A DNA stretch of 64,000 nucleotides from Haloprofundus salilacus (lineage in GTDB: Archaea; Halobacteriota; Halobacteria; Halobacteriales; Haloferacaceae), in contig NZ_CP083723.1 of NCBI RefSeq assembly GCF_020150815.1, positions 1 through 64,000 of the forward strand, written 5' to 3'. A program made the translations under genes and the position numbers. Shown here one piece after another: positions 1 through 64,000 of the stretch. The notes under the pieces are model-generated. The model had not been told where the DNA came from. It saw nothing but the letters and a program-made list of their open reading frames with translations, and ran no database searches. Positions within the stretch are counted from its first letter, which is position 1. The number at the start of each line of letters is the position of its first letter.

Positions 1-165
1 TACGTCAGAGTCGCCTTCGAGAATCCGATGGCGTTCGTCTCGTCCCGGCCGACGGTCCAGTCTGCGCGTTTGGCATCGATATTCGGGGCCAAAACGCCGG
101 GGCGCCGGTAAGTTCACTCTTACCCAAAGGCCCATTTATGCGCACCCCCATACTCCGTATAGAGA

Positions 166-1398
166 ATGTCTCGGAGTCCGTCGCTCCCCGACCGCCCTCG
201 GCTCGACCTCGACCCAGAGATGTCGGACGCCGAGCGACTCGACGCGATGCAGAAGCATCTCGCACGCATCGTCCAGGTCAACGAGGAGCTAGATGAACGG
301 TTAGCACAGGCAGACAACCGGATGGAAGACCTTCAGGAGGAGGTCGACCAGCTGAAACGCCGCAACGACACGCTGAAGAAGGCGTCGCTGTACCTCGCCT
401 CCGTCGAAGAGGTGTCCGACGACGGCGTCGTCATCAAGCAGCACGGCAACAATCAGGAGGTGCTGACCGAAGTCTCGCCGCAACTGGAGAACAAACTGGA
501 GGCAGGCGACCGCGTCGCCATCAACGACTCCTTTGCGGTCCAGCGTATCCTCGACGACGAGACCGACGCCAGAGCGCAGGCGATGGAAGTCGAGGAATCA
601 CCGGACGTGACCTACGACGACATCGGCGGTCTCGACGAGCAGATCCGGGAGGTCAAAGAGGCCGTCGAGGACCCACTGGCCTCGCCGGAACTGTTCGAGG
701 AAGTCGGCGTCGAGCCGCCCGCGGGCGTCCTGCTGTACGGCCCGCCGGGAACCGGCAAGACGATGCTCGCGAAAGCCGTCGCCAACCAGACCGACGCGAC
801 GTTCATCAAGATGGCCGGCTCCGAGTTGGTCCAGAAGTTCATCGGCGAGGGCGCACGACTGGTCCGCGACCTGTTCTCGCTCGCCGCCGAGCGCGAACCC
901 GCCGTTATCTTCATCGACGAGATAGACGCCGTTGCCTCCAAGCGGACCGACTCGAAGACGTCGGGCGACGCCGAGGTTCAGCGGACGATGATGCAACTGC
1001 TCAACGAGATGGACGGCTTCGAAGAGCGGGGCGAGATCCGCATCATCGCGGCGACGAACCGCTTCGACATGCTCGACGAGGCCATCCTCCGGCCGGGTCG
1101 CTTCGACCGCCTCATCGAAGTGCCCAAACCGAACGAGGAGGGACGCCGCCGCATCCTCGACATCCACACGAGTCGGATGAACGTCGCCGACGACGTGGAC
1201 CTCGAGACGTTCGCCGACGACCTCGACGGCTTCAGCGGCGCGGACATCGCCAGCCTCACCACCGAGGCGGGGATGTTCGCCATCCGCGACGACCGTACCG
1301 AGGTCCGGATGGAGGACTTCGAGGCCGCCCGCGAAAAACTCGCCGAAACCGACGGAGACGACGGCCCTGTCGGCGAGTTCACCGACTACCAGTACTGA
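166..1398 (+). CDS. pan: Proteasome-activating nucleotidase (PAN, AAA ATPase)
   Basis: Hexameric AAA ATPase that unfolds substrates and feeds them to the 20S proteasome in the cytoplasm. Visible: an N-terminal coiled coil (about residues 20-75, ending [12 protein letters not shown]), an OB-like linker, Walker A GPPGTGKT near residue 192, Walker B VIFIDEID near 247, and the second-region-of-homology arginines in [18 protein letters not shown]. The length of 410 aa is normal. The N-terminus [11 protein letters not shown] resembles the haloarchaeal PAN-B/PAN2 type, which supports the first ATG. The C-terminus is YQY, so the penultimate residue is Gln where the classical HbYX motif has Tyr. The gene reads away from the left edge, with pdaD 52 bp downstream on the same strand. 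Family assignment is certain; the B-type label is inferred from the N-terminus. Confidence 0.96.
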
Positions 1399-1450
1399 CC
1401 GTTCGCCGGTTTTCGCAAGCGCTTACTTCCCGCCGCGTCGTCTTCCGACA

Positions 1451-1924
1451 ATGAGCACCATTCGCGTCGTGAGCGGCGTTGCGACCGGCCCGACGCCGAT
1501 GTCGTCGTACGACGCCGCCCTCGCCGAGGCGAACATCCACAACTACAACCTCGTCGCCGTCTCCTCGGTCGTCCCCCCCGACGCCGAGGTGGAGTACGTC
1601 GAAACCGCGCCCGACCTCGGCCCGGCCGGAGGGCGTCTCACCGTCGTCGAGGCGCGCGCGACCACCGCCGGACCGGGTCGCGTCTCCGCCGGTCTCGGTT
1701 GGACGACCGGACCGGGGCCGGGGCTGTTCTACGAGTCGGCGGGCGAGACGGACCCCGAAACGGTTCGCGAGCGAGTCACCGCCGGTCTCGACGCGGGACG
1801 CGACCTCCGCGAGTGGGCGTTCGAGGCGGAACACGTCGAAGTCGCCTCCGCCGAGGCTAACTCCGGCGAGTACACGACGGCGCTCGTGGTCGCGGCCTAC
1901 GGCGAGAGCGAACCGATTATATAA
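1451..1924 (+). CDS. pdaD: Pyruvoyl-dependent arginine decarboxylase
   Basis: Converts arginine to agmatine, the first step of archaeal polyamine and agmatine synthesis; agmatine is also needed for the agmatidine of tRNA-Ile2. The proenzyme cleaves itself at a Ser-Ser bond to make the pyruvoyl cofactor. Here the site is in VAVSSVVPP, around Ser38-Ser39. The protein is 157 aa, usual for PvlArgDC, and GPGPG and the C-terminal alpha/beta sandwich pattern are present. It follows the PAN gene on the same strand with a short gap and its own upstream region. Family assignment is strong from the N-terminal VSGVATGPTPMSSYDAAL pattern and the cleavage site. Confidence 0.93.
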   Translation: MSTIRVVSGVATGPTPMSSYDAALAEANIHNYNLVAVSSVVPPDAEVEYVETAPDLGPAGGRLTVVEARATTAGPGRVSAGLGWTTGPGPGLFYESAGETDPETVRERVTAGLDAGRDLREWAFEAEHVEVASAEANSGEYTTALVVAAYGESEPII

Positions 1925-1984
1925 TCTTGCTCCTGCCGACGCCTTTTTACTCGGATACCGCCTAAAGCGCACGATTGAGTTAGT

Positions 1985-2368
1985 ATGAACGGAAACACCC
2001 CCTTTGCGGGCGTTCCGGATGCCGTCGACACCGACCAGCCGAATCTGTCGACGGAGCTTACCGGCGACCAGAAACAGCAGCTCCGCCGAGCGGTCGCCAG
2101 CATCGTCGCCCAGACCCGCGAGTATCTCCCCGACAGCTACGCCATCGGCTCTGAACTCTCCTACGATTCGAACGGCCCGCGAGCGACCGTCGCGGTCCAC
2201 CCCCCGGCGGGTCACGCCGTCAGCGCCGGGTTCAAACCCGACACCGACGACCTCGAATCCGGTCTCGACGACGAGGACCGCCGCGAAGTCGCGCGGGGTC
2301 TCGCCGCCAGCGCCGCGATGCAGGTGATGACCGCCGTTGGCGACGGCGTCACGCCGACCGCGAGATAA
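1985..2368 (+). CDS. Conserved haloarchaeal protein (DUF5811-like)
   Basis: A 127 aa acidic soluble protein with no signal peptide or membrane segment. It begins MNGNTPFAGVPDAVD and has an alpha/beta pattern with a helix LTGDQKQQLRRAVASIVAQ, a beta-rich middle (SELSYDSNGPRATVAVHPP) and a helical C-terminus ending in a small-residue stretch SAAMQVMTAVGD. I associate it with the haloarchaeal family DUF5811, from memory. No catalytic motif is visible and the function is unknown. It lies 60 bp after pdaD on the same strand and could be cotranscribed with it. Confidence 0.82.
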   Translation: MNGNTPFAGVPDAVDTDQPNLSTELTGDQKQQLRRAVASIVAQTREYLPDSYAIGSELSYDSNGPRATVAVHPPAGHAVSAGFKPDTDDLESGLDDEDRREVARGLAASAAMQVMTAVGDGVTPTAR

Positions 2369-2509
2369 CTCTCCTCGCGTTTCCGCACACCGCCGCTCGA
2401 ATCCGCGGACCGCCGAGAGCGGTCACTCTCGACGTGCGGTTCGCGTCGAAACGAGAACGAACGTCGCCGAGGTCGTCTCGCTCCCGCCGTTCGTCTCTCG
2501 GCTGTCGAT

Positions 2510-2740
2510 TCACCGACCGGTCGGCTCGACCGGCGCCTCGACGAACATCCCGTAACCCACCAGCGCGGCAGCAGGCAGCGCCCCTAGCGCCACGCCGTGC
2601 GCGAGCGACAGCGACGACGTCGCACCGACGAGGAGGCCCGCCAGGAGCAACGTCGGAATGAGCGCCAACAGGAGGTCGTAGCGCGATATCCCGTTCGTCG
2701 AAGCGGCGATGCTACCGGTTCTATCGATTCCTACACTCAC
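2510..2740 (-). CDS. Small two-helix membrane protein
   Basis: A 76 aa protein with two predicted membrane helices (about residues 22-43, LLLALIPTLLLAGLLVGA, and 48-67, HGVALGALPAAALVGYGMFV) and a polar N-terminus. The hydrophobic pattern and GC-rich third positions support it as a real gene. It lies convergent to the upstream 1985 gene and is followed on the left by about 140 bp of sequence with no gene. Function unknown; small membrane proteins of this shape are common in haloarchaea. Confidence 0.62.
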   Translation of the reverse strand: MSVGIDRTGSIAASTNGISRYDLLLALIPTLLLAGLLVGATSSLSLAHGVALGALPAAALVGYGMFVEAPVEPTGR

Positions 2741-2924
2741 TATTCACCACCTCACGCGACAGTAACGGCCCCTGACCACTAAAATTTCACTTCACGTTAC
2801 GCTCAGGTGACCAATTGGAAAGTTCCTCGTAACGTATCGCCCGGTTACGGGGCGCTCCGGACGAGAGGGACGAAGTCGGACGGAAGTGGACAGACTGCGG
2901 TGAGAGCGGGCGAGACGCGGCGAC

Positions 2925-4727
2925 TCACTTCCCCCAGAACGGGTCGCGGCGGCGGTGTTTGTCGAGGTAGCCCTGCAGCGCCTCCAACTCGTCGCCGGGA
3001 ATCTCGCTCGACAGCTCCTGTTCGAGAATCTTCGCGTGCTTCTCGGGGAGTTCGACCCACAGCTCGTCGCCCTCGTCTATCTGGCGGCCGACCGTCGGGC
3101 CGTCGATGGCGACGCTAACGCGGTTGCCCGCGCGGACCTGCTTAACGTCCTCGCCCTGCTCCTGGATGCCGGAGAGCTGGCCGACGCGCGTCGGCTTGTC
3201 GCCGTCGAACTTCACGACGCGCATGTTGTTCTTCAGCGTCCCGGACATGATCTCGACGCCGACGACGGCGGGGTCGTTCTGGCGGAACACGTGGTCTTGG
3301 AGAATGCGGAAGCGCGCCGGGCGGACGATCTTGTCGAGCACCGTCTCCTGCTGGGCGCGCTTGCGCTCGGTGACGAACTCGTCGTACTCCTCGATGAGTT
3401 GGTAGATGACGTCGTCGTCGAACAGTCGCACGTCGCTGTTCTCCAGTTCGTTCTCGGCGTTCGGCAGCACGTCGACGTTGAACGCGAGGATGACCTTGTG
3501 CTCGTCCTCGCGGGCGGTTCCGGCGACGGCCACGTCGCGCGGGGCCACGTCGCCGACCTCCGCGCGTAGGATGGGAATCTCGGCTTCTTTCAGCGCGTTC
3601 GCCATCGCCTCCAGACTGCCGAGCGTGTCGGCTTTCACGACGACGCCCTCGTCCTCGGTGCTGACCTCGATTTCGGCGAGTTCGGCCTGCACGTCCTGAA
3701 TCACGTCGTCGACGTCGCGGCCCCGGACGACGCGAACCGGCGCGCCCGCCATCGCGGCGTCGAGGTCGGGGGCGGCGATTTTCACGCCCGCGGCGGCTTT
3801 CGCTTCGTCGACGCGCTCGAAGCGCTTCTCGGTGCGAATCTCGGCGAGCGGTCGCGGTTGCAACAGCGCCCGAACCTCGGTGACGATGGGCCCGTTCGTC
3901 CCGCCGACGACGACGGTGTCGCCCTCGCGGACGGTGCCGTCGTACAGTACCACGTCGAGCGTCGCACCGAAGCCGCGCTCCTCCTTCACTTCGAGCACGG
4001 TCCCCGCGCCGGGACCGGCGATGTCGACGGCCATCTCGGCTTTCATGTAGCGCTGGGAGAGCCCCATCAGGACGGCGAGCAGGTCGGGAATCCCCTCGCC
4101 GGTCATCGCGGAGACGGGGATGACGCCGACGTTCTTCTGGAAGTTCTGAACGCGCCAGTAGAGGTCAGCCGACAGGCCCTCGTCGGAGAGTTGGCCGATT
4201 ATCTCGTAGAGGTTGGTGTCGAGCATCTGCCGCGCCCGGTCGCTCTGGCCGTCGTACGACGGTTTGATGGGCGACCCCTCCTGCGGGTTCCACCCTGGCG
4301 TAGTGTCGACTTTGTTGGCAGCGACGACGAACGGCGTTCCCGTCCGCTTGAGGATGTCCAGTGCCTCGACGGTCTGCGGTTGGAAGCCGTCGTTCACGTC
4401 GACGACGAGGATGGCGATGTCGGCGAGCGCACCGCCGCGCGAGCGGAGCGTCGAAAACGAGTGGTGCCCCGGCGTGTCGATGAACAGCAGGCCGGGCAAA
4501 TCGAAGTCGTCGGGGTCGACGAGGCTTCCGGCCATCGACGAGACGGTTTCGAGCGGAACTGCCGTCGCGCCGATGTGCTGGGTGATGGCGCCGGCCTCGC
4601 CCTCGCTGACGGCCGACCCCCGGATCTTGTCGAGGAGGCTGGTTTTCCCGTGGTCGACGTGACCCAGAACGGCGACGATGGGTGTGCGAAGCGTCTCGGA
4701 TTGAGGTGGCTGGTCCGTGTCTGACAT
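2925..4727 (-). CDS. infB: Translation initiation factor aIF5B (IF-2 family GTPase)
   Basis: GTPase that promotes subunit joining with initiator tRNA during translation initiation. G1 is GHVDHGKTSLLDKI near residue 21, G3 is DTPGHHSF near 84, and G4 is NKVD near 138, followed by the beta-barrel domains II to IV of the archaeal/eukaryal eIF5B type. The length of 600 aa is typical of archaeal aIF5B without a long N-terminal extension. The ATG start at 4727 gives MSDTDQPPQSETLRTPIV just ahead of G1. The upstream gap (4728-4936) separates it from the divergent PRC-barrel/nob1 pair, so each side has its own promoter. Confidence 0.96.
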   Translation of the reverse strand: MSDTDQPPQSETLRTPIVAVLGHVDHGKTSLLDKIRGSAVSEGEAGAITQHIGATAVPLETVSSMAGSLVDPDDFDLPGLLFIDTPGHHSFSTLRSRGGALADIAILVVDVNDGFQPQTVEALDILKRTGTPFVVAANKVDTTPGWNPQEGSPIKPSYDGQSDRARQMLDTNLYEIIGQLSDEGLSADLYWRVQNFQKNVGVIPVSAMTGEGIPDLLAVLMGLSQRYMKAEMAVDIAGPGAGTVLEVKEERGFGATLDVVLYDGTVREGDTVVVGGTNGPIVTEVRALLQPRPLAEIRTEKRFERVDEAKAAAGVKIAAPDLDAAMAGAPVRVVRGRDVDDVIQDVQAELAEIEVSTEDEGVVVKADTLGSLEAMANALKEAEIPILRAEVGDVAPRDVAVAGTAREDEHKVILAFNVDVLPNAENELENSDVRLFDDDVIYQLIEEYDEFVTERKRAQQETVLDKIVRPARFRILQDHVFRQNDPAVVGVEIMSGTLKNNMRVVKFDGDKPTRVGQLSGIQEQGEDVKQVRAGNRVSVAIDGPTVGRQIDEGDELWVELPEKHAKILEQELSSEIPGDELEALQGYLDKHRRRDPFWGK

Positions 4728-4936
4728 GAAAATCGCCCCGGAGAAGTTCTCTTATCCGTCGAATACGGGGGGCCGAAGTTAAGTGTTTCAACTCCGTCTG
4801 CTGCTGATTCCGACACGAGAGAAATACAGGATAGAGAGATGCTCTTCGACGAAATACTGTCTCTTTCCTCGACGACCGACAGACGCCCGTCAGACGACCC
4901 CGTGGCGTTTATGTGACCGGACTCGAATAGGCGGCT

Positions 4937-5185
4937 ATGGCCGACATACTCGCCGAGAACCTCTCGGGTAAAGCCGTCATGGGTTCGGACGGAACCGAAC
5001 TCGGCATGCTGTACAACATCACGATGAACCACAAGACGGGCGCGCTCTCGGACCTGCTCGTCACCCCCGACGAGGAGGCGTTCACCGTCGACACGGGATC
5101 GCTCGACCGAGACGACGACGGCCGGTTCCGAATTCCGGTCAGCCACGTCAAAGCGGTGAAAGATTACATCGTCGTCCAGCGTTAG
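4937..5185 (+). CDS. PRC-barrel domain protein
   Basis: An 82 aa single-domain PRC-barrel protein (LSGKAVMGSDGTELGMLYNI... VKAVKDYIVV). PRC barrels are small beta-barrels found in the ribosome maturation factor RimM and in archaeal proteins thought to act in RNA metabolism or cell division. The stop codon lies 4 bp before the nob1 start, so the two are almost certainly cotranscribed. That suggests a role linked to ribosome biogenesis, an inference from context only. No other domain is present. Confidence 0.9.
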   Translation: MADILAENLSGKAVMGSDGTELGMLYNITMNHKTGALSDLLVTPDEEAFTVDTGSLDRDDDGRFRIPVSHVKAVKDYIVVQR

Positions 5186-5189
5186 GTAG

Positions 5190-5648
5190 ATGCAAGTTCT
5201 CGATTCTTCGGCGTTCATACACGAGTACCACACCGACGAGCAGACCGCTTCGATACCCGACGTGCAGTCGGAACTGGAGGGCGAACACGCGTTCCGTTTC
5301 GACGCGATGGAGGGCGCGGGGATGCACATCCACATCCCCGCCGAGGGGGCCGTCGAGACCATCGGTCGCGCCGCCGCGGAGACGGGCGACGCCGACGTGC
5401 TCTCGGAGACCGACATGCGACTGCTCGCCACGTCCTTCGAACTCGACGCGACGCTCGTCACCGACGACTACGCGATGCAGAACGTCGCCGAACACCTCGG
5501 CGTCTCGGTGAAGGTCATCGCCCGCGAGGGCATCGAAGAGCAGCGCAACTGGCGGTTCCAGTGCGCCGGCTGCGGACGCGAGTTCGACGAGAAACACGAC
5601 CGCTGTCCCATCTGCGGGTCGGACCTCACGCGAAAGAACCCGGCGTAA
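5190..5648 (+). CDS. nob1: Endoribonuclease Nob1 (PIN domain plus zinc ribbon)
   Basis: Nob1 makes the final cut at the 3' end of pre-16S/18S rRNA. The PIN domain occupies about residues 1-115, with acidic residues in LDSSAFI (Asp4), SETDMRLLA and VTDDYAMQNVA. A rubredoxin-like zinc ribbon follows, with CAGC and CPIC near residues 127-145. The 152 aa length fits archaeal Nob1. It is the second gene of a two-gene unit with the PRC-barrel gene. Confidence 0.93.
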   Translation: MQVLDSSAFIHEYHTDEQTASIPDVQSELEGEHAFRFDAMEGAGMHIHIPAEGAVETIGRAAAETGDADVLSETDMRLLATSFELDATLVTDDYAMQNVAEHLGVSVKVIAREGIEEQRNWRFQCAGCGREFDEKHDRCPICGSDLTRKNPA

Positions 5649-5676
5649 GCCGGCCGTTCGACCGCGCTCCGTTTCT

Positions 5677-6444
5677 CTACGCGCCCGGAATCAGGCCGGT
5701 CGCGATAGCGTACTGACCGAGGAACTGGTAGGAGTTGAACAGGCCGTGGACGACGGCCACGACGACCAGATTCTCCGACCACTCGTACAGCAGCGCGAGG
5801 ATAGCGCCGAGGACGAAGATGACCGCGATGCTCGCGATTTTGCCGCCGCCGCTGCCGATGAGCGCCAGCCAGTGAGCGACCGCGAAGACGGCGCTGGCGA
5901 CGACGACGGCGAGCGTCTGTCCGTAGATGCGGCGGAGCTTCTCCTGAACGATGCCGCGGAAGATGAGTTCCTCCATTGGCCCGACGAAGAACACCGTCAC
6001 CGGCACCATGTAGAGGAAGTATATGGGGTTCTGCTGGCCGGTCGTGATCACCTGATTGGCCGCCACCTCGATGCCGAGCTGCTGGATGACGGCGGAGACG
6101 GCGACGAGCGCGCCGACGAGAATCACGAGGCCGCCGAAGATCCAGCCGACGTCGCGGAGCGTCGGGATCCGCCAGCGGACGATGTCCCACTCGTTCCGCT
6201 TCGAGAGGTAGAGGTAGGCGGCGATGCCGAAGCCGACGTACTGCAGCGAACTGAGGGCGGCGCGCATCGCCGGCGTCTCCGTCGAGACGCCCGCGAGCCG
6301 AAGTAGCAATACGCCGACGAGCGAGACGGCGATCCCAACGGCGAACGCGCCGGCGACGACGGAGACGACGGTCCCGGCGACCTGTACGTGCGTCGGGGAC
6401 TGTGACTGCGGGGAAGGTTCTGACTGCATCTGCTCGTCGTACAC
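5677..6444 (-). CDS. CPBP-family intramembrane metalloprotease
   Basis: Membrane protein of 255 aa with about seven hydrophobic segments, in the CPBP/Abi (type II CAAX protease-like) family. Motif 1 is PMEELIFRG, with the Glu-Glu pair and Arg near residue 150. Motif 2 is FAVAHW and motif 3 is HGLFNSYQF; these supply the usual metal-binding histidines. The family includes prenyl-protein proteases and bacteriocin-immunity proteins; the haloarchaeal substrate is unknown. The N-terminal 25 residues are Gln/Ser/Pro-rich and cytoplasmic. An internal ATG at residue 6 is an alternative start. It faces nob1 tail to tail. Confidence 0.9.
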   Translation of the reverse strand: MYDEQMQSEPSPQSQSPTHVQVAGTVVSVVAGAFAVGIAVSLVGVLLLRLAGVSTETPAMRAALSSLQYVGFGIAAYLYLSKRNEWDIVRWRIPTLRDVGWIFGGLVILVGALVAVSAVIQQLGIEVAANQVITTGQQNPIYFLYMVPVTVFFVGPMEELIFRGIVQEKLRRIYGQTLAVVVASAVFAVAHWLALIGSGGGKIASIAVIFVLGAILALLYEWSENLVVVAVVHGLFNSYQFLGQYAIATGLIPGA

Positions 6445-6522
6445 TACCGGTCGACGCCGAATAGATGCACCGGTCGGGTGCGGCGTCGTTCGGTCACCGG
6501 CGACCGATCTCCCGACTCTCGA

Positions 6523-7809
6523 CTACTCGACTTCGAGTCGCGTCTTGTCGCTGACGGCGTCGGCTTCCTCGAAGTCGCCGCCGCCCAGGAGGCCGCGCGC
6601 GGCGCGCTTGCCCCACTCGACGGCCGGTTGCGTGAACGTCGAGACGTTCTCCAGTTCCCCGTAGAGGACGCAGGCGGCCTCCATCCCGTACAGGAGTTCG
6701 CCGACCCCGCGTTCGTCGACGCGATCGATTTCGACGCGAACGTTGGGTTGGCCCGCCGCCGCGAGACTCGCTTCCGTCGCCTCGAACTCCGCGTCGAGCA
6801 GTTCGCCGAGCGTCGACCCGCCGAGGTACGACAGTCCGTCGAGGTCGGTCTCGGGAATCGGTCGGTCCTCGCGCTCTCGCGGACGGACGAGCGTGACGAG
6901 TTTGTCGTGGCGACCCGCTCTGTAGAGTTGGAGTTGCGAGTGTTGGTCGGTCGCGCCGAGCGCGCGGGCGGGCGTCTGGCCGACCCCCTCCTTGCCGAGG
7001 CTCTCGGCCCACAGTTGCGCGAACCACTCGGCGAAGTACTCCAGCGACTCGGCGTACGGCATCATCGCGTTGACCGTCGCGCCGCGGCGGTCGAGCGCGT
7101 AGGCGGCCGCGCCGTAGGCGTAGGCGGGCGAGTCGAACAGCGACCCCGAGAGGCTCTCGGCCTCGTCGGCCGCGCCCGCGAGAATCGCGTCGAGGTCGTG
7201 GCCCTGAATCGCCGCGCAGGCGAGGCCGACGGTGGAGAGCGCCGAGAAGCGACCCGGCACGCCGTCGGGCACCTGCAGCGCGGGGAGGTCGTGGTTGTCG
7301 GCCAACTCGCGGAGGTTGCCCTCCTCGCCGGTCGTGACGAACGTCCGCTCGGTCCAGTCGACGCCCGCCGACTCCATCGCGTCGCGGACGACGAGGAAGT
7401 TCGCGAGCGTTTCGGCGGTCGTTCCAGACCGGGAGACGACGTTTACTGCGGTCCGATCCAACGGGAGGGAGTCGAGAAGCGTCGTCGTCGCCTCGGGGTC
7501 GACGTTGTCGAGGAAGTGCGCGTCGACGTCGCCGCCGAGCGCCTCCGAGACGGTTGCCGCGCCGAGGGCGCTGCCGCCGATGCCGACGGTCAGGACGGCC
7601 TCGGCGTCACCGAACGGTTCGACCGCGGCGCGAATCTCGTCGGGGTCGGTCGTCTCTGGCAGATTTAACGCCGCGTAGCCGTGTTCGGCGTCGGCGCGAC
7701 CCCGCTCGATGCGTTCGTGGGCGTCGGCGACGCGTTCGTCGAGTCGCTCCAACTGCTCGCGGCTCAGTCCCGGCGTCGAGTCGAGGACGTTGCCGAGGTC
7801 GACGTACAT
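6523..7809 (-). CDS. pgi: Glucose-6-phosphate isomerase
   Basis: Interconverts glucose-6-phosphate and fructose-6-phosphate. The sequence shows tandem SIS folds, the substrate-binding motif GIGGSALGA near residue 65, SRSGTTAET near 135, and the C-terminal region including the lysine/histidine catalytic area (LGATDQHSQLQLY). I chose the ATG at 7809 (MYVDLGNVLDSTPG) over the longer frame from 7890, because the 27 extra residues are Arg/Ser-rich and unlike the family. That gives 428 aa, typical of archaeal/bacterial PGI of the conventional superfamily. It supplies fructose-6-phosphate to GlmS, encoded in the same window. Confidence 0.95.
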   Translation of the reverse strand: MYVDLGNVLDSTPGLSREQLERLDERVADAHERIERGRADAEHGYAALNLPETTDPDEIRAAVEPFGDAEAVLTVGIGGSALGAATVSEALGGDVDAHFLDNVDPEATTTLLDSLPLDRTAVNVVSRSGTTAETLANFLVVRDAMESAGVDWTERTFVTTGEEGNLRELADNHDLPALQVPDGVPGRFSALSTVGLACAAIQGHDLDAILAGAADEAESLSGSLFDSPAYAYGAAAYALDRRGATVNAMMPYAESLEYFAEWFAQLWAESLGKEGVGQTPARALGATDQHSQLQLYRAGRHDKLVTLVRPREREDRPIPETDLDGLSYLGGSTLGELLDAEFEATEASLAAAGQPNVRVEIDRVDERGVGELLYGMEAACVLYGELENVSTFTQPAVEWGKRAARGLLGGGDFEEADAVSDKTRLEVE

Positions 7810-7931
7810 GGCCGAACGCGCGCGCGCCGACACCAAAGGCGTTGTCCTCGCCACAGGCGACGAGAGTCTCTCCCCTGCGGACGGACTCACGGACCAATCG
7901 GCTTAATCGGCCCCGGGGCCAACTGCCGACG

Positions 7932-8444
7932 ATGGCCGACGGTTACAACGGCGTCTTCGGTGCGTTCCCCTACGCGCTCAGACACTCGACCTCGTGGCTG
8001 TTCCGCCTCTATGCCGCCGTGAGCGCGCTCGTCGCGCTGTTCGTCACGCTCGTGGTCGGGACGGGCCTCGTCGTCCTCATCGGCCAGACGGCGAACTTCG
8101 GCGGCGGCCAGTTAACGCTCTCTCGTTCGTTCTACGCCGTCGTCGGTCTCCTCCTCGTCGCGCCGATTCTCGCGCCGACGCTGTTCGTCGCGCGTCGACA
8201 CCGTCGCGAAAAGACACGTGAGGGCGAACGGTACGACTTCGCGCTCGGCCTCGCGGGGTTCGTCTTTCTCGCGTCGCTGTACGTCGGCGCGATAATCACC
8301 GTTCCGCCCGACTTGCAGACGCCGGTCGACGGGACGCTCGCCCCGCTCGTTGAGTTCCTCTACGGCCTCCCGCAGTTGGCTGGGTTGGTCCCGCCGCTGC
8401 TGGCGGCGCTTTTCATCTACGACGTCCACCGCCGGCTTCGGTGA
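7932..8444 (+). CDS. Four-helix membrane protein, function unknown
   Basis: A 170 aa protein with four clear membrane helices: residues about 22-45 (AAVSALVALFVTLVVGTG), 60-80 (SFYAVVGLLLVAPILAPTLF), 98-118 (FALGLAGFVFLASLYVGAII) and 145-163. It starts at the ATG at 7932 (MADGYNGVFGAFPYALRHS), which fits a short cytoplasmic N-terminus; the open frame extends upstream but is Arg-rich and opposite pgi. The stop overlaps an upstream GTG of the next frame (GTGA), so the two genes are probably cotranscribed. No family recognised. Confidence 0.8.
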   Translation: MADGYNGVFGAFPYALRHSTSWLFRLYAAVSALVALFVTLVVGTGLVVLIGQTANFGGGQLTLSRSFYAVVGLLLVAPILAPTLFVARRHRREKTREGERYDFALGLAGFVFLASLYVGAIITVPPDLQTPVDGTLAPLVEFLYGLPQLAGLVPPLLAALFIYDVHRRLR

Positions 8445-8542
8445 CTCCAACGGCAACGGCAACGTCCCGCGATGCTCGGTATCGCCTCACACACCGCCGA
8501 GACGACGAAACCGAGAAACGTCCCGCTGACCTATCGGCGGGC

Positions 8543-9016
8543 ATGACTGACGACTCAAAGGAAGGGACGTTCCTCGTCACCGCCGCGGACGACGAGACGG
8601 CCGTATTGAAGGACGTTGAAGACGGGCAGGTCCACACCCTCGCGTCGAATCCGGGTGTCGAGCGACATGACGCCGTCGAGGGCGTCGTCGCGCCCGACCC
8701 ACCGATGAACGTCACGTGGCAACTCGTCGAGGTCAACTCGCGTCGGCCGCTCCGAATCGAGGAGAGCAGCGAGTCGCCGACGACGATGGTCCGCGACGTC
8801 GCCGCCGAGCAACCCGTGGGCGAACTGACGCGACGCGAGCGCGCCGGAACTGGCGAAATTCACGTCGTGACGGTCCCCGAGGACAGAACCGAGCAAGCCG
8901 TCGCCGACGTGCTCGACGACGAGGAGGGGCTGCTCTCGCGGGCGGCGCGACTCGGCGTCAGTAGGGTGGAAGTGCGTTCGTCGCCCGGCGTCGTCTCGGT
9001 TCGGTACATGCCGTAG
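8543..9016 (+). CDS. Conserved haloarchaeal protein (DUF5812-like)
   Basis: A 157 aa acidic soluble protein from the ATG at 8543 (MTDDSKEGTFLVTAADDE). The N-terminal beta-rich part (about 1-75) looks like a small OB-like or barrel fold, with NVTWQLVEV; the C-terminal half (about 85-157) is alpha/beta. I associate it with DUF5812, from memory. A GTG at 8441 would add 34 residues and overlap the previous stop, but the added stretch is Thr/Arg-rich and looks non-coding. Function unknown. It follows the four-helix membrane protein on the same strand. Confidence 0.78.
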   Translation: MTDDSKEGTFLVTAADDETAVLKDVEDGQVHTLASNPGVERHDAVEGVVAPDPPMNVTWQLVEVNSRRPLRIEESSESPTTMVRDVAAEQPVGELTRRERAGTGEIHVVTVPEDRTEQAVADVLDDEEGLLSRAARLGVSRVEVRSSPGVVSVRYMP

Positions 9017-9118
9017 TCACCGCAGAACTCTACGCGTCGCTCCCGGCGAACGCTCGCGTCGTCGCCGATAGATCTCGTCTCGCTCCGATGGCCGCTTCCG
9101 CAGACGAAGAAAAATCGA

Positions 9119-9403
9119 CTACTGGATGTGGCCTTCTTGCCGGAGCTGCTCGGCGTCCTGGTCGGTGTAACGCCACTCGATGTTGGCCTTCTCGTCCTGC
9201 CAGTCCCACGGCTCGACGAGGACGACGTCGCCCTCGTTGATCCACGTGCGGTACTTCATGCGGCCGGGAATCCGTCCCATTCGCTCTTTGCCGTCGTTGC
9301 AGCGAACGCGGACGTGATTGCCACCGTTGTGCTCGGTGACGACCGCGAACAGCTCGTCGTCGTTGGGCATTCGAAGGTTCCGACGCCCAGTTTCTTCGCT
9401 CAC
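9119..9403 (-). CDS. eif1A: Translation initiation factor aIF1A
   Basis: OB-fold protein that binds the ribosomal A site and helps form the initiation complex. The 94 aa sequence has the family core [39 protein letters not shown] and the [16 protein letters not shown] strand. The start at 9403 ([14 protein letters not shown]) has the usual short basic N-terminal tail; a longer frame to 9467 in another register is a shadow. It has its own upstream gap before the neighbouring minus-strand gene. Confidence 0.95.
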
Positions 9404-9540
9404 AGTTTAAGAAGGATACGGAGACGGTTAAGACGTTTGGGGTCCTCGTTAGCGGGTGACACAGCATACCACGAGCGGTGGCTCTCGTGCGCTACGAGCG
9501 GCGGTTCTCCGGACCACTCTCTGTCCGCGGCCGCCACCGC

Positions 9541-9885
9541 TCACCTCGTCGGTCCCGCTCTGCTCTGTACGCGCCACCCGCCTTCCATCGTCTCGTCGCG
9601 TTCGGCGTACTCCACGGCCGTTTCGTCGCCGACGAGGTTGCCGCCGTCGACGGCTTCGACGCGGAACCGCACGTCGAGGCTGTTGCCGCAGCAACCGGTG
9701 TCCACGAACGTCTCGATCGCGTCGCCGACGGCGGGCTCGTCGAGTTTCCGGCGAAGATAGCCCCGATATCGGTCTGTCGAAATCTGGTCGCGCCCCCACT
9801 CGCTGAGGTTCTTCGGATGCGAGAGGACGACCCGCGTCGCGGTTCGCTGGCGGTTCTCGTCGTCCGTCTGGGTGGATTCGGCCAT
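9541..9885 (-). CDS. Conserved haloarchaeal protein, function unknown
   Basis: A 114 aa protein from the ATG at 9885 (MAESTQTDDENRQRTATRVVL). It has a charged N-terminus and an alpha/beta middle containing LSEWGRDQISTDRYRGYLRRKL. A VDTGCCGNSLDVRFRVEAVDGG stretch carries two adjacent cysteines. No known domain is recognised. The preceding nine codons of the open frame (from 9912) contain Cys-Leu-Gly-Arg and are less likely. It lies upstream of and codirectional with aIF1A, with a gap of about 137 bp; secF starts divergently 79 bp away. Confidence 0.72.
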   Translation of the reverse strand: MAESTQTDDENRQRTATRVVLSHPKNLSEWGRDQISTDRYRGYLRRKLDEPAVGDAIETFVDTGCCGNSLDVRFRVEAVDGGNLVGDETAVEYAERDETMEGGWRVQSRAGPTR

Positions 9886-9964
9886 CGAGAACCGTACGCG
9901 ACCGAGGCACATGAGGGCACGGAAATTTAAGAAGGCTTATTCGACGGGCTGACTACCGCCCGAC

Positions 9965-10855
9965 ATGGTTGCATTCGACGTACCGGAGGTCGATTACACC
10001 CGGTACACGAATCGCCAACTCGCGGCGGTTCCGCTCGCGGTCCTCGCGCTCGCCCTTCTCGTCATCGCCGTCACGTTCGCGACGACGGGCGCGCCCGTGG
10101 CGCTCGGAACCGAGTTCTCCGGCGGAACGGAGGTGCGACTCGCCGTCGACGCCCCCGACGGACAGGCCGAGCAGGTCATCCAGCGGGCGTTCGATGCCGA
10201 CATCGAGTCGATTCAGTCCGTCCCGTCCGACGGGACGTACGTCGTCACCTTCGGTCCCGACACGGACCCCGCGCAGTTGGAACAGACGGTAGAGAACCCG
10301 CCGAACGACGCGGCCCAGCGTCTCGAAATACAAAGTCTCTCGACGGTCTCGGCGAGCTTCGCGGGTGACTCCCAGCGACTCGCGCTCGGCGGCGTCGGCG
10401 TCGCGTTCCTCGGGATGAGCCTCGTCGTCTTCGCGCTGTTCCGGACGTTCGTCCCCTCCATCGCCGTCGTCGTCTCGGCGTTCTCCGACGTCGTCATCCC
10501 GGTAGCGCTGATGAACCTCCTCGGCATCGAACTCTCGTTGGGGACCGTCGCCGCACTGTTGATGCTCATCGGGTACAGCGTCGACTCCGACATCCTCCTG
10601 AACGACCACATCCTGCGCCGATCGGGCGACTTCTACGAGTCGACGTACCGCGCAATGCGGACGGGTGTCACGATGACGCTCACGTCGCTCGCCGCGATGA
10701 TCGTCATGACGATTACGGCGACGCTGTTCGGAATCCAACTGCTCTCGGCCATCGGTATCATCCTCGTCTTCGGGCTGACCGCCGACCTGATGAACACGTA
10801 CCTGCTGAACCTCAGCCTGCTTCGCTGGTACAAGTTCGAGGGGGTGAGGCGATGA
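9965..10855 (+). CDS. secF: Protein-export membrane protein SecF
   Basis: Subunit of the SecDF complex that uses the ion gradient to aid Sec-dependent translocation. The 296 aa sequence has a first membrane helix (about 18-40), an extracytoplasmic P1 domain starting TEFSGGTEVRLAV, then five helices in the C-terminal half with the RND-type pattern LLMLIGYSVDSDILLNDHIL. The order secF-secD is the haloarchaeal one, the reverse of most bacteria. The stop overlaps the secD start (ATGA at 10852-10855), indicating translational coupling. Confidence 0.95.
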   Translation: MVAFDVPEVDYTRYTNRQLAAVPLAVLALALLVIAVTFATTGAPVALGTEFSGGTEVRLAVDAPDGQAEQVIQRAFDADIESIQSVPSDGTYVVTFGPDTDPAQLEQTVENPPNDAAQRLEIQSLSTVSASFAGDSQRLALGGVGVAFLGMSLVVFALFRTFVPSIAVVVSAFSDVVIPVALMNLLGIELSLGTVAALLMLIGYSVDSDILLNDHILRRSGDFYESTYRAMRTGVTMTLTSLAAMIVMTITATLFGIQLLSAIGIILVFGLTADLMNTYLLNLSLLRWYKFEGVRR

Positions 10856-12453
10856 GCACCCTCCGCGACAACTGGCGGGTCATCCTGCTGGTCGTCCTCC
10901 TCGTCGCCAGCGTGTTCGCGCTGTTCGGTCCCGCCGGCGGCGCCGCCGGCGGCGCAGACGGGAACCAGACCGCCGGCAACGGGAGCGTCGCCGGAGCCAG
11001 CGACGGCCCGACAAACCTCGTCTACGGACTCGACCTCTCGGGCGGGACCCGCATCCGCGCGCCGCTCGTCGGCGTCACCGCCGAGGAAGTCGAGTTCGAC
11101 AACGACTCGACCGCGCAGGTCGCCCAGAACGTCGCCGGCGAGCTGCCGAACGCCGACGTGACCGACGTGACGGTCCGACAGCCGACGCAGGACCGCTCGG
11201 CGACCGTCGAAGTCACGACGCGAAACGTCTCCACTGACGATCTCGCCGCGGCGCTCGACGCGGCCGGCTACGAGTACGGCAACGTTCGCGACGGCGTCAC
11301 CGAGGAGACCCGAGAGCAGACCGTCGCCGTCATCAGCAACAAGATCAATCAGGCGGGGCTCTCCGGCGGCTCCGCGCGCATCGTCTCCACGTCGACCGGC
11401 GAGTACTTCGTCCTCATCGAAGTACCCGACGAACAGCGCTCGGACGTGCTCGAGCTCGTCAGCCAGCAGGGTCAGGTGCAGGTCGACGCCTACTACCCGG
11501 TCGAAGAGAACGGCTCGACGGAGTACCGCCGCGAGATGGTGCTCGAACAGGGCGACTTCCAGGACATCGGCAACCCCGAGCAAGGGCAGGGCGGCAGTCC
11601 GCCGAACGTGCCCGTGGTCATTCGCGAGTCCGAAGCGCCGGAGTTCCAGCAGCGGATGGTCGAAACCGGCGTCGCTGGCGATGGGGGAAGCGTCTGTAGC
11701 TACGACGAGAACCCCAACGAGACGGGACCGTGTCTGTTGACCGTCGTCGACGGCGAAGTCATCTACTCGGCCGGGATGAGCCCCGGTCTCGCCGACGACA
11801 TGCGGAGCGGCCAGTGGGAGAGCAACCCGCAGTTCGTCCTCCAGACGACGAACTACTCGGAGGCCCAGCAGCTCTCCATAAACCTTCGCGCCGGCGCGCT
11901 CCCCGCGCCGCTGGACATCGGCCCGGACGGCGAGGGAACGTCGTCGTACATCTCGCCGACGCAGGGTGAGAACTTCCGCATCAACTCGCTCATCACGGGC
12001 ATTGTCGCCGTGCTCGCCGTCAGCGCAGTCGTCTTCTTCCGCTACGGCTCCGCCCGCGTCGCGGCCCCGATGGTCGTGACGGCGCTGTCGGAGGTGGTCA
12101 TCCTCCTCGGCGCGGCGGCGTGGCTGCGCTACCCGCTCGACCTCGCGGTCATCGGCGGCTTCATCGCCGTCATCGGAACGGGGGTGGACGACCTCATCAT
12201 CATCGCCGACGAGGTGATGGCCGAAGGCGACGTGCACTCCAGAAAGGTGTTCCAGTCGCGCTTCAAGAAGGCGTTCTGGGTCATCGGCGCGGCCGCCGTG
12301 ACGACCATCATCGCGATGAGTCCGCTGGCGGTGCTCTCGCTCGGCGACCTGCGCGGCTTCGCCATCTTCACCATCCTCGGCGTGCTCATCGGCGTCATCG
12401 TCACCCGACCCGCCTACGGTGACATCCTGCGGGCGCTCTTGACCGACCGCTGA
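10852..12453 (+). CDS. secD: Protein-export membrane protein SecD
   Basis: Partner of SecF in the membrane. The 533 aa sequence has an N-terminal helix (about 8-26), a Gly/Ala/Asn-rich linker, the D1-type motif YGLDLSGGTRI, a large extracytoplasmic P1 domain, and five C-terminal helices beginning FRINSLITGIVAVLAVSAVVFF. The motif GFIAVIGTGVDDLIIIADEV carries the acidic residues in the membrane that are expected for proton or sodium coupling. It starts within the secF stop, so the two form one operon. Confidence 0.95.
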   Translation: MSTLRDNWRVILLVVLLVASVFALFGPAGGAAGGADGNQTAGNGSVAGASDGPTNLVYGLDLSGGTRIRAPLVGVTAEEVEFDNDSTAQVAQNVAGELPNADVTDVTVRQPTQDRSATVEVTTRNVSTDDLAAALDAAGYEYGNVRDGVTEETREQTVAVISNKINQAGLSGGSARIVSTSTGEYFVLIEVPDEQRSDVLELVSQQGQVQVDAYYPVEENGSTEYRREMVLEQGDFQDIGNPEQGQGGSPPNVPVVIRESEAPEFQQRMVETGVAGDGGSVCSYDENPNETGPCLLTVVDGEVIYSAGMSPGLADDMRSGQWESNPQFVLQTTNYSEAQQLSINLRAGALPAPLDIGPDGEGTSSYISPTQGENFRINSLITGIVAVLAVSAVVFFRYGSARVAAPMVVTALSEVVILLGAAAWLRYPLDLAVIGGFIAVIGTGVDDLIIIADEVMAEGDVHSRKVFQSRFKKAFWVIGAAAVTTIIAMSPLAVLSLGDLRGFAIFTILGVLIGVIVTRPAYGDILRALLTDR

Positions 12454-12605
12454 GCGGTCGACGTTCCCCTCGTTCTTTCGTTTCCGCAGTTTTTGACCGT
12501 ATCGTGGCCAGTTCCTGTCGATCGTTACGTTCGTCGCATTCTTTCTCTGTTGTCGTCCGACTCGAACCCTATACGCACAAGACGGTGGGGGTCAAACGAG
12601 GTGAT

Positions 12606-12725
12606 ATGCACCTACCAACGCTCGGAACACCCGAAGGGGCGTTCGACTACCTGATGATCGTACTGCTCGCGACCACCGTCGTGTTCGGACTGTTCTTCGG
12701 CGCGCTCGCAATCGGAGTGTTCTGA
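12606..12725 (+). CDS. 39-residue membrane peptide
   Basis: A small gene starting MHLPTLGTPEGAFDYLMIV, followed by one membrane helix (LLATTVVFGLFFGALAIGVF). A near-perfect Shine-Dalgarno sequence GAGGTGAT lies at 12598-12605, directly before the ATG, and is the main evidence that this short frame is translated. The stop codon abuts the stop of the convergent rnhB. Function unknown. The longer in-frame extension upstream is Ser/Arg-rich and was not used. Confidence 0.62.
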   Translation: MHLPTLGTPEGAFDYLMIVLLATTVVFGLFFGALAIGVF

Positions 12726-13373
12726 TCAGAACTCCGACAGCGCCGACTGCTCGGCGGCCGCCAGCACGTCGGCGCAGGTCTGCCACGACGAACGCGCACA
12801 GTCCGGGAGCGTCCCGTGTTCGCGGACGTACTCCCGAAGAAACGTCCGCGTCGTCGGGTCACTCGGATAGCCGCTCCCGACGTCGCCGTACGACTCTGCG
12901 ATAGCCTCGACGCGCGCGTCCCGCTCGACTTTGGCGACGACGCTCGCCGCGCTGACGACCGGATGCGACTCGTCGGCGCGGTGTTCCGACCGCACGTCGA
13001 TTTTTCGACCGCCGGCTTCGACGGCCGCGCGTACTCGGCGACCGAACCGCGCTTCGTCCACGTCGCCCGCATCGACGACGGCGACGTCGCCGTTCTCGGC
13101 GACGGCGGCGAGCGCCTCCGCCTGCGCGGCGACGGTCAAACCGTTCATGTCCGTCTCCGGGTCGTCGATGCGCGCCGGTGCGACGACGGCGACGCCGACG
13201 GTCACCGCCGAATCCTCGCAGAGTCGCGCCGCGAGCGACTCCCGCTTCGCCGGTGAGAGCCGTTTCGAGTCGTCAAGTCCGTCCGGTAGCGCCGCCGAGG
13301 GCGCGCGAACCGCCGCCGCGACCATGGGACCGAGCACCGGTCCCTTCCCCGCTTCGTCGGCACCGAGTTCCAT
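12726..13373 (-). CDS. rnhB: Ribonuclease HII
   Basis: Cleaves RNA in RNA/DNA hybrids and at single ribonucleotides in duplex DNA. The 215 aa protein starts MELGADEAGKGPVLGPMVAA, giving the catalytic Asp6-Glu7 pair. DDSKRLSP follows, then the third acidic residue in the VVDAGDVDEARF region, and Asp in HPVVSAASVVAKVERD. The length is normal for archaeal RNase HII. It is convergent with the 39-residue peptide gene. Confidence 0.94.
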   Translation of the reverse strand: MELGADEAGKGPVLGPMVAAAVRAPSAALPDGLDDSKRLSPAKRESLAARLCEDSAVTVGVAVVAPARIDDPETDMNGLTVAAQAEALAAVAENGDVAVVDAGDVDEARFGRRVRAAVEAGGRKIDVRSEHRADESHPVVSAASVVAKVERDARVEAIAESYGDVGSGYPSDPTTRTFLREYVREHGTLPDCARSSWQTCADVLAAAEQSALSEF

Positions 13374-13862
13374 GATTGCGCCCTCTCCCGGCGAGCGCTA
13401 AGGTGTTTCCGTCCGTCGCGACGCAGGCGTGCTCGCGCTCGTTCTCGCCGTCTTCGGTCACGCGGTTGCGATTAGTCTCCGACAGGGGGTCGATTCCGGG
13501 CGCGTCTCACCGAGACGTCACAGATACGACTACAGTGTCAGTGTGTGAATACGGTGACAATACCTTACTATCCGGGCGGTGTACGGGAGTCCGCGGGAGG
13601 TGAGGTGTGTCAACCACAACCGGGTACTGGTACCCCCGTGTTACCGCTGGTGTGTCAGATTCCTCCCGCGATGCGTCAGCACCCGTCCGACGGCTAATCT
13701 CATCTAGTAATAATTCTTGCTATAGGCTACCAAAGTCACGAGTGCTCCGATACGATTTGCGCGTGTATCCGCCTCCACTCCCGGCCGAAGCAGTACCGTC
13801 TGGAACGGTAGCAACTTCGGGACGGTATCACACGTCGAGAACGGCTTCGGCGGCCGGATTCG
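13374..13862 (-). other. 489 bp intergenic region between pus10 and rnhB
   Basis: No convincing gene is seen. The open frames here are Ser/Arg-rich or lack haloarchaeal codon bias. The middle (about 13540-13735) is less GC-rich, contains the GTGTCA word several times (GTGTCAGTGTGTGA, GGTGTGTCAACC, GGTGTGTCAGAT) and the AT-rich stretch ATCTAGTAATAATTCTTGC near 13700. It could hold the rnhB promoter or an unannotated small RNA. Searches by eye for the SRP RNA and RNase P signature loops were negative. Confidence 0.5.
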
Positions 13863-15161
13863 TCACCTGAAAAACTCTTCGCGCTCGAACGGTTCGTCCT
13901 CGCCTTCGACAGCGAGCACGTCGAGCGCTGTGACGACGGCGGAGACACCGAGCACTCCGGCCAGACTGGGCTCGGTTCGGCCGTCGTCGCCGGAGACGAG
14001 TTCCTTGATGTAGAGGCCGCCCTCACCGTGGACCTCGACCGTCGCGTGCCGCTCGTCGACGCGCTCGGCGGTTGCGTCGTAGACGTGGCGGGTTCGCGTG
14101 AGGTTCGCGCGTCGGTGGTCGACACGCTGCGGCGTGTACTGTTCGACGGTCGCGCCGGTGAGTTCCTCGACGGCCTCAGAGAGTGTCGCCTCGCTCACGT
14201 CGGCGTCGAACTCGACTTCCGCGCGGTAGATCTTGCTCGCGTCCAGACTCTTCACCCGCTCGACCATGTCGTGCTCGGCGAGGCGGAGTCCCTCGACTTC
14301 GACTTTCCCGTCGGCGAACGCGTTGATGTCACCTTCGAGCCGCTCCACGTCGACGTCGCGGCGGCGCGGTTCCTTGATTTCGATGACGAACGGTCGGCCC
14401 GTCCCGAGCATCAGCGCGTCGACGTCCTCGCGGCCCGCGCCGTGGAACAGCGACTCGACGCCGTCCATCACGTCGAGGACGACGGGGGAACTGAGGCCCT
14501 CGACGCTGTCCTCGTAGAGGTAGCCGCTGCCGCCGCAGCGGTCGCAGGTCTGTCTTCCCTGTCGGCCGCTGCCGTCGCACTCGCGGCACGGCCACTCGGT
14601 CTGCGGGATATCGCGGACGAGCTTTCGGTACCGGCCGTAGACGAACGCGGAGTTCACCTCGGTCTCGACGGTGTCGCTCTCGACGTCGAGAATGAACTGC
14701 ACGTCTGGTCGCTGGAAGTCGACGGCGGTGTCGGTGAGTCGGCCGACCCGCTTGCCGACCTCGCGGTTGAACTCGGACTTGAACGGCTCGCCGGCGTCTT
14801 CGGGCAGTCCCGCCATCTCTCGAAGCAGCGCCTCGTTCTCCTCAACGAGCGGCGGCGCTCGCGTGCCGACCTGATACGTCTCGAACTCGACGGGTTCGTC
14901 GCCGTTGCCGCCGTCCACCGTCGCGGTGGCGCGCTCGGCCCACTCGTCGAACCGCTCGCAGAGACCTTCGCACACCCAGCAGTCGGCGGGGTCGACGTCT
15001 TCCGGCTCCTCGTCGTCCTCCAACGCCGCGGCAACGCGGAGCGACCGACCGCGCTCGCCGTTGGTCAGTCCGTAGCTCCGGTCGGCGAACGCCCGGCCCA
15101 GACAGGCGTTGCAGATCGGCCCGCCCTCGGTCAACGCGCGCGCGTCGTCGAGAATTCCCAT
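13863..15161 (-). CDS. pus10: tRNA pseudouridine synthase Pus10
   Basis: Makes pseudouridine 54 and 55 in archaeal tRNAs. The 432 aa sequence has N-terminal zinc-binding cysteine pairs (CNACLGRAF and CWVCEGLCE), a central CRECDGSG/CDRCGGSG knuckle, and the catalytic core FHGAGREDVDALMLGTGRPF with the catalytic Asp, followed by VIEIKEPRRR. The start at 15161 (MGILDDARALTEGG) is favoured over the ATG two codons upstream; both are possible. It is divergent from the EamA transporter gene and followed by a long gene-free gap. Confidence 0.93.
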   Translation of the reverse strand: MGILDDARALTEGGPICNACLGRAFADRSYGLTNGERGRSLRVAAALEDDEEPEDVDPADCWVCEGLCERFDEWAERATATVDGGNGDEPVEFETYQVGTRAPPLVEENEALLREMAGLPEDAGEPFKSEFNREVGKRVGRLTDTAVDFQRPDVQFILDVESDTVETEVNSAFVYGRYRKLVRDIPQTEWPCRECDGSGRQGRQTCDRCGGSGYLYEDSVEGLSSPVVLDVMDGVESLFHGAGREDVDALMLGTGRPFVIEIKEPRRRDVDVERLEGDINAFADGKVEVEGLRLAEHDMVERVKSLDASKIYRAEVEFDADVSEATLSEAVEELTGATVEQYTPQRVDHRRANLTRTRHVYDATAERVDERHATVEVHGEGGLYIKELVSGDDGRTEPSLAGVLGVSAVVTALDVLAVEGEDEPFEREEFFR

Positions 15162-15348
15162 GGGCATACTCGTCTCGGCGTTGCTTTCCGTCTTGCTATT
15201 CGGCGGCCCACCGATTCCGACGGCTATCTCCGAGGCTATTTACTATGTATCACGGTCTCCGATGGGTCAAGTTCCCGTGAACCGCGGTATCACGGCTGCG
15301 AGAAGCTTCTTATGCCCCCGTCGGCTACGACCGCCACCACCTATCGGA

Positions 15349-16335
15349 ATGAGCCGCTATCGAAATCTCGCGTTGTTCCTGACGCTCTCGGTCATCTGGG
15401 GTACCGCCTATCTCGCAATCGACGCCGGTCTGGCGACGCTGCCGCCGGTGCTGTTCGCCGCGCTCCGCTACGATGTCGCGGGCGCGGCGCTGTTCGCCTT
15501 CGCGCTCGTCCGCAACGACCGCTGGCGGCCGCGAACGCTCGCCGAGTGGCGACTCGTCGCCGTCGGCGGCCTGTTAGTTATCGGGCTGAACTTCGCGTTT
15601 CTCTTCTCCGGACAGCGGTACGTCGGCGGCGCTATCGCCGCCATCGTCGCCAGCACTGCACCCGTGCTGACGCCGCTTTTCGCCCGCTTTCTGCTCCCCG
15701 ATGAACGTCTCGACGCGCGGGGTGTCGTCGGCGTCCTCCTCGGGCTGGCGGGTGTCGTCGTCGTCGCCGCCGGCGGGAGCACGCTCGGCGGCAACCTCGT
15801 CGGCATCGTCCTGCTCGCGCTGGCGGCGGTGAGTTTCGCGTTCGGAACCGTTCTCACCGAGCGCTACGACGCGCCGCTGTCGCTGGTGCCGACGCAGGCG
15901 TGGATGATGCTCGTCGGCGCCGGTTTCCTCCACGCGGTCAGCGCGGTGCTCGGCGAGACGCCGCCGCTGTTGGTGACGTGGACGCCCGCCGCCTTCGCGG
16001 CGCTCGCGTACCTCGCGCTCGTCTCCAGCGCCGTCGGCTACGTGCTCTACTTCGACCTGCTCGACAGACTCGGGGCGGTCGAAATCAGCCTCGTGAAGTA
16101 CGTCGTCCCCGTCGTCACCGCTCTCGTCGGCTGGGCGGCGCTCGGCGAGTCGCTCTCGCCGGGGACCGTCGCGGGCTTCGCGCTCATCGTCGGCGGATTC
16201 GCGCTGCTGAAAGGCGGCGACGCGTTCGACGAAGTGGTCCGCCTGCAGGCGCGCGTCAGTCGCGGCTACAACGCCGAGAACGTCTACGTTCCCGACAGTA
16301 GCGCTCGCCGCGACGCGGCGTTCGGCGATGACTAA
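15349..16335 (+). CDS. EamA-family (DMT) transporter
   Basis: Drug/metabolite transporter with ten predicted helices in two EamA repeats. The first repeat begins LALFLTLSVIWGTAYLAID and the second begins near residue 155 (GNLVGIVLLALAAVSFAFG). The protein is 328 aa from the ATG at 15349, typical for the family. The upstream in-frame extension to 15109 is opposite the pus10 5' end and was rejected. The substrate cannot be told. The C-terminal tail of about 40 residues is hydrophilic (VRLQARVSRGYNAENVYVPD). Confidence 0.9.
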   Translation: MSRYRNLALFLTLSVIWGTAYLAIDAGLATLPPVLFAALRYDVAGAALFAFALVRNDRWRPRTLAEWRLVAVGGLLVIGLNFAFLFSGQRYVGGAIAAIVASTAPVLTPLFARFLLPDERLDARGVVGVLLGLAGVVVVAAGGSTLGGNLVGIVLLALAAVSFAFGTVLTERYDAPLSLVPTQAWMMLVGAGFLHAVSAVLGETPPLLVTWTPAAFAALAYLALVSSAVGYVLYFDLLDRLGAVEISLVKYVVPVVTALVGWAALGESLSPGTVAGFALIVGGFALLKGGDAFDEVVRLQARVSRGYNAENVYVPDSSARRDAAFGDD

Positions 16336-16366
16336 CGTCGACGGTTAGCGGCGACGAAGCGAGTTT

Positions 16367-16918
16367 TCAGACGAGTTGACCGAGAAGCCACAGCACCGCC
16401 ACCGTCGACGCCGCGCCCAGCGCTAGCAACAGGACGAACAGGCCCCCGACGACGAGCGTGAAGAATCGGCGGTCTATCTCCTCGGCCCGCGGGTCGCCGC
16501 GGCGCGCTTCGGCGAGCGCGACGTTTCTCGCGTTCGCTTTCCAGACGGCGTCGAACACGTCGCCGACCACCGGAACCGACCCGACGACGGCGTCGACGAC
16601 GAGGTTGAACAGCATCCGCAGCACCGTTACTTTCGGCACGCCGAGGTAGGCGGCCTCGGCGACGATGTACGCCGACACCGCCGTGATGGGAACGTCGCCG
16701 ACGACAGGCACGAGACCGACTATCGGGTCGAGACCGATTCGGCGGTTCGTCCCCGGAATCCGAATCGAGTTGTCGAGGAGTCGGCCGAGGCGTCGCAGGC
16801 GACCGAGCGTCTCCGCGTGCTCGGCGACGCGTGTCGTCGAGGTGGCGTTGGTCGCGCGGTTTGCGCTGCTCACCGTCTCGGCTGTCTCGGAGTGGTTCGT
16901 CTCCGCCGAATCGCTCAC
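16367..16918 (-). CDS. DUF4112 domain membrane protein
   Basis: A 183 aa protein with a Ser/Thr/Glu-rich N-terminal 35 residues, then the DUF4112 core: LLDNSIRIPGTNRRIGLDPI, GLVPVVGDV and a second copy GSVPVVGDVFDAVWKAN, with intervening hydrophobic segments and a final helix FVLLLALGAASTVAVLWLL. The paired G-x-x-P-V-V-G-D-V motifs are the family hallmark. Function unknown. It is convergent with the EamA gene (32 bp gap). Confidence 0.9.
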   Translation of the reverse strand: MSDSAETNHSETAETVSSANRATNATSTTRVAEHAETLGRLRRLGRLLDNSIRIPGTNRRIGLDPIVGLVPVVGDVPITAVSAYIVAEAAYLGVPKVTVLRMLFNLVVDAVVGSVPVVGDVFDAVWKANARNVALAEARRGDPRAEEIDRRFFTLVVGGLFVLLLALGAASTVAVLWLLGQLV

Positions 16919-17004
16919 ATCACCCGTTCAGCACCGAACGGCAAAACCCCTCGGCGGTCGCTGCGGTCGGAGACGCGAAGTCGCGGTCACCGGATACGGA
17001 GAAG

Positions 17005-17075
17005 GCTCTCCGGCGGGAGTCGAACCCGCCTCCGCCGGTGTCGACCGGCGTGTCCCACCAGTGGACCGCGGAGAG
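17005..17075 (-). tRNA. tRNA-like sequence with aberrant anticodon loop (possible pseudo-tRNA)
   Basis: Read on the minus strand, a 71-nt cloverleaf can be drawn. The acceptor stem CTCTCCG/CGGAGAG is perfect over 7 bp. The D stem GTCC/GGAC is 4 bp with a short loop ACTGGTG, and the T arm GCGGG-TTCGACT-CCCGC is perfect with an intact T loop. The anticodon hairpin is CGCCGG-TCGACA-CCGGCG, a 6-bp stem with a 6-nt loop instead of 5 bp and 7 nt. The anticodon is therefore unclear (GAC for Val or CGA for Ser). The first pair is C-G and the discriminator is C, both unusual. It could be a decayed gene, a noncanonical tRNA or a tRNA mimic. It lies 25 bp after the small CDS on the same strand. Confidence 0.45.
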
Positions 17076-17099
17076 TGCGCGCCGGACGCGAGAGCGCAC

Positions 17100-17447
17100 T
17101 CACGCGTCGCGGACATCGCGCACCTCCGAGACGACCGACGCCCGTTTGACGCCAAAACTGTCGAGCAGCTGGGCTTCCAGCGCCGCGGCGTCCGAACCGT
17201 TTTCGGCGTCTGCGGCGTCCGCAACCTCCGCGTCGAGTTCGACGACGAGCGTCGCGCGGATCTCGACCGTCAGGTCGTTCAGACCGGGTTGGAGACCGCG
17301 GACCTCGAATTCGTCGACGTCGGTCACGCCGTCTAGCTTTCGCAGTCGCTCGCGGACGCCCGTCCGGAGGTCGCCGGAGGCGTCCCGCGAGACGTACACC
17401 GTCAGGTCGGCCGAGGCCGACACGGGGGGCAGTTTCTGCACTGACAT
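17100..17447 (-). CDS. Conserved hypothetical protein between two tRNA-like sequences
   Basis: A 115 aa acidic protein from the ATG at 17447 (MSVQKLPPVSASADLTVYVS). It has an alpha/beta pattern (LRKLDGVTDVDEFEVRGLQP, LTVEIRATLVVELDAEV) and a C-terminal helix ALEAQLLDSFGVKRASVVSEV. There is no signal peptide or membrane segment and the function is unknown. The ATG is only 3 nt from the 3' end of the upstream tRNA-like sequence, so any promoter must lie within or before that sequence. An alternative start at 17477 would overlap it. Confidence 0.65.
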   Translation of the reverse strand: MSVQKLPPVSASADLTVYVSRDASGDLRTGVRERLRKLDGVTDVDEFEVRGLQPGLNDLTVEIRATLVVELDAEVADAADAENGSDAAALEAQLLDSFGVKRASVVSEVRDVRDA

Positions 17448-17450
17448 GAG

Positions 17451-17515
17451 GGGGTCGGGAGGGAGTCGATTCCTCACCTGTCCGCGGACCGCTCTGCCGC
17501 TTGAGCTACCGACCC
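17451..17515 (-). pseudogene. Degenerate tRNA-like sequence (tRNA-Lys-like 5' half)
   Basis: On the minus strand the 5' half reads as a normal tRNA: acceptor GGGTCGG, T8-A9, and D arm GCTC-AAGCGGCA-GAGC. The acceptor 3' strand CCGACCC pairs perfectly. The region between has only 14 nt for anticodon arm plus variable loop, about 8 too few, and folds only as a tiny GTC/GAC hairpin. The T arm GAGGA-ATCGACT-CCCTC has lost the conserved G53-C61 pair and T54. It is most simply a decayed tRNA with a deleted anticodon arm. The acceptor and D-arm wording resembles haloarchaeal tRNA-Lys, from memory. Confidence 0.45.
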
Positions 17516-17534
17516 CACCGCCTCGCGGCGGTGG
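17515..17534. repeat. Perfect 8-bp hairpin next to the tRNA-like sequence
   Basis: CCACCGCC, a TCGC loop, then GGCGGTGG form a perfect 8-bp stem. It begins exactly at the 5' end of the minus-strand tRNA-like sequence. It may be a processing or recombination landmark. No T-tract follows, so a terminator role is not supported. Confidence 0.6.
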
Positions 17535-18081
17535 CTTCGGTCGAAAGACGTTCCGTCAGCGACGGCGGACGCGGCGCGTGGCGTGGTGCGCGCATGGCGA
17601 CGAACCGCCGTGCGCGAGACGCGCGCGTCGCTGCCGTCGAAAATCGCCGGAGAATGAACCGTGGGGGTTCGACTCCGACGACCGCGCTGGGGACGCAGAC
17701 GCCGGGGGCGTCGCGCCGTTACGCGATGACGGAGTCGAACCGACCGTACGGCTTGGACGGGCCGGACCCGTTCCCGGCGCAGTTGCCGGTGGACACGCCG
17801 CTCGCCGTCCGCTCGGCGGCGGGGGTGGGCGACGTGACGTGGTGGGTCTGGCTGAGCATCGTTCACCGTTGCCCGCTCGCTGCGGGCGCTTGCGAGACAC
17901 GTCACGCGGTTAATACATAAACGTTACCGATGTGTGTCAAAATGTACCACAACGTACCACGACCATTCTGTAACCCACTCGGCGTTCGTGTTGTAACACC
18001 GTACCACGGTTTCGGCTTGCTCGCACGCGCGCGCGAAGGGCTTAGGCGTGGTCGGCCCCTACGAATAGTTGGAGACATTTC
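17535..18081. other. About 550 bp with no clear gene; contains a 12-bp inverted repeat
   Basis: Open frames exist on both strands but are Arg/Pro/Ser-rich and mutually overlapping, so I call none. A perfect inverted repeat GGTTCGACTCCG (17667-17678) and CGGAGTCGAACC (17730-17741) has the look of a T-arm sequence in both orientations. From about 17912 the base composition turns AT-richer, and the words TACCAC or GTACCAC recur (near 17943, 17953 and 18003). This is probably the promoter region of the flavoprotein gene. Confidence 0.5.
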
Positions 18082-19887
18082 ATGATACCAACACCTCCGA
18101 CGGACCCGTCCGACTCGGACGGCGACGTCCCCGAGTACGAGGAAGTACGCGTCCCCGTGCTGGTCATCGGCGCGGGTGCCGCTGGCGCGCGGACGGCCAT
18201 CGCGCTGGCCGAACGTGGCGTCGACTGCCTCGTCATCGGGAAGCGCGGTCACGGCGACGCGCACACGACGTGGGCCGCCGGCGGCATCAACGCGGCGCTA
18301 GGGAGCCTTGACGAAGAGGACGACTGGCGAATCCACGCCGCCGACACCTACGACGAGGGCCACTTCGTCAACGACCCCGACGCGGTCGAACTCACGACGA
18401 AGCACATGCCCGACCGCATCCGTGAACTCGCCGAGTGGGGCATGCCGTTCGACCGGACCGAAGACGGAAAAATCGACCAACGGTACTTTGGCGCACAGTC
18501 GTTCCGACGGACCTGCTTCGTCGGCGACCGCACCGGCGAGGCGATGCTGGAGACGCTCGTCTCGAAGGCCCGAGAACTCGAGATTCCCTACCGAGAGAAC
18601 GTGATGGTGACGCGCCTGTTGTCGGACGGCGCGCGCGTCCACGGCGCCGTCGGCTACGACATGGAGGACGGCCACTTCGTGCTCTTCGAGGCGAACCGCG
18701 TCGTCCTCGCGGCGGGCGGCTACTCGGCGCTGTACGACCGCCACTCCTCGCGCGACGAGGAGAACAACGGCGACGGGCAGGCGCTGGCGTACGAGGCGGG
18801 CGCGGACCTTCTGGATCTGGAGTTCGTCCAGTTCCATCCGACGGGGATGGTGCAGGATTCCGATTGGAACGAGGAGTGGTCGGGGCGTCTCGTCACCGAG
18901 GCGGTCCGCGGCGAGGGCGGCCACCTCCTCAACGCCGAGGGCGAGCGCTTCATGGAGAAGTACTCGCCGACGCAGATGGAACTAGACGCCCGCGACGTAG
19001 TCGCCCGCGCCATCGCCCAGGAGGTGCGAGAGGGTCGCGGCACCGAGAACGCCGGCGTCTACCTCGACATCTCGCACCACGAACGCGAGTTCATCGAGCG
19101 GCGACTGCCGAAGATGTACGAACGCTTCCAGAAGTTGGGAATCGACCTCGCCGAGGACGCGGTCGAAGTCGCGCCGACGGCGCACTACTCGATGGGCGGC
19201 GTCGACATCGACTTCCGCACCGGCGAGACGCGCATCAAGCGCCTCTACGCGGTCGGCGAGACCGTCGCGGGCGTCCACGGCGCGAACCGCCTCGGCGGCA
19301 ACTCGCTCGCGGAGACGGTCGCCATCGGGAAACTGGTCGGCGAACACGTCGCCGACGCGGTCGACGAGTCGACGGACGCCGACCCGTCGCTGCATCCCGG
19401 GATGCGGACGCTCGCCGAACGTGAGTTCCGCGCGCTGGCCGACCTCGCCGAGAGCGACGGCGACACGACGCCCACCGAGTTGCTCGCGGCGCTCCGCGCG
19501 GTGATGGAAGACCACGCGGGCATCCTCCGCGACGAAGCGTCGCTGGACGAGGGACTGGAGAAACTCGCCGCGGTGCGCGAGCGGACGGCGGACCTCCGTC
19601 TAGACGGCGACCGGACGAACCGAGCGTTCGAGGACGCCGTCGACCTCTCGTTCATGCTCGTCGTCGCCGAAGGCGTGCTCCGATCGGCGAAGCGCCGCGC
19701 GGAGTCACGCGGGGCGCACTACCGAACCGACTACCCCGAGAAACGCGACGAGTGGCGCAAGAACGTTCTCGTCCGCCGCGGCAACACCGGGATGGACCTT
19801 CGGAACCGACCTGTCGGCCTGCCGAGCGAGGAGGTCCAGCAGGCCATCGACGAAGGCCACGAACTGGAGTACCACCACCTCGAGTAG
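18082..19887 (+). CDS. Stand-alone FAD flavoprotein, SdhA/FrdA/L-aspartate oxidase family
   Basis: A 601 aa flavoprotein. FAD-binding GAGAAGARTAIALAERG lies near residue 30, then HTTWAAGGINAAL. The substrate-domain motifs are FVQFHPTGM near 252, LVTEAVRGEGG near 274, and HYSMGGVDID near 370 with the catalytic His region, followed by GANRLGGNSLAETV. The C-terminal helical domain is present. The family covers succinate dehydrogenase, fumarate reductase and L-aspartate oxidase flavoproteins. No iron-sulfur or membrane-anchor subunit lies nearby, so it is either a soluble oxidase (NadB-like) or pairs with subunits encoded elsewhere. The 23-residue acidic N-terminal extension is unlike NadB. Confidence 0.9.
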   Translation: MIPTPPTDPSDSDGDVPEYEEVRVPVLVIGAGAAGARTAIALAERGVDCLVIGKRGHGDAHTTWAAGGINAALGSLDEEDDWRIHAADTYDEGHFVNDPDAVELTTKHMPDRIRELAEWGMPFDRTEDGKIDQRYFGAQSFRRTCFVGDRTGEAMLETLVSKARELEIPYRENVMVTRLLSDGARVHGAVGYDMEDGHFVLFEANRVVLAAGGYSALYDRHSSRDEENNGDGQALAYEAGADLLDLEFVQFHPTGMVQDSDWNEEWSGRLVTEAVRGEGGHLLNAEGERFMEKYSPTQMELDARDVVARAIAQEVREGRGTENAGVYLDISHHEREFIERRLPKMYERFQKLGIDLAEDAVEVAPTAHYSMGGVDIDFRTGETRIKRLYAVGETVAGVHGANRLGGNSLAETVAIGKLVGEHVADAVDESTDADPSLHPGMRTLAEREFRALADLAESDGDTTPTELLAALRAVMEDHAGILRDEASLDEGLEKLAAVRERTADLRLDGDRTNRAFEDAVDLSFMLVVAEGVLRSAKRRAESRGAHYRTDYPEKRDEWRKNVLVRRGNTGMDLRNRPVGLPSEEVQQAIDEGHELEYHHLE

Positions 19888-20050
19888 TCGCCTTCGACCG
19901 GCGTCGGCGGTCGTTTTCCGTCAGTCTCTCTCCGTCTCGTCGACCCACCTTCGTTTCGCTCGTCCGTCTCACCGCCCCTGACCGACGCTACCATATCTCG
20001 TTGCTGCCTCGTCCGCTGTCCTTAATCCCGTCCGTCGCCGACGCACGATA

Positions 20051-21055
20051 ATGACCGCCGCCATCGAAGTCCGCGACTTGCGGAAGCGGTACGAAGGGGT
20101 ACAGGCGCTCGACGGGGTGTCGCTCACCGTTCCCGAAGGCTCGTTCTTCGGTCTCTTGGGCCCCAACGGCGCGGGGAAGACGACGTTCATCTCGATTCTC
20201 GTCGGCCTCGTCCGCAAGAGCGGCGGCACCGCCGAGGTGTTCGGCTACGACGTGGAGGACGACTACCGCGAGGCGCGCGACGCTATCGGTCTCGCCCCGC
20301 AGGAGTTCAACGTCGACCGCTTCTTCCCGATCCGCGAGGTGCTGGAGCACAAAGCCGGCTACCACGGCATCCCGGCCGACGAGGCGCGAGAGCGCGCCGA
20401 CGAGGTGCTCAAGCGCGTCGGCATCTACGAGAAGCGCGACACGCGCTTCGACTGGCTCTCCGGCGGGATGAAGCGCCGGTTCGTCCTCGCGCGGGCGCTC
20501 ATCACCGAACCCGACCTTCTCATCCTCGACGAGCCGACGGCGGGCGTCGACGTGCAGCTCCGCCACGACCTCTGGGAACTCATCACCGAACTCAACGACG
20601 GGGGGACGACGATTCTGCTCACGACCCACTACATCGAGGAGGCCGAGCGCCTCTGCGACGAGGTGGCGATTCTCGACTCGGGACGCATCGTCGCCGTTGA
20701 CAGTCCCGAGGACCTGATGGACCGCGGCACCGACCGCATCGAGATTCAACTGCGCAACCCGCCCGCCGAAGCCCCGTCGCTCGTCGCAGGCGACGGGAAC
20801 ATCGAAGACGTGGAACTCGAAGACAACCGCCTCGTCGTCACCGCGCGGCAGGGCGGACTGGTCGCGCCGGACGTCGTCCGCGAACTCGACCGCGAGGGCT
20901 TCGAGATACTCGACCTCGAGATCTCGCGCACCTCGCTCGAAGAGGTGTTCGTCGAGATGACGCGCGGCGAGGAGGCGACCGGCGACGACGAGCCTGCCGA
21001 AAGAGCGACCGCCGCGGCTCCCGGCGCGCCCGGTGCTTCCGGAGGTGACCGGTAG
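20051..21055 (+). CDS. ABC transporter ATP-binding protein (ABC-2 exporter type)
   Basis: A 334 aa ATPase with Walker A GPNGAGKTTF near residue 38, Q loop APQEF, signature LSGGMKRRF near 137, Walker B LLILDEPTAGVD and the switch His in LLTTHYIEE. A C-terminal extension of about 100 residues is followed by an Ala/Pro/Gly-rich tail (ERATAAAPGAPGASGG). It pairs with the permease whose GTG start overlaps this stop (TAGTG at 21053-21057). The pair resembles daunorubicin/multidrug-type exporters; the substrate is unknown. Confidence 0.94.
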   Translation: MTAAIEVRDLRKRYEGVQALDGVSLTVPEGSFFGLLGPNGAGKTTFISILVGLVRKSGGTAEVFGYDVEDDYREARDAIGLAPQEFNVDRFFPIREVLEHKAGYHGIPADEARERADEVLKRVGIYEKRDTRFDWLSGGMKRRFVLARALITEPDLLILDEPTAGVDVQLRHDLWELITELNDGGTTILLTTHYIEEAERLCDEVAILDSGRIVAVDSPEDLMDRGTDRIEIQLRNPPAEAPSLVAGDGNIEDVELEDNRLVVTARQGGLVAPDVVRELDREGFEILDLEISRTSLEEVFVEMTRGEEATGDDEPAERATAAAPGAPGASGGDR

Positions 21056-21825
21056 TGGCGGTGTTCCCGACCGGGTTCAAGACGCTGACGCGCCGCGAGA
21101 TTCTGCGGTTCGTCCGCCGCCCGCGAAACACGTTCGTCCCGCCGCTCATAACCAACGTCCTCTACTTCTCGGTGTTCGGGGTCATCCTCGGCGACCGCGT
21201 CGGCCAGATTGCGGGCGTGCCGTACATCCTCTTCATCCTGCCCGGTCTCGTGGTCCTCGGGGCAATCTCGAACGCCTTCGAGAACGGATCGTTCTCCATC
21301 TTCCACGGTCGGTGGAACGAGTACATCCACGAGACGCTCACCTCGCCGCTGTCGTATTCGCAGATGGTGTGGGCGTACACGATTTCGAGTGCCCTCCGCG
21401 GCGTCATCGTCGGCGTCATCATCTCGGCCGTCGGCGCGGTGTTCACGAGCGTCGGCGTCACTAAGCCGTTGTACCTCGTCGCGTTCGCTGTCGTCGTCAC
21501 GGTGCTGTTCGCCAGTTTCGGCATCGTCGGCGGCCTCTGGGCCGACGACTTCGACGACCTGACGATGATGAACCAGTTCATCCTCCGACCCCTGGTGTTC
21601 TTCGGCGGCGTGTTCTACGCGCTGGAGAACCTCCCTGACGGACCGCTGCAGACCGCGACGCTCCTGAACCCGATGTTCTACATGGTCGACGGCGTCCGGT
21701 ACGGTTTCTTGGGCACCTCCGAGGTCGACCCGAACGTCTCTCTGGCCGTGCTGTCGTTCATGGCGGCGGCGATGGTCGGCGTCAACACGGTGCTGTTCAA
21801 GCGCGGGTACGGGTTGACCGACTGA
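21055..21825 (+). CDS. ABC-2 type transporter permease
   Basis: A 256 aa membrane protein with six predicted helices. It begins at a GTG (MAVFPTGFKTLTRREILRFV), which overlaps the stop of the ATPase gene. The ABC-2 pattern is clear: an N-terminal amphipathic segment, LRFVRRPRNTFVPPLITNVLYFSVFG, then GLVVLGAISNAFENGSFSIFHGR, and late helices with RPLVFFGGVFY. It forms the membrane channel of the exporter encoded with the preceding gene. Confidence 0.93.
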   Translation: MAVFPTGFKTLTRREILRFVRRPRNTFVPPLITNVLYFSVFGVILGDRVGQIAGVPYILFILPGLVVLGAISNAFENGSFSIFHGRWNEYIHETLTSPLSYSQMVWAYTISSALRGVIVGVIISAVGAVFTSVGVTKPLYLVAFAVVVTVLFASFGIVGGLWADDFDDLTMMNQFILRPLVFFGGVFYALENLPDGPLQTATLLNPMFYMVDGVRYGFLGTSEVDPNVSLAVLSFMAAAMVGVNTVLFKRGYGLTD

Positions 21826-21941
21826 CGGGTCGGCCAACGAATTCGCGAAGAAAGTAGGTTGACCGTCGTCGACGCCGACGGGTCACCGAAACGGTTTGTC
21901 GTTTAGCATTTTTCCGTCTGGTCCCGGTACGCTCCCGAGCA

Positions 21942-22373
21942 ATGTACGACACCATCCTCGTCCCCACCGACGGGAGCGACGCGAGTTTCAACGCCGTCGA
22001 ACACGCGCTCGAAATCGCTGCGCCGCACGATTCGACGGTCCACTTCCTGCACGTCGTCGACGTCGGCACCGAGATGTCGGCCGGGGCTTCCGGACAGATC
22101 GCGCAGGAGCTGTCGGACACGCTCGAACGGCAGGCCGAGGAGGCGCTCGACGATGCGGTGGCGCGCGCGGAGAACGTCGGTGTCAACCACGAACGGGTAA
22201 TTCTCGAAGGGACGCCTGACACCGCTATCGTCGACTACGCCGAGGAACACGCCGTCGACCTGGTCGCGATGGGCGCGACGGGTCGTTCGGGAATCTCGGA
22301 GCATCTGCTCGGGAGCACGACCGACCGCGTGACGCGCTCGATAAACGCGCCGGTTCTGCTGGTCAGAGGCTAA
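21942..22373 (+). CDS. Universal stress protein (UspA family)
   Basis: A 143 aa single-domain UspA protein: YDTILVPTDGSDASFNAVEH at the N-terminus, and the ATP-binding C-terminal motif MGATGRSGISEHLLGSTTDRV (the G-2x-G-9x-G-S/T pattern) near residue 110. The length is typical. Its stop region overlaps by 4 bp the 3' end of the convergent antiporter gene. It may modulate the antiporter, as Usp domains often associate with transporters, but that is inference. Confidence 0.93.
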   Translation: MYDTILVPTDGSDASFNAVEHALEIAAPHDSTVHFLHVVDVGTEMSAGASGQIAQELSDTLERQAEEALDDAVARAENVGVNHERVILEGTPDTAIVDYAEEHAVDLVAMGATGRSGISEHLLGSTTDRVTRSINAPVLLVRG

Positions 22374-23674
22374 CGTTCGGTGTCGGCGCCCGCCTCCGTC
22401 GCTCGCTCACGGCGACGGTCGAGTTCGTTCATAATGGGGCTTGCGCTCACCCCGTGGAGAACAACAGAGACGAGAACGACGAACCCGACGAACGCCCAGA
22501 GCTGTTCGGCGGCGGCGACGAGCTCTCGCTGCCGGAACGACGCGTGAGCTAACGCGTACGAGAGGTAGTAGAACGAGCCGATGCCGCGAATACCGAAGAA
22601 GGAGACGACGGCGCGGTCCGTCAGCGGCGCGTCGGAGCCGACGAACGCGACGGCGCCGACGAACGGTCGAATGACGAGTAGGAGCGCGAGACCGAGCAGC
22701 GCGAGCGGTAACGTCAACGGTGCGAGGAGACCCCCCGCGAGCGCGCCGCCGAACAGCACCAACACGGTCGCCAACAGGAGTCGCTCGACCATCACGGCGA
22801 AGTCGTGCAGTCGACGGTAGTAGTCGTGCTCCCACTCGAAGTGTCGGAGCGCCAGCGCGGCGACGAACACCGCGACGAAGCCGTAGCCGCCCGCGAGTTC
22901 GGTCAGACCGTAGGCCAGAAATGTCGCCGCCAGCGCCTCCGCGCCCGCCGTCACCTCTGCGAGGCGGAGCGTTCCCGGCGCGCGGAACACGGTCCGCGCC
23001 ATGATCTCCCCGATTAGATAGCCGACGACGACGCCCGCACTGATCTTGTAGAGCACATCGACGAGGACCCAGTCGAGGAGCCACGCTTCTTCGGCGGAGA
23101 GCGCCGCGGCGGCGACGGCGATGGCCAGATTCGTGAACGGGAACGCCAGTCCGTCGTTGAGTCCCGCTTCGGAGGTGAGCGCGAACTGGACGGTTCCCCA
23201 CTCGTATTCGGGCGCGTGTTCTTCCTCTATCTCCGTGAGCGGTGCCCCGGCCCCGATGTCGGAGGCCAGTACGGGGTCGGTCGGGGCGATCACCGCGCCC
23301 AAGAGAATCGCCGTCGCCGGCAGCAGTCCGAGGACGCCCCACGCCAGCAGCGCCACGGCGGCGATGGTGAGCGGGAGGGCGATGCCGAGCAGTCGCCACG
23401 TCGAACTCCACGACCGCCAGTCGAACGGGCGGTCGAGTTTCAGCCCCGCGCCCATCAGCGAGACAATCACCACCAGTTCGGTGAGCCGTTCGGTTACCAC
23501 GGCGTTGCCGATGGGGTCTACGGTCGGCACGCCGGGAAACGAAAAGAGGGCCACTCCGAGGCCGACGTAGATCATCGGAAACGAGAGCGGCCGGTGTTCG
23601 AGCAGACGCGGCAGCGCGACCGCACCGAGGAGCGCGAGCGCGACGATTATCAGGGTAACGTCGTAGGCGCTCAT
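22370..23674 (-). CDS. Cation:proton antiporter (CPA1/NhaP type)
   Basis: A membrane antiporter of 434 aa from the ATG at 23674 (MSAYDVTLIIVALALLGAVA), with about 12 helices. Family landmarks: GAVIAPTDPVLASDIGAG near residue 135, LTSEAGLNDGLAFPF near 175 with the ion-binding Asn-Asp pair typical of NhaP-type exchangers, and FGIRGIGSFYYLSYA near 370. The short extension upstream (MRSSSYAPQ) was not used. It likely exchanges sodium or potassium for protons in osmotic and pH control. It converges with the Usp gene. Confidence 0.92.
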   Translation of the reverse strand: MSAYDVTLIIVALALLGAVALPRLLEHRPLSFPMIYVGLGVALFSFPGVPTVDPIGNAVVTERLTELVVIVSLMGAGLKLDRPFDWRSWSSTWRLLGIALPLTIAAVALLAWGVLGLLPATAILLGAVIAPTDPVLASDIGAGAPLTEIEEEHAPEYEWGTVQFALTSEAGLNDGLAFPFTNLAIAVAAAALSAEEAWLLDWVLVDVLYKISAGVVVGYLIGEIMARTVFRAPGTLRLAEVTAGAEALAATFLAYGLTELAGGYGFVAVFVAALALRHFEWEHDYYRRLHDFAVMVERLLLATVLVLFGGALAGGLLAPLTLPLALLGLALLLVIRPFVGAVAFVGSDAPLTDRAVVSFFGIRGIGSFYYLSYALAHASFRQRELVAAAEQLWAFVGFVVLVSVVLHGVSASPIMNELDRRRERATEAGADTER

Positions 23675-23812
23675 CTGAGGGGCGTACGACGAGGACCGCA
23701 AAAGAGGCTCGGCCGATAGCCGCTCACCGTGCGTTCACGTCTTCCGGCTCGAACCACCGGCCAACGTATTTCGAACCGAAACGCTTTGTTAGGCGTACGC
23801 GGACCACCGAGC

Positions 23813-25009
23813 ATGACCGTGACAGTCATCCGCAACGCGACGATTCACACGGCGACCGACGAGGGAACCATCGAGGGCGACATCCTAATTCAGGAGGGCA
23901 AAATCGCGGGCGTCGGCGATGTGGCCGCGCCCGACGACGCCGAGGAACTCGACGTGGACGGCGCGCACGTCACGCCCGGACTCGTCGACGCGCACAGCCA
24001 CGCCGGGATGGCCGAGTGGGGCGAACCCGAGGACGGCGACTTCAACGAGGGAACCGATTCCGTGACGCCGCATGTGAGCGCGCTCGACGGCTTCCACCCC
24101 CGCGACGAGGAACTGAAGCACGCCTTCCAGAACGGCGTGACGAGCGTCTCCGCCCGGATGGGGTCGGGCAACGTCGTCGGCGGCGTCATCTGCTCGATGA
24201 AGACCTATGGATTGACTGCCGACGAGATGCTCATCAAGGAGGACGGGATGAAAGCCGCGATGGGCGAGAACCCCAAGCGGTTCCACGGCGAGCGAAAGGA
24301 CCGCCAACCCTCAACGCGACCGGGCGTCGCCGCCACCTTGCGGCAGGCGCTGATGGACGCCGAAGATTACGTCGCCCGCCGCGCGAAAGCCAGCGAGGAC
24401 GGCGAACCGTTCGACCGGGATTTGGGGATGGAGAACCTCGCGCGCGTCGTCGAGGGCGACCTGCCGCTTCGGGTCCACGCCCACCGCGCCGACGACATCG
24501 TGACCGTGTTCCGCATCGCCGACGAGTTCGGCATCGAGGACCTCTCCATCGAGCACGCCACGGAGGGTCACCTCGTCGCCGACGAGTTCGCAAAGCGCGA
24601 CGTGCCCGCCGTCTGCGGTCCGTCGCTGTACTCCGGCGCGAAGTACGAACTCCGCAACATCACGTTCGAGTCGCCGGGCATCCTCCACGACGCGGGCGTC
24701 AAAGTCGCCATCCAGACCGACGCCCCCGTGCTGCCGCAGCAACACCTCGACGTCTGTGTCGGCCTCGCGGTGCGCGCCGGACTCCCTGAGGAGGCGGCGC
24801 TCGACACCGTCACCCGGAACGCGGCCGAGATTCTCGGCATCGAGGACCGCGTCGGCACGCTCAAAGTCGGCACGGACGCCGACATCGCCGTCTGGGACGG
24901 TCCGTTCTACGAAGTCGGCACGAGCACCCAGCACGTGTTCGTCGACGGCGAGCACGTCTTCGACCGCGAGCGCGATGACGTGGACCCGCGCGACGCGTAC
25001 GACTGGTAG
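23813..25009 (+). CDS. Amidohydrolase (imidazolonepropionase/prolidase-like)
   Basis: A 398 aa metal-dependent amidohydrolase from the ATG at 23813 (MTVTVIRNATIHTATDEG). The first metal-binding motif is VDAHSHAG near residue 62. RVHAHRADDI near 220 and IEHATEGH near 248 supply later metal ligands, the last Asp is in VAIQTDAPVLPQQ near 305, and the C-terminal beta sandwich motif VGTLKVGTDADIAVWDG is present. Substrate unknown: this clade includes secreted and cytoplasmic amidohydrolases annotated only generally. It has an isolated position with its own promoter region. Confidence 0.9.
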   Translation: MTVTVIRNATIHTATDEGTIEGDILIQEGKIAGVGDVAAPDDAEELDVDGAHVTPGLVDAHSHAGMAEWGEPEDGDFNEGTDSVTPHVSALDGFHPRDEELKHAFQNGVTSVSARMGSGNVVGGVICSMKTYGLTADEMLIKEDGMKAAMGENPKRFHGERKDRQPSTRPGVAATLRQALMDAEDYVARRAKASEDGEPFDRDLGMENLARVVEGDLPLRVHAHRADDIVTVFRIADEFGIEDLSIEHATEGHLVADEFAKRDVPAVCGPSLYSGAKYELRNITFESPGILHDAGVKVAIQTDAPVLPQQHLDVCVGLAVRAGLPEEAALDTVTRNAAEILGIEDRVGTLKVGTDADIAVWDGPFYEVGTSTQHVFVDGEHVFDRERDDVDPRDAYDW

Positions 25010-25165
25010 GCTGACCGACCGCCTGCGTTCTCTCGATTTCCCCACTCCGCTGACTGTCGACTCGCGGTGAGAACACACCTACATAGGCTCAGTCGCAACA
25101 GCGCCTACGGAGGCACCGTCGAAGCAACGAGGCGCAGCGTCGACGGCAACGTTTTCACCCAACCA

Positions 25166-25582
25166 ATGAACACAGACACCGGACGGACTGTGGATAGTTC
25201 GGGAAGGCAGGCCCGACTGACGCGACTCGGCAAGTTCACCCTCGTCGGCGCGTCGAGTTTCGTCGTCAACCTCGTGGTGTTCGCGCTCATCACACCGCTG
25301 TTCTGGTACGTGCTGGCCGGATCGCTCTCGTGGCTGGTCGCGAACATGTCCAGCTACAACCTGAACCGCTGGTTCACCTTCGACGACACCGAACGTGGCT
25401 ACCTCCGGGGCTACGCTCGACACCTCTCCGTGTACTCTGTCGGCTTCGTCGTCTACCTCGCGGCGCTGTGGTTGTTCGGACTGCTAGTCGGGTCGTACGC
25501 CGCGCTCGCGCTCGCAACCGCCTTCAGCGGCGCGCTGAACTTCGTCGGCAGCGAGTTCTGGGTGTTCAGTTCCGGTACCTGA
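25166..25582 (+). CDS. GtrA family membrane protein
   Basis: A 138 aa protein with four helices. I used the ATG at 25166 (MNTDTGRTVDSSGRQARLTR), as the upstream 33 codons are unlike the family. The core begins RLGKFTLVGASSFVVNLVVF and includes SYNLNRWFTFDD and the late LNFVGSEFWVF motif, the hallmarks of GtrA. GtrA proteins are thought to flip or support lipid-linked sugars in cell-surface glycan synthesis. UppP and the amino-sugar operon lie nearby, which fits. Confidence 0.92.
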   Translation: MNTDTGRTVDSSGRQARLTRLGKFTLVGASSFVVNLVVFALITPLFWYVLAGSLSWLVANMSSYNLNRWFTFDDTERGYLRGYARHLSVYSVGFVVYLAALWLFGLLVGSYAALALATAFSGALNFVGSEFWVFSSGT

Positions 25583-25640
25583 GGCGCCCTCGTCCCCGCT
25601 CACTCCCCGTTCACTCCCCGCCTCCGTCACTCCCTGCCGC

Positions 25641-26210
25641 TCAGTCGCGCCCGCCGGTCGTCTCCTCGGGGGTGGCTGCGAGCTCGACGCCGAGCGACGA
25701 AAGCGGCGGCGCGCCGTCGCGCCACCACCGGACGAGACCGACCGCCGTCACGGCGAGACCGAAGGCGACCCCCGCCGTCAGTTCCAACTGGAGGAAGAAC
25801 TCGACGATGCTGTAGTCGTACTCGGGTTCGCCGACCGGAATCAGCGGCCAGACGAGGAAGGCGAGCACCTCGACGTTCCCCTGACTCAGCTGCCAGAGCG
25901 TATCGCCGAGGAGGTGAGAGGCGTAGCCGACGGCGAACGCGTCCCCGACGGTTCGGCGGTCGACTCGGCGGGCGACGAACAGCACCGCGAGGAGGAACGG
26001 AACGGCGACGAACAGCGTGTGCGCGAGGGTCCGCCCGCCCGGTAGAACCTGGAACGTCCACGAGAGCGGCTTGTCGACCAGGTCGGGGAACTGCGTGCCG
26101 ACGGCGAGCGCGAGCATCGTCGCCAGTCCCGTCGGCGGGCCGGCGCGACGGAACCGGAGTCCGTACGAGTAGAGAAGATAGCCGAGGGCGGCGTGACCCC
26201 AAGGGAGCAT
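25641..26210 (-). CDS. Membrane-bound metal-dependent hydrolase (YdjM/DUF457-like)
   Basis: A 189 aa membrane protein with four to five helices. It begins MLPWGHAALGYLLYSYGLRF and has GTQFPDLVDKPLSW, GGRTLAHTLFVAVPFLL and GYASHLLGDTLWQ. These give the His, Asp and His-x-x-x-Asp residues of the YdjM-like putative hydrolase family. Enzyme activity is predicted only. The C-terminal 30 residues are hydrophilic. It is convergent with gtrA. Confidence 0.87.
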   Translation of the reverse strand: MLPWGHAALGYLLYSYGLRFRRAGPPTGLATMLALAVGTQFPDLVDKPLSWTFQVLPGGRTLAHTLFVAVPFLLAVLFVARRVDRRTVGDAFAVGYASHLLGDTLWQLSQGNVEVLAFLVWPLIPVGEPEYDYSIVEFFLQLELTAGVAFGLAVTAVGLVRWWRDGAPPLSSLGVELAATPEETTGGRD

Positions 26211-26342
26211 CGTCGTCGGCTACGGCGCTTCGGGGGATAGGCGCTTCGACCCGGCGCACCCGCTCCGCGCTGCCGCGTGTCCGTGTCTCCGCCCGTGGCG
26301 ACGAAGAGCAACGTTCATTTCTGTGCCTTCTCGCGGTAGTCC

Positions 26343-27155
26343 ATGGACCGTGACCTCCTCGTCGCGCTCGTCGTCGGCGTCGTGCAGGGCGTCTTCGAGT
26401 GGCTTCCGATTTCCAGCGAGGGTAACATCGCGCTCGCGCTCACCGCCGTCGGAAGCGACCCCTCCCAGGCCGTCGCGTTCGCTCTGTTTCTGCACGTCGG
26501 CACCGCCGCCTCCGCGACGGCGTACTACCGAGACGAACTGCGGGTGGTGCTCGCGGACCTCCCGCGGTGGCGACCGAACTCGGCGTTCTCGGAGACGCCG
26601 ACGCTGTCGTTTCTCGGCGTCGCGACGCTTGTCTCCGGCGTCGTCGGCGTCAGCGCGTATCTCCTGTTGGTTGAGGCGGCGTCGGCGCTGACCGGCGGCG
26701 TGTTCGTCGCGCTCGTCGGCGCGCTGCTCGTCGCCACCGGCGTCCTCCAGCGCGTCGCCTCCGGATTCGAGTTCGCCGGGCGAGACGCGCCGAACCTCGT
26801 CGACGCCGTGCTCGTCGGCAGCTTGCAGGGACTGGCGATTCTGCCGGGCGTCTCGCGATCGGGCGTCACCGCGAGCGCGCTGTTGTTCCGCGGCCACGAC
26901 GGCCCCGAGTCGTTCCGCCTCTCGTTTCTGCTCTCGATTCCGGCGGCGCTCGGCGGCGGTCTCATCGCCGTGCTTGACGACGGACTGGCCGACGTGACGC
27001 TCGCGGAGGCAAGCGTCGCGCTCCTCGCCGCGGCCGTCGTCGGCTACCTCTCCATCGACGCCCTGATGCGGGTCGTCCGCCGCGTTTCCTTCTGGGCGGT
27101 CTGCGTCGGTTTGGGGTCGCTCGCGCTCGTCGGCGGACTCCTCGTCACGCTCTGA
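26343..27155 (+). CDS. uppP: Undecaprenyl-diphosphatase (UppP/BacA family)
   Basis: Dephosphorylates polyprenyl diphosphate; in archaea the lipid would be dolichyl or another polyprenyl carrier. The 270 aa sequence has eight helices, with the first family motif GVFEWLPISSEGNIAL near residue 17 and the second LPGVSRSGVTASALL near 164, including the catalytic Glu, Ser and Arg residues. The length is normal. It could recycle the lipid carrier for N-glycosylation or S-layer glycans, in keeping with GtrA and UDP-GlcNAc synthesis genes around it. Confidence 0.94.
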   Translation: MDRDLLVALVVGVVQGVFEWLPISSEGNIALALTAVGSDPSQAVAFALFLHVGTAASATAYYRDELRVVLADLPRWRPNSAFSETPTLSFLGVATLVSGVVGVSAYLLLVEAASALTGGVFVALVGALLVATGVLQRVASGFEFAGRDAPNLVDAVLVGSLQGLAILPGVSRSGVTASALLFRGHDGPESFRLSFLLSIPAALGGGLIAVLDDGLADVTLAEASVALLAAAVVGYLSIDALMRVVRRVSFWAVCVGLGSLALVGGLLVTL

Positions 27156-27286
27156 GCGTCGCTTAGGCTCGCCACTACCGCCGCTCGGCCCTACATTTTC
27201 TCTCCGATGGCTCGGCGCTCTGTGGCTAAGATTAGCATGCCCTGAGTCGGAATTCATATCTTGCTGGTCGATGTGCGTTGGAGTAT

Positions 27287-28471
27287 ATGCAAACGCTCGT
27301 GCTCGCCGCCGGGCAGGGGACGCGGATGCGCCCCCTCACGGAGAGCCGTCCAAAGCCCATGCTGCCCGTCGCCGACCGACCGCTCGTCGCCCACACGGCG
27401 GACGCCGCCGTCGCCGCCGGGGCGTCCAAACTCGTTTTCATCGTCGGCTACGAGGCCGACGAAGTGAGAGAGTACTTCGGCGCGGAGTACGCCGGAGTTC
27501 CTGTCGAGTTCGCCGTTCAGGAGGAACAGCGCGGCACCGCCGACGCGGTTCGCGCCGGCGCCGAGTATCTCGAACCCGGGCCGTTCGCCGTGCTCAACGG
27601 CGACGCTCTCTACGACCACCCGTCGCTTGAAGCGCTGTACGACGACGGTCCCGCGGTTGGGTCGTACCGCGTCGACAACCCCAGTGAGTACGGCGTCCTC
27701 GACATCCGCGAGGGCTTCGTCCACGGCGTCATCGAGAAACCCGAGAACCCGCCGTCGGACCGCATCAACACCGGCGCGTACATCTTCCCGGCGGCGGCGC
27801 AGAACTGGCTCGACGTTGAGACGAGCGAGCGCGGCGAACTCGAACTCACGGACGTGCTGGCCCGCGCCTGCGAGGAAGCCGACGTCACCGACGTGCCGTT
27901 CGAGCGCTGGCTCGACGTGGGTCGCCCGTGGGAGCTGCTCGCAGCCAACGAGTGGAAAGTCGGCGAACTGGAGCGCGACATCCGCGGCGAGGTCCACGGT
28001 GGGGCCGACCTCCGCGGCGACGTGGTCGTCGAGGACGGTGCGGAAGTCGATGCGGGCGTCGTCGTCGAAGGCCCGGCGCTGATTCGCTCGGGCGCGTCGG
28101 TCGGCCCGAACGCGTACGTCCGCGGGGCGACCGTCGTCGGCGAAGGCGCGAAGATCGGCCACGCGGTCGAAGTGAAAAACAGCGTGTTCATGGAGGGAGC
28201 GACGGTCGGCCACCTCTCGTACGTCGGCGACAGCGTCCTCGGCCGCGACGTGAACTTCGGGGCCGGAACCAAGGTCGCGAACCTCCGCCACGACGGCGAA
28301 CCCGTGAAGCTCACCGTCAAGGGAGAGCGCATCTCCACCGGTCGGCGGAAACTCGGCGTCGTCTGCGGCGACGAGGCGAAGACGGGCATCAACTCCAGTC
28401 TCAACGCGGGCGTCGTCCTCTCGGAGGGCGCGGCGACGAAACCGGGGGAGTCGGTCACGCGCGACCGATAG
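27287..28471 (+). CDS. glmU: Bifunctional sugar-1-phosphate nucleotidyltransferase/acetyltransferase (GlmU-like)
   Basis: Probable UDP-GlcNAc pyrophosphorylase and GlcN-1-phosphate acetyltransferase of the archaeal type (as in Sulfolobus ST0452). The N-terminal nucleotidyltransferase carries LAAGQGTRMRPLTESRPKPM near residue 5 and VLNGDAL near 105. The C-terminal left-handed beta helix spans about 235-375 (VVEDGAEVDAGVVVEGPALI and repeats) and ends with the TKVANLRHDGEPVK region typical of the acetyltransferase. I chose the ATG at 27287; a TTG three codons earlier is in frame. It is the first of three codirectional genes ending in glmS. Confidence 0.9.
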   Translation: MQTLVLAAGQGTRMRPLTESRPKPMLPVADRPLVAHTADAAVAAGASKLVFIVGYEADEVREYFGAEYAGVPVEFAVQEEQRGTADAVRAGAEYLEPGPFAVLNGDALYDHPSLEALYDDGPAVGSYRVDNPSEYGVLDIREGFVHGVIEKPENPPSDRINTGAYIFPAAAQNWLDVETSERGELELTDVLARACEEADVTDVPFERWLDVGRPWELLAANEWKVGELERDIRGEVHGGADLRGDVVVEDGAEVDAGVVVEGPALIRSGASVGPNAYVRGATVVGEGAKIGHAVEVKNSVFMEGATVGHLSYVGDSVLGRDVNFGAGTKVANLRHDGEPVKLTVKGERISTGRRKLGVVCGDEAKTGINSSLNAGVVLSEGAATKPGESVTRDR

Positions 28472-28592
28472 CTACAGGCACACGGCGACACGCTCACCGC
28501 CGCCTCCGTTCGCAGTTCTTTCTCCTTTCCAGTACAGTTCTAGTAACCGAGAGAAAGCAAACTTCATCCCCTTCGTTGCGGACGCCTCTTAC

Positions 28593-29849
28593 ATGTCTAT
28601 CCGATCGGCCGTCGTGCTCGCGGCGGGCGAGGGACGGCGTCTCCGTCCACTGACGAGAAACCGTCCGAAGCCGATGCTCCCGGCGGCGACGCGACCCATC
28701 ATCGAACACGTCTTCGACGCCCTGTTGTCGGCGGGCGTCACCGACCTGCACGTCGTCGTCGGCTACAAGCGCGAACGTGTGCAGAATCACATCGGCCCCT
28801 CCTACGAGAACGTTCCCGTCACCTACCACGTCCAGGAGAAACAGTTGGGCAGCGGCCACGCGCTATCGCAAGCGGCCGACGCTGTCGACGACGACTTTCT
28901 CGTCGTCAACGGCGACCAGGTGGTCGCGCCGCAACTGGTCCAAGACGTCGTCGACGCGCACGGTGCCCGTACCGGCGACGAACCCGAAGACACCGCGGCG
29001 ACGCTCTGCGTCGTCGAGAGCGAACGCGCGTCCAGATACGGGTCGGTTCGACTCGACGGCGACCGGGTGGTCGAACTCGTCGAGCAACCGAGAGAGGGTC
29101 GCTACCGCCTCGTCAACGCGGGCGTCTACGCGTTTACGCCGTCGATATTCGAGGCGCTCCGGAAGGCGCCGACCGTCGACGGGACGACGGCGCTCCCGGA
29201 CGCCATCGCCCGACTGGTCGACGGCGATACGTCCGTTCGAGGCGTCCAGTCGTCGGGCTACTGGACCGACGCAACGCACCCGTGGGACCTGCTGGCAGCG
29301 ACCCGCCGCCTGCTGGACGACGGCGCGAACGTCCTCCGGTCCTCGACGGCGGACAGCGCGCGGGCGGACGCCGGGGTGCGCTGCTACGGCGACGGCGTCT
29401 GGGTCGCTCCCGGCGCGCGCGTCCACGAGAGCGCGACGCTGCAAGCGCCCGTCGTCGTCGCCGCCGACTGCGAAATCGGTCCCGGCACAGTCGTCGGCCC
29501 GAACGTCGCCGTCGGACAGAACGCGACCGTCGAATCGAACGCCGTCGTCGTCGACTCTATCGTTGATGAGGACACCCGCGTCGGCGCGAACGCGACACTC
29601 GTCGACTGCGTCACCGGGCAAGCTGTCTGGCTCGGTCCGGCGTGCGTCGTCAGCGGCGGTCCCGCCGACGTGCGAGTCGATACGCGGATTCACCAGGCAA
29701 AGCGCCTCGGCGCGGTTATCGGCGACCGCGTCCACGCCGAGGGCGACGTGAGCTTCGACCCGGGGACGCTCGTCGGGTCGAACACGAGAGCCCGGACGGG
29801 GACGACCGTCTCCGGCGTCGTCGATCCGGGTTCGGAGGTGGTTCGCTGA
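28593..29849 (+). CDS. Sugar-1-phosphate nucleotidyltransferase with beta-helix domain
   Basis: A 418 aa paralog of the preceding gene. The N-terminal motif is LAAGEGRRLRPLTRNRPKPM, with VVNGDQV near residue 106, then a C-terminal hexapeptide beta helix (APVVVAADCEIGPGTVVGPN and so on). The C-terminal part is less like an acetyltransferase than the upstream gene's. It may therefore act as glucose-1-phosphate thymidylyl- or uridylyltransferase, or as the second GlmU-like enzyme. Its stop overlaps the glmS start (TGATG at 29847-29851), showing translational coupling. Confidence 0.9.
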   Translation: MSIRSAVVLAAGEGRRLRPLTRNRPKPMLPAATRPIIEHVFDALLSAGVTDLHVVVGYKRERVQNHIGPSYENVPVTYHVQEKQLGSGHALSQAADAVDDDFLVVNGDQVVAPQLVQDVVDAHGARTGDEPEDTAATLCVVESERASRYGSVRLDGDRVVELVEQPREGRYRLVNAGVYAFTPSIFEALRKAPTVDGTTALPDAIARLVDGDTSVRGVQSSGYWTDATHPWDLLAATRRLLDDGANVLRSSTADSARADAGVRCYGDGVWVAPGARVHESATLQAPVVVAADCEIGPGTVVGPNVAVGQNATVESNAVVVDSIVDEDTRVGANATLVDCVTGQAVWLGPACVVSGGPADVRVDTRIHQAKRLGAVIGDRVHAEGDVSFDPGTLVGSNTRARTGTTVSGVVDPGSEVVR

Positions 29850-31657
29850 TGTGCGGCATCATCGGCTGCGTCGGCCGCGGCGACGAGACGCTCGACGTGT
29901 TGGTCGAGGGGCTGTCGAAACTGGAGTACCGCGGCTACGACTCGGCAGGCGTCGCGCTCTCGGACGGCGACATCGACATGAACGTCGTCAAGCGAGCGGG
30001 CGAACTCGACGCGCTCCGCGAGGCGCTCTCGGAGCGCTCGGTCAGAGGCCGCGTCGGCATCGGTCACACGCGCTGGAGCACCCACGGGCCGCCGACAGAC
30101 GAGAACGCGCACCCGCACACCGACTGCACCGGCGCCGTCGCCGTCGTCCACAACGGCATCATCGAGAACTACGACGACCTCCGCGAGGAACTGGAGGCCG
30201 AGGGCCACGAGTTCCAAAGCGACACCGACACGGAAGTCGTCCCACATCTCGTCGAGGCGGGAATCGCCGCCGGAGAGTCGCCGGAGGCGGCGTTCCACGC
30301 GGCCGTCGACCGCCTCTCGGGGAGTTTCGCGCTCGTCTGCGTCGTCGCGGGCGAGGAGGCGGTGTTCGCCGTCCGACAGGATTCGCCGCTGGTACTGGGC
30401 GTCGGTGACAACAGCTACTACCTCGGCAGCGACGTGCCGGCGTTCCTGGCGTACACCGACCGCGTCGTCTACCTCGACGACGGCGAGTTCGCGACGCTGC
30501 GACCCTCGGGGTGGATGGTCAGAGACGGCGATGGAGACGCCGTCGAGAAGCCGGTCGAAACCGTCGAGTGGGACGTCGAGGACACGGGAAAAAGCGGCTA
30601 CGACCACTACATGCTCAAGGAGATTCACGAGCAACCGCGGGCGCTGCGGCAGTGTCTCTCCGGACGCGTCGACGAGCAGCGCGGCGAGGTGACGCTCCCG
30701 GAACTCGACGGGTTGGCGACGCCGTCGAGCGTCCACCTCGTCGCCTGCGGCACCTCCTACCACGCGGCGCTGTACGGCGCGCAGTTGTTCCACTCGCTCG
30801 GCATCCACGCGCAGGCGTTCCTCGCCAGCGAGTACGCGACGGGTGTCCCCCCGCTGGGCGACGCGCTCGTCGTCGGCATCACGCAGAGCGGCGAGACGGC
30901 CGACACGCTGTCGGCGCTCCGGGAAGCACGAGCGCGGGGTGCGACGACGCTCGCGGTGACGAACGTCGTCGGCAGTTCCGCCGCCCGCGAGTGCGACTAC
31001 GCGCTCTACATCCGGGCGGGGCCGGAAATCGGCGTCGCGGCGACGAAGACGTTCTCCTCGCAGTTGGTCTCCTTGAATCTGCTCGTGGAGTATCTTGCTG
31101 GCGACCGCCGCCCCAGCGAGGAACGGCGCGAGGTGTTGCAGACGTTGCGCGACTTACCGGGGCGAGTGCAGCAGGTGCTCGACGAGTCAACCGCCGAGGA
31201 GATCGCCGAGGAGTATCTCGGTGGCGACGGCTACTTCTTCATCGGCCGGGGGCTGAACTACCCCGTCGCGCTGGAGGGAGCGCTGAAGTTCAAGGAGATT
31301 ACGTACGAACACGCCGAAGGGTTCGCCGCGGGCGAGTTGAAACACGGGACGTTGGCGCTCGTCACCGAGCAGACGCCAGTCTTCGCCGTCGTCACCGGCG
31401 ACGACGTGCCCGCTCAGAAGACGCTCGGCAACGTGCGCGAGGTCGAATCCCGCGGCGCGCCGGTCATCGCCGTCACAGACGACGACCAGATAGAGCGGTA
31501 CGCCGACGCCTCGCTGCGCGTTCCCTCGGGGTCGGCGCGCGTCGCGCCGGTGCTGGTGAACGTCCAGTTACAGTTGGTCGCCTACTGGGTGGCGAACGCG
31601 CTCGGGCGGTCGATCGACAAACCCCGAAACCTTGCGAAAAGCGTGACCGTGGAGTGA
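29849..31657 (+). CDS. glmS: Glutamine-fructose-6-phosphate aminotransferase (isomerizing)
   Basis: Makes glucosamine-6-phosphate from fructose-6-phosphate and glutamine, the entry to UDP-GlcNAc. The start at 29849 gives MCGIIGCVGRGDETLDVLVE, placing the catalytic Cys at position 2 after Met removal; the longer in-frame extension is wrong. The N-terminal Ntn glutaminase has HTRWSTHGPP and GIIENYDDL. Two SIS domains follow: CGTSYHAALYG near 297 and FIGRGLNYPVALEGALKFKE near 463. The C-terminal KPRNLAKSVTVE is classical. The length of 602 aa is normal. It is the last gene of the amino-sugar operon. Confidence 0.96.
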   Translation: MCGIIGCVGRGDETLDVLVEGLSKLEYRGYDSAGVALSDGDIDMNVVKRAGELDALREALSERSVRGRVGIGHTRWSTHGPPTDENAHPHTDCTGAVAVVHNGIIENYDDLREELEAEGHEFQSDTDTEVVPHLVEAGIAAGESPEAAFHAAVDRLSGSFALVCVVAGEEAVFAVRQDSPLVLGVGDNSYYLGSDVPAFLAYTDRVVYLDDGEFATLRPSGWMVRDGDGDAVEKPVETVEWDVEDTGKSGYDHYMLKEIHEQPRALRQCLSGRVDEQRGEVTLPELDGLATPSSVHLVACGTSYHAALYGAQLFHSLGIHAQAFLASEYATGVPPLGDALVVGITQSGETADTLSALREARARGATTLAVTNVVGSSAARECDYALYIRAGPEIGVAATKTFSSQLVSLNLLVEYLAGDRRPSEERREVLQTLRDLPGRVQQVLDESTAEEIAEEYLGGDGYFFIGRGLNYPVALEGALKFKEITYEHAEGFAAGELKHGTLALVTEQTPVFAVVTGDDVPAQKTLGNVREVESRGAPVIAVTDDDQIERYADASLRVPSGSARVAPVLVNVQLQLVAYWVANALGRSIDKPRNLAKSVTVE

Positions 31658-31736
31658 GGGTCGGAGAGACGTTCGCCGGTCGAGCGGGTCTCTCTTTCGG
31701 CACCGAGGTCGCCCCACCGCCGCCACTCACCGTCGA

Positions 31737-31982
31737 CTAGTAGGGCGGGTCGTCGCCCTCGACGTTGTCGCGTAACGCCGGGTCCTGCTGCTCCTCGACT
31801 TTCTGGTTGAACAACCCGTCGTCCAACTCCTGTCCCGGTTCGTCTGTCGTATCGTACGTCGAAACGCCCATCGATAGCAGCTCCTCCATCGCCTTCTGTC
31901 GGTTTAGGAACTCGCCTTGCTCGACGAGGCGGTCGATACGGTCGGACAGATCGTCTGGCAGCGTCACCTCAACTCTGGACAT
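31737..31982 (-). CDS. Ribbon-helix-helix domain protein
   Basis: An 81 aa protein with an N-terminal RHH/CopG-like fold: strand VEVTLPDDL, helices SDRIDRLVEQGEF and NRQKAMEELLSMG. An acidic C-terminal tail (ELDDGLFNQKVEEQQDP) follows. Such proteins bind DNA as dimers and often regulate their own or adjacent genes. The start codon overlaps the 3' end of a possible frameshifted gene on the same strand, so the two may once have formed an operon. No toxin partner is visible. Confidence 0.82.
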   Translation of the reverse strand: MSRVEVTLPDDLSDRIDRLVEQGEFLNRQKAMEELLSMGVSTYDTTDEPGQELDDGLFNQKVEEQQDPALRDNVEGDDPPY

Positions 31983-32256
31983 GTTCGATCAGTCGGCGTT
32001 CGGCCGGATAAAACTGAGCGTCGGGGAACTCCCACGGGGACTCCCTTCGCGCCCGTTCGCAGCTCTCGTACCGTGTCGTGGTTTGCCAACCGATACCGGA
32101 ACTCGTTGGTCGCCGAGTTGAGTGTTCCCCAGGCGATAACGGCTCCGAGCGGGTCGGTGTTCGCGGCGTGCCGACGTCCATCATCGACGGGTACGCGGCG
32201 GCGTGAGCCGTCGCCGTTCGAGCCAGCGTCAGTTCGTCGTCGAGTTCCCCAGCCAC
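31964..32256 (-). pseudogene. Possible frameshifted small gene
   Basis: A GTG-initiated frame at 32256 begins MAGELDDELTLARTATAHAA with good haloarchaeal codon bias, then becomes Pro/Thr/Arg-rich after about 30 codons. In a second minus-strand frame the downstream DNA encodes a protein-like stretch (AVIAWGTLNSATNEFRYRLA, then HDTVRELRTGAKG), with no usable start of its own and a stop at 31964. Joined by a single frameshift near 32160-32180, the two make one plausible soluble protein. It may be a decayed gene or a sequencing error. Confidence 0.35.
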
Positions 32257-32466
32257 GCCTTCGTTCTTCGGTACTCAGTACCTCCGCTCCGTTGCTCCTC
32301 GCTCTCTCGCGTGCAGCGGTATCGGCACTTCTCGAGGCACCGACGGCGGCCTCTCTGCACCGACGACAGTCCGTCTCGTATCATCCTTAGAGAATGTATG
32401 AATGCCCTCCTCAATGCCTCTCTTCGATGACAGTCACCTAATTCAACAATTCATGAATAATGTCTT

Positions 32467-32476
32467 ACAATATAAA
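32467..32476 (+). promoter_or_regulatory. TATA-like element upstream of the DUF7344 gene
   Basis: ACAATATAAA at this position lies in an AT-rich block (from about 32435) within otherwise GC-rich DNA, about 57 nt before the ATG at 32533. The spacing would suit transcription starting 25-30 nt downstream with a short leader. Between 32257 and this element I see no gene. Confidence 0.4.
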
Positions 32477-32532
32477 GACCCGTATCTCACCAGCCGAGTC
32501 TTCACACGTCTTCGGAGATTACCCTTCTTTCC

Positions 32533-32925
32533 ATGATGAAACCCACCCGAGAGGCGGGTCAGGACCGTCAGTTCGGGTATTACTCCGGCGGCTCACTCGA
32601 AAACGTCATCACCGATGCAGTGAGTCACCCGCGGCGACGGCGCGTTCTCGCACACCTCCTCGAACAGCGGCGACCCGTCCTCCTCGAGGACCTCGCCGCG
32701 GAGGTGGCGGAGATGGAGTACGACTCTCCGACCGAGGAGGAGACCGAGGAAGTACTCACGAGTCTGTATCACTTCCATATCCCGAAACTCGCGGCCGCCA
32801 ACATCGTCGAACACGAAGGCGAAGGAAAGTGGAGCTCCGTCGAAATCGTCGGCGACGCCATGCCGCTCAGAGTGAGTCTCGAGGCGACGCTGGACGAAAA
32901 GATCACCGAGTACTACACGACGTGA
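32533..32925 (+). CDS. DUF7344-type winged-helix protein
   Basis: A 130 aa protein with a haloarchaeal winged-helix domain: VITDAVSHPRRRRVLAHLLE near residue 26, VLLEDLAAEVAEME, then LTSLYHFHIPKLAAANIVEH. This pattern (a short HTH with a conserved YHxHIPKL helix) matches the family I know as DUF7344. It presumably binds DNA; targets unknown. A second member occurs inside the repeat array (59017-59388), which shares the SLxHxHLPKL region. It is a single gene with its own AT-rich promoter. Confidence 0.84.
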   Translation: MMKPTREAGQDRQFGYYSGGSLENVITDAVSHPRRRRVLAHLLEQRRPVLLEDLAAEVAEMEYDSPTEEETEEVLTSLYHFHIPKLAAANIVEHEGEGKWSSVEIVGDAMPLRVSLEATLDEKITEYYTT

Positions 32926-33043
32926 GGCTCCCCTCGCCGATCGGTGCGACGTTTCGGCGCCCGTCTTAAAGTACGACTTTCTGCGCCCGTGTTAGAACCC
33001 TCCGAGACTCGATAGCGACGAAACGGCGTCGATCGGTCGACGC

Positions 33044-33409
33044 TCAGACGCTCGTCTCGGGTTCGACGGAGACGTTCTCGAACTCGACTCCGACGTCGTC
33101 GACGGTGAGTTCGATAGCGCCGATCCGGTGCTCGTGTCCGTCGATAGTGACGGTCGTGCCGTCGGTCGCGATGGTCGCGTCGTCGATGGTGTACGTCGCG
33201 TCGTCGACGCTCAGGTCGGGGAAGCCCGGTCCGGACAGTTCGACGTCGGTGATACTCACGGTCATATCCGTGATAGCGATCTCGTGTGATTCGGTCGCGT
33301 CCGCGTTGCTCGTCGACGACGCTGTGGCGAGCGCGCTTGCGCCCGTACCGCCGAGGACGACGGTGACGAGGACGAGCACGATGAGTAGGCGTCTGGTGAG
33401 TGCGTTCAT
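33044..33409 (-). CDS. Small exported protein
   Basis: A 121 aa protein with an N-terminal signal or anchor (MNALTRRLLIVLVLVTVVLG followed by small residues), then a Thr/Asp-rich, repetitive beta-strand region (ITDMTVSITDVELSGPGF, YTIDDATIATDGTTVTIDG). The mature part reads like a single-sheet lipid-binding or structural domain. No cysteine lipobox is present. Function unknown. It faces the DUF7344 gene tail to tail. Confidence 0.72.
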   Translation of the reverse strand: MNALTRRLLIVLVLVTVVLGGTGASALATASSTSNADATESHEIAITDMTVSITDVELSGPGFPDLSVDDATYTIDDATIATDGTTVTIDGHEHRIGAIELTVDDVGVEFENVSVEPETSV

Positions 33410-33706
33410 CTGTCGATAGGCTCCGAGGTAGGTAGTCGGTCAACGCCGTCGACAAAAATCGTTCCGCGACGTTCTCTGCCGTTGGTCGTTCACCGCCAGT
33501 GAGGTCTCTCTCCGGACGCTGTCGCCGGCGGAGCATTGGTCGGAACACTGCGCGCGTCCGAACTGCGACGAACGCGTCGTTTCTCGGCATGGTTCGTCAC
33601 CGTCCGTCGGCGGTACGCATCGTGGTTCGTCGGTAGCGCTTATCACAGACACGCTCGTACGTCCAGGCAGTGTCCTCCAACGAACATCGTACCCGGGTGA
33701 ATCGAC

Positions 33707-34504
33707 GTGAGTACCGCTAACCGTTCGCTCGCCTCGGCGGTGACCACAGTCATCAGCGGCACCGCGTTAGGAGTGTTCGGCCTCGCGTTCGGGACGCTCC
33801 TCGCCGTCGTCGTCGTCCTCGGGCTTCTCCTCTCGGGGCTGGTCGAGTTCTCGCCGGTGCTCGTCCTGGTTGTCGGATTGATCACGACGCAGGGAGTCGG
33901 CTGTTTCCTCACCGCGGTCGGCTACGCGCGCTATCGTCACCGAGTCGGAGCGGCCCTCGCGAAAATCGTCGGCCATCGAGCGTGGCTCCCGACGCGTCGC
34001 TTCCGAATCCCCGTCCACGTCCCGTCAGTTCGCGACCTGCTGTTGGTGGTCGGCGGATACGTGGCCGCGTTCGTTCTAATCGGGACCGTCGGCTACGCGA
34101 TCTCTATCGCCGGCGTCGAAGGCGCGTCGAACACCAGCGCGGAGGTCGGGCTGGAGAACCCCGCACTCCTGCTGTGGCTCGTCCCCGGTTCGATTCTCCT
34201 CATCGGTCCGGGCGAGGAGATTCTCTTTCGCGGTGTTGTCCAAGGCCGGTTTCGCGAGCGCTTCGGTCCCGGTACCGCTATCGCGCTCGCGAGCCTCGTC
34301 TTCGCCTCGATTCACTACACCGCGCTCTCTGGCGCCGCGAGCGCACGGTTCGTCACGATCGGGTTGCTGCTCATTCCTGCGGTAATCTTCGGCGTCATCT
34401 ACGAGATCTCGGAGAACATCGTCGTTCCGGCGCTCGTACACGGACTGTACAACGCGACGCTGTTCAGTCTCCTGTACGTGACCACGCTCGTCGCTGCGCC
34501 GTAG
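33707..34504 (+). CDS. CPBP-family intramembrane metalloprotease
   Basis: A 265 aa membrane protein with about eight helices, starting at a GTG (33707). Family motifs: GPGEEILFRGVVQGRFRER near residue 168 (the Glu-Glu-x3-Arg motif), ASLVFASIHYTAL with the second His, and HGLYNATLFS near the C-terminus. This is the second CPBP gene in the window (the first is at 5677-6444); the two share motifs but little else. The 297 bp upstream of it (33410-33706) shows no gene. Confidence 0.9.
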   Translation: MSTANRSLASAVTTVISGTALGVFGLAFGTLLAVVVVLGLLLSGLVEFSPVLVLVVGLITTQGVGCFLTAVGYARYRHRVGAALAKIVGHRAWLPTRRFRIPVHVPSVRDLLLVVGGYVAAFVLIGTVGYAISIAGVEGASNTSAEVGLENPALLLWLVPGSILLIGPGEEILFRGVVQGRFRERFGPGTAIALASLVFASIHYTALSGAASARFVTIGLLLIPAVIFGVIYEISENIVVPALVHGLYNATLFSLLYVTTLVAAP

Positions 34505-34694
34505 CCGCCGTCACCGGCGGTGGGTCGGAACCGTCGACCGTCGTCTCTCAGACCGCCGGTCGTCGTTTCTCGAACCGCCGACCGACGACGCGGCGACCGT
34601 CAGCCCCAAGAGACCGCGTGCCTGTCGCGTCCCCTCGAACGCCGTGATGACAACTCGACGGAAGATTCAAAACACGTCCACGCGACGACCTGTT

Positions 34695-35807
34695 ATGAAA
34701 TTGGTCGTCGTCGGAATCGGGCGAGCGGGCGGGCGAATCGCCGAATCGTTGACCGCGTACAACGCGCGGCAGTCGTCGACGTTCGTCGTCGGGTCGTTCG
34801 CGTTCGACACGACGCAGGCGGACCTCGACGCGCTCACGCGGATTCCGGAGGCTCACCGCGTACTCTACGGTCAACTCGAAGTCGGCGGTCAGGGAGTGGA
34901 CGGGGACCGCGAACTCGGGAAGACGCTCGCGGTGGAGAATCGTCGCGAACTGCTGCGTTCGCTCGACGACGTTCCGACCTCGCAGGCGGACGCGATTCTC
35001 GTCGCGGCGGGACTCGGCGGCGGGACGGGAAGCGCGGCGACTCGCGTCCTTGCGGAGGAACTCCGGCGGACGCACGACCTCCCGATTTACGGAGTCGGGG
35101 CGCTTCCGAGCGCCGACGAACCTGCCACCGCCGCTCGAAACGCCGCCGACTCACTTCGAGCGCTCAGGTCGGCGCTGGACAACCTCCTCCTGTTCGACAA
35201 CGAGGCGTGGACGGTCTCCGGAGAGTTTCTCGAAGACGCGTGCGACCGCGCGAACGCCGAACTCGCGCGACGGCTCGGCGTTCTCTTCGGCGCGGGCGAG
35301 GTCGACGCGGACGACACCGTCGCTGCCAGCGTCGTCGACGCGAGCGAGATCATCAACACGCTCCGTGGCGGCGACGTTTCGACGATCGGCTACTCGAGTA
35401 CGGCCGTCGAAACCGCCGACACGAGTTCGGGGTTCGTCTCACGGCTCCTGGGGAACTCGGAGCCGGAACCGGTCGAGGCGACCGCGGCGATCAGGGTGCT
35501 GGAGACCGGCTTTCGGAAAGCGGTTCGTCGAAAACTCACCGCCCCCTGCTCGCTCGACGGCACGGAGCGCGTGCTCGTCGTGGTGAGCGGTCCGCCCGAG
35601 TGGCTCAACCGTCGCGGAATCGAACGCGGTCGACAGTACGTCGAGAGCGAGACCGGCTGTCTGGAGCTCCGAGGAGGTGATTATCCTCGGCCGGACTCAG
35701 ACCGCGTCGAGATAGACGTCCTCTTCTCCGGTGTTTCGGACGTCCCTCAAATCGAGGCACTCGAGCGAGCTGCGCTCGAATCGGAGCATTTGGGGAATTC
35801 CGAGTAG
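34695..35807 (+). CDS. cetZ: CetZ-family tubulin-like protein
   Basis: Archaeal tubulin-superfamily GTPase that controls cell shape in haloarchaea. The 370 aa sequence from the ATG at 34695 starts MKLVVVGIGRAGGRIAESLT. The nucleotide motif is AAGLGGGTGSAATRV near residue 105, where the well-known CetZ proteins have GGGTGSG, so a Gly is replaced by Ala. The T7-loop region VDASEIINTLRGG near 215 keeps the catalytic Glu. The C-terminal domain is present, so polymerisation-dependent GTP hydrolysis is possible. The protein is probably a divergent paralog rather than CetZ1. It stands alone between a CPBP protease and a stress protein gene. Confidence 0.9.
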   Translation: MKLVVVGIGRAGGRIAESLTAYNARQSSTFVVGSFAFDTTQADLDALTRIPEAHRVLYGQLEVGGQGVDGDRELGKTLAVENRRELLRSLDDVPTSQADAILVAAGLGGGTGSAATRVLAEELRRTHDLPIYGVGALPSADEPATAARNAADSLRALRSALDNLLLFDNEAWTVSGEFLEDACDRANAELARRLGVLFGAGEVDADDTVAASVVDASEIINTLRGGDVSTIGYSSTAVETADTSSGFVSRLLGNSEPEPVEATAAIRVLETGFRKAVRRKLTAPCSLDGTERVLVVVSGPPEWLNRRGIERGRQYVESETGCLELRGGDYPRPDSDRVEIDVLFSGVSDVPQIEALERAALESEHLGNSE

Positions 35808-35876
35808 ACGGCCGTAAACCGTTGGCAGTGTCGATGTACGAACGCCTCGAAAGTGGCGTCGTCGATAGGAGAGACG

Positions 35877-36386
35877 TTAGACCGTAAGCACCGGAATCGA
35901 CGTCGACTTGCGGACGCGGTCGGCGACGCTCTTCGGGGAGAGGAAGCGTCGGAGACCGGTCCGGTTCGGTTCGCCGACGACGATGAGGTCGACGTCGTTG
36001 TGCTCAGCGTACTGTTCGATCTCCTCGGCCGGCGTGCCGTAGCGGAGGCGCTTCGTAACCGACACGTCGCGTTCGGCGGCGACGTCCCCGACCGCGTCGA
36101 GCGCCGCTTCCGCACCGTCTTCGCGCCGTTCGACCACCATGTCCCAGTGATCGACCGAGGCGTTCATCCGTACGACCGACAGCGCGTCGACCTGCGCGTC
36201 GTACGCGGCGGCCAACGAGAGCGCAACCCCGCTCACCGTCTCGTTCGTCTTGTCGTCTACTGCGACGAGGATGTGCTCGAAGAGACCGTCCTCGTCAGCG
36301 GTGCTCGTCAGCCCATTGAACTCATGTTCGTATTCCTGCTCGCTGATGGTGGTTGACTCGTCCGTGAACGCCGAGTGTACTGCCAT
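35877..36386 (-). CDS. Universal stress protein with N-terminal extension
   Basis: A 169 aa UspA protein from the ATG at 36386 (MAVHSAFTDESTTISEQEYE). The Usp fold begins about residue 38 (FEHILVAVDDKTNETVSGVA), and the C-terminal motif VVGEPNRTGLRRFLSPKSVA is a variant of the ATP-binding loop lacking the usual second glycine pattern. The first 35 residues are acidic and unusual for the family. It is divergent from the FilR1-like regulator gene, sharing a short AT-rich promoter region (36387-36555). Confidence 0.85.
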   Translation of the reverse strand: MAVHSAFTDESTTISEQEYEHEFNGLTSTADEDGLFEHILVAVDDKTNETVSGVALSLAAAYDAQVDALSVVRMNASVDHWDMVVERREDGAEAALDAVGDVAAERDVSVTKRLRYGTPAEEIEQYAEHNDVDLIVVGEPNRTGLRRFLSPKSVADRVRKSTSIPVLTV

Positions 36387-36555
36387 TACCTCTCGATTAG
36401 GGCCAGATAATGATATAGCTGTCCAGAAAATCATTCGAGATACTTTGGAAATTCACGGTATCCGCGCTACTCGCTCCGCGAATGGTATTCACGGCGTGAA
36501 TAGCCGCGTCGGTCTACCTCAACAGCTAAGCCGGCGGCCCCGGAACCGAACAGGC

Positions 36556-37350
36556 ATGACGGACCCGCTCGAGGAAATCGAGTTCCTCGCGCGCTCGCAG
36601 AACCGAATCCACGTGCTCGACGCGCTAGCGAGCGGGCCGCGCACGCGACGCGAGTTAGAATCGGATATCGGCGCTTCACAACCTACCCTCGCACGGATTC
36701 TACGCGATTTCGAAGAGCGACACTGGGTCGAACGGCGGGGGACGCAGTACGAAGCGACGCCGTCAGGCGCGTTCGTCGCTTCGAGCTTTACGGACCTGCT
36801 GGCGAACGTCGAGACGGAGGTTCGGCTTCGAGAGGTAGTTCAGTGGCTTCCGATAGCACACCTCGACGTCTCATTCGAGCAGTTTGCCGATGCGCGCATC
36901 ACGCGGCCGACGCAGACAACGCCGAGCGGACCGTTGAAGCGAGCGTTGGAACTCTCGGCGAACGCCGACCGCCAGCTCATCGTCTCGTACGTGCTCAACC
37001 ATGAGATGCTCGAGACGCTTCACGGAGCGGCCGTTGAGGGGACGCAGTCCCTCCGCGGGGTACTCACGCGCGAGACGGTAGAGCTGCTCCGTCGCGACCC
37101 CACCTCGTGGCGGCGGTTCCGCGAGCTGCTCGACTCCGAGAACGTCGACCTTCGCCTCGCCGACGAATCGATTCCGTTCGCCATGGGTATCGCCGACGAG
37201 ACGGTCTACTTCTTCCTCCGAGACGACGAGGGGTTGTTGCGAGCGCTGCTGGAGTCTACCGACGACGACGTTCGAGAGTGGGCCGTCCGGACGGTCGACG
37301 AGTATTGGGACCGCGGTGTCGACGTCGACCCATCTAATTTCGAGTCGTGA
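36556..37350 (+). CDS. Winged-helix transcriptional regulator (FilR1-like)
   Basis: A 264 aa regulator. The N-terminal winged helix (about 1-75) reads IEFLARSQNRIHVLDALASG, TRRELESDIGASQPTLARIL and ERRGTQYEATPSGAFVAS. The C-terminal domain of about 160 residues resembles the methanogenesis regulator FilR1 domain (DUF1724), with LIVSYVLNHEMLETLHGAAV and VETVYFFLRDDEGLLRALLE-like elements. The start at 36556 fits the usual MTDPLEEIEFLARS. The target is unknown; the divergent stress protein gene is a candidate. Confidence 0.86.
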   Translation: MTDPLEEIEFLARSQNRIHVLDALASGPRTRRELESDIGASQPTLARILRDFEERHWVERRGTQYEATPSGAFVASSFTDLLANVETEVRLREVVQWLPIAHLDVSFEQFADARITRPTQTTPSGPLKRALELSANADRQLIVSYVLNHEMLETLHGAAVEGTQSLRGVLTRETVELLRRDPTSWRRFRELLDSENVDLRLADESIPFAMGIADETVYFFLRDDEGLLRALLESTDDDVREWAVRTVDEYWDRGVDVDPSNFES

Positions 37351-37522
37351 CCTGCGTTACCAAAACGAGCCGAACGGCTGCCCATGGTCAACTGGGGTCC
37401 ACCACGACTCAACCCGTGTGATTGAGACACTCGCTTTGGCGAGGAGTGGAGCGCTAATAATTGCGAGCTGTTTCTAAACATCTCTCACGGAGTTCTTCAT
37501 TCGGTATAGTGATATGTATTCA

Positions 37523-37533
37523 ATAATATAAAC
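37523..37533 (+). promoter_or_regulatory. TATA-like element before the lower-GC membrane protein gene
   Basis: AATAATATAAA sits in an AT-rich block (about 37480-37560), roughly 35-55 nt ahead of the start codons at 37566/37587, in good position for a haloarchaeal promoter. Confidence 0.4.
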
Positions 37534-37565
37534 TACCCTTACAATTCAAGAGAGGCTAATCGGTA

Positions 37566-38525
37566 ATGCGTACTAGGCAACCAATTATGGACCGTCGAGA
37601 CACAATATCAACACTCCTTGTGCTATTCGGCGTCTGTCTCCTCGCCATCGGGTTCGCTATCCTCGCAGATCTTCTCTCTCATCCAGCGCTTTCCTTCGTA
37701 GACGACCTTGGTGGTTCGACCCTTCTCGCAGGGAACTTCCTCTATGGAGGCTACGCGCTTTTTGAGATTGCACGATACGTCGCCACCGACGGTGGGAGAC
37801 GCGATTCACCTCTCGTTTCAGACCGACTCAACATCATTTCAGGACGAAATCCAGAAGAAAAGCCAATCCGTGGCGCAGGCCGGTCTGGACGCTGGGTCAC
37901 ACTTGTCTACGCAGGATTCATTGGACAACTGCTGTGGATCGGACTCGCGGTACTGTCCGTCGGCGACGATGGCATACGACTGTTTGTACGTACCGTTGCA
38001 GTTGGGTTGCTCGTACTTGCTGCCCACTACGATATGGGGTATCTCGCAATCCACGCACGCTGGGGGATCCGAGCGAAATGGACGCTCGGGTTGTTCGTCT
38101 TCCCACTCAATCTAGTCGTCACCCTACTGTACCTCCATAAACGCCAGCACGTTCTCACCGATGACACGCCACAGCCTCCCGAATCGAATCCCGAAGGAGT
38201 TCGAGCGTCACTAACTGGCTGGGGATGGCATATTTTGATTGCCCTTTCGATTTTTCCACAGGCGTTGGTCCTCGGTAGCTCAGCGTTTACAGTGGATGAC
38301 AGCTTCGTCGTCGCCGCCCTTGGCATCGGGGGATGGATTCTGCTTCCGATCTCGATGGGACTCGATATTCGACGACTTCAGAGCGCAGGCGTTTGGAAAC
38401 CAATCCGGACGTACTGGCTGCTTGGTGCTCTCGTCCCGCTTCTCAACATCGTCGTCGCAGTCGGGTATTTGCTCCGACGAAACGAAGTTACGCAGTGGAG
38501 ACCGAGTGGCAACTCGACGGCCTAA
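37566..38525 (+). CDS. Multi-pass membrane protein, function unknown
   Basis: A 319 aa protein with about eight helices, starting MRTRQPIMDRRDTISTLLVL; an ATG at 37587 (MDRRDTIS) is an alternative start. Two similar halves can be seen, each containing a three- to four-helix bundle with a basic loop (LLYLHKRQHV in the first half and VGYLLRRNEVTQW in the second), suggesting an internal duplication. Third codon positions are less GC-rich than in the neighbours, pointing to transfer from outside or accessory status. No family recognised. Confidence 0.75.
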   Translation: MRTRQPIMDRRDTISTLLVLFGVCLLAIGFAILADLLSHPALSFVDDLGGSTLLAGNFLYGGYALFEIARYVATDGGRRDSPLVSDRLNIISGRNPEEKPIRGAGRSGRWVTLVYAGFIGQLLWIGLAVLSVGDDGIRLFVRTVAVGLLVLAAHYDMGYLAIHARWGIRAKWTLGLFVFPLNLVVTLLYLHKRQHVLTDDTPQPPESNPEGVRASLTGWGWHILIALSIFPQALVLGSSAFTVDDSFVVAALGIGGWILLPISMGLDIRRLQSAGVWKPIRTYWLLGALVPLLNIVVAVGYLLRRNEVTQWRPSGNSTA

Positions 38526-38707
38526 TTTGGGGATTCCGTACATTCGCTATTCGATTTCCGTTTTGTCGCTCAACAAACGCGGCAGATGCACCATCACGAT
38601 GGCGCACGTACCGTGAGATGAGTCGCCATCGAAAGCCCGAGTTGCGTACCTTCTATCCTACGAAGCAGATTAACTAACGCGACTACAGTGGAAACTGCAC
38701 TGATACT

Positions 38708-40027
38708 TCACTCGTCGTTCGGCCCGAGATATCCCCACGCCTGAAGCCGGTCGCCGTCGCCATCGATCCATCGCTCGCCGATATCGTCTCGGTAGTACAT
38801 GTTGGGTATGACGATGTCGTCGATTCGGGTGTACGCTTGCTCTCTCGCGTCTTGCATGGTTTCTCCTTTTCCAGTGACGACCAGCGGCATCCCGTTCTCT
38901 CCAGCGACGCGCCACTGCCCGTCGACGTTCTTCGCATCTTCGATGTGGATGCCCTCACGATCGTCGGTCTTGAAGACTACCGCGGCGTTGCGCGAGTTCT
39001 CCTGATACGCCGTCTCGTCGGTGAATGGGAACGGCGGCAAGACGACGCGAACACCGATCTGGTATCCCCGGTGGACGTCGAGAGTTGGATTCTCGCCGTG
39101 GGCGAGCTCGTAGAAGAACTGTCCGGTAGGCGACTCGAAGGACTCCTGCTGCAACGTGATCGTCGGATAGCCGAATCTCGGGGTGAACTCGAGAGGGTTG
39201 ATTCCTCGATCGTTGACGATACAGTTCAGGTCGATACTTCCGACGTACCCCTCCGCTGCTAACCACTCTTCCAGTTTTCCGAGCGTAGCCTCGAACAGTT
39301 CGTTGCGCCCGCACCAGAACATCGAGGTTCCCATTTCACCCGTCGAGGGACCGATGTTTCCGGGGAATAGCTTCTTGTGCTCGAAATTGATGTTCACCTG
39401 GTCTACGAACCTCTCGCCGTCGAAGAACCCGCAGACGGCGACCTCGACGCCGTCGACCTTTCGCTGAAGCTGAAAGCCCTTCATGCGGTGTCCCCACGCC
39501 TTCTTGTACGCTTGGAGGACATCGATCACGTCGCTTCCGTCGTCCTCGTTTCCAACGTAGAGAAGTCGCTTGACGTTCTGAACTTCCCCAAGCGGTTTGA
39601 TAACGTACGATGCGGGATTCCGTTTTACGAACTCAATCGCGTCGTCGAAGTCGTGAAACACCCGATCTTCGATGGTGTCTACGCCGTGTTCTTCCAGTAC
39701 GTCCATCGCGAAGCCGCGGTCTTCTTCGAGACGATCAGTATTCGGCGTCCCACCAACTACAGCCTTCCCTTGCTCGCGGAGTTCCTGAGCGAACGCGCCA
39801 GTGCCGATATCGGAGCCGACCCAGATATCGTCGAAGACGATTACGTCGGCCCACTCGACCTGCGCTCTCCAGTCGTCGGTTTTCGGGACAAACCCGTCTC
39901 CGATCTCCCGGTCGCTTTCGGCCTCGATATAGAGCTTCACGTGGTGGCCTTCCTTCTCGACCTGCCACGCGAGGTCCGTAATCAGTGCGGCGTCGGCAGA
40001 AACGAAAAGAAAGTGTTTGGGGTTCAC
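38708..40027 (-). CDS. ATP-grasp enzyme related to phosphoribosylamine-glycine ligase
   Basis: A 439 aa protein with an ATP-grasp fold: an N-terminal Rossmann-like domain (MNPKHFLFVSADAALITDLA), the linker motif VGGTPNTDRLEEDRGFAMDV, the ATP-binding lysine region ASYVIKPLGEVQNVKRLLYV, and the metal-binding INPLEFTPRFGYPTITLQQE. The C-terminal domain resembles PurD (YQIGVRVVLPPFPF). It lacks the GGREHA motif of housekeeping PurD, so it is probably a specialised carboxylate-amine ligase, not the purine enzyme. It lies in an accessory segment beside a gene of unknown function and an IS element. Confidence 0.78.
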   Translation of the reverse strand: MNPKHFLFVSADAALITDLAWQVEKEGHHVKLYIEAESDREIGDGFVPKTDDWRAQVEWADVIVFDDIWVGSDIGTGAFAQELREQGKAVVGGTPNTDRLEEDRGFAMDVLEEHGVDTIEDRVFHDFDDAIEFVKRNPASYVIKPLGEVQNVKRLLYVGNEDDGSDVIDVLQAYKKAWGHRMKGFQLQRKVDGVEVAVCGFFDGERFVDQVNINFEHKKLFPGNIGPSTGEMGTSMFWCGRNELFEATLGKLEEWLAAEGYVGSIDLNCIVNDRGINPLEFTPRFGYPTITLQQESFESPTGQFFYELAHGENPTLDVHRGYQIGVRVVLPPFPFTDETAYQENSRNAAVVFKTDDREGIHIEDAKNVDGQWRVAGENGMPLVVTGKGETMQDAREQAYTRIDDIVIPNMYYRDDIGERWIDGDGDRLQAWGYLGPNDE

Positions 40028-40213
40028 GGTCTTGCTTCAGGCAGCGAAACCTTAAGTCAGGGAGTAATTAGTCTCTACAGTGACTGACGGATTTTCTATG
40101 ATAACTGCCGTGTGAACTACCCTCCCCTACTTGCTCACGACTTCGCTCGCTCGGTGAGGTCGGAAGCTCCACCTCGAATTACGCTGAAAGACTGCTGGCA
40201 ATCTGTGAGGGAC

Positions 40214-40822
40214 CTAGTGAAACCGTTGTTCGGCTTCGAGCGCCTCACGCACAGCGTCGTCGAGGCGCTTCCGTAACTCGTCGCTGAACTCTTCGATGTG
40301 CGAATCCTGCTGTACTACTTCCAGTGAATCCCAGTCATCGGTCTCAGTTGCCGCGTACAGTTGTGTAAACTTCCCGCCGTTGTTGCCGTACGTAACCACG
40401 ACCACATACGGTTTCTCCTCTTCAGTTCCTTCCGGGGAGTGTCTCCCGCCCCACTCCTCGATTTCGGTGACGCTCACCCGATCGAACGTTGTGAGTTCTG
40501 CACTCAGTCCACCAGTTCCGAGGCGCTGAATCAACTGTTCACGATCCCATTCGCGTGTCTCGTTGGTCTCGGTGTCCCTCCCCGTTACGGTCTCTTCTGT
40601 GATCGATTCGATAACCCAGTGCGTGAGTAGTGGTCCGGCCATCTCAGCAGTTGTTCGAGTGCCGGTGTCACCTTCTTGGATACGGTCACCTTCCTGAACC
40701 CGGATATACCGTGGGTTTGACGCTGGAAGATCGATAAATATCTCTCCTGGATCCGTATTCACTAATGCTTCGACGCCGTCGACCGTTCTGGTTTCCATCG
40801 TTTTCTTGGTATGTTCGCTCAT
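40214..40822 (-). CDS. Hypothetical soluble protein
   Basis: A 202 aa acidic protein from the ATG at 40822 (MSEHTKKTMETRTVDGVEAL). It starts with a beta-rich N-terminal half (FIDLPASNPRYIRVQEGDRI, THWVIESITEETVTGRDTET) and ends in a long helix DELRKRLDDAVREALEAEQR. The pattern EWDREQLIQRLGTGG recalls small haloarchaeal proteins that read like modified DNA-binding or nuclease inhibitors, but I recognise no family. The open frame runs 54 codons further upstream with Arg/Cys-rich sequence that I do not believe is coding. The gap of about 186 bp before the PurD-like gene holds no gene. Confidence 0.62.
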   Translation of the reverse strand: MSEHTKKTMETRTVDGVEALVNTDPGEIFIDLPASNPRYIRVQEGDRIQEGDTGTRTTAEMAGPLLTHWVIESITEETVTGRDTETNETREWDREQLIQRLGTGGLSAELTTFDRVSVTEIEEWGGRHSPEGTEEEKPYVVVVTYGNNGGKFTQLYAATETDDWDSLEVVQQDSHIEEFSDELRKRLDDAVREALEAEQRFH

Positions 40823-41087
40823 GATTGGTGGCTCTAGTGTCTCGGACTCAGAGAGCAGAAGGCAGTCGGCCTGATTCGTGCGTTCGAGCGGGGCGGTCCA
40901 CATCCGTCTGGATAACACCCACTGAATCAACGAACGCTGTTCTCGATTTCGACCACACGCATCCCCCCCTCCCCTGAGGGACACCCGCGAGACGGTTCAC
41001 TCTGTCGTCAATTCTCACAGTGCCCCGCCCCGAGGCACTCTGCCTTGCCCGCCTGTAGAGATGCCATCTTTCTACAAGCAGGGAATC

Positions 41088-41103
41088 CCGGCCTTTAGGC
41101 CGG
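41088..41103 (+). repeat. Palindromic end, left of the TnpB element
   Basis: A perfect 6-bp stem CCGGCC-TTTA-GGCCGG, preceded by GCAGGGAAT and followed by GAGGGAATGTAACA. It has the same layout (GGAA, palindrome with TTTA loop, GGA-ATGT) as the right ends at 42595 and 55335. It may therefore be either the left end of this element or a right-end remnant of another copy. Confidence 0.6.
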
Positions 41104-41132
41104 AGGGAATGTAACACAGTACTGACCAACCA

Positions 41133-41270
41133 CTACTCGGTAGCAGGGCCGGAATCCAACTCGCGTTGCGCATGAAGAAGCATACCCTTCCACGTTAGCC
41201 CGTGGCGCTTCTTCGTGTCTTTCAGACTCTCGTACTGTTCCTCGTCTACTTCGATGTTGATGTTCTTCAC
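41133..41270 (-). CDS. 45-residue RHH-like protein associated with TnpB
   Basis: Starts at a GTG (41270) and reads MKNINIEVDEEQYESLKDTK, then KRHGLTWKGMLLHAQREL and a short tail. A beta strand followed by two helices matches a minimal ribbon-helix-helix DNA-binding fold. It is divergent from tnpB (54 bp apart), the position taken by tnpA in complete IS605 elements. It may repress tnpB or help at the ends; this is inference. The ATG-started 60-codon frame that covers the same DNA in another register is Arg/Cys-rich and is a shadow. Confidence 0.72.
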   Translation of the reverse strand: MKNINIEVDEEQYESLKDTKKRHGLTWKGMLLHAQRELDSGPATE

Positions 41271-41324
41271 GTCTCATGGTTTGTGACCGACGGTGTTAAG
41301 TTTGACTAATACCAAACTAACATT

Positions 41325-42533
41325 GTGTCCGAGACGGTGACGAAGACGCTACAGGCCACGCTCGCCACGCCCACTACGGGCAAAGAGCAACGCCTACAGC
41401 GACTCTTGGACACCTACCGCGAAGCACTCCACGACGCCTTCGACGCCGAGGCGAACACAATGTCTGCCGTCAACGACGTTGTAACGCCCTACGACCTGCC
41501 ATACCAAGCCAAAGATGCGCTCAAATCCTACGTCCCGAAACTTCGCTCGACGTACAACGCCGAGGAGTTAGACGCCGAGCATCCGCTTCGACTCGTCAAC
41601 CGGGCCGCGAAATTCGACTACTCGGAGGAGCGTGAACACGGCTTCGTGTGGCAGGCCCCGCAACCCGGTCGCGGGACGAACTTCTGGATTCCACTCTGTA
41701 TCAATCCCGAACAGGAGTCACTGTGGTTCGACCTGCTCTCTGAAGAGGTGAAGGCAGGCGAGTTGCGCCTACAGCGACACCGCACTTCGTGGGAGTTGCA
41801 CGTCACCGTCGAATACCCGGTCGAAGAACCGACCGACTCAGACGATGAGACGCACATCGGTTTCGACGTTGGTGAGAGCGCGTTGATAACGGGCTGTGCC
41901 CTCAAACGCGACGTACCACGGAAGCCGATGCTCGTTAGTGGCAGTCGGGCGCGACACCGCCGCAAAGAGATGTTCACGATACTCCGGCGGCTACAGTCGA
42001 GAGAGGCCGCCGAGTGGCGTGTGGACGAACGATTCGACCACTACCAAAATGTCCTTACGGATATTGTCGAGAAGGCGTCTCGGCAAGCCGTCGAGTATGC
42101 CCACCTGTTCGAGAATCCGGTTGTCGTTCTCGAAGACCTGTCGTACATCCGTGAGCGGTTGGACTATGGGAAGTTCATGAACCGGCGGCTTCACGCATGG
42201 GCGTTCGCTCGGCTACAGGATCGAATCGAAGACAAGGCGACCGAGGCGGGGATTCACGTTGAGTACGTCAACGCGGCGTACACCTCCCAAACCTGCCACG
42301 CTTGCGGTCGTCTCGGTCGCCGTGATGAGCAAGCGGAGTTTGTGTGTCCACACGACGACTGCCACGTATCGAAGTTCCAAGCAGATATTAACGCGGCGGC
42401 GAACATCGCTGGTCGCGTAGACCCGTGGGGAGAGAGCGTCCGTTGGGAACCCGGACGCGATGACTCGCCACAGGATGGGAGCGCCTGTGACAGCGCCGCA
42501 GTCCACCGAGAGACGAGTCCGAGAACCGGATAG
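41325..42533 (+). CDS. tnpB: TnpB RNA-guided endonuclease (IS200/IS605 family)
   Basis: A 402 aa TnpB, the transposon nuclease ancestral to Cas12. The RuvC-like active site is intact: GFDVGESALI (first Asp, near residue 184), VVVLEDLSYIRER (Glu, near 270) and DINAAANIAG (last Asp, near 360). The zinc ribbon CHACGRL/CPHDDC lies near 327-347. The start is a GTG at 41325. The length and all motifs are complete, so the protein is probably active. Third positions are less GC-biased than in core genes, consistent with mobility. The C-terminal 40 residues are low in conservation, as expected where the guide RNA overlaps. Confidence 0.93.
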   Translation: MSETVTKTLQATLATPTTGKEQRLQRLLDTYREALHDAFDAEANTMSAVNDVVTPYDLPYQAKDALKSYVPKLRSTYNAEELDAEHPLRLVNRAAKFDYSEEREHGFVWQAPQPGRGTNFWIPLCINPEQESLWFDLLSEEVKAGELRLQRHRTSWELHVTVEYPVEEPTDSDDETHIGFDVGESALITGCALKRDVPRKPMLVSGSRARHRRKEMFTILRRLQSREAAEWRVDERFDHYQNVLTDIVEKASRQAVEYAHLFENPVVVLEDLSYIRERLDYGKFMNRRLHAWAFARLQDRIEDKATEAGIHVEYVNAAYTSQTCHACGRLGRRDEQAEFVCPHDDCHVSKFQADINAAANIAGRVDPWGESVRWEPGRDDSPQDGSACDSAAVHRETSPRTG

Positions 42534-42594
42534 ATGACGTTCTCGGCGTATTCGGACTGAAACCTGCCAAGCCGGATTCCTTTCGTAGGGGAAG

Positions 42595-42624
42595 CCCCGC
42601 CGTTTACGGTGGGGAGGATGTCAC
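42595..42624 (+). repeat. Right end of the TnpB element
   Basis: The hairpin CCCCGCCG-TTTA-CGGTGGGG (42595-42614, one G-T pair) is followed by AGGATGTCAC. It lies about 60 bp after the tnpB stop. This form (GGGGAAG, hairpin, GGATGTCA) is shared with the solo copy at 55335. The DNA just after it would be the guide segment of the omega RNA. Confidence 0.7.
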
Positions 42625-42798
42625 GTCGACACTTCCGGAGCACGAATTCGTAGTGGGGCGGCGACGCCGACCTAACCGTAGATGGGCGCTCAGTCCCCTT
42701 CCTCGAGGAACGAACGGCGTCAGCCGTGAGCGAACAGCGTGGGTCACTGACCACGGACAGCAATGCCGCTCAGGCGAAATACGGTACCGTCTCAGAAA

Positions 42799-45660
42799 CT
42801 ACGTCTCGTCGCCAGGCAGCGTAAACGAGAACGTCGCTCCCTCGCCGGGTTCGGAGTCGACCCAGATCTCTCCGCCATGACGCTCGACGATTCGCTGACA
42901 GAGCGCCAGACCGATACCGGTCCCGCTGTGCTCCTCGTGGTTGTGAAGCCGGTGAAAGATCTCGAAGATGCGGTCTGCGTCGTCGGGATCGATGCCGATC
43001 CCGTCGTCGTGAACCGAGATGCGCCAGTACGAACCCTCCCGCTCGGCGGTGATTCGGACGCGCGGCGGTTCGTCACCGCAGTACTCGAGCGCGTTGCTCA
43101 GCAGGTTCTGGAACACCTGGCGTAACTGGTTGGGGTCTCCGTCGACGCGGGGAAGCGACTCAGCCGCGATCTCGGCGTCGCTCTCCTCGATCTGGAGCCG
43201 AAGGTCGTCGCGCGCCTCCGAGAGAACGGTCTCCAACTCGACCTGCTCGAACTCGTTACCCTGCGTCTCGACCCGAGAGTATTCGAGCAAGCCGTTTATC
43301 ATCTCCCGCATCCGCTCGGCACCGCCGACGGCGAACTCGACGAACTCCCGGCCGTCCTCGTCGAGTTCGTCGGCGTACCGCTGTTCGATCAACTGCATGT
43401 AGCTCGATACCATGCGGAGTGGTTCCTGCAGGTCGTGGGAGGCCGCATAGGCGAACTGCTCTAAACGTTCGTTCGACTCTTCGAGTCGCCGTTGGTACGT
43501 TCTCCGTTCGGTGACGTCCTGGACGACGAGCATGCCCGCGTCGACCGCATCGCCGCTACTCCCGACCGGCAGCGTGTAGTTCGACAGCTGCCGGCCGCCG
43601 TACTCCAACTCGAACGCGTTCGACTCGCCGTCGAGAGCGGCCTCGAAGTAGGGTTCGACCTTCTCGGCGAGTCCCCCCGGATAGAGTTCGAAGATGCTTC
43701 GTCCGATCCTCTCCTCCGGGTCGATTCCCTCTTCCTTCAGGAGCTGGCCGCCGACGGCCGTATATCTCAGGTCTCCGTCGAACAGGGCGACTGCGCCGTT
43801 CGGGAAGTTTTCGGCGAGCGTCCGATAGCGGCGCTCCGACTCCTCGATCTTGCGCTGGTACTCCTTGCGCTCGGAGATGTCCCGGACGACGCCGATCTGC
43901 TCGGATTCGCCCCGCTCTGTTTCTATCGTCGCGAAGGTGCCCTCCGTCGGGACGCGGTCACCGTCCGCCGTCTGGATCATCGCTTCCATAGTGAGATCGG
44001 CCGCATCCCCGCCTGCTGCCGCCTCTTTTCGCTCCCTCGCCTCGGTAATCGTGTCTTCGTCGACGACGAGCGACGCGTGGGCGCCAACGAGCTCCTCTCG
44101 ACTGTACCCGGTCAGCTCCGCGTACGCTGCGTTGACCATCGTGAAGTATCCGTCGTCGTCTTTTACGTAGATGCCGTCCTCGACCGTCTCCACGATAGTC
44201 TCGTACTTCGAGAGGCTTCGCTCGCGGTCTTTGCGCTCGGTGACGTCGCGGAAGTATATCGAGAGACCCGATTCGGAGGGGTAGACGTTGAACTCCAGCC
44301 ACGCGGCGGTCCCCGACGAGTAGACCTCGAAGGTCACCGGCTCTTGGGTGTTCATCGCCCGCTCGAAGTTCTCCCGATAGACGTCTGCTGCATCGGGGAA
44401 CACCTCCCAAATCTCCCGGTTGAAAACCTCCTCCCGCGACAGCTGCATGATCTCGGCGGCCCGTTCGTTGAGGTGCGTGAACCGCCAGTCGTCGTCGAGC
44501 GCGTAGAACGCGTCGGAGATCCGACCGAGAATCTCGCTCAGTTCGGTTTCCAACTCAGTCTTCTGTTTTTCGAGCTGTCGCTCCCGCTGTTTTTGCTCAG
44601 AGATGTCGTCGACGGCGGCGACGACACGGTCGCCGTCGTCCGACTCCTCGTCATCAAACCCTCCGTCGTTCGGCGTTCCGTCGTCAGACTCCCCGCCGTC
44701 GGACCCCTCGTCGAGCGGAGCGGCGTCGATAGAGAGCCACCGGCGAGTGCCGTCCGGAAACTCGATCTGACACTGGAACCGATGGACGGACTCGCCGGTT
44801 TCGACGACCCGTTTCCACGGCAACTCTTCGATCGGAATCGGCTCTCCTTCAGCGTCGTAGACGTCCGCCGGTGCGAGACTGTACTCGGGGAGGTCGGACG
44901 TTTCGAGACCGTGACGCGTGAGCAACCGCGAGTTCGCCCGGACGAGCCGGCCGTCGGGGTCGAAGACGCCGATGCTCACCGGCGCAGTTTCGAGAATCCG
45001 TTCGGTCAGGTCGCGCTCTTCGCGGAGCGATTGTTCGTATTCGCGCCGCTCGGTCATATCGCGGGTGACCTTCGTGAATCCCCGGAGCTCACCGTCGTCG
45101 TCTCTGATGGCGGTGATGGTGACGTTCGCCCAGAACTTCGAGCCGTCGTTACGAACCCGCCAGCCTTCGTCTACAGTACGACCGTCGGCCACTGCCGCGG
45201 CGAGATTCTGTTCGGGAACCCGCTTCTCGACGTCGTCGTCGGTGTAGAACTTCGAGAAGTGCTCGCCAACGATTTCGTCCCCTCGGTATCCCTTGATTCG
45301 ACCAGCCCCTTCGTTCCAGCTAGCGATGGTTCCGTCCGGTTCGAGCATGAAGATGGCGTAGTCCTTGACCGCGCTCACGAAGGCTCGGAACTCCGTTCGC
45401 TCGGACTCCGCGGCGGCCGACTGACGCTCCTCTCCCGGACGCCACCAGACTCGACTTCCCCCAGCTATCTCCGTCGACTGCAGATCACCGCGGTCCGTGA
45501 GCTCCTCGAGCGTCTGTTCTGCGGTCTGTCGAGAGCAGTCGAGGCGCTCGGCGACGGTCGCGGCAGTTACCGGTTGAGACGGCTTCTCTAACTGTGTGAA
45601 GAGGTCCCGGACCTCCTCACGTATCACGTCCGGAGTTGGGCCAGGCATCCCCATGAGCAC
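42799..45660 (-). CDS. Sensor histidine kinase with N-terminal HTH and five PAS domains
   Basis: A 953 aa soluble kinase. The N-terminal winged helix (about 10-75: VTAATVAERLDCSRQTAEQT) is followed by about five PAS domains: near 88-205, 215-360 (with a Gly/Asp/Ser-rich acidic insert near 325-350), 370-480, 485-610 and 615-725. Then HisKA YAASHDLQEPLRMV with the phospho-accepting His near 741, and HATPase_c with NALEYCGDEPP, DDGIGIDP and GTGIGLALCQ. There are no membrane segments, so it senses cytoplasmic signals such as redox or ligands. ATGs at residues 1, 3 and 5 are alternatives. No receiver gene is adjacent, as usual for haloarchaeal orphan kinases. Confidence 0.92.
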   Translation of the reverse strand: MLMGMPGPTPDVIREEVRDLFTQLEKPSQPVTAATVAERLDCSRQTAEQTLEELTDRGDLQSTEIAGGSRVWWRPGEERQSAAAESERTEFRAFVSAVKDYAIFMLEPDGTIASWNEGAGRIKGYRGDEIVGEHFSKFYTDDDVEKRVPEQNLAAAVADGRTVDEGWRVRNDGSKFWANVTITAIRDDDGELRGFTKVTRDMTERREYEQSLREERDLTERILETAPVSIGVFDPDGRLVRANSRLLTRHGLETSDLPEYSLAPADVYDAEGEPIPIEELPWKRVVETGESVHRFQCQIEFPDGTRRWLSIDAAPLDEGSDGGESDDGTPNDGGFDDEESDDGDRVVAAVDDISEQKQRERQLEKQKTELETELSEILGRISDAFYALDDDWRFTHLNERAAEIMQLSREEVFNREIWEVFPDAADVYRENFERAMNTQEPVTFEVYSSGTAAWLEFNVYPSESGLSIYFRDVTERKDRERSLSKYETIVETVEDGIYVKDDDGYFTMVNAAYAELTGYSREELVGAHASLVVDEDTITEARERKEAAAGGDAADLTMEAMIQTADGDRVPTEGTFATIETERGESEQIGVVRDISERKEYQRKIEESERRYRTLAENFPNGAVALFDGDLRYTAVGGQLLKEEGIDPEERIGRSIFELYPGGLAEKVEPYFEAALDGESNAFELEYGGRQLSNYTLPVGSSGDAVDAGMLVVQDVTERRTYQRRLEESNERLEQFAYAASHDLQEPLRMVSSYMQLIEQRYADELDEDGREFVEFAVGGAERMREMINGLLEYSRVETQGNEFEQVELETVLSEARDDLRLQIEESDAEIAAESLPRVDGDPNQLRQVFQNLLSNALEYCGDEPPRVRITAEREGSYWRISVHDDGIGIDPDDADRIFEIFHRLHNHEEHSGTGIGLALCQRIVERHGGEIWVDSEPGEGATFSFTLPGDET

Positions 45661-45728
45661 CCCCTCTCACCAAGAACTTATAAACGGTAGTGTCTGAAGA
45701 GACCGAGTGGTCCCGTACGAGTGTCGGC

Positions 45729-46748
45729 TCACCACGGGAATAGCGGCGGGAGGCGAAGCGCCACTTCCGACGCGGTCAGTTCGTCACCGTCCTCGCCGTA
45801 CGTCATCGCCGGAAACGGCCCGAACGAGGTGGCGTGGTCGACGTACTGCTCGTAGCCCGACTCGGTGTGCGGGGAGAACGGCGACCGGAGGTCCTGCTCC
45901 TCCAGCGCCCACTGGCCGAACCGCTCGTTGGCGTTCTCGTTTTCACGCCACTCGCCGCCCGAGAGACGACTTCCCTCCTCGAACTCGGTCTCGTCGCGCT
46001 TTCGCTCGTCGACGTAGAGGTAGTGCTTGGGGTACGGACTGGCATCCCAGACGCGGGCGAGGTTCGTCCCGTCGGCCATCACCGCGAGTTCGAGGAACGT
46101 GTACATCGTCGGCGGCTGGACGACGAACGCGGGCACCACCTCCACGTCCATCCCCGTCGTCTCCAAGAACTCGACCGGGCCGAGTTCGTAGAACTTCTCG
46201 CGCATTATCTCGATGTACGTGTCGCTCCCACCGAAGAGGACGGAGGCGCGTACACCTCCGACGCCATCGACCTCCTCGCGCACGGCGTCGCTCTCGAACC
46301 GCTTGTTCGAGACGTCGGCTCGAAGCTTGTCCTTGCCGCCGAACCAGTCGAGGTCGTCGCGCTCGATGATCTCCCTGACGACGTTCTCCTCGGTTTCTTC
46401 CCCCTCGACGCCGACGTACGACGGCTTCTCGTCCGCGTTCGTTTCGAGGCTGACACTCTGCTCCACGATGTTCCGACCGTCGGGCGTCGAAAAGGAGAGC
46501 GCGATGTGGTTCGCGAGTCGGTACCGCCTGAGCCCTTCGTCGTACTCCGGGAGGTGCTTTCGCATCTCGTAGACGTCCTGCAGGTCGTCGGGGAGATCGG
46601 TCACGCCGTCGGCGACGAACCACGCGTCGAGACACTTGCCGTTGTAATCGGGCATCGCGCTGTCGAGGTCGTCGCCGCCCTCGGTGCTGTTCTCGCTATT
46701 GCCGGGCAGCAGCGTGACGGTCGTCGCCGACGTCGATCGCTCGACCAT
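45729..46748 (-). CDS. Hypothetical protein cotranscribed with a Tat-exported protein
   Basis: A 339 aa acidic protein from the ATG at 46748 (MVERSTSATTVTLLPGNSEN); an ATG three codons upstream also exists. No membrane or signal segment is clear. Patches include CLDAWFVADGVTDLPDDLQD, VRASVLFGGSDTYIEIMREK and ATSFGPFPAMTYGEDGDELT. I recognise no family. Its ATG overlaps the stop of the upstream gene (TGATG at 46746-46750), so the two are translationally coupled and probably work together. Confidence 0.72.
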   Translation of the reverse strand: MVERSTSATTVTLLPGNSENSTEGGDDLDSAMPDYNGKCLDAWFVADGVTDLPDDLQDVYEMRKHLPEYDEGLRRYRLANHIALSFSTPDGRNIVEQSVSLETNADEKPSYVGVEGEETEENVVREIIERDDLDWFGGKDKLRADVSNKRFESDAVREEVDGVGGVRASVLFGGSDTYIEIMREKFYELGPVEFLETTGMDVEVVPAFVVQPPTMYTFLELAVMADGTNLARVWDASPYPKHYLYVDERKRDETEFEEGSRLSGGEWRENENANERFGQWALEEQDLRSPFSPHTESGYEQYVDHATSFGPFPAMTYGEDGDELTASEVALRLPPLFPW

Positions 46749-47635
46749 CAGGACCACCCCCCTCCGAGTTTGATCTCGGTGTCTGCGATCGTGAGCCGGA
46801 ACCTGTCTTCAGCGAGGATTTCGAACTCGTACGGTTCGGTCGCGCCGTCGGCGAAGACGAACGCGCCCGCCTCCCCATCGTCGAATTTATCGGTCACCTC
46901 GGTTCGAACGTACGCGCCGTGGTCGAACTGGAGCGCTCGCATCGTCGCCGCGAGTCGGGCGCTCCCCACGGGGTCGACCGAGGCGGTCGCGCGGATGGCG
47001 TCGAAGACGACGCCGCCGCGGTACGCGAACGCGTCGTCCGGTGAATCGAGGCCGGTGTCGTCCGGATACCAGATAATTTCGAGACGGGAGACCGCGTCGA
47101 GGAGGTCGGTCTTCACGTCGCTCGCGTCCCAGTAGATGCGGCCCGGAACGGCCTGCGGGACCGTCACCGGGTCGGACTCGGCGACGACTTCAAGTTCCGA
47201 GTCCGCGTCGAGTGCGTCCGTCGGACGGTAGATGCGAAATCGGAAGGCAACGGGCGCGTCAGTGTCGTCGACGCGACCCGGCGCGACATCGGCGACGAAG
47301 TACGGGTACGACGAAAGTTCGAGCCCGGAGACCGGACGCGAAATCGACGGGGTCGGGTCGCCGTCGACGGCGACGTTGAGCGCGTACTCGCCTTCGGTGA
47401 CGGCGATCGGACGGTCGCCTCGGGCGACTCTCGAAAGCGCGAGGTCACCGTCAGTCCGCCATTCGTCGAGCGTCGACTCGAACGTGCCGAGCGAAAGGAC
47501 ATCGGTCAACTCGGTCAGGGTAGCGGCCGCCGGTGTCGACGTAATCGACCCGAGGGCGGTCGCGACGCCGGTTCCCGCAAACGCCGACAGCACAGTTCGG
47601 CGCGACATTCGGAGCAGCCTCTCGTCTTCAGGCAT
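46748..47635 (-). CDS. Tat-exported hypothetical protein
   Basis: A 295 aa protein with a twin-arginine signal MSRRTVLSAFAGTGVATALG near residues 10-30 and an Ala-rich cleavage region (TPAAATL). The mature part is beta-rich (ISRPVSGLELSSYPYFVADV, PVAFRFRIYRPTD, IIWYPDDTGLDSPDDAFAYR) and looks like a carbohydrate-binding or structural beta-sandwich domain. An ATG at residue 10 is an alternative start. Haloarchaea export many folded proteins by Tat. It is cotranscribed with the next gene. Confidence 0.78.
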   Translation of the reverse strand: MPEDERLLRMSRRTVLSAFAGTGVATALGSITSTPAAATLTELTDVLSLGTFESTLDEWRTDGDLALSRVARGDRPIAVTEGEYALNVAVDGDPTPSISRPVSGLELSSYPYFVADVAPGRVDDTDAPVAFRFRIYRPTDALDADSELEVVAESDPVTVPQAVPGRIYWDASDVKTDLLDAVSRLEIIWYPDDTGLDSPDDAFAYRGGVVFDAIRATASVDPVGSARLAATMRALQFDHGAYVRTEVTDKFDDGEAGAFVFADGATEPYEFEILAEDRFRLTIADTEIKLGGGWS

Positions 47636-47748
47636 CGTACGAGCAGTGAATTTCGGGGTCCTATGAATCTTGTTAGGTGCTATTCAAACTCTCGAAGAGT
47701 GGTAAGTTCGCTAACTGATATTCTCGATGGAGAGGGCAGGATAGTCGA

Positions 47749-48540
47749 CTAGTCGTACTGGGAGGGTACGTCGTTCGTCTCGCCGGCAAGCGTCGTGTTG
47801 ACGATGACGCCGATCATGAGTATGGCCGCGGCGACATAGAGGCTCGTGAGAATGATGATGATACCGCTGAGGACGCCATAAATCGCGTACTGAGCCGCGT
47901 TCACCGCGTAGAGCTGGATGACCGACAGTAGTATCGACCAGCCGACGGCAGCAGTGAGAGCCCCGGGAACGGCTCCCGACCACGAAGTCACGACTCGCGA
48001 CGGGACGTAGTACATCGGGAGAAACGCGCCCGTGAGCGCGACGAGCAGGACGATTGACCCGACAACTCCGACGAGAGAAGTAGCCGGCAGAAGTGCGAAG
48101 AGCGCGCTCGTGACGATAATCATGGTGATTGCGAGGCTGAAGGAGACGAGCGTCGTGACCGCATCACGAAGTTGCTCGGTGAGCGACCGCTCGTCCGCAT
48201 TCTCGATGCGTTCGACTACAGCCAGAAACCCGACCGCGATGTTTGCCCCGCCCCAGGCGAGGACGACGATTGCGAACACGCCTGCTCCGGTCCGTCCCGA
48301 GACTTCGGTCATCGCTTCGTACACTAACCCCTGGGCTTCACCCGTGAGAAACTGCGGTGTCGTCGTATAAATCTCGACCGCGAGATTCTCACCGATGATT
48401 GCAAACACTAACACTAAGAGTGGAATGAACGAGACGAACGCGTAGTAGGCGACTGCGCCCGCCGGATATTTTATCTCCTCGTCATTTGCGACTCGTGCCA
48501 CGGCGATAGCGACACCGAGTGCGTTCGCCATCCGTCCCAT
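47749..48540 (-). CDS. YihY/BrkB family membrane protein
   Basis: A 263 aa protein with about seven helices. The family start motif is YPAGAVAYYAFVSFIPLLVL near residue 25, then LAWGGANIAVGFLAVVERI near 93, and LPMYYVPSRVVTSWSGAVPG near 175. The family was once taken for RNase BN; its real role, probably in envelope transport, is unknown. It is a single gene between the Tat protein and HalOD1 genes. Confidence 0.9.
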   Translation of the reverse strand: MGRMANALGVAIAVARVANDEEIKYPAGAVAYYAFVSFIPLLVLVFAIIGENLAVEIYTTTPQFLTGEAQGLVYEAMTEVSGRTGAGVFAIVVLAWGGANIAVGFLAVVERIENADERSLTEQLRDAVTTLVSFSLAITMIIVTSALFALLPATSLVGVVGSIVLLVALTGAFLPMYYVPSRVVTSWSGAVPGALTAAVGWSILLSVIQLYAVNAAQYAIYGVLSGIIIILTSLYVAAAILMIGVIVNTTLAGETNDVPSQYD

Positions 48541-48600
48541 AGGGTGGTAGGTGTGTCTACGAACAAAGAGATTGTATTCGGCTGCGCTCGGGGAACCCGG

Positions 48601-48930
48601 TTACCGATCGAGTGCTGCGACGGTAACGTCACCGCGGCTCGAAACGTCCACTTGGCAACCGTCGTACAAGAAACACACCTCGACGGGTCGTTTCCGAGAC
48701 GGCGCCACGAGGTCGGTTAGCGCTTCGGGGTCGATGACATCAAACAGCGGCGGCAGAGCGGTGATGTCGCGATCCGTGACGGTCGCCACGCTTTCGACGA
48801 TCGCAAGGACGACCGAGTTGGGGTCCCCGTCAAATCTGGCGTGGACCGCTTCACACCCAGGATCGAGGCCTACATCGCCGCCGAAAGAGAGTCTCGTGGA
48901 CGAATCAGATTGCTTCTTGGTCGCGCACAT
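48601..48930 (-). CDS. HalOD1 output-domain protein
   Basis: A 109 aa protein that is almost entirely the haloarchaeal output domain HalOD1: SVVLAIVESVATVTDRDITA, LPPLFDVIDPEALTDLV, then VEVCFLYDGCQVDVSSRGDV. HalOD1 domains occur alone or at the end of response regulators and are thought to act in signal output. It lies 47 bp after the end of the Bat-type regulator gene, codirectional, so the two could share a pathway. Confidence 0.85.
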   Translation of the reverse strand: MCATKKQSDSSTRLSFGGDVGLDPGCEAVHARFDGDPNSVVLAIVESVATVTDRDITALPPLFDVIDPEALTDLVAPSRKRPVEVCFLYDGCQVDVSSRGDVTVAALDR

Positions 48931-48977
48931 GTTTCGTTACTAAGCGACTCAGCGTGGTAAGGGGAGACGCTGACTAG

Positions 48978-50120
48978 TCAGCGTGCGTTTTCGCCGGACT
49001 TTTCGAACAAGTATTCGAAGACGGTCTGCTGGGCCTTGCGAATATGCTGGTTGAACGTCTGTCGCGTCACACCAAAATTGTCCGCCAGGTCGTCACCGGT
49101 AGTCGTCCGTGGCGTGTCGAAGTAGCCGCTGAAGTAGGCGGCGTCGAGGGCGGTCATCTGTCGGTCGGTGAGCGCGTCGGCGACGACATCGTACAGCAGA
49201 TGCGGCGAGTAGACGAGCTCCTCGGATACCAGTTCGACGTCGGGGTGGAAGCGCCGAATACCGGCAGCGGCCTGCCGGGGATCTACGTCGCCCGGCAGCT
49301 CTCCGAGGAACCGGACCTCGTCAGCAGCGATGACGATGGCGCGGGCACGACCGCCGAGCGACGGGAAGATTTCGGAGACCGTCGCCGACTTCGAGCGGGC
49401 TTCGAGACGACTGTACCCGTTGGTCGTGCTGAGCAAGCGTACCTCGAAGTAGTGGGGTACCTCTTCGACGGCGTTGACGAACTCTCTCGCCGAGAGGTCG
49501 GCCGTCCCCATGTACTGGACGGTCTTCCCGTCCGGCACCGAGATGATTGAGTCGATCTCGATTCGCATCTCGCCGGAATCTCTGCGAAGCGAGGGCGGGA
49601 CGGCAGACTGATTCGCGCGGAACTCAAGGCGTCGCACTTGCTCGCTTGTCAACCGCTCCTCGCGGCGTTTCAACCCCGTTATGTCTTCGAACGAGACGAC
49701 GACGTATTCGACTTCGCCCGCTTCGTTCACGAGGGGGGACGAGTTACTCGACAGCCACCGCTCGGAGCCGTCCGGAAGCTCGATCCAGTGTTCGAATCCG
49801 AAATCGGGTTTCCCCGTCTCGAAGACGCGCGTGACCGGGTGTTCGTCGACGGAGACGGGCGTCCCATCGTCGTGAGACATCTTCCAGTCGGATTGCTCGT
49901 AGGTTCGGCTGGTGATCGCCTCGACCGTCATCCCGAGCGTCTGTGTCGCACGCTCGTTCGCGAAGACGAGAGCCCCTGTCGGTCCAACCACGACGATACT
50001 GATCGGACTCACGTCGAACACCCGTTCAGCGAAATCCGCGGGTAGCATTCGCTGCGGTTCGCTCGTCCGACAGTCGTCGGCCGATTCCTCGCGACGGTCG
50101 GTCGGCGGCGGTTCCGTCAC
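48978..50120 (-). CDS. Bat-type transcriptional regulator (PAS plus HTH-10)
   Basis: A 380 aa regulator with a PAS domain (about 25-150: FDVSPISIVVVGPTGALVFA and WLSSNSSPLV), a bacterio-opsin-activator-type middle domain (about 180-300), and a C-terminal HTH-10 domain with LTDRQMTALDAAYFSGYFDT and DLADNFGVTRQTFNQHIRKA. Such proteins activate genes in response to light, redox or metabolites. It lies between the eut operon and HalOD1 on the same strand, so control of eut is possible but unproven. Confidence 0.9.
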   Translation of the reverse strand: MTEPPPTDRREESADDCRTSEPQRMLPADFAERVFDVSPISIVVVGPTGALVFANERATQTLGMTVEAITSRTYEQSDWKMSHDDGTPVSVDEHPVTRVFETGKPDFGFEHWIELPDGSERWLSSNSSPLVNEAGEVEYVVVSFEDITGLKRREERLTSEQVRRLEFRANQSAVPPSLRRDSGEMRIEIDSIISVPDGKTVQYMGTADLSAREFVNAVEEVPHYFEVRLLSTTNGYSRLEARSKSATVSEIFPSLGGRARAIVIAADEVRFLGELPGDVDPRQAAAGIRRFHPDVELVSEELVYSPHLLYDVVADALTDRQMTALDAAYFSGYFDTPRTTTGDDLADNFGVTRQTFNQHIRKAQQTVFEYLFEKSGENAR

Positions 50121-50440
50121 CGCCGCACCGTCTCTTCAGTGACTCGGCGGTCCGTCCGCTCGCAACGGTGACTGCGAGCGGTGCGTTCCACGCACGGCGT
50201 GCGTACGCGATTGCCGCGGCGGTCGAAGGGCGTTCCGCCGAATCGGTGTGGGACCATATCTTCAGTACGTTGTCAGTGGATAAGTGTGTTCTAGCGGCGG
50301 TGTTCGTGGAGTATGTCCGGAAAAAGAGGATTTCGACGAGGCCGGTTTCGGAAATTCGCCAACGGATTCATCAACGGTGACTTCGCGTACAAGTTCGTCT
50401 TCCTCGCCGGTCCGCCGCTCGATATCGCCGTCCTCCGTCG
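50121..50440. other. 320 bp with no clear gene between eutA and the Bat-type regulator
   Basis: Short frames on both strands lack family signs and biased codons. The middle (about 50250-50330) is AT-richer and probably holds the promoter of the minus-strand regulator gene. Confidence 0.5.
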
Positions 50441-51910
50441 TCAACCGCCGAACGCGAGCGACTTCACGACGACAGGGACCGTCTGGCCGGTCACGACCGG
50501 TTCGCCGATGTCGAGGTAGTCGCCGTCACGCGCGGCGACTTCGTCGACGACGACGAGCGGTGCGGCCGTGTTGCACGCGGCGGCCAACTGCTGGCCGAGC
50601 GCCTTCGCGCAGTTCTGTCTCGTGAGCACGATGCGGGGGTAGTCGCTCGCGAAACACCGCCCGTACGCCTCGTCGACCGCTCGCGCCACCAGCTTCATTC
50701 GGTCGTAGCTCAGCGGCGAAATCGACGGCAGCGACAGCACGAACGGCGTCTCGTCGTTTAGCTCGTACAGTTCGATTCCGCGTTCGATGCAGCGTTGTAC
50801 GCGCCTCGCGACGGCGTCGCGGTCGTGGTCGGGCCCGACGGCGGGGCCCTCGACGACCGGGAGGTTCCGCAGCGGGAGCGCCGACTCGTCGATGTGGGTC
50901 GTCGTCCCGCTGAACGACGTCGTCTGCGTGCCGACGCCGACGACCGTCGCCCTGATGTCCTCGTCGGGTCGACGGACGCGCAGCGACCGTTCGTCGAGCC
51001 GCCTTCGAATCGCCGCCGCGAGGACGACGCCGAAGTCGTCGAAGGCGAACCGAGCGTCGTCGGTCGTTTCGTCGTCCGGACGCGGCTCGGGCGTCGAGAT
51101 CAGGCGGCCGACGCCGCCGCTGAACACGACACTGTCGACGTCCACCGCGGCGTACTCGCTCGGCCCGATGGTGAGCGATTCAGTCTCCGGCGAGAGCGGC
51201 GACCCGTCTATCGTGTCGAATACGGCGTCTGCCATCGCCGTCGCGAGTCGGCGCAGGTCGTCGTCGGTCGGCCGTGCCCCGATGTCGATGTCGAGGTCGT
51301 GGTTCGCGACGAGTCGGGCCGCCGGCTCGGAGACGTGCGTCACGCGCCCCGACCGGTCGAAGCGGAGGAGTCTGCCGCCGACGGAGAGACACCGCGTCTC
51401 GACGACGTCGTCGCCCGAGAACAGACACATGTTGATGGTGCCGCCGCCGACGTCGACGTTAAGTACCGTCTCCCGGCTCTCTGCGGCCTGTGCCGCGGCT
51501 CCAGAGCCCTTCCCGGCCAACACCGCCTCCAGTTGGGGGCCCGCAGCCGCGACGACGAACTCGCCTGCGCTGTCCGCGATCTGTGTGACAAGCGCCTCGG
51601 CATTCTCCTTGTACGATGACTCTCCAGTGACGATGACCGCGCCGCTGTCGATCTCGGCGGCCGAGTAGCCCGCCGCTTCGAGTTCCGACTCGACGAGGTC
51701 GGAGACCGCGTCGGTGTCGAGCGTTCGCCGATCCAGAAGCGGCGTCTCGTGGATCTCTCCTCGATGGACGACGGTCGTCTCGGCGATATCGACGGCAACG
51801 GCGCCGACGCCGGACCGCTCGAGCGCCAGTTCGCTGACGACGACCTGGGTCGTCGTCGTCCCGATGTCGATGCCAACGCTGGTCAGCGTCGGTGGGGTGC
51901 TCTCGGACAT
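50441..51910 (-). CDS. eutA: Ethanolamine ammonia-lyase reactivating factor EutA
   Basis: Reactivates ethanolamine ammonia-lyase by exchanging damaged cobalamin for intact adenosylcobalamin using ATP. The 489 aa sequence from the ATG at 51910 (MSESTPPTLTSVGIDIGTTT) has the actin-like ATPase motifs GIDIGTTTTQVVVSE and NVDVGGGTINMCLF. Typical later motifs are SGGVGRLI and VGVGTQTTSFSG. The start 11 codons upstream would overlap eutC and was not used. It is the last gene of eutB-eutC-eutA, 13 bp after eutC. Confidence 0.93.
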   Translation of the reverse strand: MSESTPPTLTSVGIDIGTTTTQVVVSELALERSGVGAVAVDIAETTVVHRGEIHETPLLDRRTLDTDAVSDLVESELEAAGYSAAEIDSGAVIVTGESSYKENAEALVTQIADSAGEFVVAAAGPQLEAVLAGKGSGAAAQAAESRETVLNVDVGGGTINMCLFSGDDVVETRCLSVGGRLLRFDRSGRVTHVSEPAARLVANHDLDIDIGARPTDDDLRRLATAMADAVFDTIDGSPLSPETESLTIGPSEYAAVDVDSVVFSGGVGRLISTPEPRPDDETTDDARFAFDDFGVVLAAAIRRRLDERSLRVRRPDEDIRATVVGVGTQTTSFSGTTTHIDESALPLRNLPVVEGPAVGPDHDRDAVARRVQRCIERGIELYELNDETPFVLSLPSISPLSYDRMKLVARAVDEAYGRCFASDYPRIVLTRQNCAKALGQQLAAACNTAAPLVVVDEVAARDGDYLDIGEPVVTGQTVPVVVKSLAFGG

Positions 51911-51923
51911 GGACGGCTCCGTC

Positions 51924-52658
51924 TCACTCGAGGTCGATGCCACTGCCGCGCTGGTCGTGCATTCGCTCGACGAGGTCGATAATCTGTGCGCCCGCTTCGA
52001 CTGCAGGCAATCCGTCGTCGTGGATGTTCGAGATGACCGACTTCTTCGCCGTCGGCTTTCCTGGCCGGGGTTCGTACACGAGGTAGGCGCTCAGACTATC
52101 TGCGGTGTTCAGCCCCGGTCGCTCGCCGATGAGGTTCACGACGCTCGTCGCACCGAGCCTCTCGCCTATCGCGTCCATCACGTCGACGCGGCCGAACTTC
52201 ACGAACAGCGGCGTTCCCACCTCGAACCCGCGCTCTTCGAGTCCGTCGACGAGCATCGGCAGGAGGTCGGGGACGTTCGCTTCGACCGCCGTCGAACTCA
52301 GCCCGTCGCAGACGACGATCTGAACGTCCGGGTTGAGCGTACACTCGTCTCGAATCTGTGCTGCGGTCTCGTCTGTGATCTGTCGCCCCAGGTCGGGGCG
52401 GGCGAGGTACTCGTCTTGGTCCGTGACGCGGCTCTGAATCGGCAGCAGCCCCACCTCGTCGATCGTCTCCTCGGAGACCTTCGTCAAGACGGCGTCGCGG
52501 GCTCTGGCGTGGTCTGCGCGAAACGACAGCATCGACGACGTCCGAGGGCGGGTTCCGCTTCGTCCCACGGCGAGGCGGGACGGACTCGCGGCGGCGATTC
52601 TCTCCAGCGCATCTTCGTCGGCCGCCTCACCGTCGTGGGGCGGCTGGGAGTCGCTCAT
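51924..52658 (-). CDS. eutC: Ethanolamine ammonia-lyase small subunit
   Basis: Binds part of adenosylcobalamin in the EutBC enzyme, which splits ethanolamine into acetaldehyde and ammonia. The 244 aa sequence carries SRLAVGRSGTRPRTSSMLSF, the helix-rich DHARARDAVL, VQIVVCDGLSSTAVEANVPD and IGERPGLNTADSLSAYLVYE, classical EutC blocks. I used the ATG at 52658, which overlaps the eutB stop (ATGA); the longer open frame upstream is the shadow of eutB. Confidence 0.94.
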   Translation of the reverse strand: MSDSQPPHDGEAADEDALERIAAASPSRLAVGRSGTRPRTSSMLSFRADHARARDAVLTKVSEETIDEVGLLPIQSRVTDQDEYLARPDLGRQITDETAAQIRDECTLNPDVQIVVCDGLSSTAVEANVPDLLPMLVDGLEERGFEVGTPLFVKFGRVDVMDAIGERLGATSVVNLIGERPGLNTADSLSAYLVYEPRPGKPTAKKSVISNIHDDGLPAVEAGAQIIDLVERMHDQRGSGIDLE

Positions 52659-54028
52659 CGTGCTCCCTCCAGAAAGCGCGTCGGGTCGCCGGCGTCCGAC
52701 GTCAGTCGACCGTCTTCCATGAGACCCATCGACTCCAGCCACGCCTCGAACTCCGGGGCTGGACTCATATCGAAGATGTCCCACAGCGCTGCCGCGTCGT
52801 GGTAGCTGTTCGACTGGTAGTTGAGCATCGTATCGTCGCCCATCGGGACGGTGATGAAGTAGTTCGACCCGGCGGCGGTGAGCAAGACGGCGAGGTTCTC
52901 GATGTCGTTCTGGTCGGCCTGGATGTGGTTCGTGTAACAGGCGTCGATGCCCATTGGGAGCCCGGTTAGTTTGCCCATGAAGACGTCTTCGAGCCCGGCT
53001 CTGATGACCTGCCGGCCGTCGTAGAGGTACTCGGGGCCGATGAAGCCGACGACCGTGTTTACCAAGAACGGGTCGTAGCGTTTGGCGAGCCCGTAACACC
53101 GTGCTTCCAACGTGACCTGGTCGACGTCCGCGTGCGCGTCGCTCGACAGCTCCGACCCCTGGCCGGTCTCGAAGTACATGACGTTCGGCCCCGAGGCGGT
53201 GCAGTGTTCGTCCCCAAATTCGTACGCCTCGTCGAGCAGGTCGACGTCAATGCCGAAACTCTCGTTGCCGGCTTCGGTCCCCGCAAGGCTCTGAAACAGC
53301 AAGTCGGCGCTCGCGCCCGCGCGGACAGCGTCCATCTGCGTGGTGAGATGCGAGAGCACGCAGTTCTGCGTCGGGATGTCCCAGGTCTCGATGAACTCCT
53401 TCGTCACGTCGAGCAGTCGCTTCGTCCGTTCCGTGGTGTCCTCGACCGGGTTGATGCCGATGACGGCGTCGCCGACGCCGTAGGACAGTCCCTCTCGGAT
53501 CGAGTGGCGGATGTTCTCGACGTCGTCGCTCGGATCGTTCGGCTGGAGTCGAAACGAGAGCGTTCCCTCCGCGCCGACGGTGTTGTTACACCGAGCAGTG
53601 ACCTCCATTTTGGACGCCGCCTGGACCAGGTCCATGTTCGACATGAGCTTCGCGACGGCGGCAATCATCTCGCTCGTCAGCCCCGGTCGAACCTCGGCGA
53701 TCTCGGCCTCGCGCGTCCCTTCGTCGGCGAGGAACTCGCGGAACTCCGAGACAGTCCATTCCCGTATTCGCTCGTAGGCGGCCTCGTCGACGCCGTCCTG
53801 GATGACTCGCGTGACCTCGTCTTCGTCGTACGGCACCGCGGGCGACTGTCGGAGTGTCTCAAGCGTGAGCCCGCCGAGTGCGTCCTTCGCGGCTATGCGT
53901 TCGGCTTCCGAGTCGGCGGCGAGCCCCGCGAGTTCGTCGCCGGATTTCTCCTCGTTCGCTTTCGCCAGTACCTCTCGAACCGAGTCGAACGTGTGCGTCG
54001 ACCCGGTGATGCGTGATGCGATGTTCAT
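52655..54028 (-). CDS. eutB: Ethanolamine ammonia-lyase large subunit
   Basis: Catalytic TIM-barrel subunit of EutBC. The 457 aa sequence has the family blocks VREVLAKANEEKSGDELAGL near residue 17, ARCNNTVGAEGTLSFRLQPN near 148, and GINPVEDTTERTKRLLDVTK near 193. TQNCVLSHLTTQMDAVRAGA and MGIDACYTNHIQADQNDIEN follow. It lacks nothing expected. It leads the operon eutBCA, with 500-700 bp of low-coding DNA upstream that should hold the promoter. No ethanolamine permease, shell protein or aldehyde dehydrogenase is in the window. Confidence 0.95.
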   Translation of the reverse strand: MNIASRITGSTHTFDSVREVLAKANEEKSGDELAGLAADSEAERIAAKDALGGLTLETLRQSPAVPYDEDEVTRVIQDGVDEAAYERIREWTVSEFREFLADEGTREAEIAEVRPGLTSEMIAAVAKLMSNMDLVQAASKMEVTARCNNTVGAEGTLSFRLQPNDPSDDVENIRHSIREGLSYGVGDAVIGINPVEDTTERTKRLLDVTKEFIETWDIPTQNCVLSHLTTQMDAVRAGASADLLFQSLAGTEAGNESFGIDVDLLDEAYEFGDEHCTASGPNVMYFETGQGSELSSDAHADVDQVTLEARCYGLAKRYDPFLVNTVVGFIGPEYLYDGRQVIRAGLEDVFMGKLTGLPMGIDACYTNHIQADQNDIENLAVLLTAAGSNYFITVPMGDDTMLNYQSNSYHDAAALWDIFDMSPAPEFEAWLESMGLMEDGRLTSDAGDPTRFLEGAR

Positions 54029-55259
54029 CTGTATCTCCTGTGGCGTGGTCAGCTTCCGTCACGGCGCTCGCGATATCGGTGCGTACCGACCGTCTCCGTT
54101 TCCGACTCTCTTCGGCAATCCGCGACTGCCGACGCGCCCACGTCACCGAACCGTCAGTTCGAGCGCGCCACACATGCTAACTCCTGACACAACCTAGTTC
54201 CTCAACATGGTGCGACTTGAGTGTTGTTCGAATCGACCTATTCGTTCGTCGAAGCCGTCATGCGGGTGGCTGTCGTCACGAGGAGTCCAGAATATATGAC
54301 CCGCCTCGGGGTTCGTCTCGACCTATCGCGCGCCGACCTCCGCAATAGATGACCAAACGGACGGCGGGGAAACGTGTCGGCATCGGAATCGACCTCCATA
54401 CGCCCGTATCGAGACGGATGCTACGGTCTCGAACGCTTGTATTACCAGTTGTTGCGTGCCGAAGACAGCGTCATGTGGGTGCCAGCGGATGACGCTGTCT
54501 CGCGACGAGAGCGATCTGTGCAGGTGGGTGGTGGGGGGAGAGGGTGTCGGGGGGAATCTCCGCAATCGGCTCACCACGCCGGTCGATGCTGAATCTTCCC
54601 TCAAGTCTGGCGGTTCGTCTCGTCACAGCGACCCCGCGTTTTCGCCAACACTCTCGTCACGTGTGAACGTGAAGACCTCTGCGACATTGCGGTGAAGCAG
54701 GGTCGCCAAGTTCTACTACTCGACACAACACAATAAAATTATTCCAAATTAAGAGTTACAATCTCTAGATATTGGAAGTGTTTTTGTCACGATCGAGATG
54801 CCAGCGCTCTCGATTCACGAGCCGGATTGCGGAGGTCCGATCTCGTCGAACAAGAAGTTGCTTTGCTGCGAAACGACGTCACTTTGGGATGAGTAATGCT
54901 TCCTTAGCGGTTTGACTCCCGAGAATCCAAAACGAAGGGGTTGACACACCACTGTGAGGTCTTTGTAGGGACTGACACACCACCACTCGGACCGTGTTGG
55001 AGCGAGTTCTAGGGTTCGACTCGCCATCATATGATACTGCATATTGGAGAATGAATATAATGCCTAATATTATTGGTGAGAGTGAGTATCTCGCATGGAT
55101 ACGGTACTCGTGGGGTCTCCTTCCGCGTTATCGTCGATTCGAGCGTCGGATTGAAGACATAAAGACACGTAATTCCGCTGGAAATCTCTTGACCAATCCA
55201 CTAACACTGGGAACCTCCGTATTTTAGCGACTCGTAGCCACATACTGAGTGCTCAGTAA
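54029..55259. other. 1.2 kb low-coding region upstream of eutB
   Basis: No gene can be called. The segment 54180-54320 and the AT-rich 54715-54800 block (ending GTTTTTGTC) look regulatory; the former should hold the eut promoter. The direct repeat TGACACACCAC occurs twice, near 54941 and 54971, beside a short frame that may be a transposase remnant. A 58-codon frame starting near 55053 (MNIMPNIIGESEYLAWIRYS) has no known relatives. From here rightward the base composition falls and coding is sparse, marking the left border of the array. Confidence 0.5.
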
Positions 55260-55285
55260 CCGATACGCACGCTGTATTCAGCACA
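55260..55285 (+). repeat. Array repeat R0, left arm only
   Basis: CCGATACGCACGC followed by TGTATTCAGCAC matches the left arm. The centre and right arm are missing; about 50 bp further on lies a solo IS605-type right end, and a matching right arm appears 1.2 kb away (R0-right). Confidence 0.65.
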
Positions 55286-55334
55286 GCCTCGTCCAATTAT
55301 GAAGCCTCCGGCGACGAGACTTCCCCTGTAGGAG

Positions 55335-55366
55335 GCCCTGTCCTTTAGGGTGGGCAAGGATGTCAC
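55335..55366 (+). repeat. Solo right end of an IS200/IS605-type element
   Basis: GCCC, imperfect palindrome with TTTA loop, GGGC, then AAGGATGTCAC. The layout matches the right end of the TnpB element at 42595 (GTAGG-GGA, hairpin, GGATGTCA). No tnpB lies upstream, so it is a remnant or a deletion product. Confidence 0.55.
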
Positions 55367-56477
55367 TCTCCCTCAAGAATTGTTCTCAAAATTGGAGATC
55401 GCGTGTTTCTAGCTCTCTAGTCGTCACTTTTACGCCTCACTCGCCGTCTCCCACGGCTCATAATCATTCTCGTCCACCGCAAGAGGACAGACGGTAGTGA
55501 CGAGAATCCTCACTAGGAGGTAGTGAGATGGAGAAGTGAAACGGGACTCAAATTGGTTCAAATGCCTGAGAGTGGTATATAGAGATGGTATAAGCAGTGT
55601 TTGCTAGGGGAACAAAGAGGAGGGGGCTCTGGGGAGTCAATCCAATAGTCATTCTCAAATCGTCATAATCGGTTGCCGTCTATCGGTTTTGTATCTTGGA
55701 GGGTGTGGTTTGTTCGAGAGTGTAGTATTAGGAATGCGAGAATTGGCGTGAGAGCCCCCCCAAAACGGAGATTTGCGTCGAACCGAATTCATCTCGTCTC
55801 GGTCATCGCTGGCTTCATAATCTCCTCTCGAACGGAGGATAGACGGTCTCCTGCGGGTTTGTAGGCCGATTATGAAACTGGGATGAGCCCGTCTCACTGT
55901 TCGAGGGGTAGTGTGGGCTGTTTTGACTGGGTTTTGTCGACTATGACTCTAGTCGGTCAAGTCCGTTAATTCGTTCACGCGTTTTGCCTGCACCAGACTT
56001 AACTCGTGTACTGACTCCAAGCATCAATACTCACCGTCGAAGTCGGACGAGTAACTCAATTTGAGCATCGATGCGGTCTACAGACCGTGGAATCCGGACA
56101 TCGGATTTCATTTCGGCTGTGGGAGCTTTCGAGGCTCCAACCTGCACTCGGAGGGAACCAGCAACACGCTGGGGAACTCTCGGTTCCTCCCTCATCGGAC
56201 TGTGGCTTCATTGGGCTGTGGTCTGACCAATGAGGCCTCATCGAATTCAGTGTTATCGCCGTGTGAACAACACCGTGTTGTCCACCATCGCTTGGTATTC
56301 GGGGACGTACTGCCACTCACGCGCTGGTCGGACCTCTGTCGGTTGTCCGCCACCTCTTATGATTCGGTGACGGCATTTCACCGAATCCATAGCAGACTCT
56401 GTTATCCAGACCACAACAACACGATACCGGTGTGACTCGACGGCTCTGTTGAAATCCTCAGAACGTGACAAGAATAA
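55367..56477. other. 1.1 kb of low-coding DNA between R0 arms
   Basis: No gene can be supported. Short frames at 55655-55897 (minus), 56061-56435 (plus) and 56253-56471 (minus) are Arg/Ser-rich with no motif. The end GGCTCTGTTGAAATCCTCAG (56439-56458) resembles the terminus of haloarchaeal insertion sequences, from memory. The segment is best read as an insertion that split repeat R0. Confidence 0.45.
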
Positions 56478-56512
56478 CGTGGCTGAATACAGAGGGTGTA
56501 TTCAGCGGGATG
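56478..56512 (+). repeat. Array repeat R0, right arm only
   Basis: GTGGCTGAATACAGAGGG followed by TGTATTCAGCGGG. The 11-mer GCTGAATACAG is the exact reverse complement of CTGTATTCAGC in R0-left, so the two arms probably belonged to one repeat. The array methyltransferase gene ends inside this arm (stop at 56502-56504). Confidence 0.65.
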
Positions 56513-57326
56513 CTCTGAGGGAAAACACGAACGGGAGGTCGTGGTCAAGTTCGGGAAGAACATAGCGACCGTCCTCTCGCTCTTCCATCGCGTCTACGGC
56601 CTTAAACGTTGACCACGGATACTCGTGGAGAAATTCGAGACGGAACCCCGACCCACACAGTGCCGATACGATTTCTCCGAACGAATGAGACCACCCGTGA
56701 GTTGGTCCGTGTTCGAGTTCCCCTGGTTCGACTCCAGCATAGCTCCCCGTTTCAGTCGCGTCGTAACTAATGCGCTCGCGGAAATAAGGATAGCTGATCT
56801 TCAGATTCTCCGCCGTCGAATCTTCGCTGAGCGTATTCGTAAATGGGTGGTGGTCAACGAGATAGAACGTTCCCCCTTCACGAACGAATTGCACCATGAT
56901 ATCAGCCCACTCTTCGAGATCAGGGAGCCAGAACAGTACTCCGAACGACATGTACACGATATCGAATTCTTCGTCTTCGATAGGTGAGTCATCGGTAAGC
57001 TCATACACATCTGACTGCACGAAGCGTGCCTGATTTTCCAGCCCAGCCTCGTCAGCCAACTCGCGGGCTGCTTCGACGGCTTCGGTCGAGATATCCACTC
57101 CAGTTACCTCGGCTCCGCGACGCGCCCACGATAACGTATCGAGGCCGAAGTGACATTGCAAATGAAGCAGCGATCTGCCCTCAACAGTACCAAGTTCTTC
57201 AGGTTCTATCGGATCGAGCGTGGAGTCCCCATCGAGGAATCCCTCGACATCGTAGTAGTCCGTCTCTGGATGGAGCTCTGCAAGCTCCTCCCAGTGTTTG
57301 CGGTTGTCTTCGATGAATTCCCCCAT
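56502..57326 (-). CDS. Cassette gene: SAM-dependent methyltransferase
   Basis: A 274 aa class I methyltransferase from the ATG at 57326 (MGEFIEDNRKHWEELAELHP). Motif I is LLHLQCHFGLDTLSWARRGA near residue 58, then VTGVDIST, and motif IV FDIVYMSFGVLFWLPDLEEW near 132. Substrate unknown. The gene reads leftward in the array, between R0-right and R1. Its stop lies in the edge of R0-right, so the interval is nearly filled by the gene. GC content and codon bias are lower than in core haloarchaeal genes. Confidence 0.85.
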   Translation of the reverse strand: MGEFIEDNRKHWEELAELHPETDYYDVEGFLDGDSTLDPIEPEELGTVEGRSLLHLQCHFGLDTLSWARRGAEVTGVDISTEAVEAARELADEAGLENQARFVQSDVYELTDDSPIEDEEFDIVYMSFGVLFWLPDLEEWADIMVQFVREGGTFYLVDHHPFTNTLSEDSTAENLKISYPYFRERISYDATETGSYAGVEPGELEHGPTHGWSHSFGEIVSALCGSGFRLEFLHEYPWSTFKAVDAMEEREDGRYVLPELDHDLPFVFSLRASR

Positions 57327-57365
57327 AATGAGGTGTAACTGAAACACAGTATAGCTCTTCTGCGG

Positions 57366-57454
57366 ACTATACGCCGTGTATTCAGCAGTCGGTGAGCGAA
57401 CTCCTCAACCTCTGTCAATAACGGAGTGCGAGATACAGAGGATGCGTGCAGCAG
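57366..57454 (+). repeat. Array repeat R1
   Basis: Type A. Left arm near ACTATACGCCGTGTATTCAG, centre with GAGCGAACTCCTCAAC, then CTGTCAATAACGGAG, right arm TGCGAGATACAGAGGATG. The centre is nearly identical to those of R6, R7 and R8. Confidence 0.75.
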
Positions 57455-57613
57455 GTGTTATCTACAGGTGAAATTGACCTGCTTACATAGCGGCGGTCCC
57501 ACCCGGGGTCGTGGCTGCCTTCGAGAAGGTGCGCTACGCAGATCAATACCGTCTGATCAGTTTCCGGCCCTTTAGTCGTCCGTATTGAATAGGCGCGACA
57601 ACCAAGAGATTCC

Positions 57614-58168
57614 ATGGCCAACCTCATCTACTTCATCAACTCATCACTCGACGGCTACATCGCCGACGAGAACGGCAACTTCGACTGGACAGAGCCATCT
57701 GAGGACGCGCATACCTTCTTCAACGACTTCCAACGATCGGTCGGTACCTCCCTGTGCGGCCGTCGCATGTACGAGACTATGCGGGTGTGGGACACCTTTC
57801 TCCTCGACGACCTACCCGAGGTACAACGCGAGTTCGCCGAGGCGTGGGGGGATACCAACAAGGTCGTCTACTCAACCACCCTGGACTCCGTGCCGGAACC
57901 GCGGACCCGCCTGGAGCAGACGTTCGACCCCGAAGAGGTACAGACCATGAAAAACCAAGCCGACCGCGACCTGTCTATCGGTGGCGCCAGCCTCGCTGCC
58001 GAGGCAATCCGCGCAGGTCTGGTCGACAGGTGCGTACTGCGCTTGGTCCCGACGATCGTCGGTGAGGGAACCCGAGCCCTCCCCGACGCAACGCGGGTCG
58101 ACCTCGCTCTCAACACGACGCGCCGTTTCGACGACGGTTCCGTGCTAGTCGACTACAGCATCCAATGA
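57614..58168 (+). CDS. Cassette gene: dihydrofolate reductase family protein
   Basis: A 184 aa protein of the RibD C-terminal/DHFR family: MANLIYFINSSLDGYIADEN at the N-terminus, GTSLCGRRMYETMRVWDT near residue 44, VYSTTLDSVPEPRT, LSIGGASLAAEAIRAGLVDR near 119, and VPTIVGEGTRALPD. This family reduces folate-like or flavin-precursor substrates; the exact reaction is not known for these stand-alone members, which are often found on mobile DNA. It reads rightward in the interval R1-R2, with about 160 bp upstream for a promoter. Confidence 0.88.
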   Translation: MANLIYFINSSLDGYIADENGNFDWTEPSEDAHTFFNDFQRSVGTSLCGRRMYETMRVWDTFLLDDLPEVQREFAEAWGDTNKVVYSTTLDSVPEPRTRLEQTFDPEEVQTMKNQADRDLSIGGASLAAEAIRAGLVDRCVLRLVPTIVGEGTRALPDATRVDLALNTTRRFDDGSVLVDYSIQ

Positions 58169-58283
58169 CCGAACCGACCCCGAAACAGTCACCTGAATAG
58201 ACAATCAGTCAGATTAACGGAACGAATCACCCTCACCTGTAAACTACGCGGGTCTACTACGGGCCAGTTCGCTACTATCGGCC

Positions 58284-58379
58284 GTGCAAGATACGCGCAC
58301 TGTATGCAGCACGGCGATTGATACCTCCTCAACCACTGTCAGTAACGGAGTGCAAGATACAGAGGATGTATTCAGAGCG
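58284..58379 (+). repeat. Array repeat R2
   Basis: Type A. Left arm GTGCAAGATACGCGC then ACTGTATGCAGCAC, centre with CTCCTCAACCACTGTCAG, right arm AGTGCAAGATACAGAGGATG then TATTCAG. The left arm differs from R1 mainly by TATGCAGC instead of TATTCAGC. Confidence 0.75.
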
Positions 58380-58453
58380 TCTCTCGTGTTCATGCAAAAA
58401 CTCGCAGATAAACGCTAAAGAAAACTTATTAGTGCCGAAATGTTTGAACAAAT

Positions 58454-58759
58454 ATGGACGGAGATGGCGGGGGAATGGATGGTGGCGAAATGGGGAGTAT
58501 GCATAGTATTGGAATGGAGGATGTAAATGGGGATATTGAAGCTAGAATGGAGAGGACAGACGGAGATCCTGGGATTTCAGCCCTCCAGTCGATGGGATAC
58601 ATAGATAATGGAGATGGAATAGGTCAGAGAGAGGGAGATTCTACGGATTCTGGGCATTCAGCTCTCCAGTCAATCTTAATAACAACAGTGGTAGTATTCT
58701 TCGTGGGTTCTCTCCTGTACTTCCTCATAACGGGTATATTGGGTATGCTTGGTGTGTAA
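58454..58759 (+). CDS. Cassette gene: small protein with C-terminal membrane helix
   Basis: A 101 aa protein, Gly/Met/Asp-rich at the N-terminus (MDGDGGGMDGGEMGSMHSIG), with two copies of an ISALQSM/HSALQSI element near residues 41 and 69. One C-terminal helix (ILITTVVVFFVGSLLYFLIT) follows. Codon use is clearly AT-richer than the core genome. No family recognised. It reads rightward in the interval R2-R3. It could be a tail-anchored regulator, a toxin or a phage-type small protein; there is no evidence to choose. Confidence 0.62.
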   Translation: MDGDGGGMDGGEMGSMHSIGMEDVNGDIEARMERTDGDPGISALQSMGYIDNGDGIGQREGDSTDSGHSALQSILITTVVVFFVGSLLYFLITGILGMLGV

Positions 58760-58868
58760 CTGTAGTGAGCCGTCCCACTATGATATCTGTCTGAAGAATG
58801 CGCTTTCAACAATACTCCTAATTTCAATAACTCCACCCCCCAACTCCACTTCCGACGGAATTTTGTGG

Positions 58869-58959
58869 GAAATACGCGCTCTCTATTCAGCACGTACTGT
58901 ACGAATTGACAGTGTCCAGTCAGAAGCCGCGTGCTGAATAGAGAGGGTGTATTCCGCAC
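58869..58959 (+). repeat. Array repeat R3 (16-bp perfect inverted arms)
   Basis: Type B. The left arm CTCTCTATTCAGCACG (58879-58894) and the right arm CGTGCTGAATAGAGAG (58930-58945) are exact reverse complements. Outside them lie AATAC-GCG on the left and GGG-TGTATT on the right, so the pairing resumes beyond a 3-nt mismatch. The 35-nt centre includes GTGTCCAGTCAGAAG. Confidence 0.8.
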
Positions 58960-59016
58960 TGTATCATCCAATTCATCACCCGCTAAAAGACTCGTCACCG
59001 AGATCAAGGATCTATC

Positions 59017-59388
59017 TCACGGGGATTTTCCGAGCCGAGAGACGACAAAATCGTTGGTCTGTGAGGGTTGTTCAAGAGCCTCGCTAACAGAGAGGATCAC
59101 GTCAGCCTCTGCTGACAGTCCCGAGATACGGACTTGCTCGTTAGTGCGGTCGTATTCGACGTGTGTGGCATCCTCAAGTTTCGGAAGATGAGAGTGTTCT
59201 AGCGAGAGAATTATTTTTTGTAGCTCGTCGTCGGGGATAGTGTCACACGACCCGTTCTCTTCCCACTCATAGATTTTCTCTGCGAGTTCGTCGATTGATA
59301 CCGGCTTTTCCGCACCCTTCAGATAGTACAATGCAAACCGTCGCCGTTCCGTGCTGAATAGCGAAAAGACCTCGTCTAGCAATTCCAT
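59017..59388 (-). CDS. Cassette gene: DUF7344-type winged-helix protein
   Basis: A 123 aa protein, probably DNA-binding. LFSTERRRFALYYLKGAEKP near residue 10 is the first helix pair, SIDELAEKIYEWEENG the next, and LQKIILSLEHSHLPKLEDAT near 55 is the family signature also seen at 32533-32925. It reads leftward in the interval R3-R4. Its GC is lower than the 32.5 kb copy, so it is unlikely to be a recent duplicate. It might regulate other cassettes; no evidence beyond location. Confidence 0.83.
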   Translation of the reverse strand: MELLDEVFSLFSTERRRFALYYLKGAEKPVSIDELAEKIYEWEENGSCDTIPDDELQKIILSLEHSHLPKLEDATHVEYDRTNEQVRISGLSAEADVILSVSEALEQPSQTNDFVVSRLGKSP

Positions 59389-59549
59389 ACCACCCCCAAG
59401 TCAGTACCCGGGATAAGAATTGCTCTCACTTGGTTCATTGATCGTAGCGCGTGTAGACTCACTCGCTACGGCGAGTAACTGTGCCGTATATCCATCTTCC
59501 CTAGGTTAGGCAATCGTGGCAACTCAGGGTAAGGTGTGTTTCCTACCCT

Positions 59550-59591
59550 TGACTGTGCAAGATTCGCGCTCTGTATGCAGCACGCCCGTTG
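59550..59591 (+). repeat. Array repeat R4, left arm only
   Basis: TGACTGTGCAAGATTCGCGC then TCTGTATGCAGCACG. No right arm follows within 100 bp; the downstream sequence (ACTGACTAAGGGTTTCC) does not match. Either half the site was lost or a half site can stand alone. Confidence 0.65.
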
Positions 59592-59675
59592 AAAGCTATC
59601 ACTGACTAAGGGTTTCCAACGAAGCCAAATTCCCCGGTAAGGCTATGTCGGACGTCCAATAACAGAGCAAGAACG

Positions 59676-59897
59676 ATGTCTATCGGCGAAGAGAGCAAGG
59701 AAGCCTCCCTCCCCTTGACCGCAGTTGCTGTGGTCCTGTCCTCAATTGTTGCAGCAGCATGGTTTTGGACCATGACTGAACCGCCGTCTGGAAACGAGCC
59801 TGAACTCATCATACTTGCAGTAGCAATACTCACGGTCATCTTGGTTCTCGTTCTCACGGTACAGCAATACATCAGCAAAAGAATAGGCAGGGAGTAA
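59676..59897 (+). CDS. Cassette gene: small two-helix membrane protein
   Basis: A 73 aa protein, MSIGEESKEASLPLTAVAVV at the N-terminus, with two helices (LTAVAVVLSSIVAAAWFW and LIILAVAILTVILVLVLTV) and a basic C-terminus QQYISKRIGRE. Function unknown. It reads rightward in the interval R4-R5 and fills most of it. Confidence 0.65.
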   Translation: MSIGEESKEASLPLTAVAVVLSSIVAAAWFWTMTEPPSGNEPELIILAVAILTVILVLVLTVQQYISKRIGRE

Positions 59898-59960
59898 GTC
59901 ACCCATCAGGCTCCTTCAATCAGTAGATACACGATATTCTGGATCTCACTTTCTGATTCG

Positions 59961-60055
59961 AATCATACGCGCCTTCTATTCAGCACGGTCACAACGAACT
60001 ACCCAGTCCCTGTCAGAAAGAGCGTGCGAGATACAGAGGATGGATTGATCAACCG
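59961..60055 (+). repeat. Array repeat R5 (mosaic of types A and B)
   Basis: The left arm ATACGCGCCTTCTATTCAGC and the centre with GTCCCTGTCAGAAAG are of type B, like R3 and R9. The right arm GTGCGAGATACAGAGGATGG is type A. The two arms therefore pair poorly. A mosaic of this kind is expected if repeats recombine with each other. Confidence 0.75.
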
Positions 60056-60084
60056 GGCGACCCTGTTGGTATCGAGCCGAGTAG

Positions 60085-60894
60085 TTACGACCCCGCCGTC
60101 GCGTTCGCCGCCCACTCCGGTTTCTCGACGTCGGTGCTCCCAACGTCGGACAGGGTGTACGAGTGCGTAATCCTCCGGGTGTGGTAGTCGACCCAGACGA
60201 ATTCGTACTCATAGTGGCGGATGACGCCGTCTTCGTCGAGCAGGAGTGTCGCTGAGAACTCCTCGTACCACGAACTCGCGTTCTCGCCCCCCGCCCACGA
60301 GTCGGCCAGCGCGTCGACACCGGTGGCCTCGTAACGCATCACCGGAACGCCCTGGAACGTCTCGACGCCTTCGCGCTCGTAAGTGGCGTCAATCGCAGCA
60401 AACGCGTGCTGGCTTCCGCTGTCGTTGTTGAACCATCCACGCCAGAGATACCGCTCGCCCGACTCGTTGAACACCGGGGCGGGGGTAGGACTCACTCTCG
60501 ACCCGTTCTCCGTCCGGGACAGGGCGTACTCCGTGCTCCCGTTCGAGTAGGTGGTGCCGTTCACCGAAAAGTAGCCGTTGGTATGTGCGAGGTACTGTGA
60601 GGCGCCGGGCTCGACGAGAAAATGGCCCGTGTCGTTCATGTACCTGAAGTCCTTCTCTGAAGGGTGGAAAACGCGTTCCTTCCGGACTTTCTCGGTTGAG
60701 AGCGTGAAACTCGTGTTCGCCAGCTCGGTTGCGTGTCTATCGAACACCGACTGGTCGATGGCCGACGCGTTCGGGAAATCGGCGGGGGACGCGCCGGGAG
60801 ACGGCCTGTTCCCGCCTGTGCCTGGAAGTCCAGTACATCCCGCGAAGACCAGGAGGGCGACCATGGCGATCGCTGAGAGCGGAGACGCACGCAT
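60085..60894 (-). CDS. Cassette gene: secreted lipoprotein (DUF7537-like)
   Basis: A 269 aa protein with a signal peptide and lipobox: MRASPLSAIAMVALLVFAGC, with the lipid-modified Cys at position 20. The mature part has Gly/Pro/Ser-rich spacing, then a beta-rich domain (NGYFSVNGTTYSNGSTEYAL, RHYEYEFVWVDYHTRRITHS) with many N-x-S/T sites. I connect it with the haloarchaeal lipoprotein family DUF7537, from memory. Its codon use is haloarchaeal-typical (GC-rich), unlike some neighbours. It reads leftward in R5-R6. Confidence 0.78.
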   Translation of the reverse strand: MRASPLSAIAMVALLVFAGCTGLPGTGGNRPSPGASPADFPNASAIDQSVFDRHATELANTSFTLSTEKVRKERVFHPSEKDFRYMNDTGHFLVEPGASQYLAHTNGYFSVNGTTYSNGSTEYALSRTENGSRVSPTPAPVFNESGERYLWRGWFNNDSGSQHAFAAIDATYEREGVETFQGVPVMRYEATGVDALADSWAGGENASSWYEEFSATLLLDEDGVIRHYEYEFVWVDYHTRRITHSYTLSDVGSTDVEKPEWAANATAGS

Positions 60895-61011
60895 AGGCTA
60901 CTGTCCAATCAGCTCACAGTTAACGCTGGTGGGTACGTCCACCTCTCGGACACAGGGTGATACCGCCCCTAACCCGGTGTTGTGACTTTCAGGAGAATCA
61001 GTCCCAAACCG

Positions 61012-61105
61012 ATTGCAAGATACGCGCACTGTATTCAGCAGGCGGTGAGCGAACTCCTCAACGGCTGTCAGTAACGGAATGCGAGATACAGAGGATGTAG
61101 TCCGC
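61012..61105 (+). repeat. Array repeat R6
   Basis: Type A. ATTGCAAGATACGCGCAC then TGTATTCAGCAG, centre GAGCGAACTCCTCAACGGC, CTGTCAGTAACGGAATG, right arm GCGAGATACAGAGGATGTAG. The right edge lacks the final TATTCAG. Confidence 0.78.
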
Positions 61106-61216
61106 AAACGGTCTTCGTTTGTTGCATTTGGTCAGCGATGAAATAGGCGATAGTGCAGTGAAGAACCTGTTGTTGAACACGACAAGATATTTGTGGATTA
61201 GACTGAACTACATTTT

Positions 61217-61468
61217 ATGCCTGAAGACTCCGCTGTAGACTCGTTTCGGTACGCACTCAATCCCAAGTTGGTGAAGCTTTACGTAGTGACTGTACTGGGA
61301 TGGCTCATTATTGAGTTCTCACGGGAAGGCTTCTTTATCATTCCAAATCCAGTACTGGAAACTCTCGTCTCCTTAGTAGCGGCTCTTTTCGGTCTTACGC
61401 TCCTTCTCGGAGGTTTTGTTGGCGTTGTTCATCGAGTGCTGTCTGACTCGATGCAGGCCGTGCGCTAA
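61217..61468 (+). CDS. Cassette gene: small membrane protein
   Basis: An 83 aa protein with two helices (LYVVTVLGWLIIEFSREG and LVSLVAALFGLTLLLGGFVG) and a basic tail. AT-rich codon use. It reads rightward, and its stop codon is only 3 bp before repeat R7 begins, so the gene fits the interval with almost no spare DNA on its 3' side. Function unknown. Confidence 0.65.
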   Translation: MPEDSAVDSFRYALNPKLVKLYVVTVLGWLIIEFSREGFFIIPNPVLETLVSLVAALFGLTLLLGGFVGVVHRVLSDSMQAVR

Positions 61469-61470
61469 CG

Positions 61471-61562
61471 GCACATTCGCGCTGTGTATTCAGCAGTCGA
61501 TGAGCGAACTCCTCAAATACTGTCAGTAACGGAGTGCGAGATACAGAGGGTGTATTCAGAAC
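61471..61562 (+). repeat. Array repeat R7
   Basis: Type A, one of the most complete copies: GCACATTCGCGCTG then TGTATTCAGCAG, TCGATGAGCGAACTCCTCAA, CTGTCAGTAACGGAG, right arm TGCGAGATACAGAGGG then TGTATTCAGA. It differs from R8 in the first 75 nt by only a few bases. Confidence 0.8.
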
Positions 61563-61637
61563 GGAGGTAGGGTTGATTTCATCCATAGTACATCTGTCAT
61601 CGAAAGAATTGTCGTCTTTGAGTTAGAATCTCGACAC

Positions 61638-62309
61638 ATGCCCTCTTTCGGTTCCCAAACCCGTCGCATTGCTACTGCTTTCCTCGGCTTCCTTTTCCTC
61701 CTCTCAGCCGTCTTCGCACCATTTGGCACTATCGCTTGGACTTACGAGTACAACGTAGACCAAGTCAATCCCGATGACCCCCAACTCGCAGGGATGCTGG
61801 GGTGGGCCGAAGGAACCTCCTCCTGTTATTATGAGTCTGATGAATGCGAACTCGCTTATGTTGTCAAAGACGACAGCCCCCGTATCGTCTCTGACACAAC
61901 ATACCGCGCCGCCCGTGGGTTTGGTCCCGAGAACCGACTCATTATATTCAGTGATTCAAACACAGCCTTCTATCAGCCGAATATTACCCACTACGAGAAC
62001 GATACCACGAGAGTCAGCCTTAGACAGGTTTCGAACGCCACCGCACTCGAACTGGTGTCAACCCCCTTCAGGAACTCCCCAAGAGGTGTCCGCCGAGTTG
62101 TCGAAAAGGGAACCGTCCGCACAAACCGCCCACTGACCGGCTTTGCCTACTGGGACGAAACTAAGGCGATTATCGCTCACGACGGTGCATACTACCGACA
62201 GGGGGGCGTCAAATACCGAGGCACGCAGAAGGGCGTTGCCGAGTTCTTCCGACTTGTTGCTCTTGTTGTTGGAGCAGTCCTTTGCTTTCACACTGGCCGC
62301 ATGGAGTGA
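61638..62309 (+). CDS. Cassette gene: two-helix membrane protein with extracellular domain
   Basis: A 223 aa protein with a helix near residues 10-34 (TAFLGFLFLLSAVFAPFGTI) and another near the C-terminus (FFRLVALVVGAVLCFHTG), separated by a hydrophilic extracellular-type domain. The domain has a Cys pair (SSCYYESDECELAYV) and several N-x-S/T sites. Function unknown; it could be a surface sensor or a receptor. It reads rightward in R7-R8, with AT-richer codon use than core genes. Confidence 0.7.
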   Translation: MPSFGSQTRRIATAFLGFLFLLSAVFAPFGTIAWTYEYNVDQVNPDDPQLAGMLGWAEGTSSCYYESDECELAYVVKDDSPRIVSDTTYRAARGFGPENRLIIFSDSNTAFYQPNITHYENDTTRVSLRQVSNATALELVSTPFRNSPRGVRRVVEKGTVRTNRPLTGFAYWDETKAIIAHDGAYYRQGGVKYRGTQKGVAEFFRLVALVVGAVLCFHTGRME

Positions 62310-62345
62310 CGCAATAGTCTCTCAGAATCAGGAGAGCATCTCGTG

Positions 62346-62437
62346 CTGCATTCGCGCTGTGTATTCAGCAGTCGATGAGCGAACTCCTCAACTTCTGTCA
62401 ATAACGGAGTGCGAGATACAGAGCTTCTCTGCAGCAA
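62346..62437 (+). repeat. Array repeat R8
   Basis: Type A, near-identical to R7 at its left: CTGCATTCGCGCTGTG then TATTCAGCAGTCGATGAGCG, AACTCCTCAAC, CTGTCAATAACGGAGTGC, GAGATACAGAG. It then departs to CTTCTCTGCAGCAAG, so the last 15 nt are replaced. Confidence 0.8.
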
Positions 62438-62496
62438 GAAGCGTCACTAGGCTATAAAACCGAGAACATGAGTATTGTAATCTCGTCCCAGAACCG

Positions 62497-63495
62497 TTAG
62501 TCCGAGACCAGCCTCGAACGGGTGATGTGGTGAAGTGTCTCCAGTCCGTCGTGAAACGCCATCCAGACTGCGACGGCGATGCCGAAGAGTAAAATCGAGT
62601 CCTCCAGGGGTGCCAGTACCGGACCCGAGGTAGCCCAAAGGTCAATGGGGCGAAACGGCGGGATGAGCGCAGGCAGAAGTCTCACCGTCGACTGCACGCC
62701 GAAGACGACGGCAATCGCTTTTAGGAAGTCTCGCAACCGGAGTCGGGGACCGGTGAGGAATATGACTCCCAGGAGGAACGAGGCCGTGAACAGCCATTCA
62801 ACCGGGAGTTCTGTCAGCGGAACCCCGACTCTCAAACCTGAGCCCTGCAAGAACACTCTGGTAGAGGATCCGCCTGTCTCCGGGCGTGTGACTGATTGGA
62901 GGAACGTCCCAACCCCGTGGACCAGCACCAATCCGCCTGCACCGACAATCGCGGCAAGTCCTGTCGCGATGAGCCCGCGCTGTAGCGAAAGGGTAGGCCC
63001 AATATCTTCATGGGCAACTATGGCGAAAAGCGGGTGCTGGTCCACGTTTCCGACAGCCGAGACCAGTCGTTCGTACCCACCGTGGTAGGCGAACCACACC
63101 GCCGTTGCGACCGCAAGAAATGTCAGAACCCGACCGAGTGGAACAGCGAATATAGTAAGTGGAAGCTCCCCCGGGAGGTCGGACAGCAACGTTCGGCCGA
63201 CGATGAACAGGAGGTCAACCACATATACGAGGACGGCACCGCCGACGACTGCACGCCGAGACGAGCCAGCGACGACCAGTAGGACAGCCAGCAGAAATGG
63301 TGCGTACGCCGCGGTCGCCAAGGACCATCCGGTCATTACGCCAAGGATGATTTTACCAGCTCCAGCGGTTGATCTGTCCAGCAGAAGCAGGCGACTCCAG
63401 CCGAACGTGACGACGAGGACGGCGATCAGTCCGCTCGCCAGAAGGGCGGCACCGAGTAGTCTCTGACTGTCAAGTTCGCATTCAGGGACTGACAT
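62497..63495 (-). CDS. Cassette gene: multi-pass membrane protein
   Basis: A 332 aa protein with about eight helices (LLGAALLASGLIAVLVVTFG, WSLATAAYAPFLLAVLLVVA, AVVGGAVLVYVVDLLFIVG and others). The architecture of two four-helix halves is visible. No catalytic motif is recognisable, and the family is unknown. It reads leftward in R8-R9 and fills the interval. Codon use is intermediate. Confidence 0.72.
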   Translation of the reverse strand: MSVPECELDSQRLLGAALLASGLIAVLVVTFGWSRLLLLDRSTAGAGKIILGVMTGWSLATAAYAPFLLAVLLVVAGSSRRAVVGGAVLVYVVDLLFIVGRTLLSDLPGELPLTIFAVPLGRVLTFLAVATAVWFAYHGGYERLVSAVGNVDQHPLFAIVAHEDIGPTLSLQRGLIATGLAAIVGAGGLVLVHGVGTFLQSVTRPETGGSSTRVFLQGSGLRVGVPLTELPVEWLFTASFLLGVIFLTGPRLRLRDFLKAIAVVFGVQSTVRLLPALIPPFRPIDLWATSGPVLAPLEDSILLFGIAVAVWMAFHDGLETLHHITRSRLVSD

Positions 63496-63565
63496 GCGAA
63501 TACAAATCTAACAGCACCCAGATAAACATTCTGCGGGCGCTTTCAGACAAAGCTGACGGATAGAC

Positions 63566-63662
63566 GTGCTACATTCGCGCTGTGCATTCAGCATACCCGC
63601 AGAAACCTACTCAGCCCCTGTCAGAAGTTGCGTGCTGAATAGAGAGGGTGCATCTCTCACGG
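63566..63662 (+). repeat. Array repeat R9
   Basis: Left arm GTGCTACATTCGCGCTGTG then CATTCAGCA; centre of type B (CCCCTGTCAGAAG); right arm GTGCTGAATAGAGAGGGTGC. The inner left arm CTGTGCATTCAGCA matches the right-arm complement at all but 3 positions. Confidence 0.78.
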
Positions 63663-63723
63663 AGACCTCGTTTATTTCGGCCCACCAACGTTGAACTAAC
63701 CGCTCAGTAGGTGTGCTTATCTC

Positions 63724-63951
63724 TCAATTCTCCTCTCGTTGACGAGATATTCGTTGAAGAGCGTCAGCAATTCCTTCTACTGCTGCGACGAACCGCCATA
63801 AGAGAAAGAGTGACCCAAACAGGAGACCAATCCAGACTCCGAATAGAATTTGCTGTGCAATAACTACCGAGTATCCGAGTATGAGTACGTAAAGGAGACC
63901 AATTCCGACAATCCATGTACGAGGAATTGATGGCGGTGACCAACTTGACAT
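63724..63951 (-). CDS. Cassette gene: small two-helix membrane protein
   Basis: A 75 aa protein with two helices (WIVGIGLLYVLILGYSVVIA and FGVWIGLLFGSLFLLWRFVA) and a short basic, coiled C-terminus (EGIADALQRISRQREEN). Function unknown. It reads leftward from the right edge toward R9. AT-rich sequence with GTTTAAAGC and TTAAAAACATG upstream probably contains its promoter. The next repeat, if any, lies outside the window. Confidence 0.65.
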   Translation of the reverse strand: MSSWSPPSIPRTWIVGIGLLYVLILGYSVVIAQQILFGVWIGLLFGSLFLLWRFVAAVEGIADALQRISRQREEN

Positions 63952-64000
63952 AGTCCATGTTTAAAGCAATTGGTTAAAAACATGTCTACTCTGCTGGGTT

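Follow-up and report, generated by a model that had tools for sequence, protein, structure and literature searches.

In integrons, the attC site moves together with its upstream gene and the crossover takes place in the R' box only. Integrons were also described in archaea, in a paper that makes no mention of Halobacteria (PMC9668308). In the dif (pdif) modules of Acinetobacter, which depend on XerC/XerD, sites with the same spacer recombine with each other (PMC13141974, PMC6449649), and two incompatible spacers are a known rule for these modules (PMC13141974). The pdif sites are furthermore targeted by insertion sequences (PMC10132070). For Haloquadratum, MITEs, PATEs and SMR-A repeats were reported; SMR-A elements of ~110 bp insert in near-terminal palindromes, and PATEs as well as IS605 elements possess neither terminal inverted repeats (TIRs) nor target duplications (PMC3119063). 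The gene-cassette arrays of Haloprofundus salilacus analyzed here are probably transposon-bounded arrays that are reshuffled at two orthogonal crossover sites, comparable to dif modules, although they belong to archaea and their sites are unrelated.

The H. salilacus genome (3.73 Mb) consists of two contigs and the window, i.e., the whole stretch of 64,000 nucleotides analyzed, is the start of contig C1 (Table 1). As judged from sequence comparison, the repeat R3 is a linker module of a gene-cassette array, its arms being the ends of a 66-bp linker set between two gene cassettes. The 95-nt repeat contains two outer 27-bp dyads, TGnnnnATAC-7-GTATnnnnCA, 66 bp apart, with the centers GCGCNCT (left-type) and AGAGGRT (right-type), which are distinct and essentially unmixed apart from a few degenerate cases. 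A gene cassette begins at a right-type dyad center (ATAC-AGAG^GRT-GTAT) and stops at a left-type dyad center (ATAC-GCGC^NCT-GTAT). As runs open with a right half-site and close with a left half-site (profile of 36 copies), the 95-nt repeat is a composite. Each array opens with an end module, after which gene cassettes alternate with 66-bp linkers, the first and the last unit being a cassette, and closes with a further end module; adjacent sites are co-oriented in 106 of 108 cases. The cassettes run on beyond the window, to ~92.3 kb of the contig. Within 54001-64000 of the window, the G+C content changes from ~65% to mostly 49-57% at the start of the cassettes.

Table 1. Features of the cassette region in the window, and IS5-type elements within dyad centers at other loci.
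Feature	Position	Strand	Basis
Lone half site of the left type, left over from another cassette end	55254-55289	+	
Left end module: terminal inverted repeat GGCTCTGTTGAAATCCTCA (56442-56460), then left half of first right-type dyad	56442-56494	+	
First right-type dyad of the array	56481-56507		
Gene cassette 1: class I methyltransferase, 56502-57347 (- strand)	56495-57374	+	Pfam
66-bp linker 1, left-type dyad on one side, right-type on the other	57375-57440	+	
Gene cassette 2: RibD_C-domain reductase, 57614-58168 (+)	57441-58298	+	Pfam
66-bp linker 2	58299-58364	+	
Gene cassette 3: small ORF, 58454-58759 (+), family-less, hydrophobic C-terminal stretch	58365-58879	+	
R3 left-type dyad; crossover inferred between 58879 and 58880	58866-58892	+	
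66-bp linker 3 = repeat R3	58880-58945	+	
R3 right-type dyad, crossover mapped	58932-58958	+	
Gene cassette 4: DUF7344 protein, 59017-59388 (- strand)	58946-59569	+	Pfam
Right end module; degenerate terminal inverted repeat, ends AACGAAGCC	59570-59626	+	
66-bp linker, next cassette run	59973-60038	+	
66-bp linker	61028-61093	+	
66-bp linker	61483-61548	+	
66-bp linker	62358-62423	+	
66-bp linker	63581-63646	+	
IS5-type elements in dyad centers	L259 3478-4457; L130 7504-8999; L096 365-1194; also L084, L187, L031		

A strict two-arm pattern was found at 25 places in the H. salilacus genome, 25 of 25 on the + strand, with runs at 57-92 kb and 767-781 kb of contig C1 and at 114-129 kb of contig C2. 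Of 148 genomes from the family, 23 contain it, and the pattern occurs in public genomes of many genera of Halobacteria and in 27 haloarchaeal plasmid records; in the sampled sequence there are ~200 sites from some 25 genera. The pattern was not found in phage records, nor the strict pattern in viral contigs. One single-cassette element, which has a terminal repeat at either end and was found via its end sequence, lies on a viral contig from IMG/VR (L260 9928-10843) and is a possible vehicle for spread. The cassettes (n = 182) have a median length of 726 bp and carry, in either orientation, genes for methyltransferases, a RibD_C reductase, DUF7344 and HalOD1 regulators, lipoproteins, a CNNM transporter, RidA and an HNH-like protein. 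The sampled cassettes contain accessory genes and one TnpB and no recombinase. This TnpB (OrfB_IS605, Cas12f1-like) is cassette cargo just outside the window, at 67303-68637 of contig C1 (L026 17303-18637). At 2937777-2938272 of contig C1, a linker site directly adjoins a gene for a Y1 transposase that contains a stop codon.

In an all-against-all comparison, gene cassettes of identical type were found to adjoin different linkers at other loci and in other species and genera. The breakpoints were determined from pairs with the same cassette and unlike linkers. In the left dyad, identity above background stops between columns 20 and 21 (GCGC^N; mean of 14 pairs) and in the right dyad it starts between columns 82 and 87 (ATAC..AGAG^G; 12 pairs). 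Arm variants on the gene side go with the gene, and arm variants on the linker side go with the linker. Homology thus switches at the dyad centers, and therefore gene cassettes and 66-bp linkers are separate modules joined there, which have been re-assorted at these points; a junction in mid-linker was ruled out, as the breakpoints fall at the dyad centers. The crossover could be mapped at the right-type dyad of R3 because the downstream DUF7344 cassette shows 92% identity to a Haloprofundus salinisoli cassette behind a different linker. A cassette homologous to the methyltransferase cassette is present in a relative (G010), and across genera one cassette is shared by Haloprofundus and Halorubrum distributum with 93% identity. 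Homologous cassettes kept their polarity in 23 cases and were inverted in 3, and the next neighbor was kept in 1 of 9.

The main rival explanation is that cassettes are exchanged by homologous or microhomology recombination in shared flanks without a dedicated recombinase, the dyads being kept for another reason, e.g., transposase binding. Haloarchaea recombine readily, the dyads are the main sequence common to unlike cassettes and linkers so that exchange is expected there anyway, the mapped crossover intervals alone are compatible with homologous exchange in conserved dyads, and no recombinase was found near the arrays at the loci tested. However, the switch points bunch at the dyad centers instead of being spread over 27 bp, gene-side and linker-side arm variants are cleanly separated, the stretch common to unlike linkers is very short and the linker is constant at 66 bp, which makes homologous exchange rather unlikely. 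It is improbable that the linker is itself a mobile element of 66 bp whose ends are inverted and which enters inter-cassette palindromes or takes their place, in the manner of the SMR-A repeats of Haloquadratum. Its inverted ends and the lack of a target duplication would fit such an element, but the required empty targets, i.e., linker-less junctions between cassettes, were not clearly seen, and linkers of several sequence classes share one fixed length.

The preliminary description interpreted R3 as a recombination site used as a folded single strand. The perfect 16-bp inverted arms that it reported were confirmed, as 58879-58894 (CTCTCTATTCAGCACG) and 58930-58945 are exact reverse complements, and so was the outer pairing of AATAC (58871-58875) with GTATT (58949-58953), beyond which GTG and CAC pair as well. 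The unpaired letters between the boxes are GCG (58876-58878) against GGT (58946-58948), where GGG had been given on the right. As single-stranded DNA, R3 folds with -27.1 kcal/mol (z = -7.2) and none of 200 shuffles is equally stable, so that a chance match of the arms fails as an explanation. The other copies were said to keep this layout, which is true of position, as 165 of the 201 copies have a linker of exactly 66 bp and 196 have one within 1 bp of this length, but not of pairing. Among five window copies folded, R3 is the only one with a good fold, whereas those at 57360, 61012, 62343 and 63566 behave approximately like shuffled DNA (z -0.6 to -1.8). The arms of 36 copies show no covariation, with 13 both-sided pairs vs. 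11.5 in shuffles and 66.4% vs. 66.0% paired, a result that the preliminary description had itself named as speaking against its reading; within the dyads, pairing counts over 36 copies likewise revealed none. An Rfam search of the window gave no match. As the pairing lacks covariation and only R3 folds well, a folded attC-like site is unsupported; what is kept in dyads and hairpin is the sequence, as in protein binding sites. The earlier reading is thus half right: crossovers map to the R3-type repeat, which supports a recombination site, but not one that acts as folded single strand like attC.

That R3 is an attC-type site folded for an integron integrase is accordingly very improbable, and as a class-wide mechanism this is largely refuted. 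The two-box layout, the cassette array and the very good fold of R3 are in its favor, whereas the linker is not tied to the upstream gene and crossovers lie at both outer dyads. The H. salilacus genome encodes six tyrosine recombinases (PF00589), none of them in the array of the window, and no integron integrase was found with the NCBIfam model, for which three of the six proteins were scored and none came near the 265-bit cut-off.

The cassette runs are bounded by inverted repeats (GGCTCTGTTGAAA...), with the termini GGCTCTGTTGAAAYCCTCA ... TGAGGGTTTCAACAGAGCC. For 9 of the 18 paired ends, the 8-bp flanks agree in six or more of the eight positions, compared with a mean of 0.68 and a maximum of 4 in 5000 shuffles, a target duplication being absent in half of the TIR pairs; one duplication is an exact 8-bp case (L059) and one is of 9 bp. 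Single-cassette elements of 0.4-1.7 kb also exist, which carry cargo and no transposase. Whole arrays or single cassettes are bounded by TIRs and 8-bp duplications, the pattern that a DDE transposase leaves on transposition. Terminal inverted repeats, target duplications of fixed length and the absence of a transposase are the features of MITEs and other non-autonomous DDE transposons, and the bounded elements look like non-autonomous, cargo-carrying transposons, of which the arrays are the multi-cassette form. An empty site, i.e., a copy with joined ends, was not found in 148 genomes, and the terminal repeats were therefore taken as element ends rather than as an integration target (attB-like hairpin). 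The 8-bp target duplication, a TIR opening with GG and an internal CTGTT motif are shared with the IS6 family (PMC7986276), but no matching transposase was found. IS6-type transposases were rejected as mobilizers, as the H. salilacus genome encodes none and the PF13610 copies of relatives have other termini, GGCACTGTCTAGTTA or GGTCGCGTTAAGTTA. An autonomous parent sharing the TIR was found neither in the H. salilacus genome nor among the PF13610 copies of 22 relatives. IS200/IS605 or PATE ends, in which a Y1 transposase recognizes subterminal hairpins and insertion is head-to-tail, were suggested by the half sites bounding the arrays and by a genome that has two genes for Y1 transposases, of which one contains a stop, as well as 24 TnpB genes and one TnpB in the array, but are scarcely credible for elements with TIRs and 8-bp duplications.

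Site-specific recombination with two incompatible spacers is the simplest reading. It accounts for the directionality, for modules that alternate and for the lack of joints between two cassettes or between two linkers. The dyad arms would be bound by a site-specific recombinase, which is most likely of the tyrosine/Xer type and possibly a host XerA-like enzyme. Exchange of like with like (right with right, left with left) would lead to excision, insertion or swapping of cassettes and would force head-to-tail arrays, while a transposase given in trans would move the bounded arrays. A recurrent recombinase neighbor was not found beside the arrays at the loci tested. The best match to the XerA model, a protein of 350 aa, reaches 113 bits with a model cut-off of 220 and is a candidate only. 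A lone conserved dif-like site was not recognized among the matches listed in five genomes.

With Acinetobacter dif modules the arrays share gene modules with inversely oriented short dyad sites, the alternation of two module types and accessory cargo, and the crossovers apparently also lie at site centers and involve compatible spacers only. IS5-type elements (TIR like GGGCCTTGTTTAGACGC) were observed inside dyad centers with short center duplications, as if targeting the site, and these parallel IS1202-family elements at pdif sites. In contrast to dif sites, which are of 28 bp (11-6-11), the haloarchaeal dyads are of 27 bp (10-7-10) and differ in sequence, one of the module types is a non-coding linker with a fixed length of 66 bp, the two spacer classes accompany a head-to-tail order, the arrays end in TIRs with 8-bp target duplications and the recombinase is putative only. 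Integrons, including those of archaea (PMC9668308), are likewise directional arrays of short cassettes with short repeats and accessory cargo that move between species and genera. The haloarchaeal arrays differ from them in that no integron integrase was found and folded sites are not conserved, and by the separate linker module and genes on both strands. MITEs, PATEs and SMR-A elements of Haloquadratum (PMC3119063) are also haloarchaeal and transposase-free with near-terminal palindromes, SMR-A inserting inside palindromes, but the cassette elements carry cargo, combine TIRs, target duplications and dyads, and form head-to-tail arrays.

The cassette arrays look like an undescribed archaeal gene-shuffling system. 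More tentatively, they could represent a platform for gene capture in haloarchaea that differs from both integrons and dif modules. Each cassette would have two orthogonal crossover sites in double-stranded form and a fixed 66-bp spacer module, and the TIR-bounded transposable arrays would be served by a recombinase and a transposase acting in trans. No description of such a system was found in the papers searched (haloarchaeal integrons, cassettes, Haloprofundus), a search that covered subscription literature poorly, and this silence is weak evidence of novelty. Accessory genes are widely exchanged among haloarchaea. The arrays constitute a concrete haloarchaeal cassette system, in which the crossover points are mapped, two distinct centers provide a rule of direction and the package is transposon-like, and by which the route of accessory-gene flow in haloarchaea becomes directly testable. 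They would be an archaeal counterpart, perhaps of independent origin, of the integrons and dif modules of bacteria.
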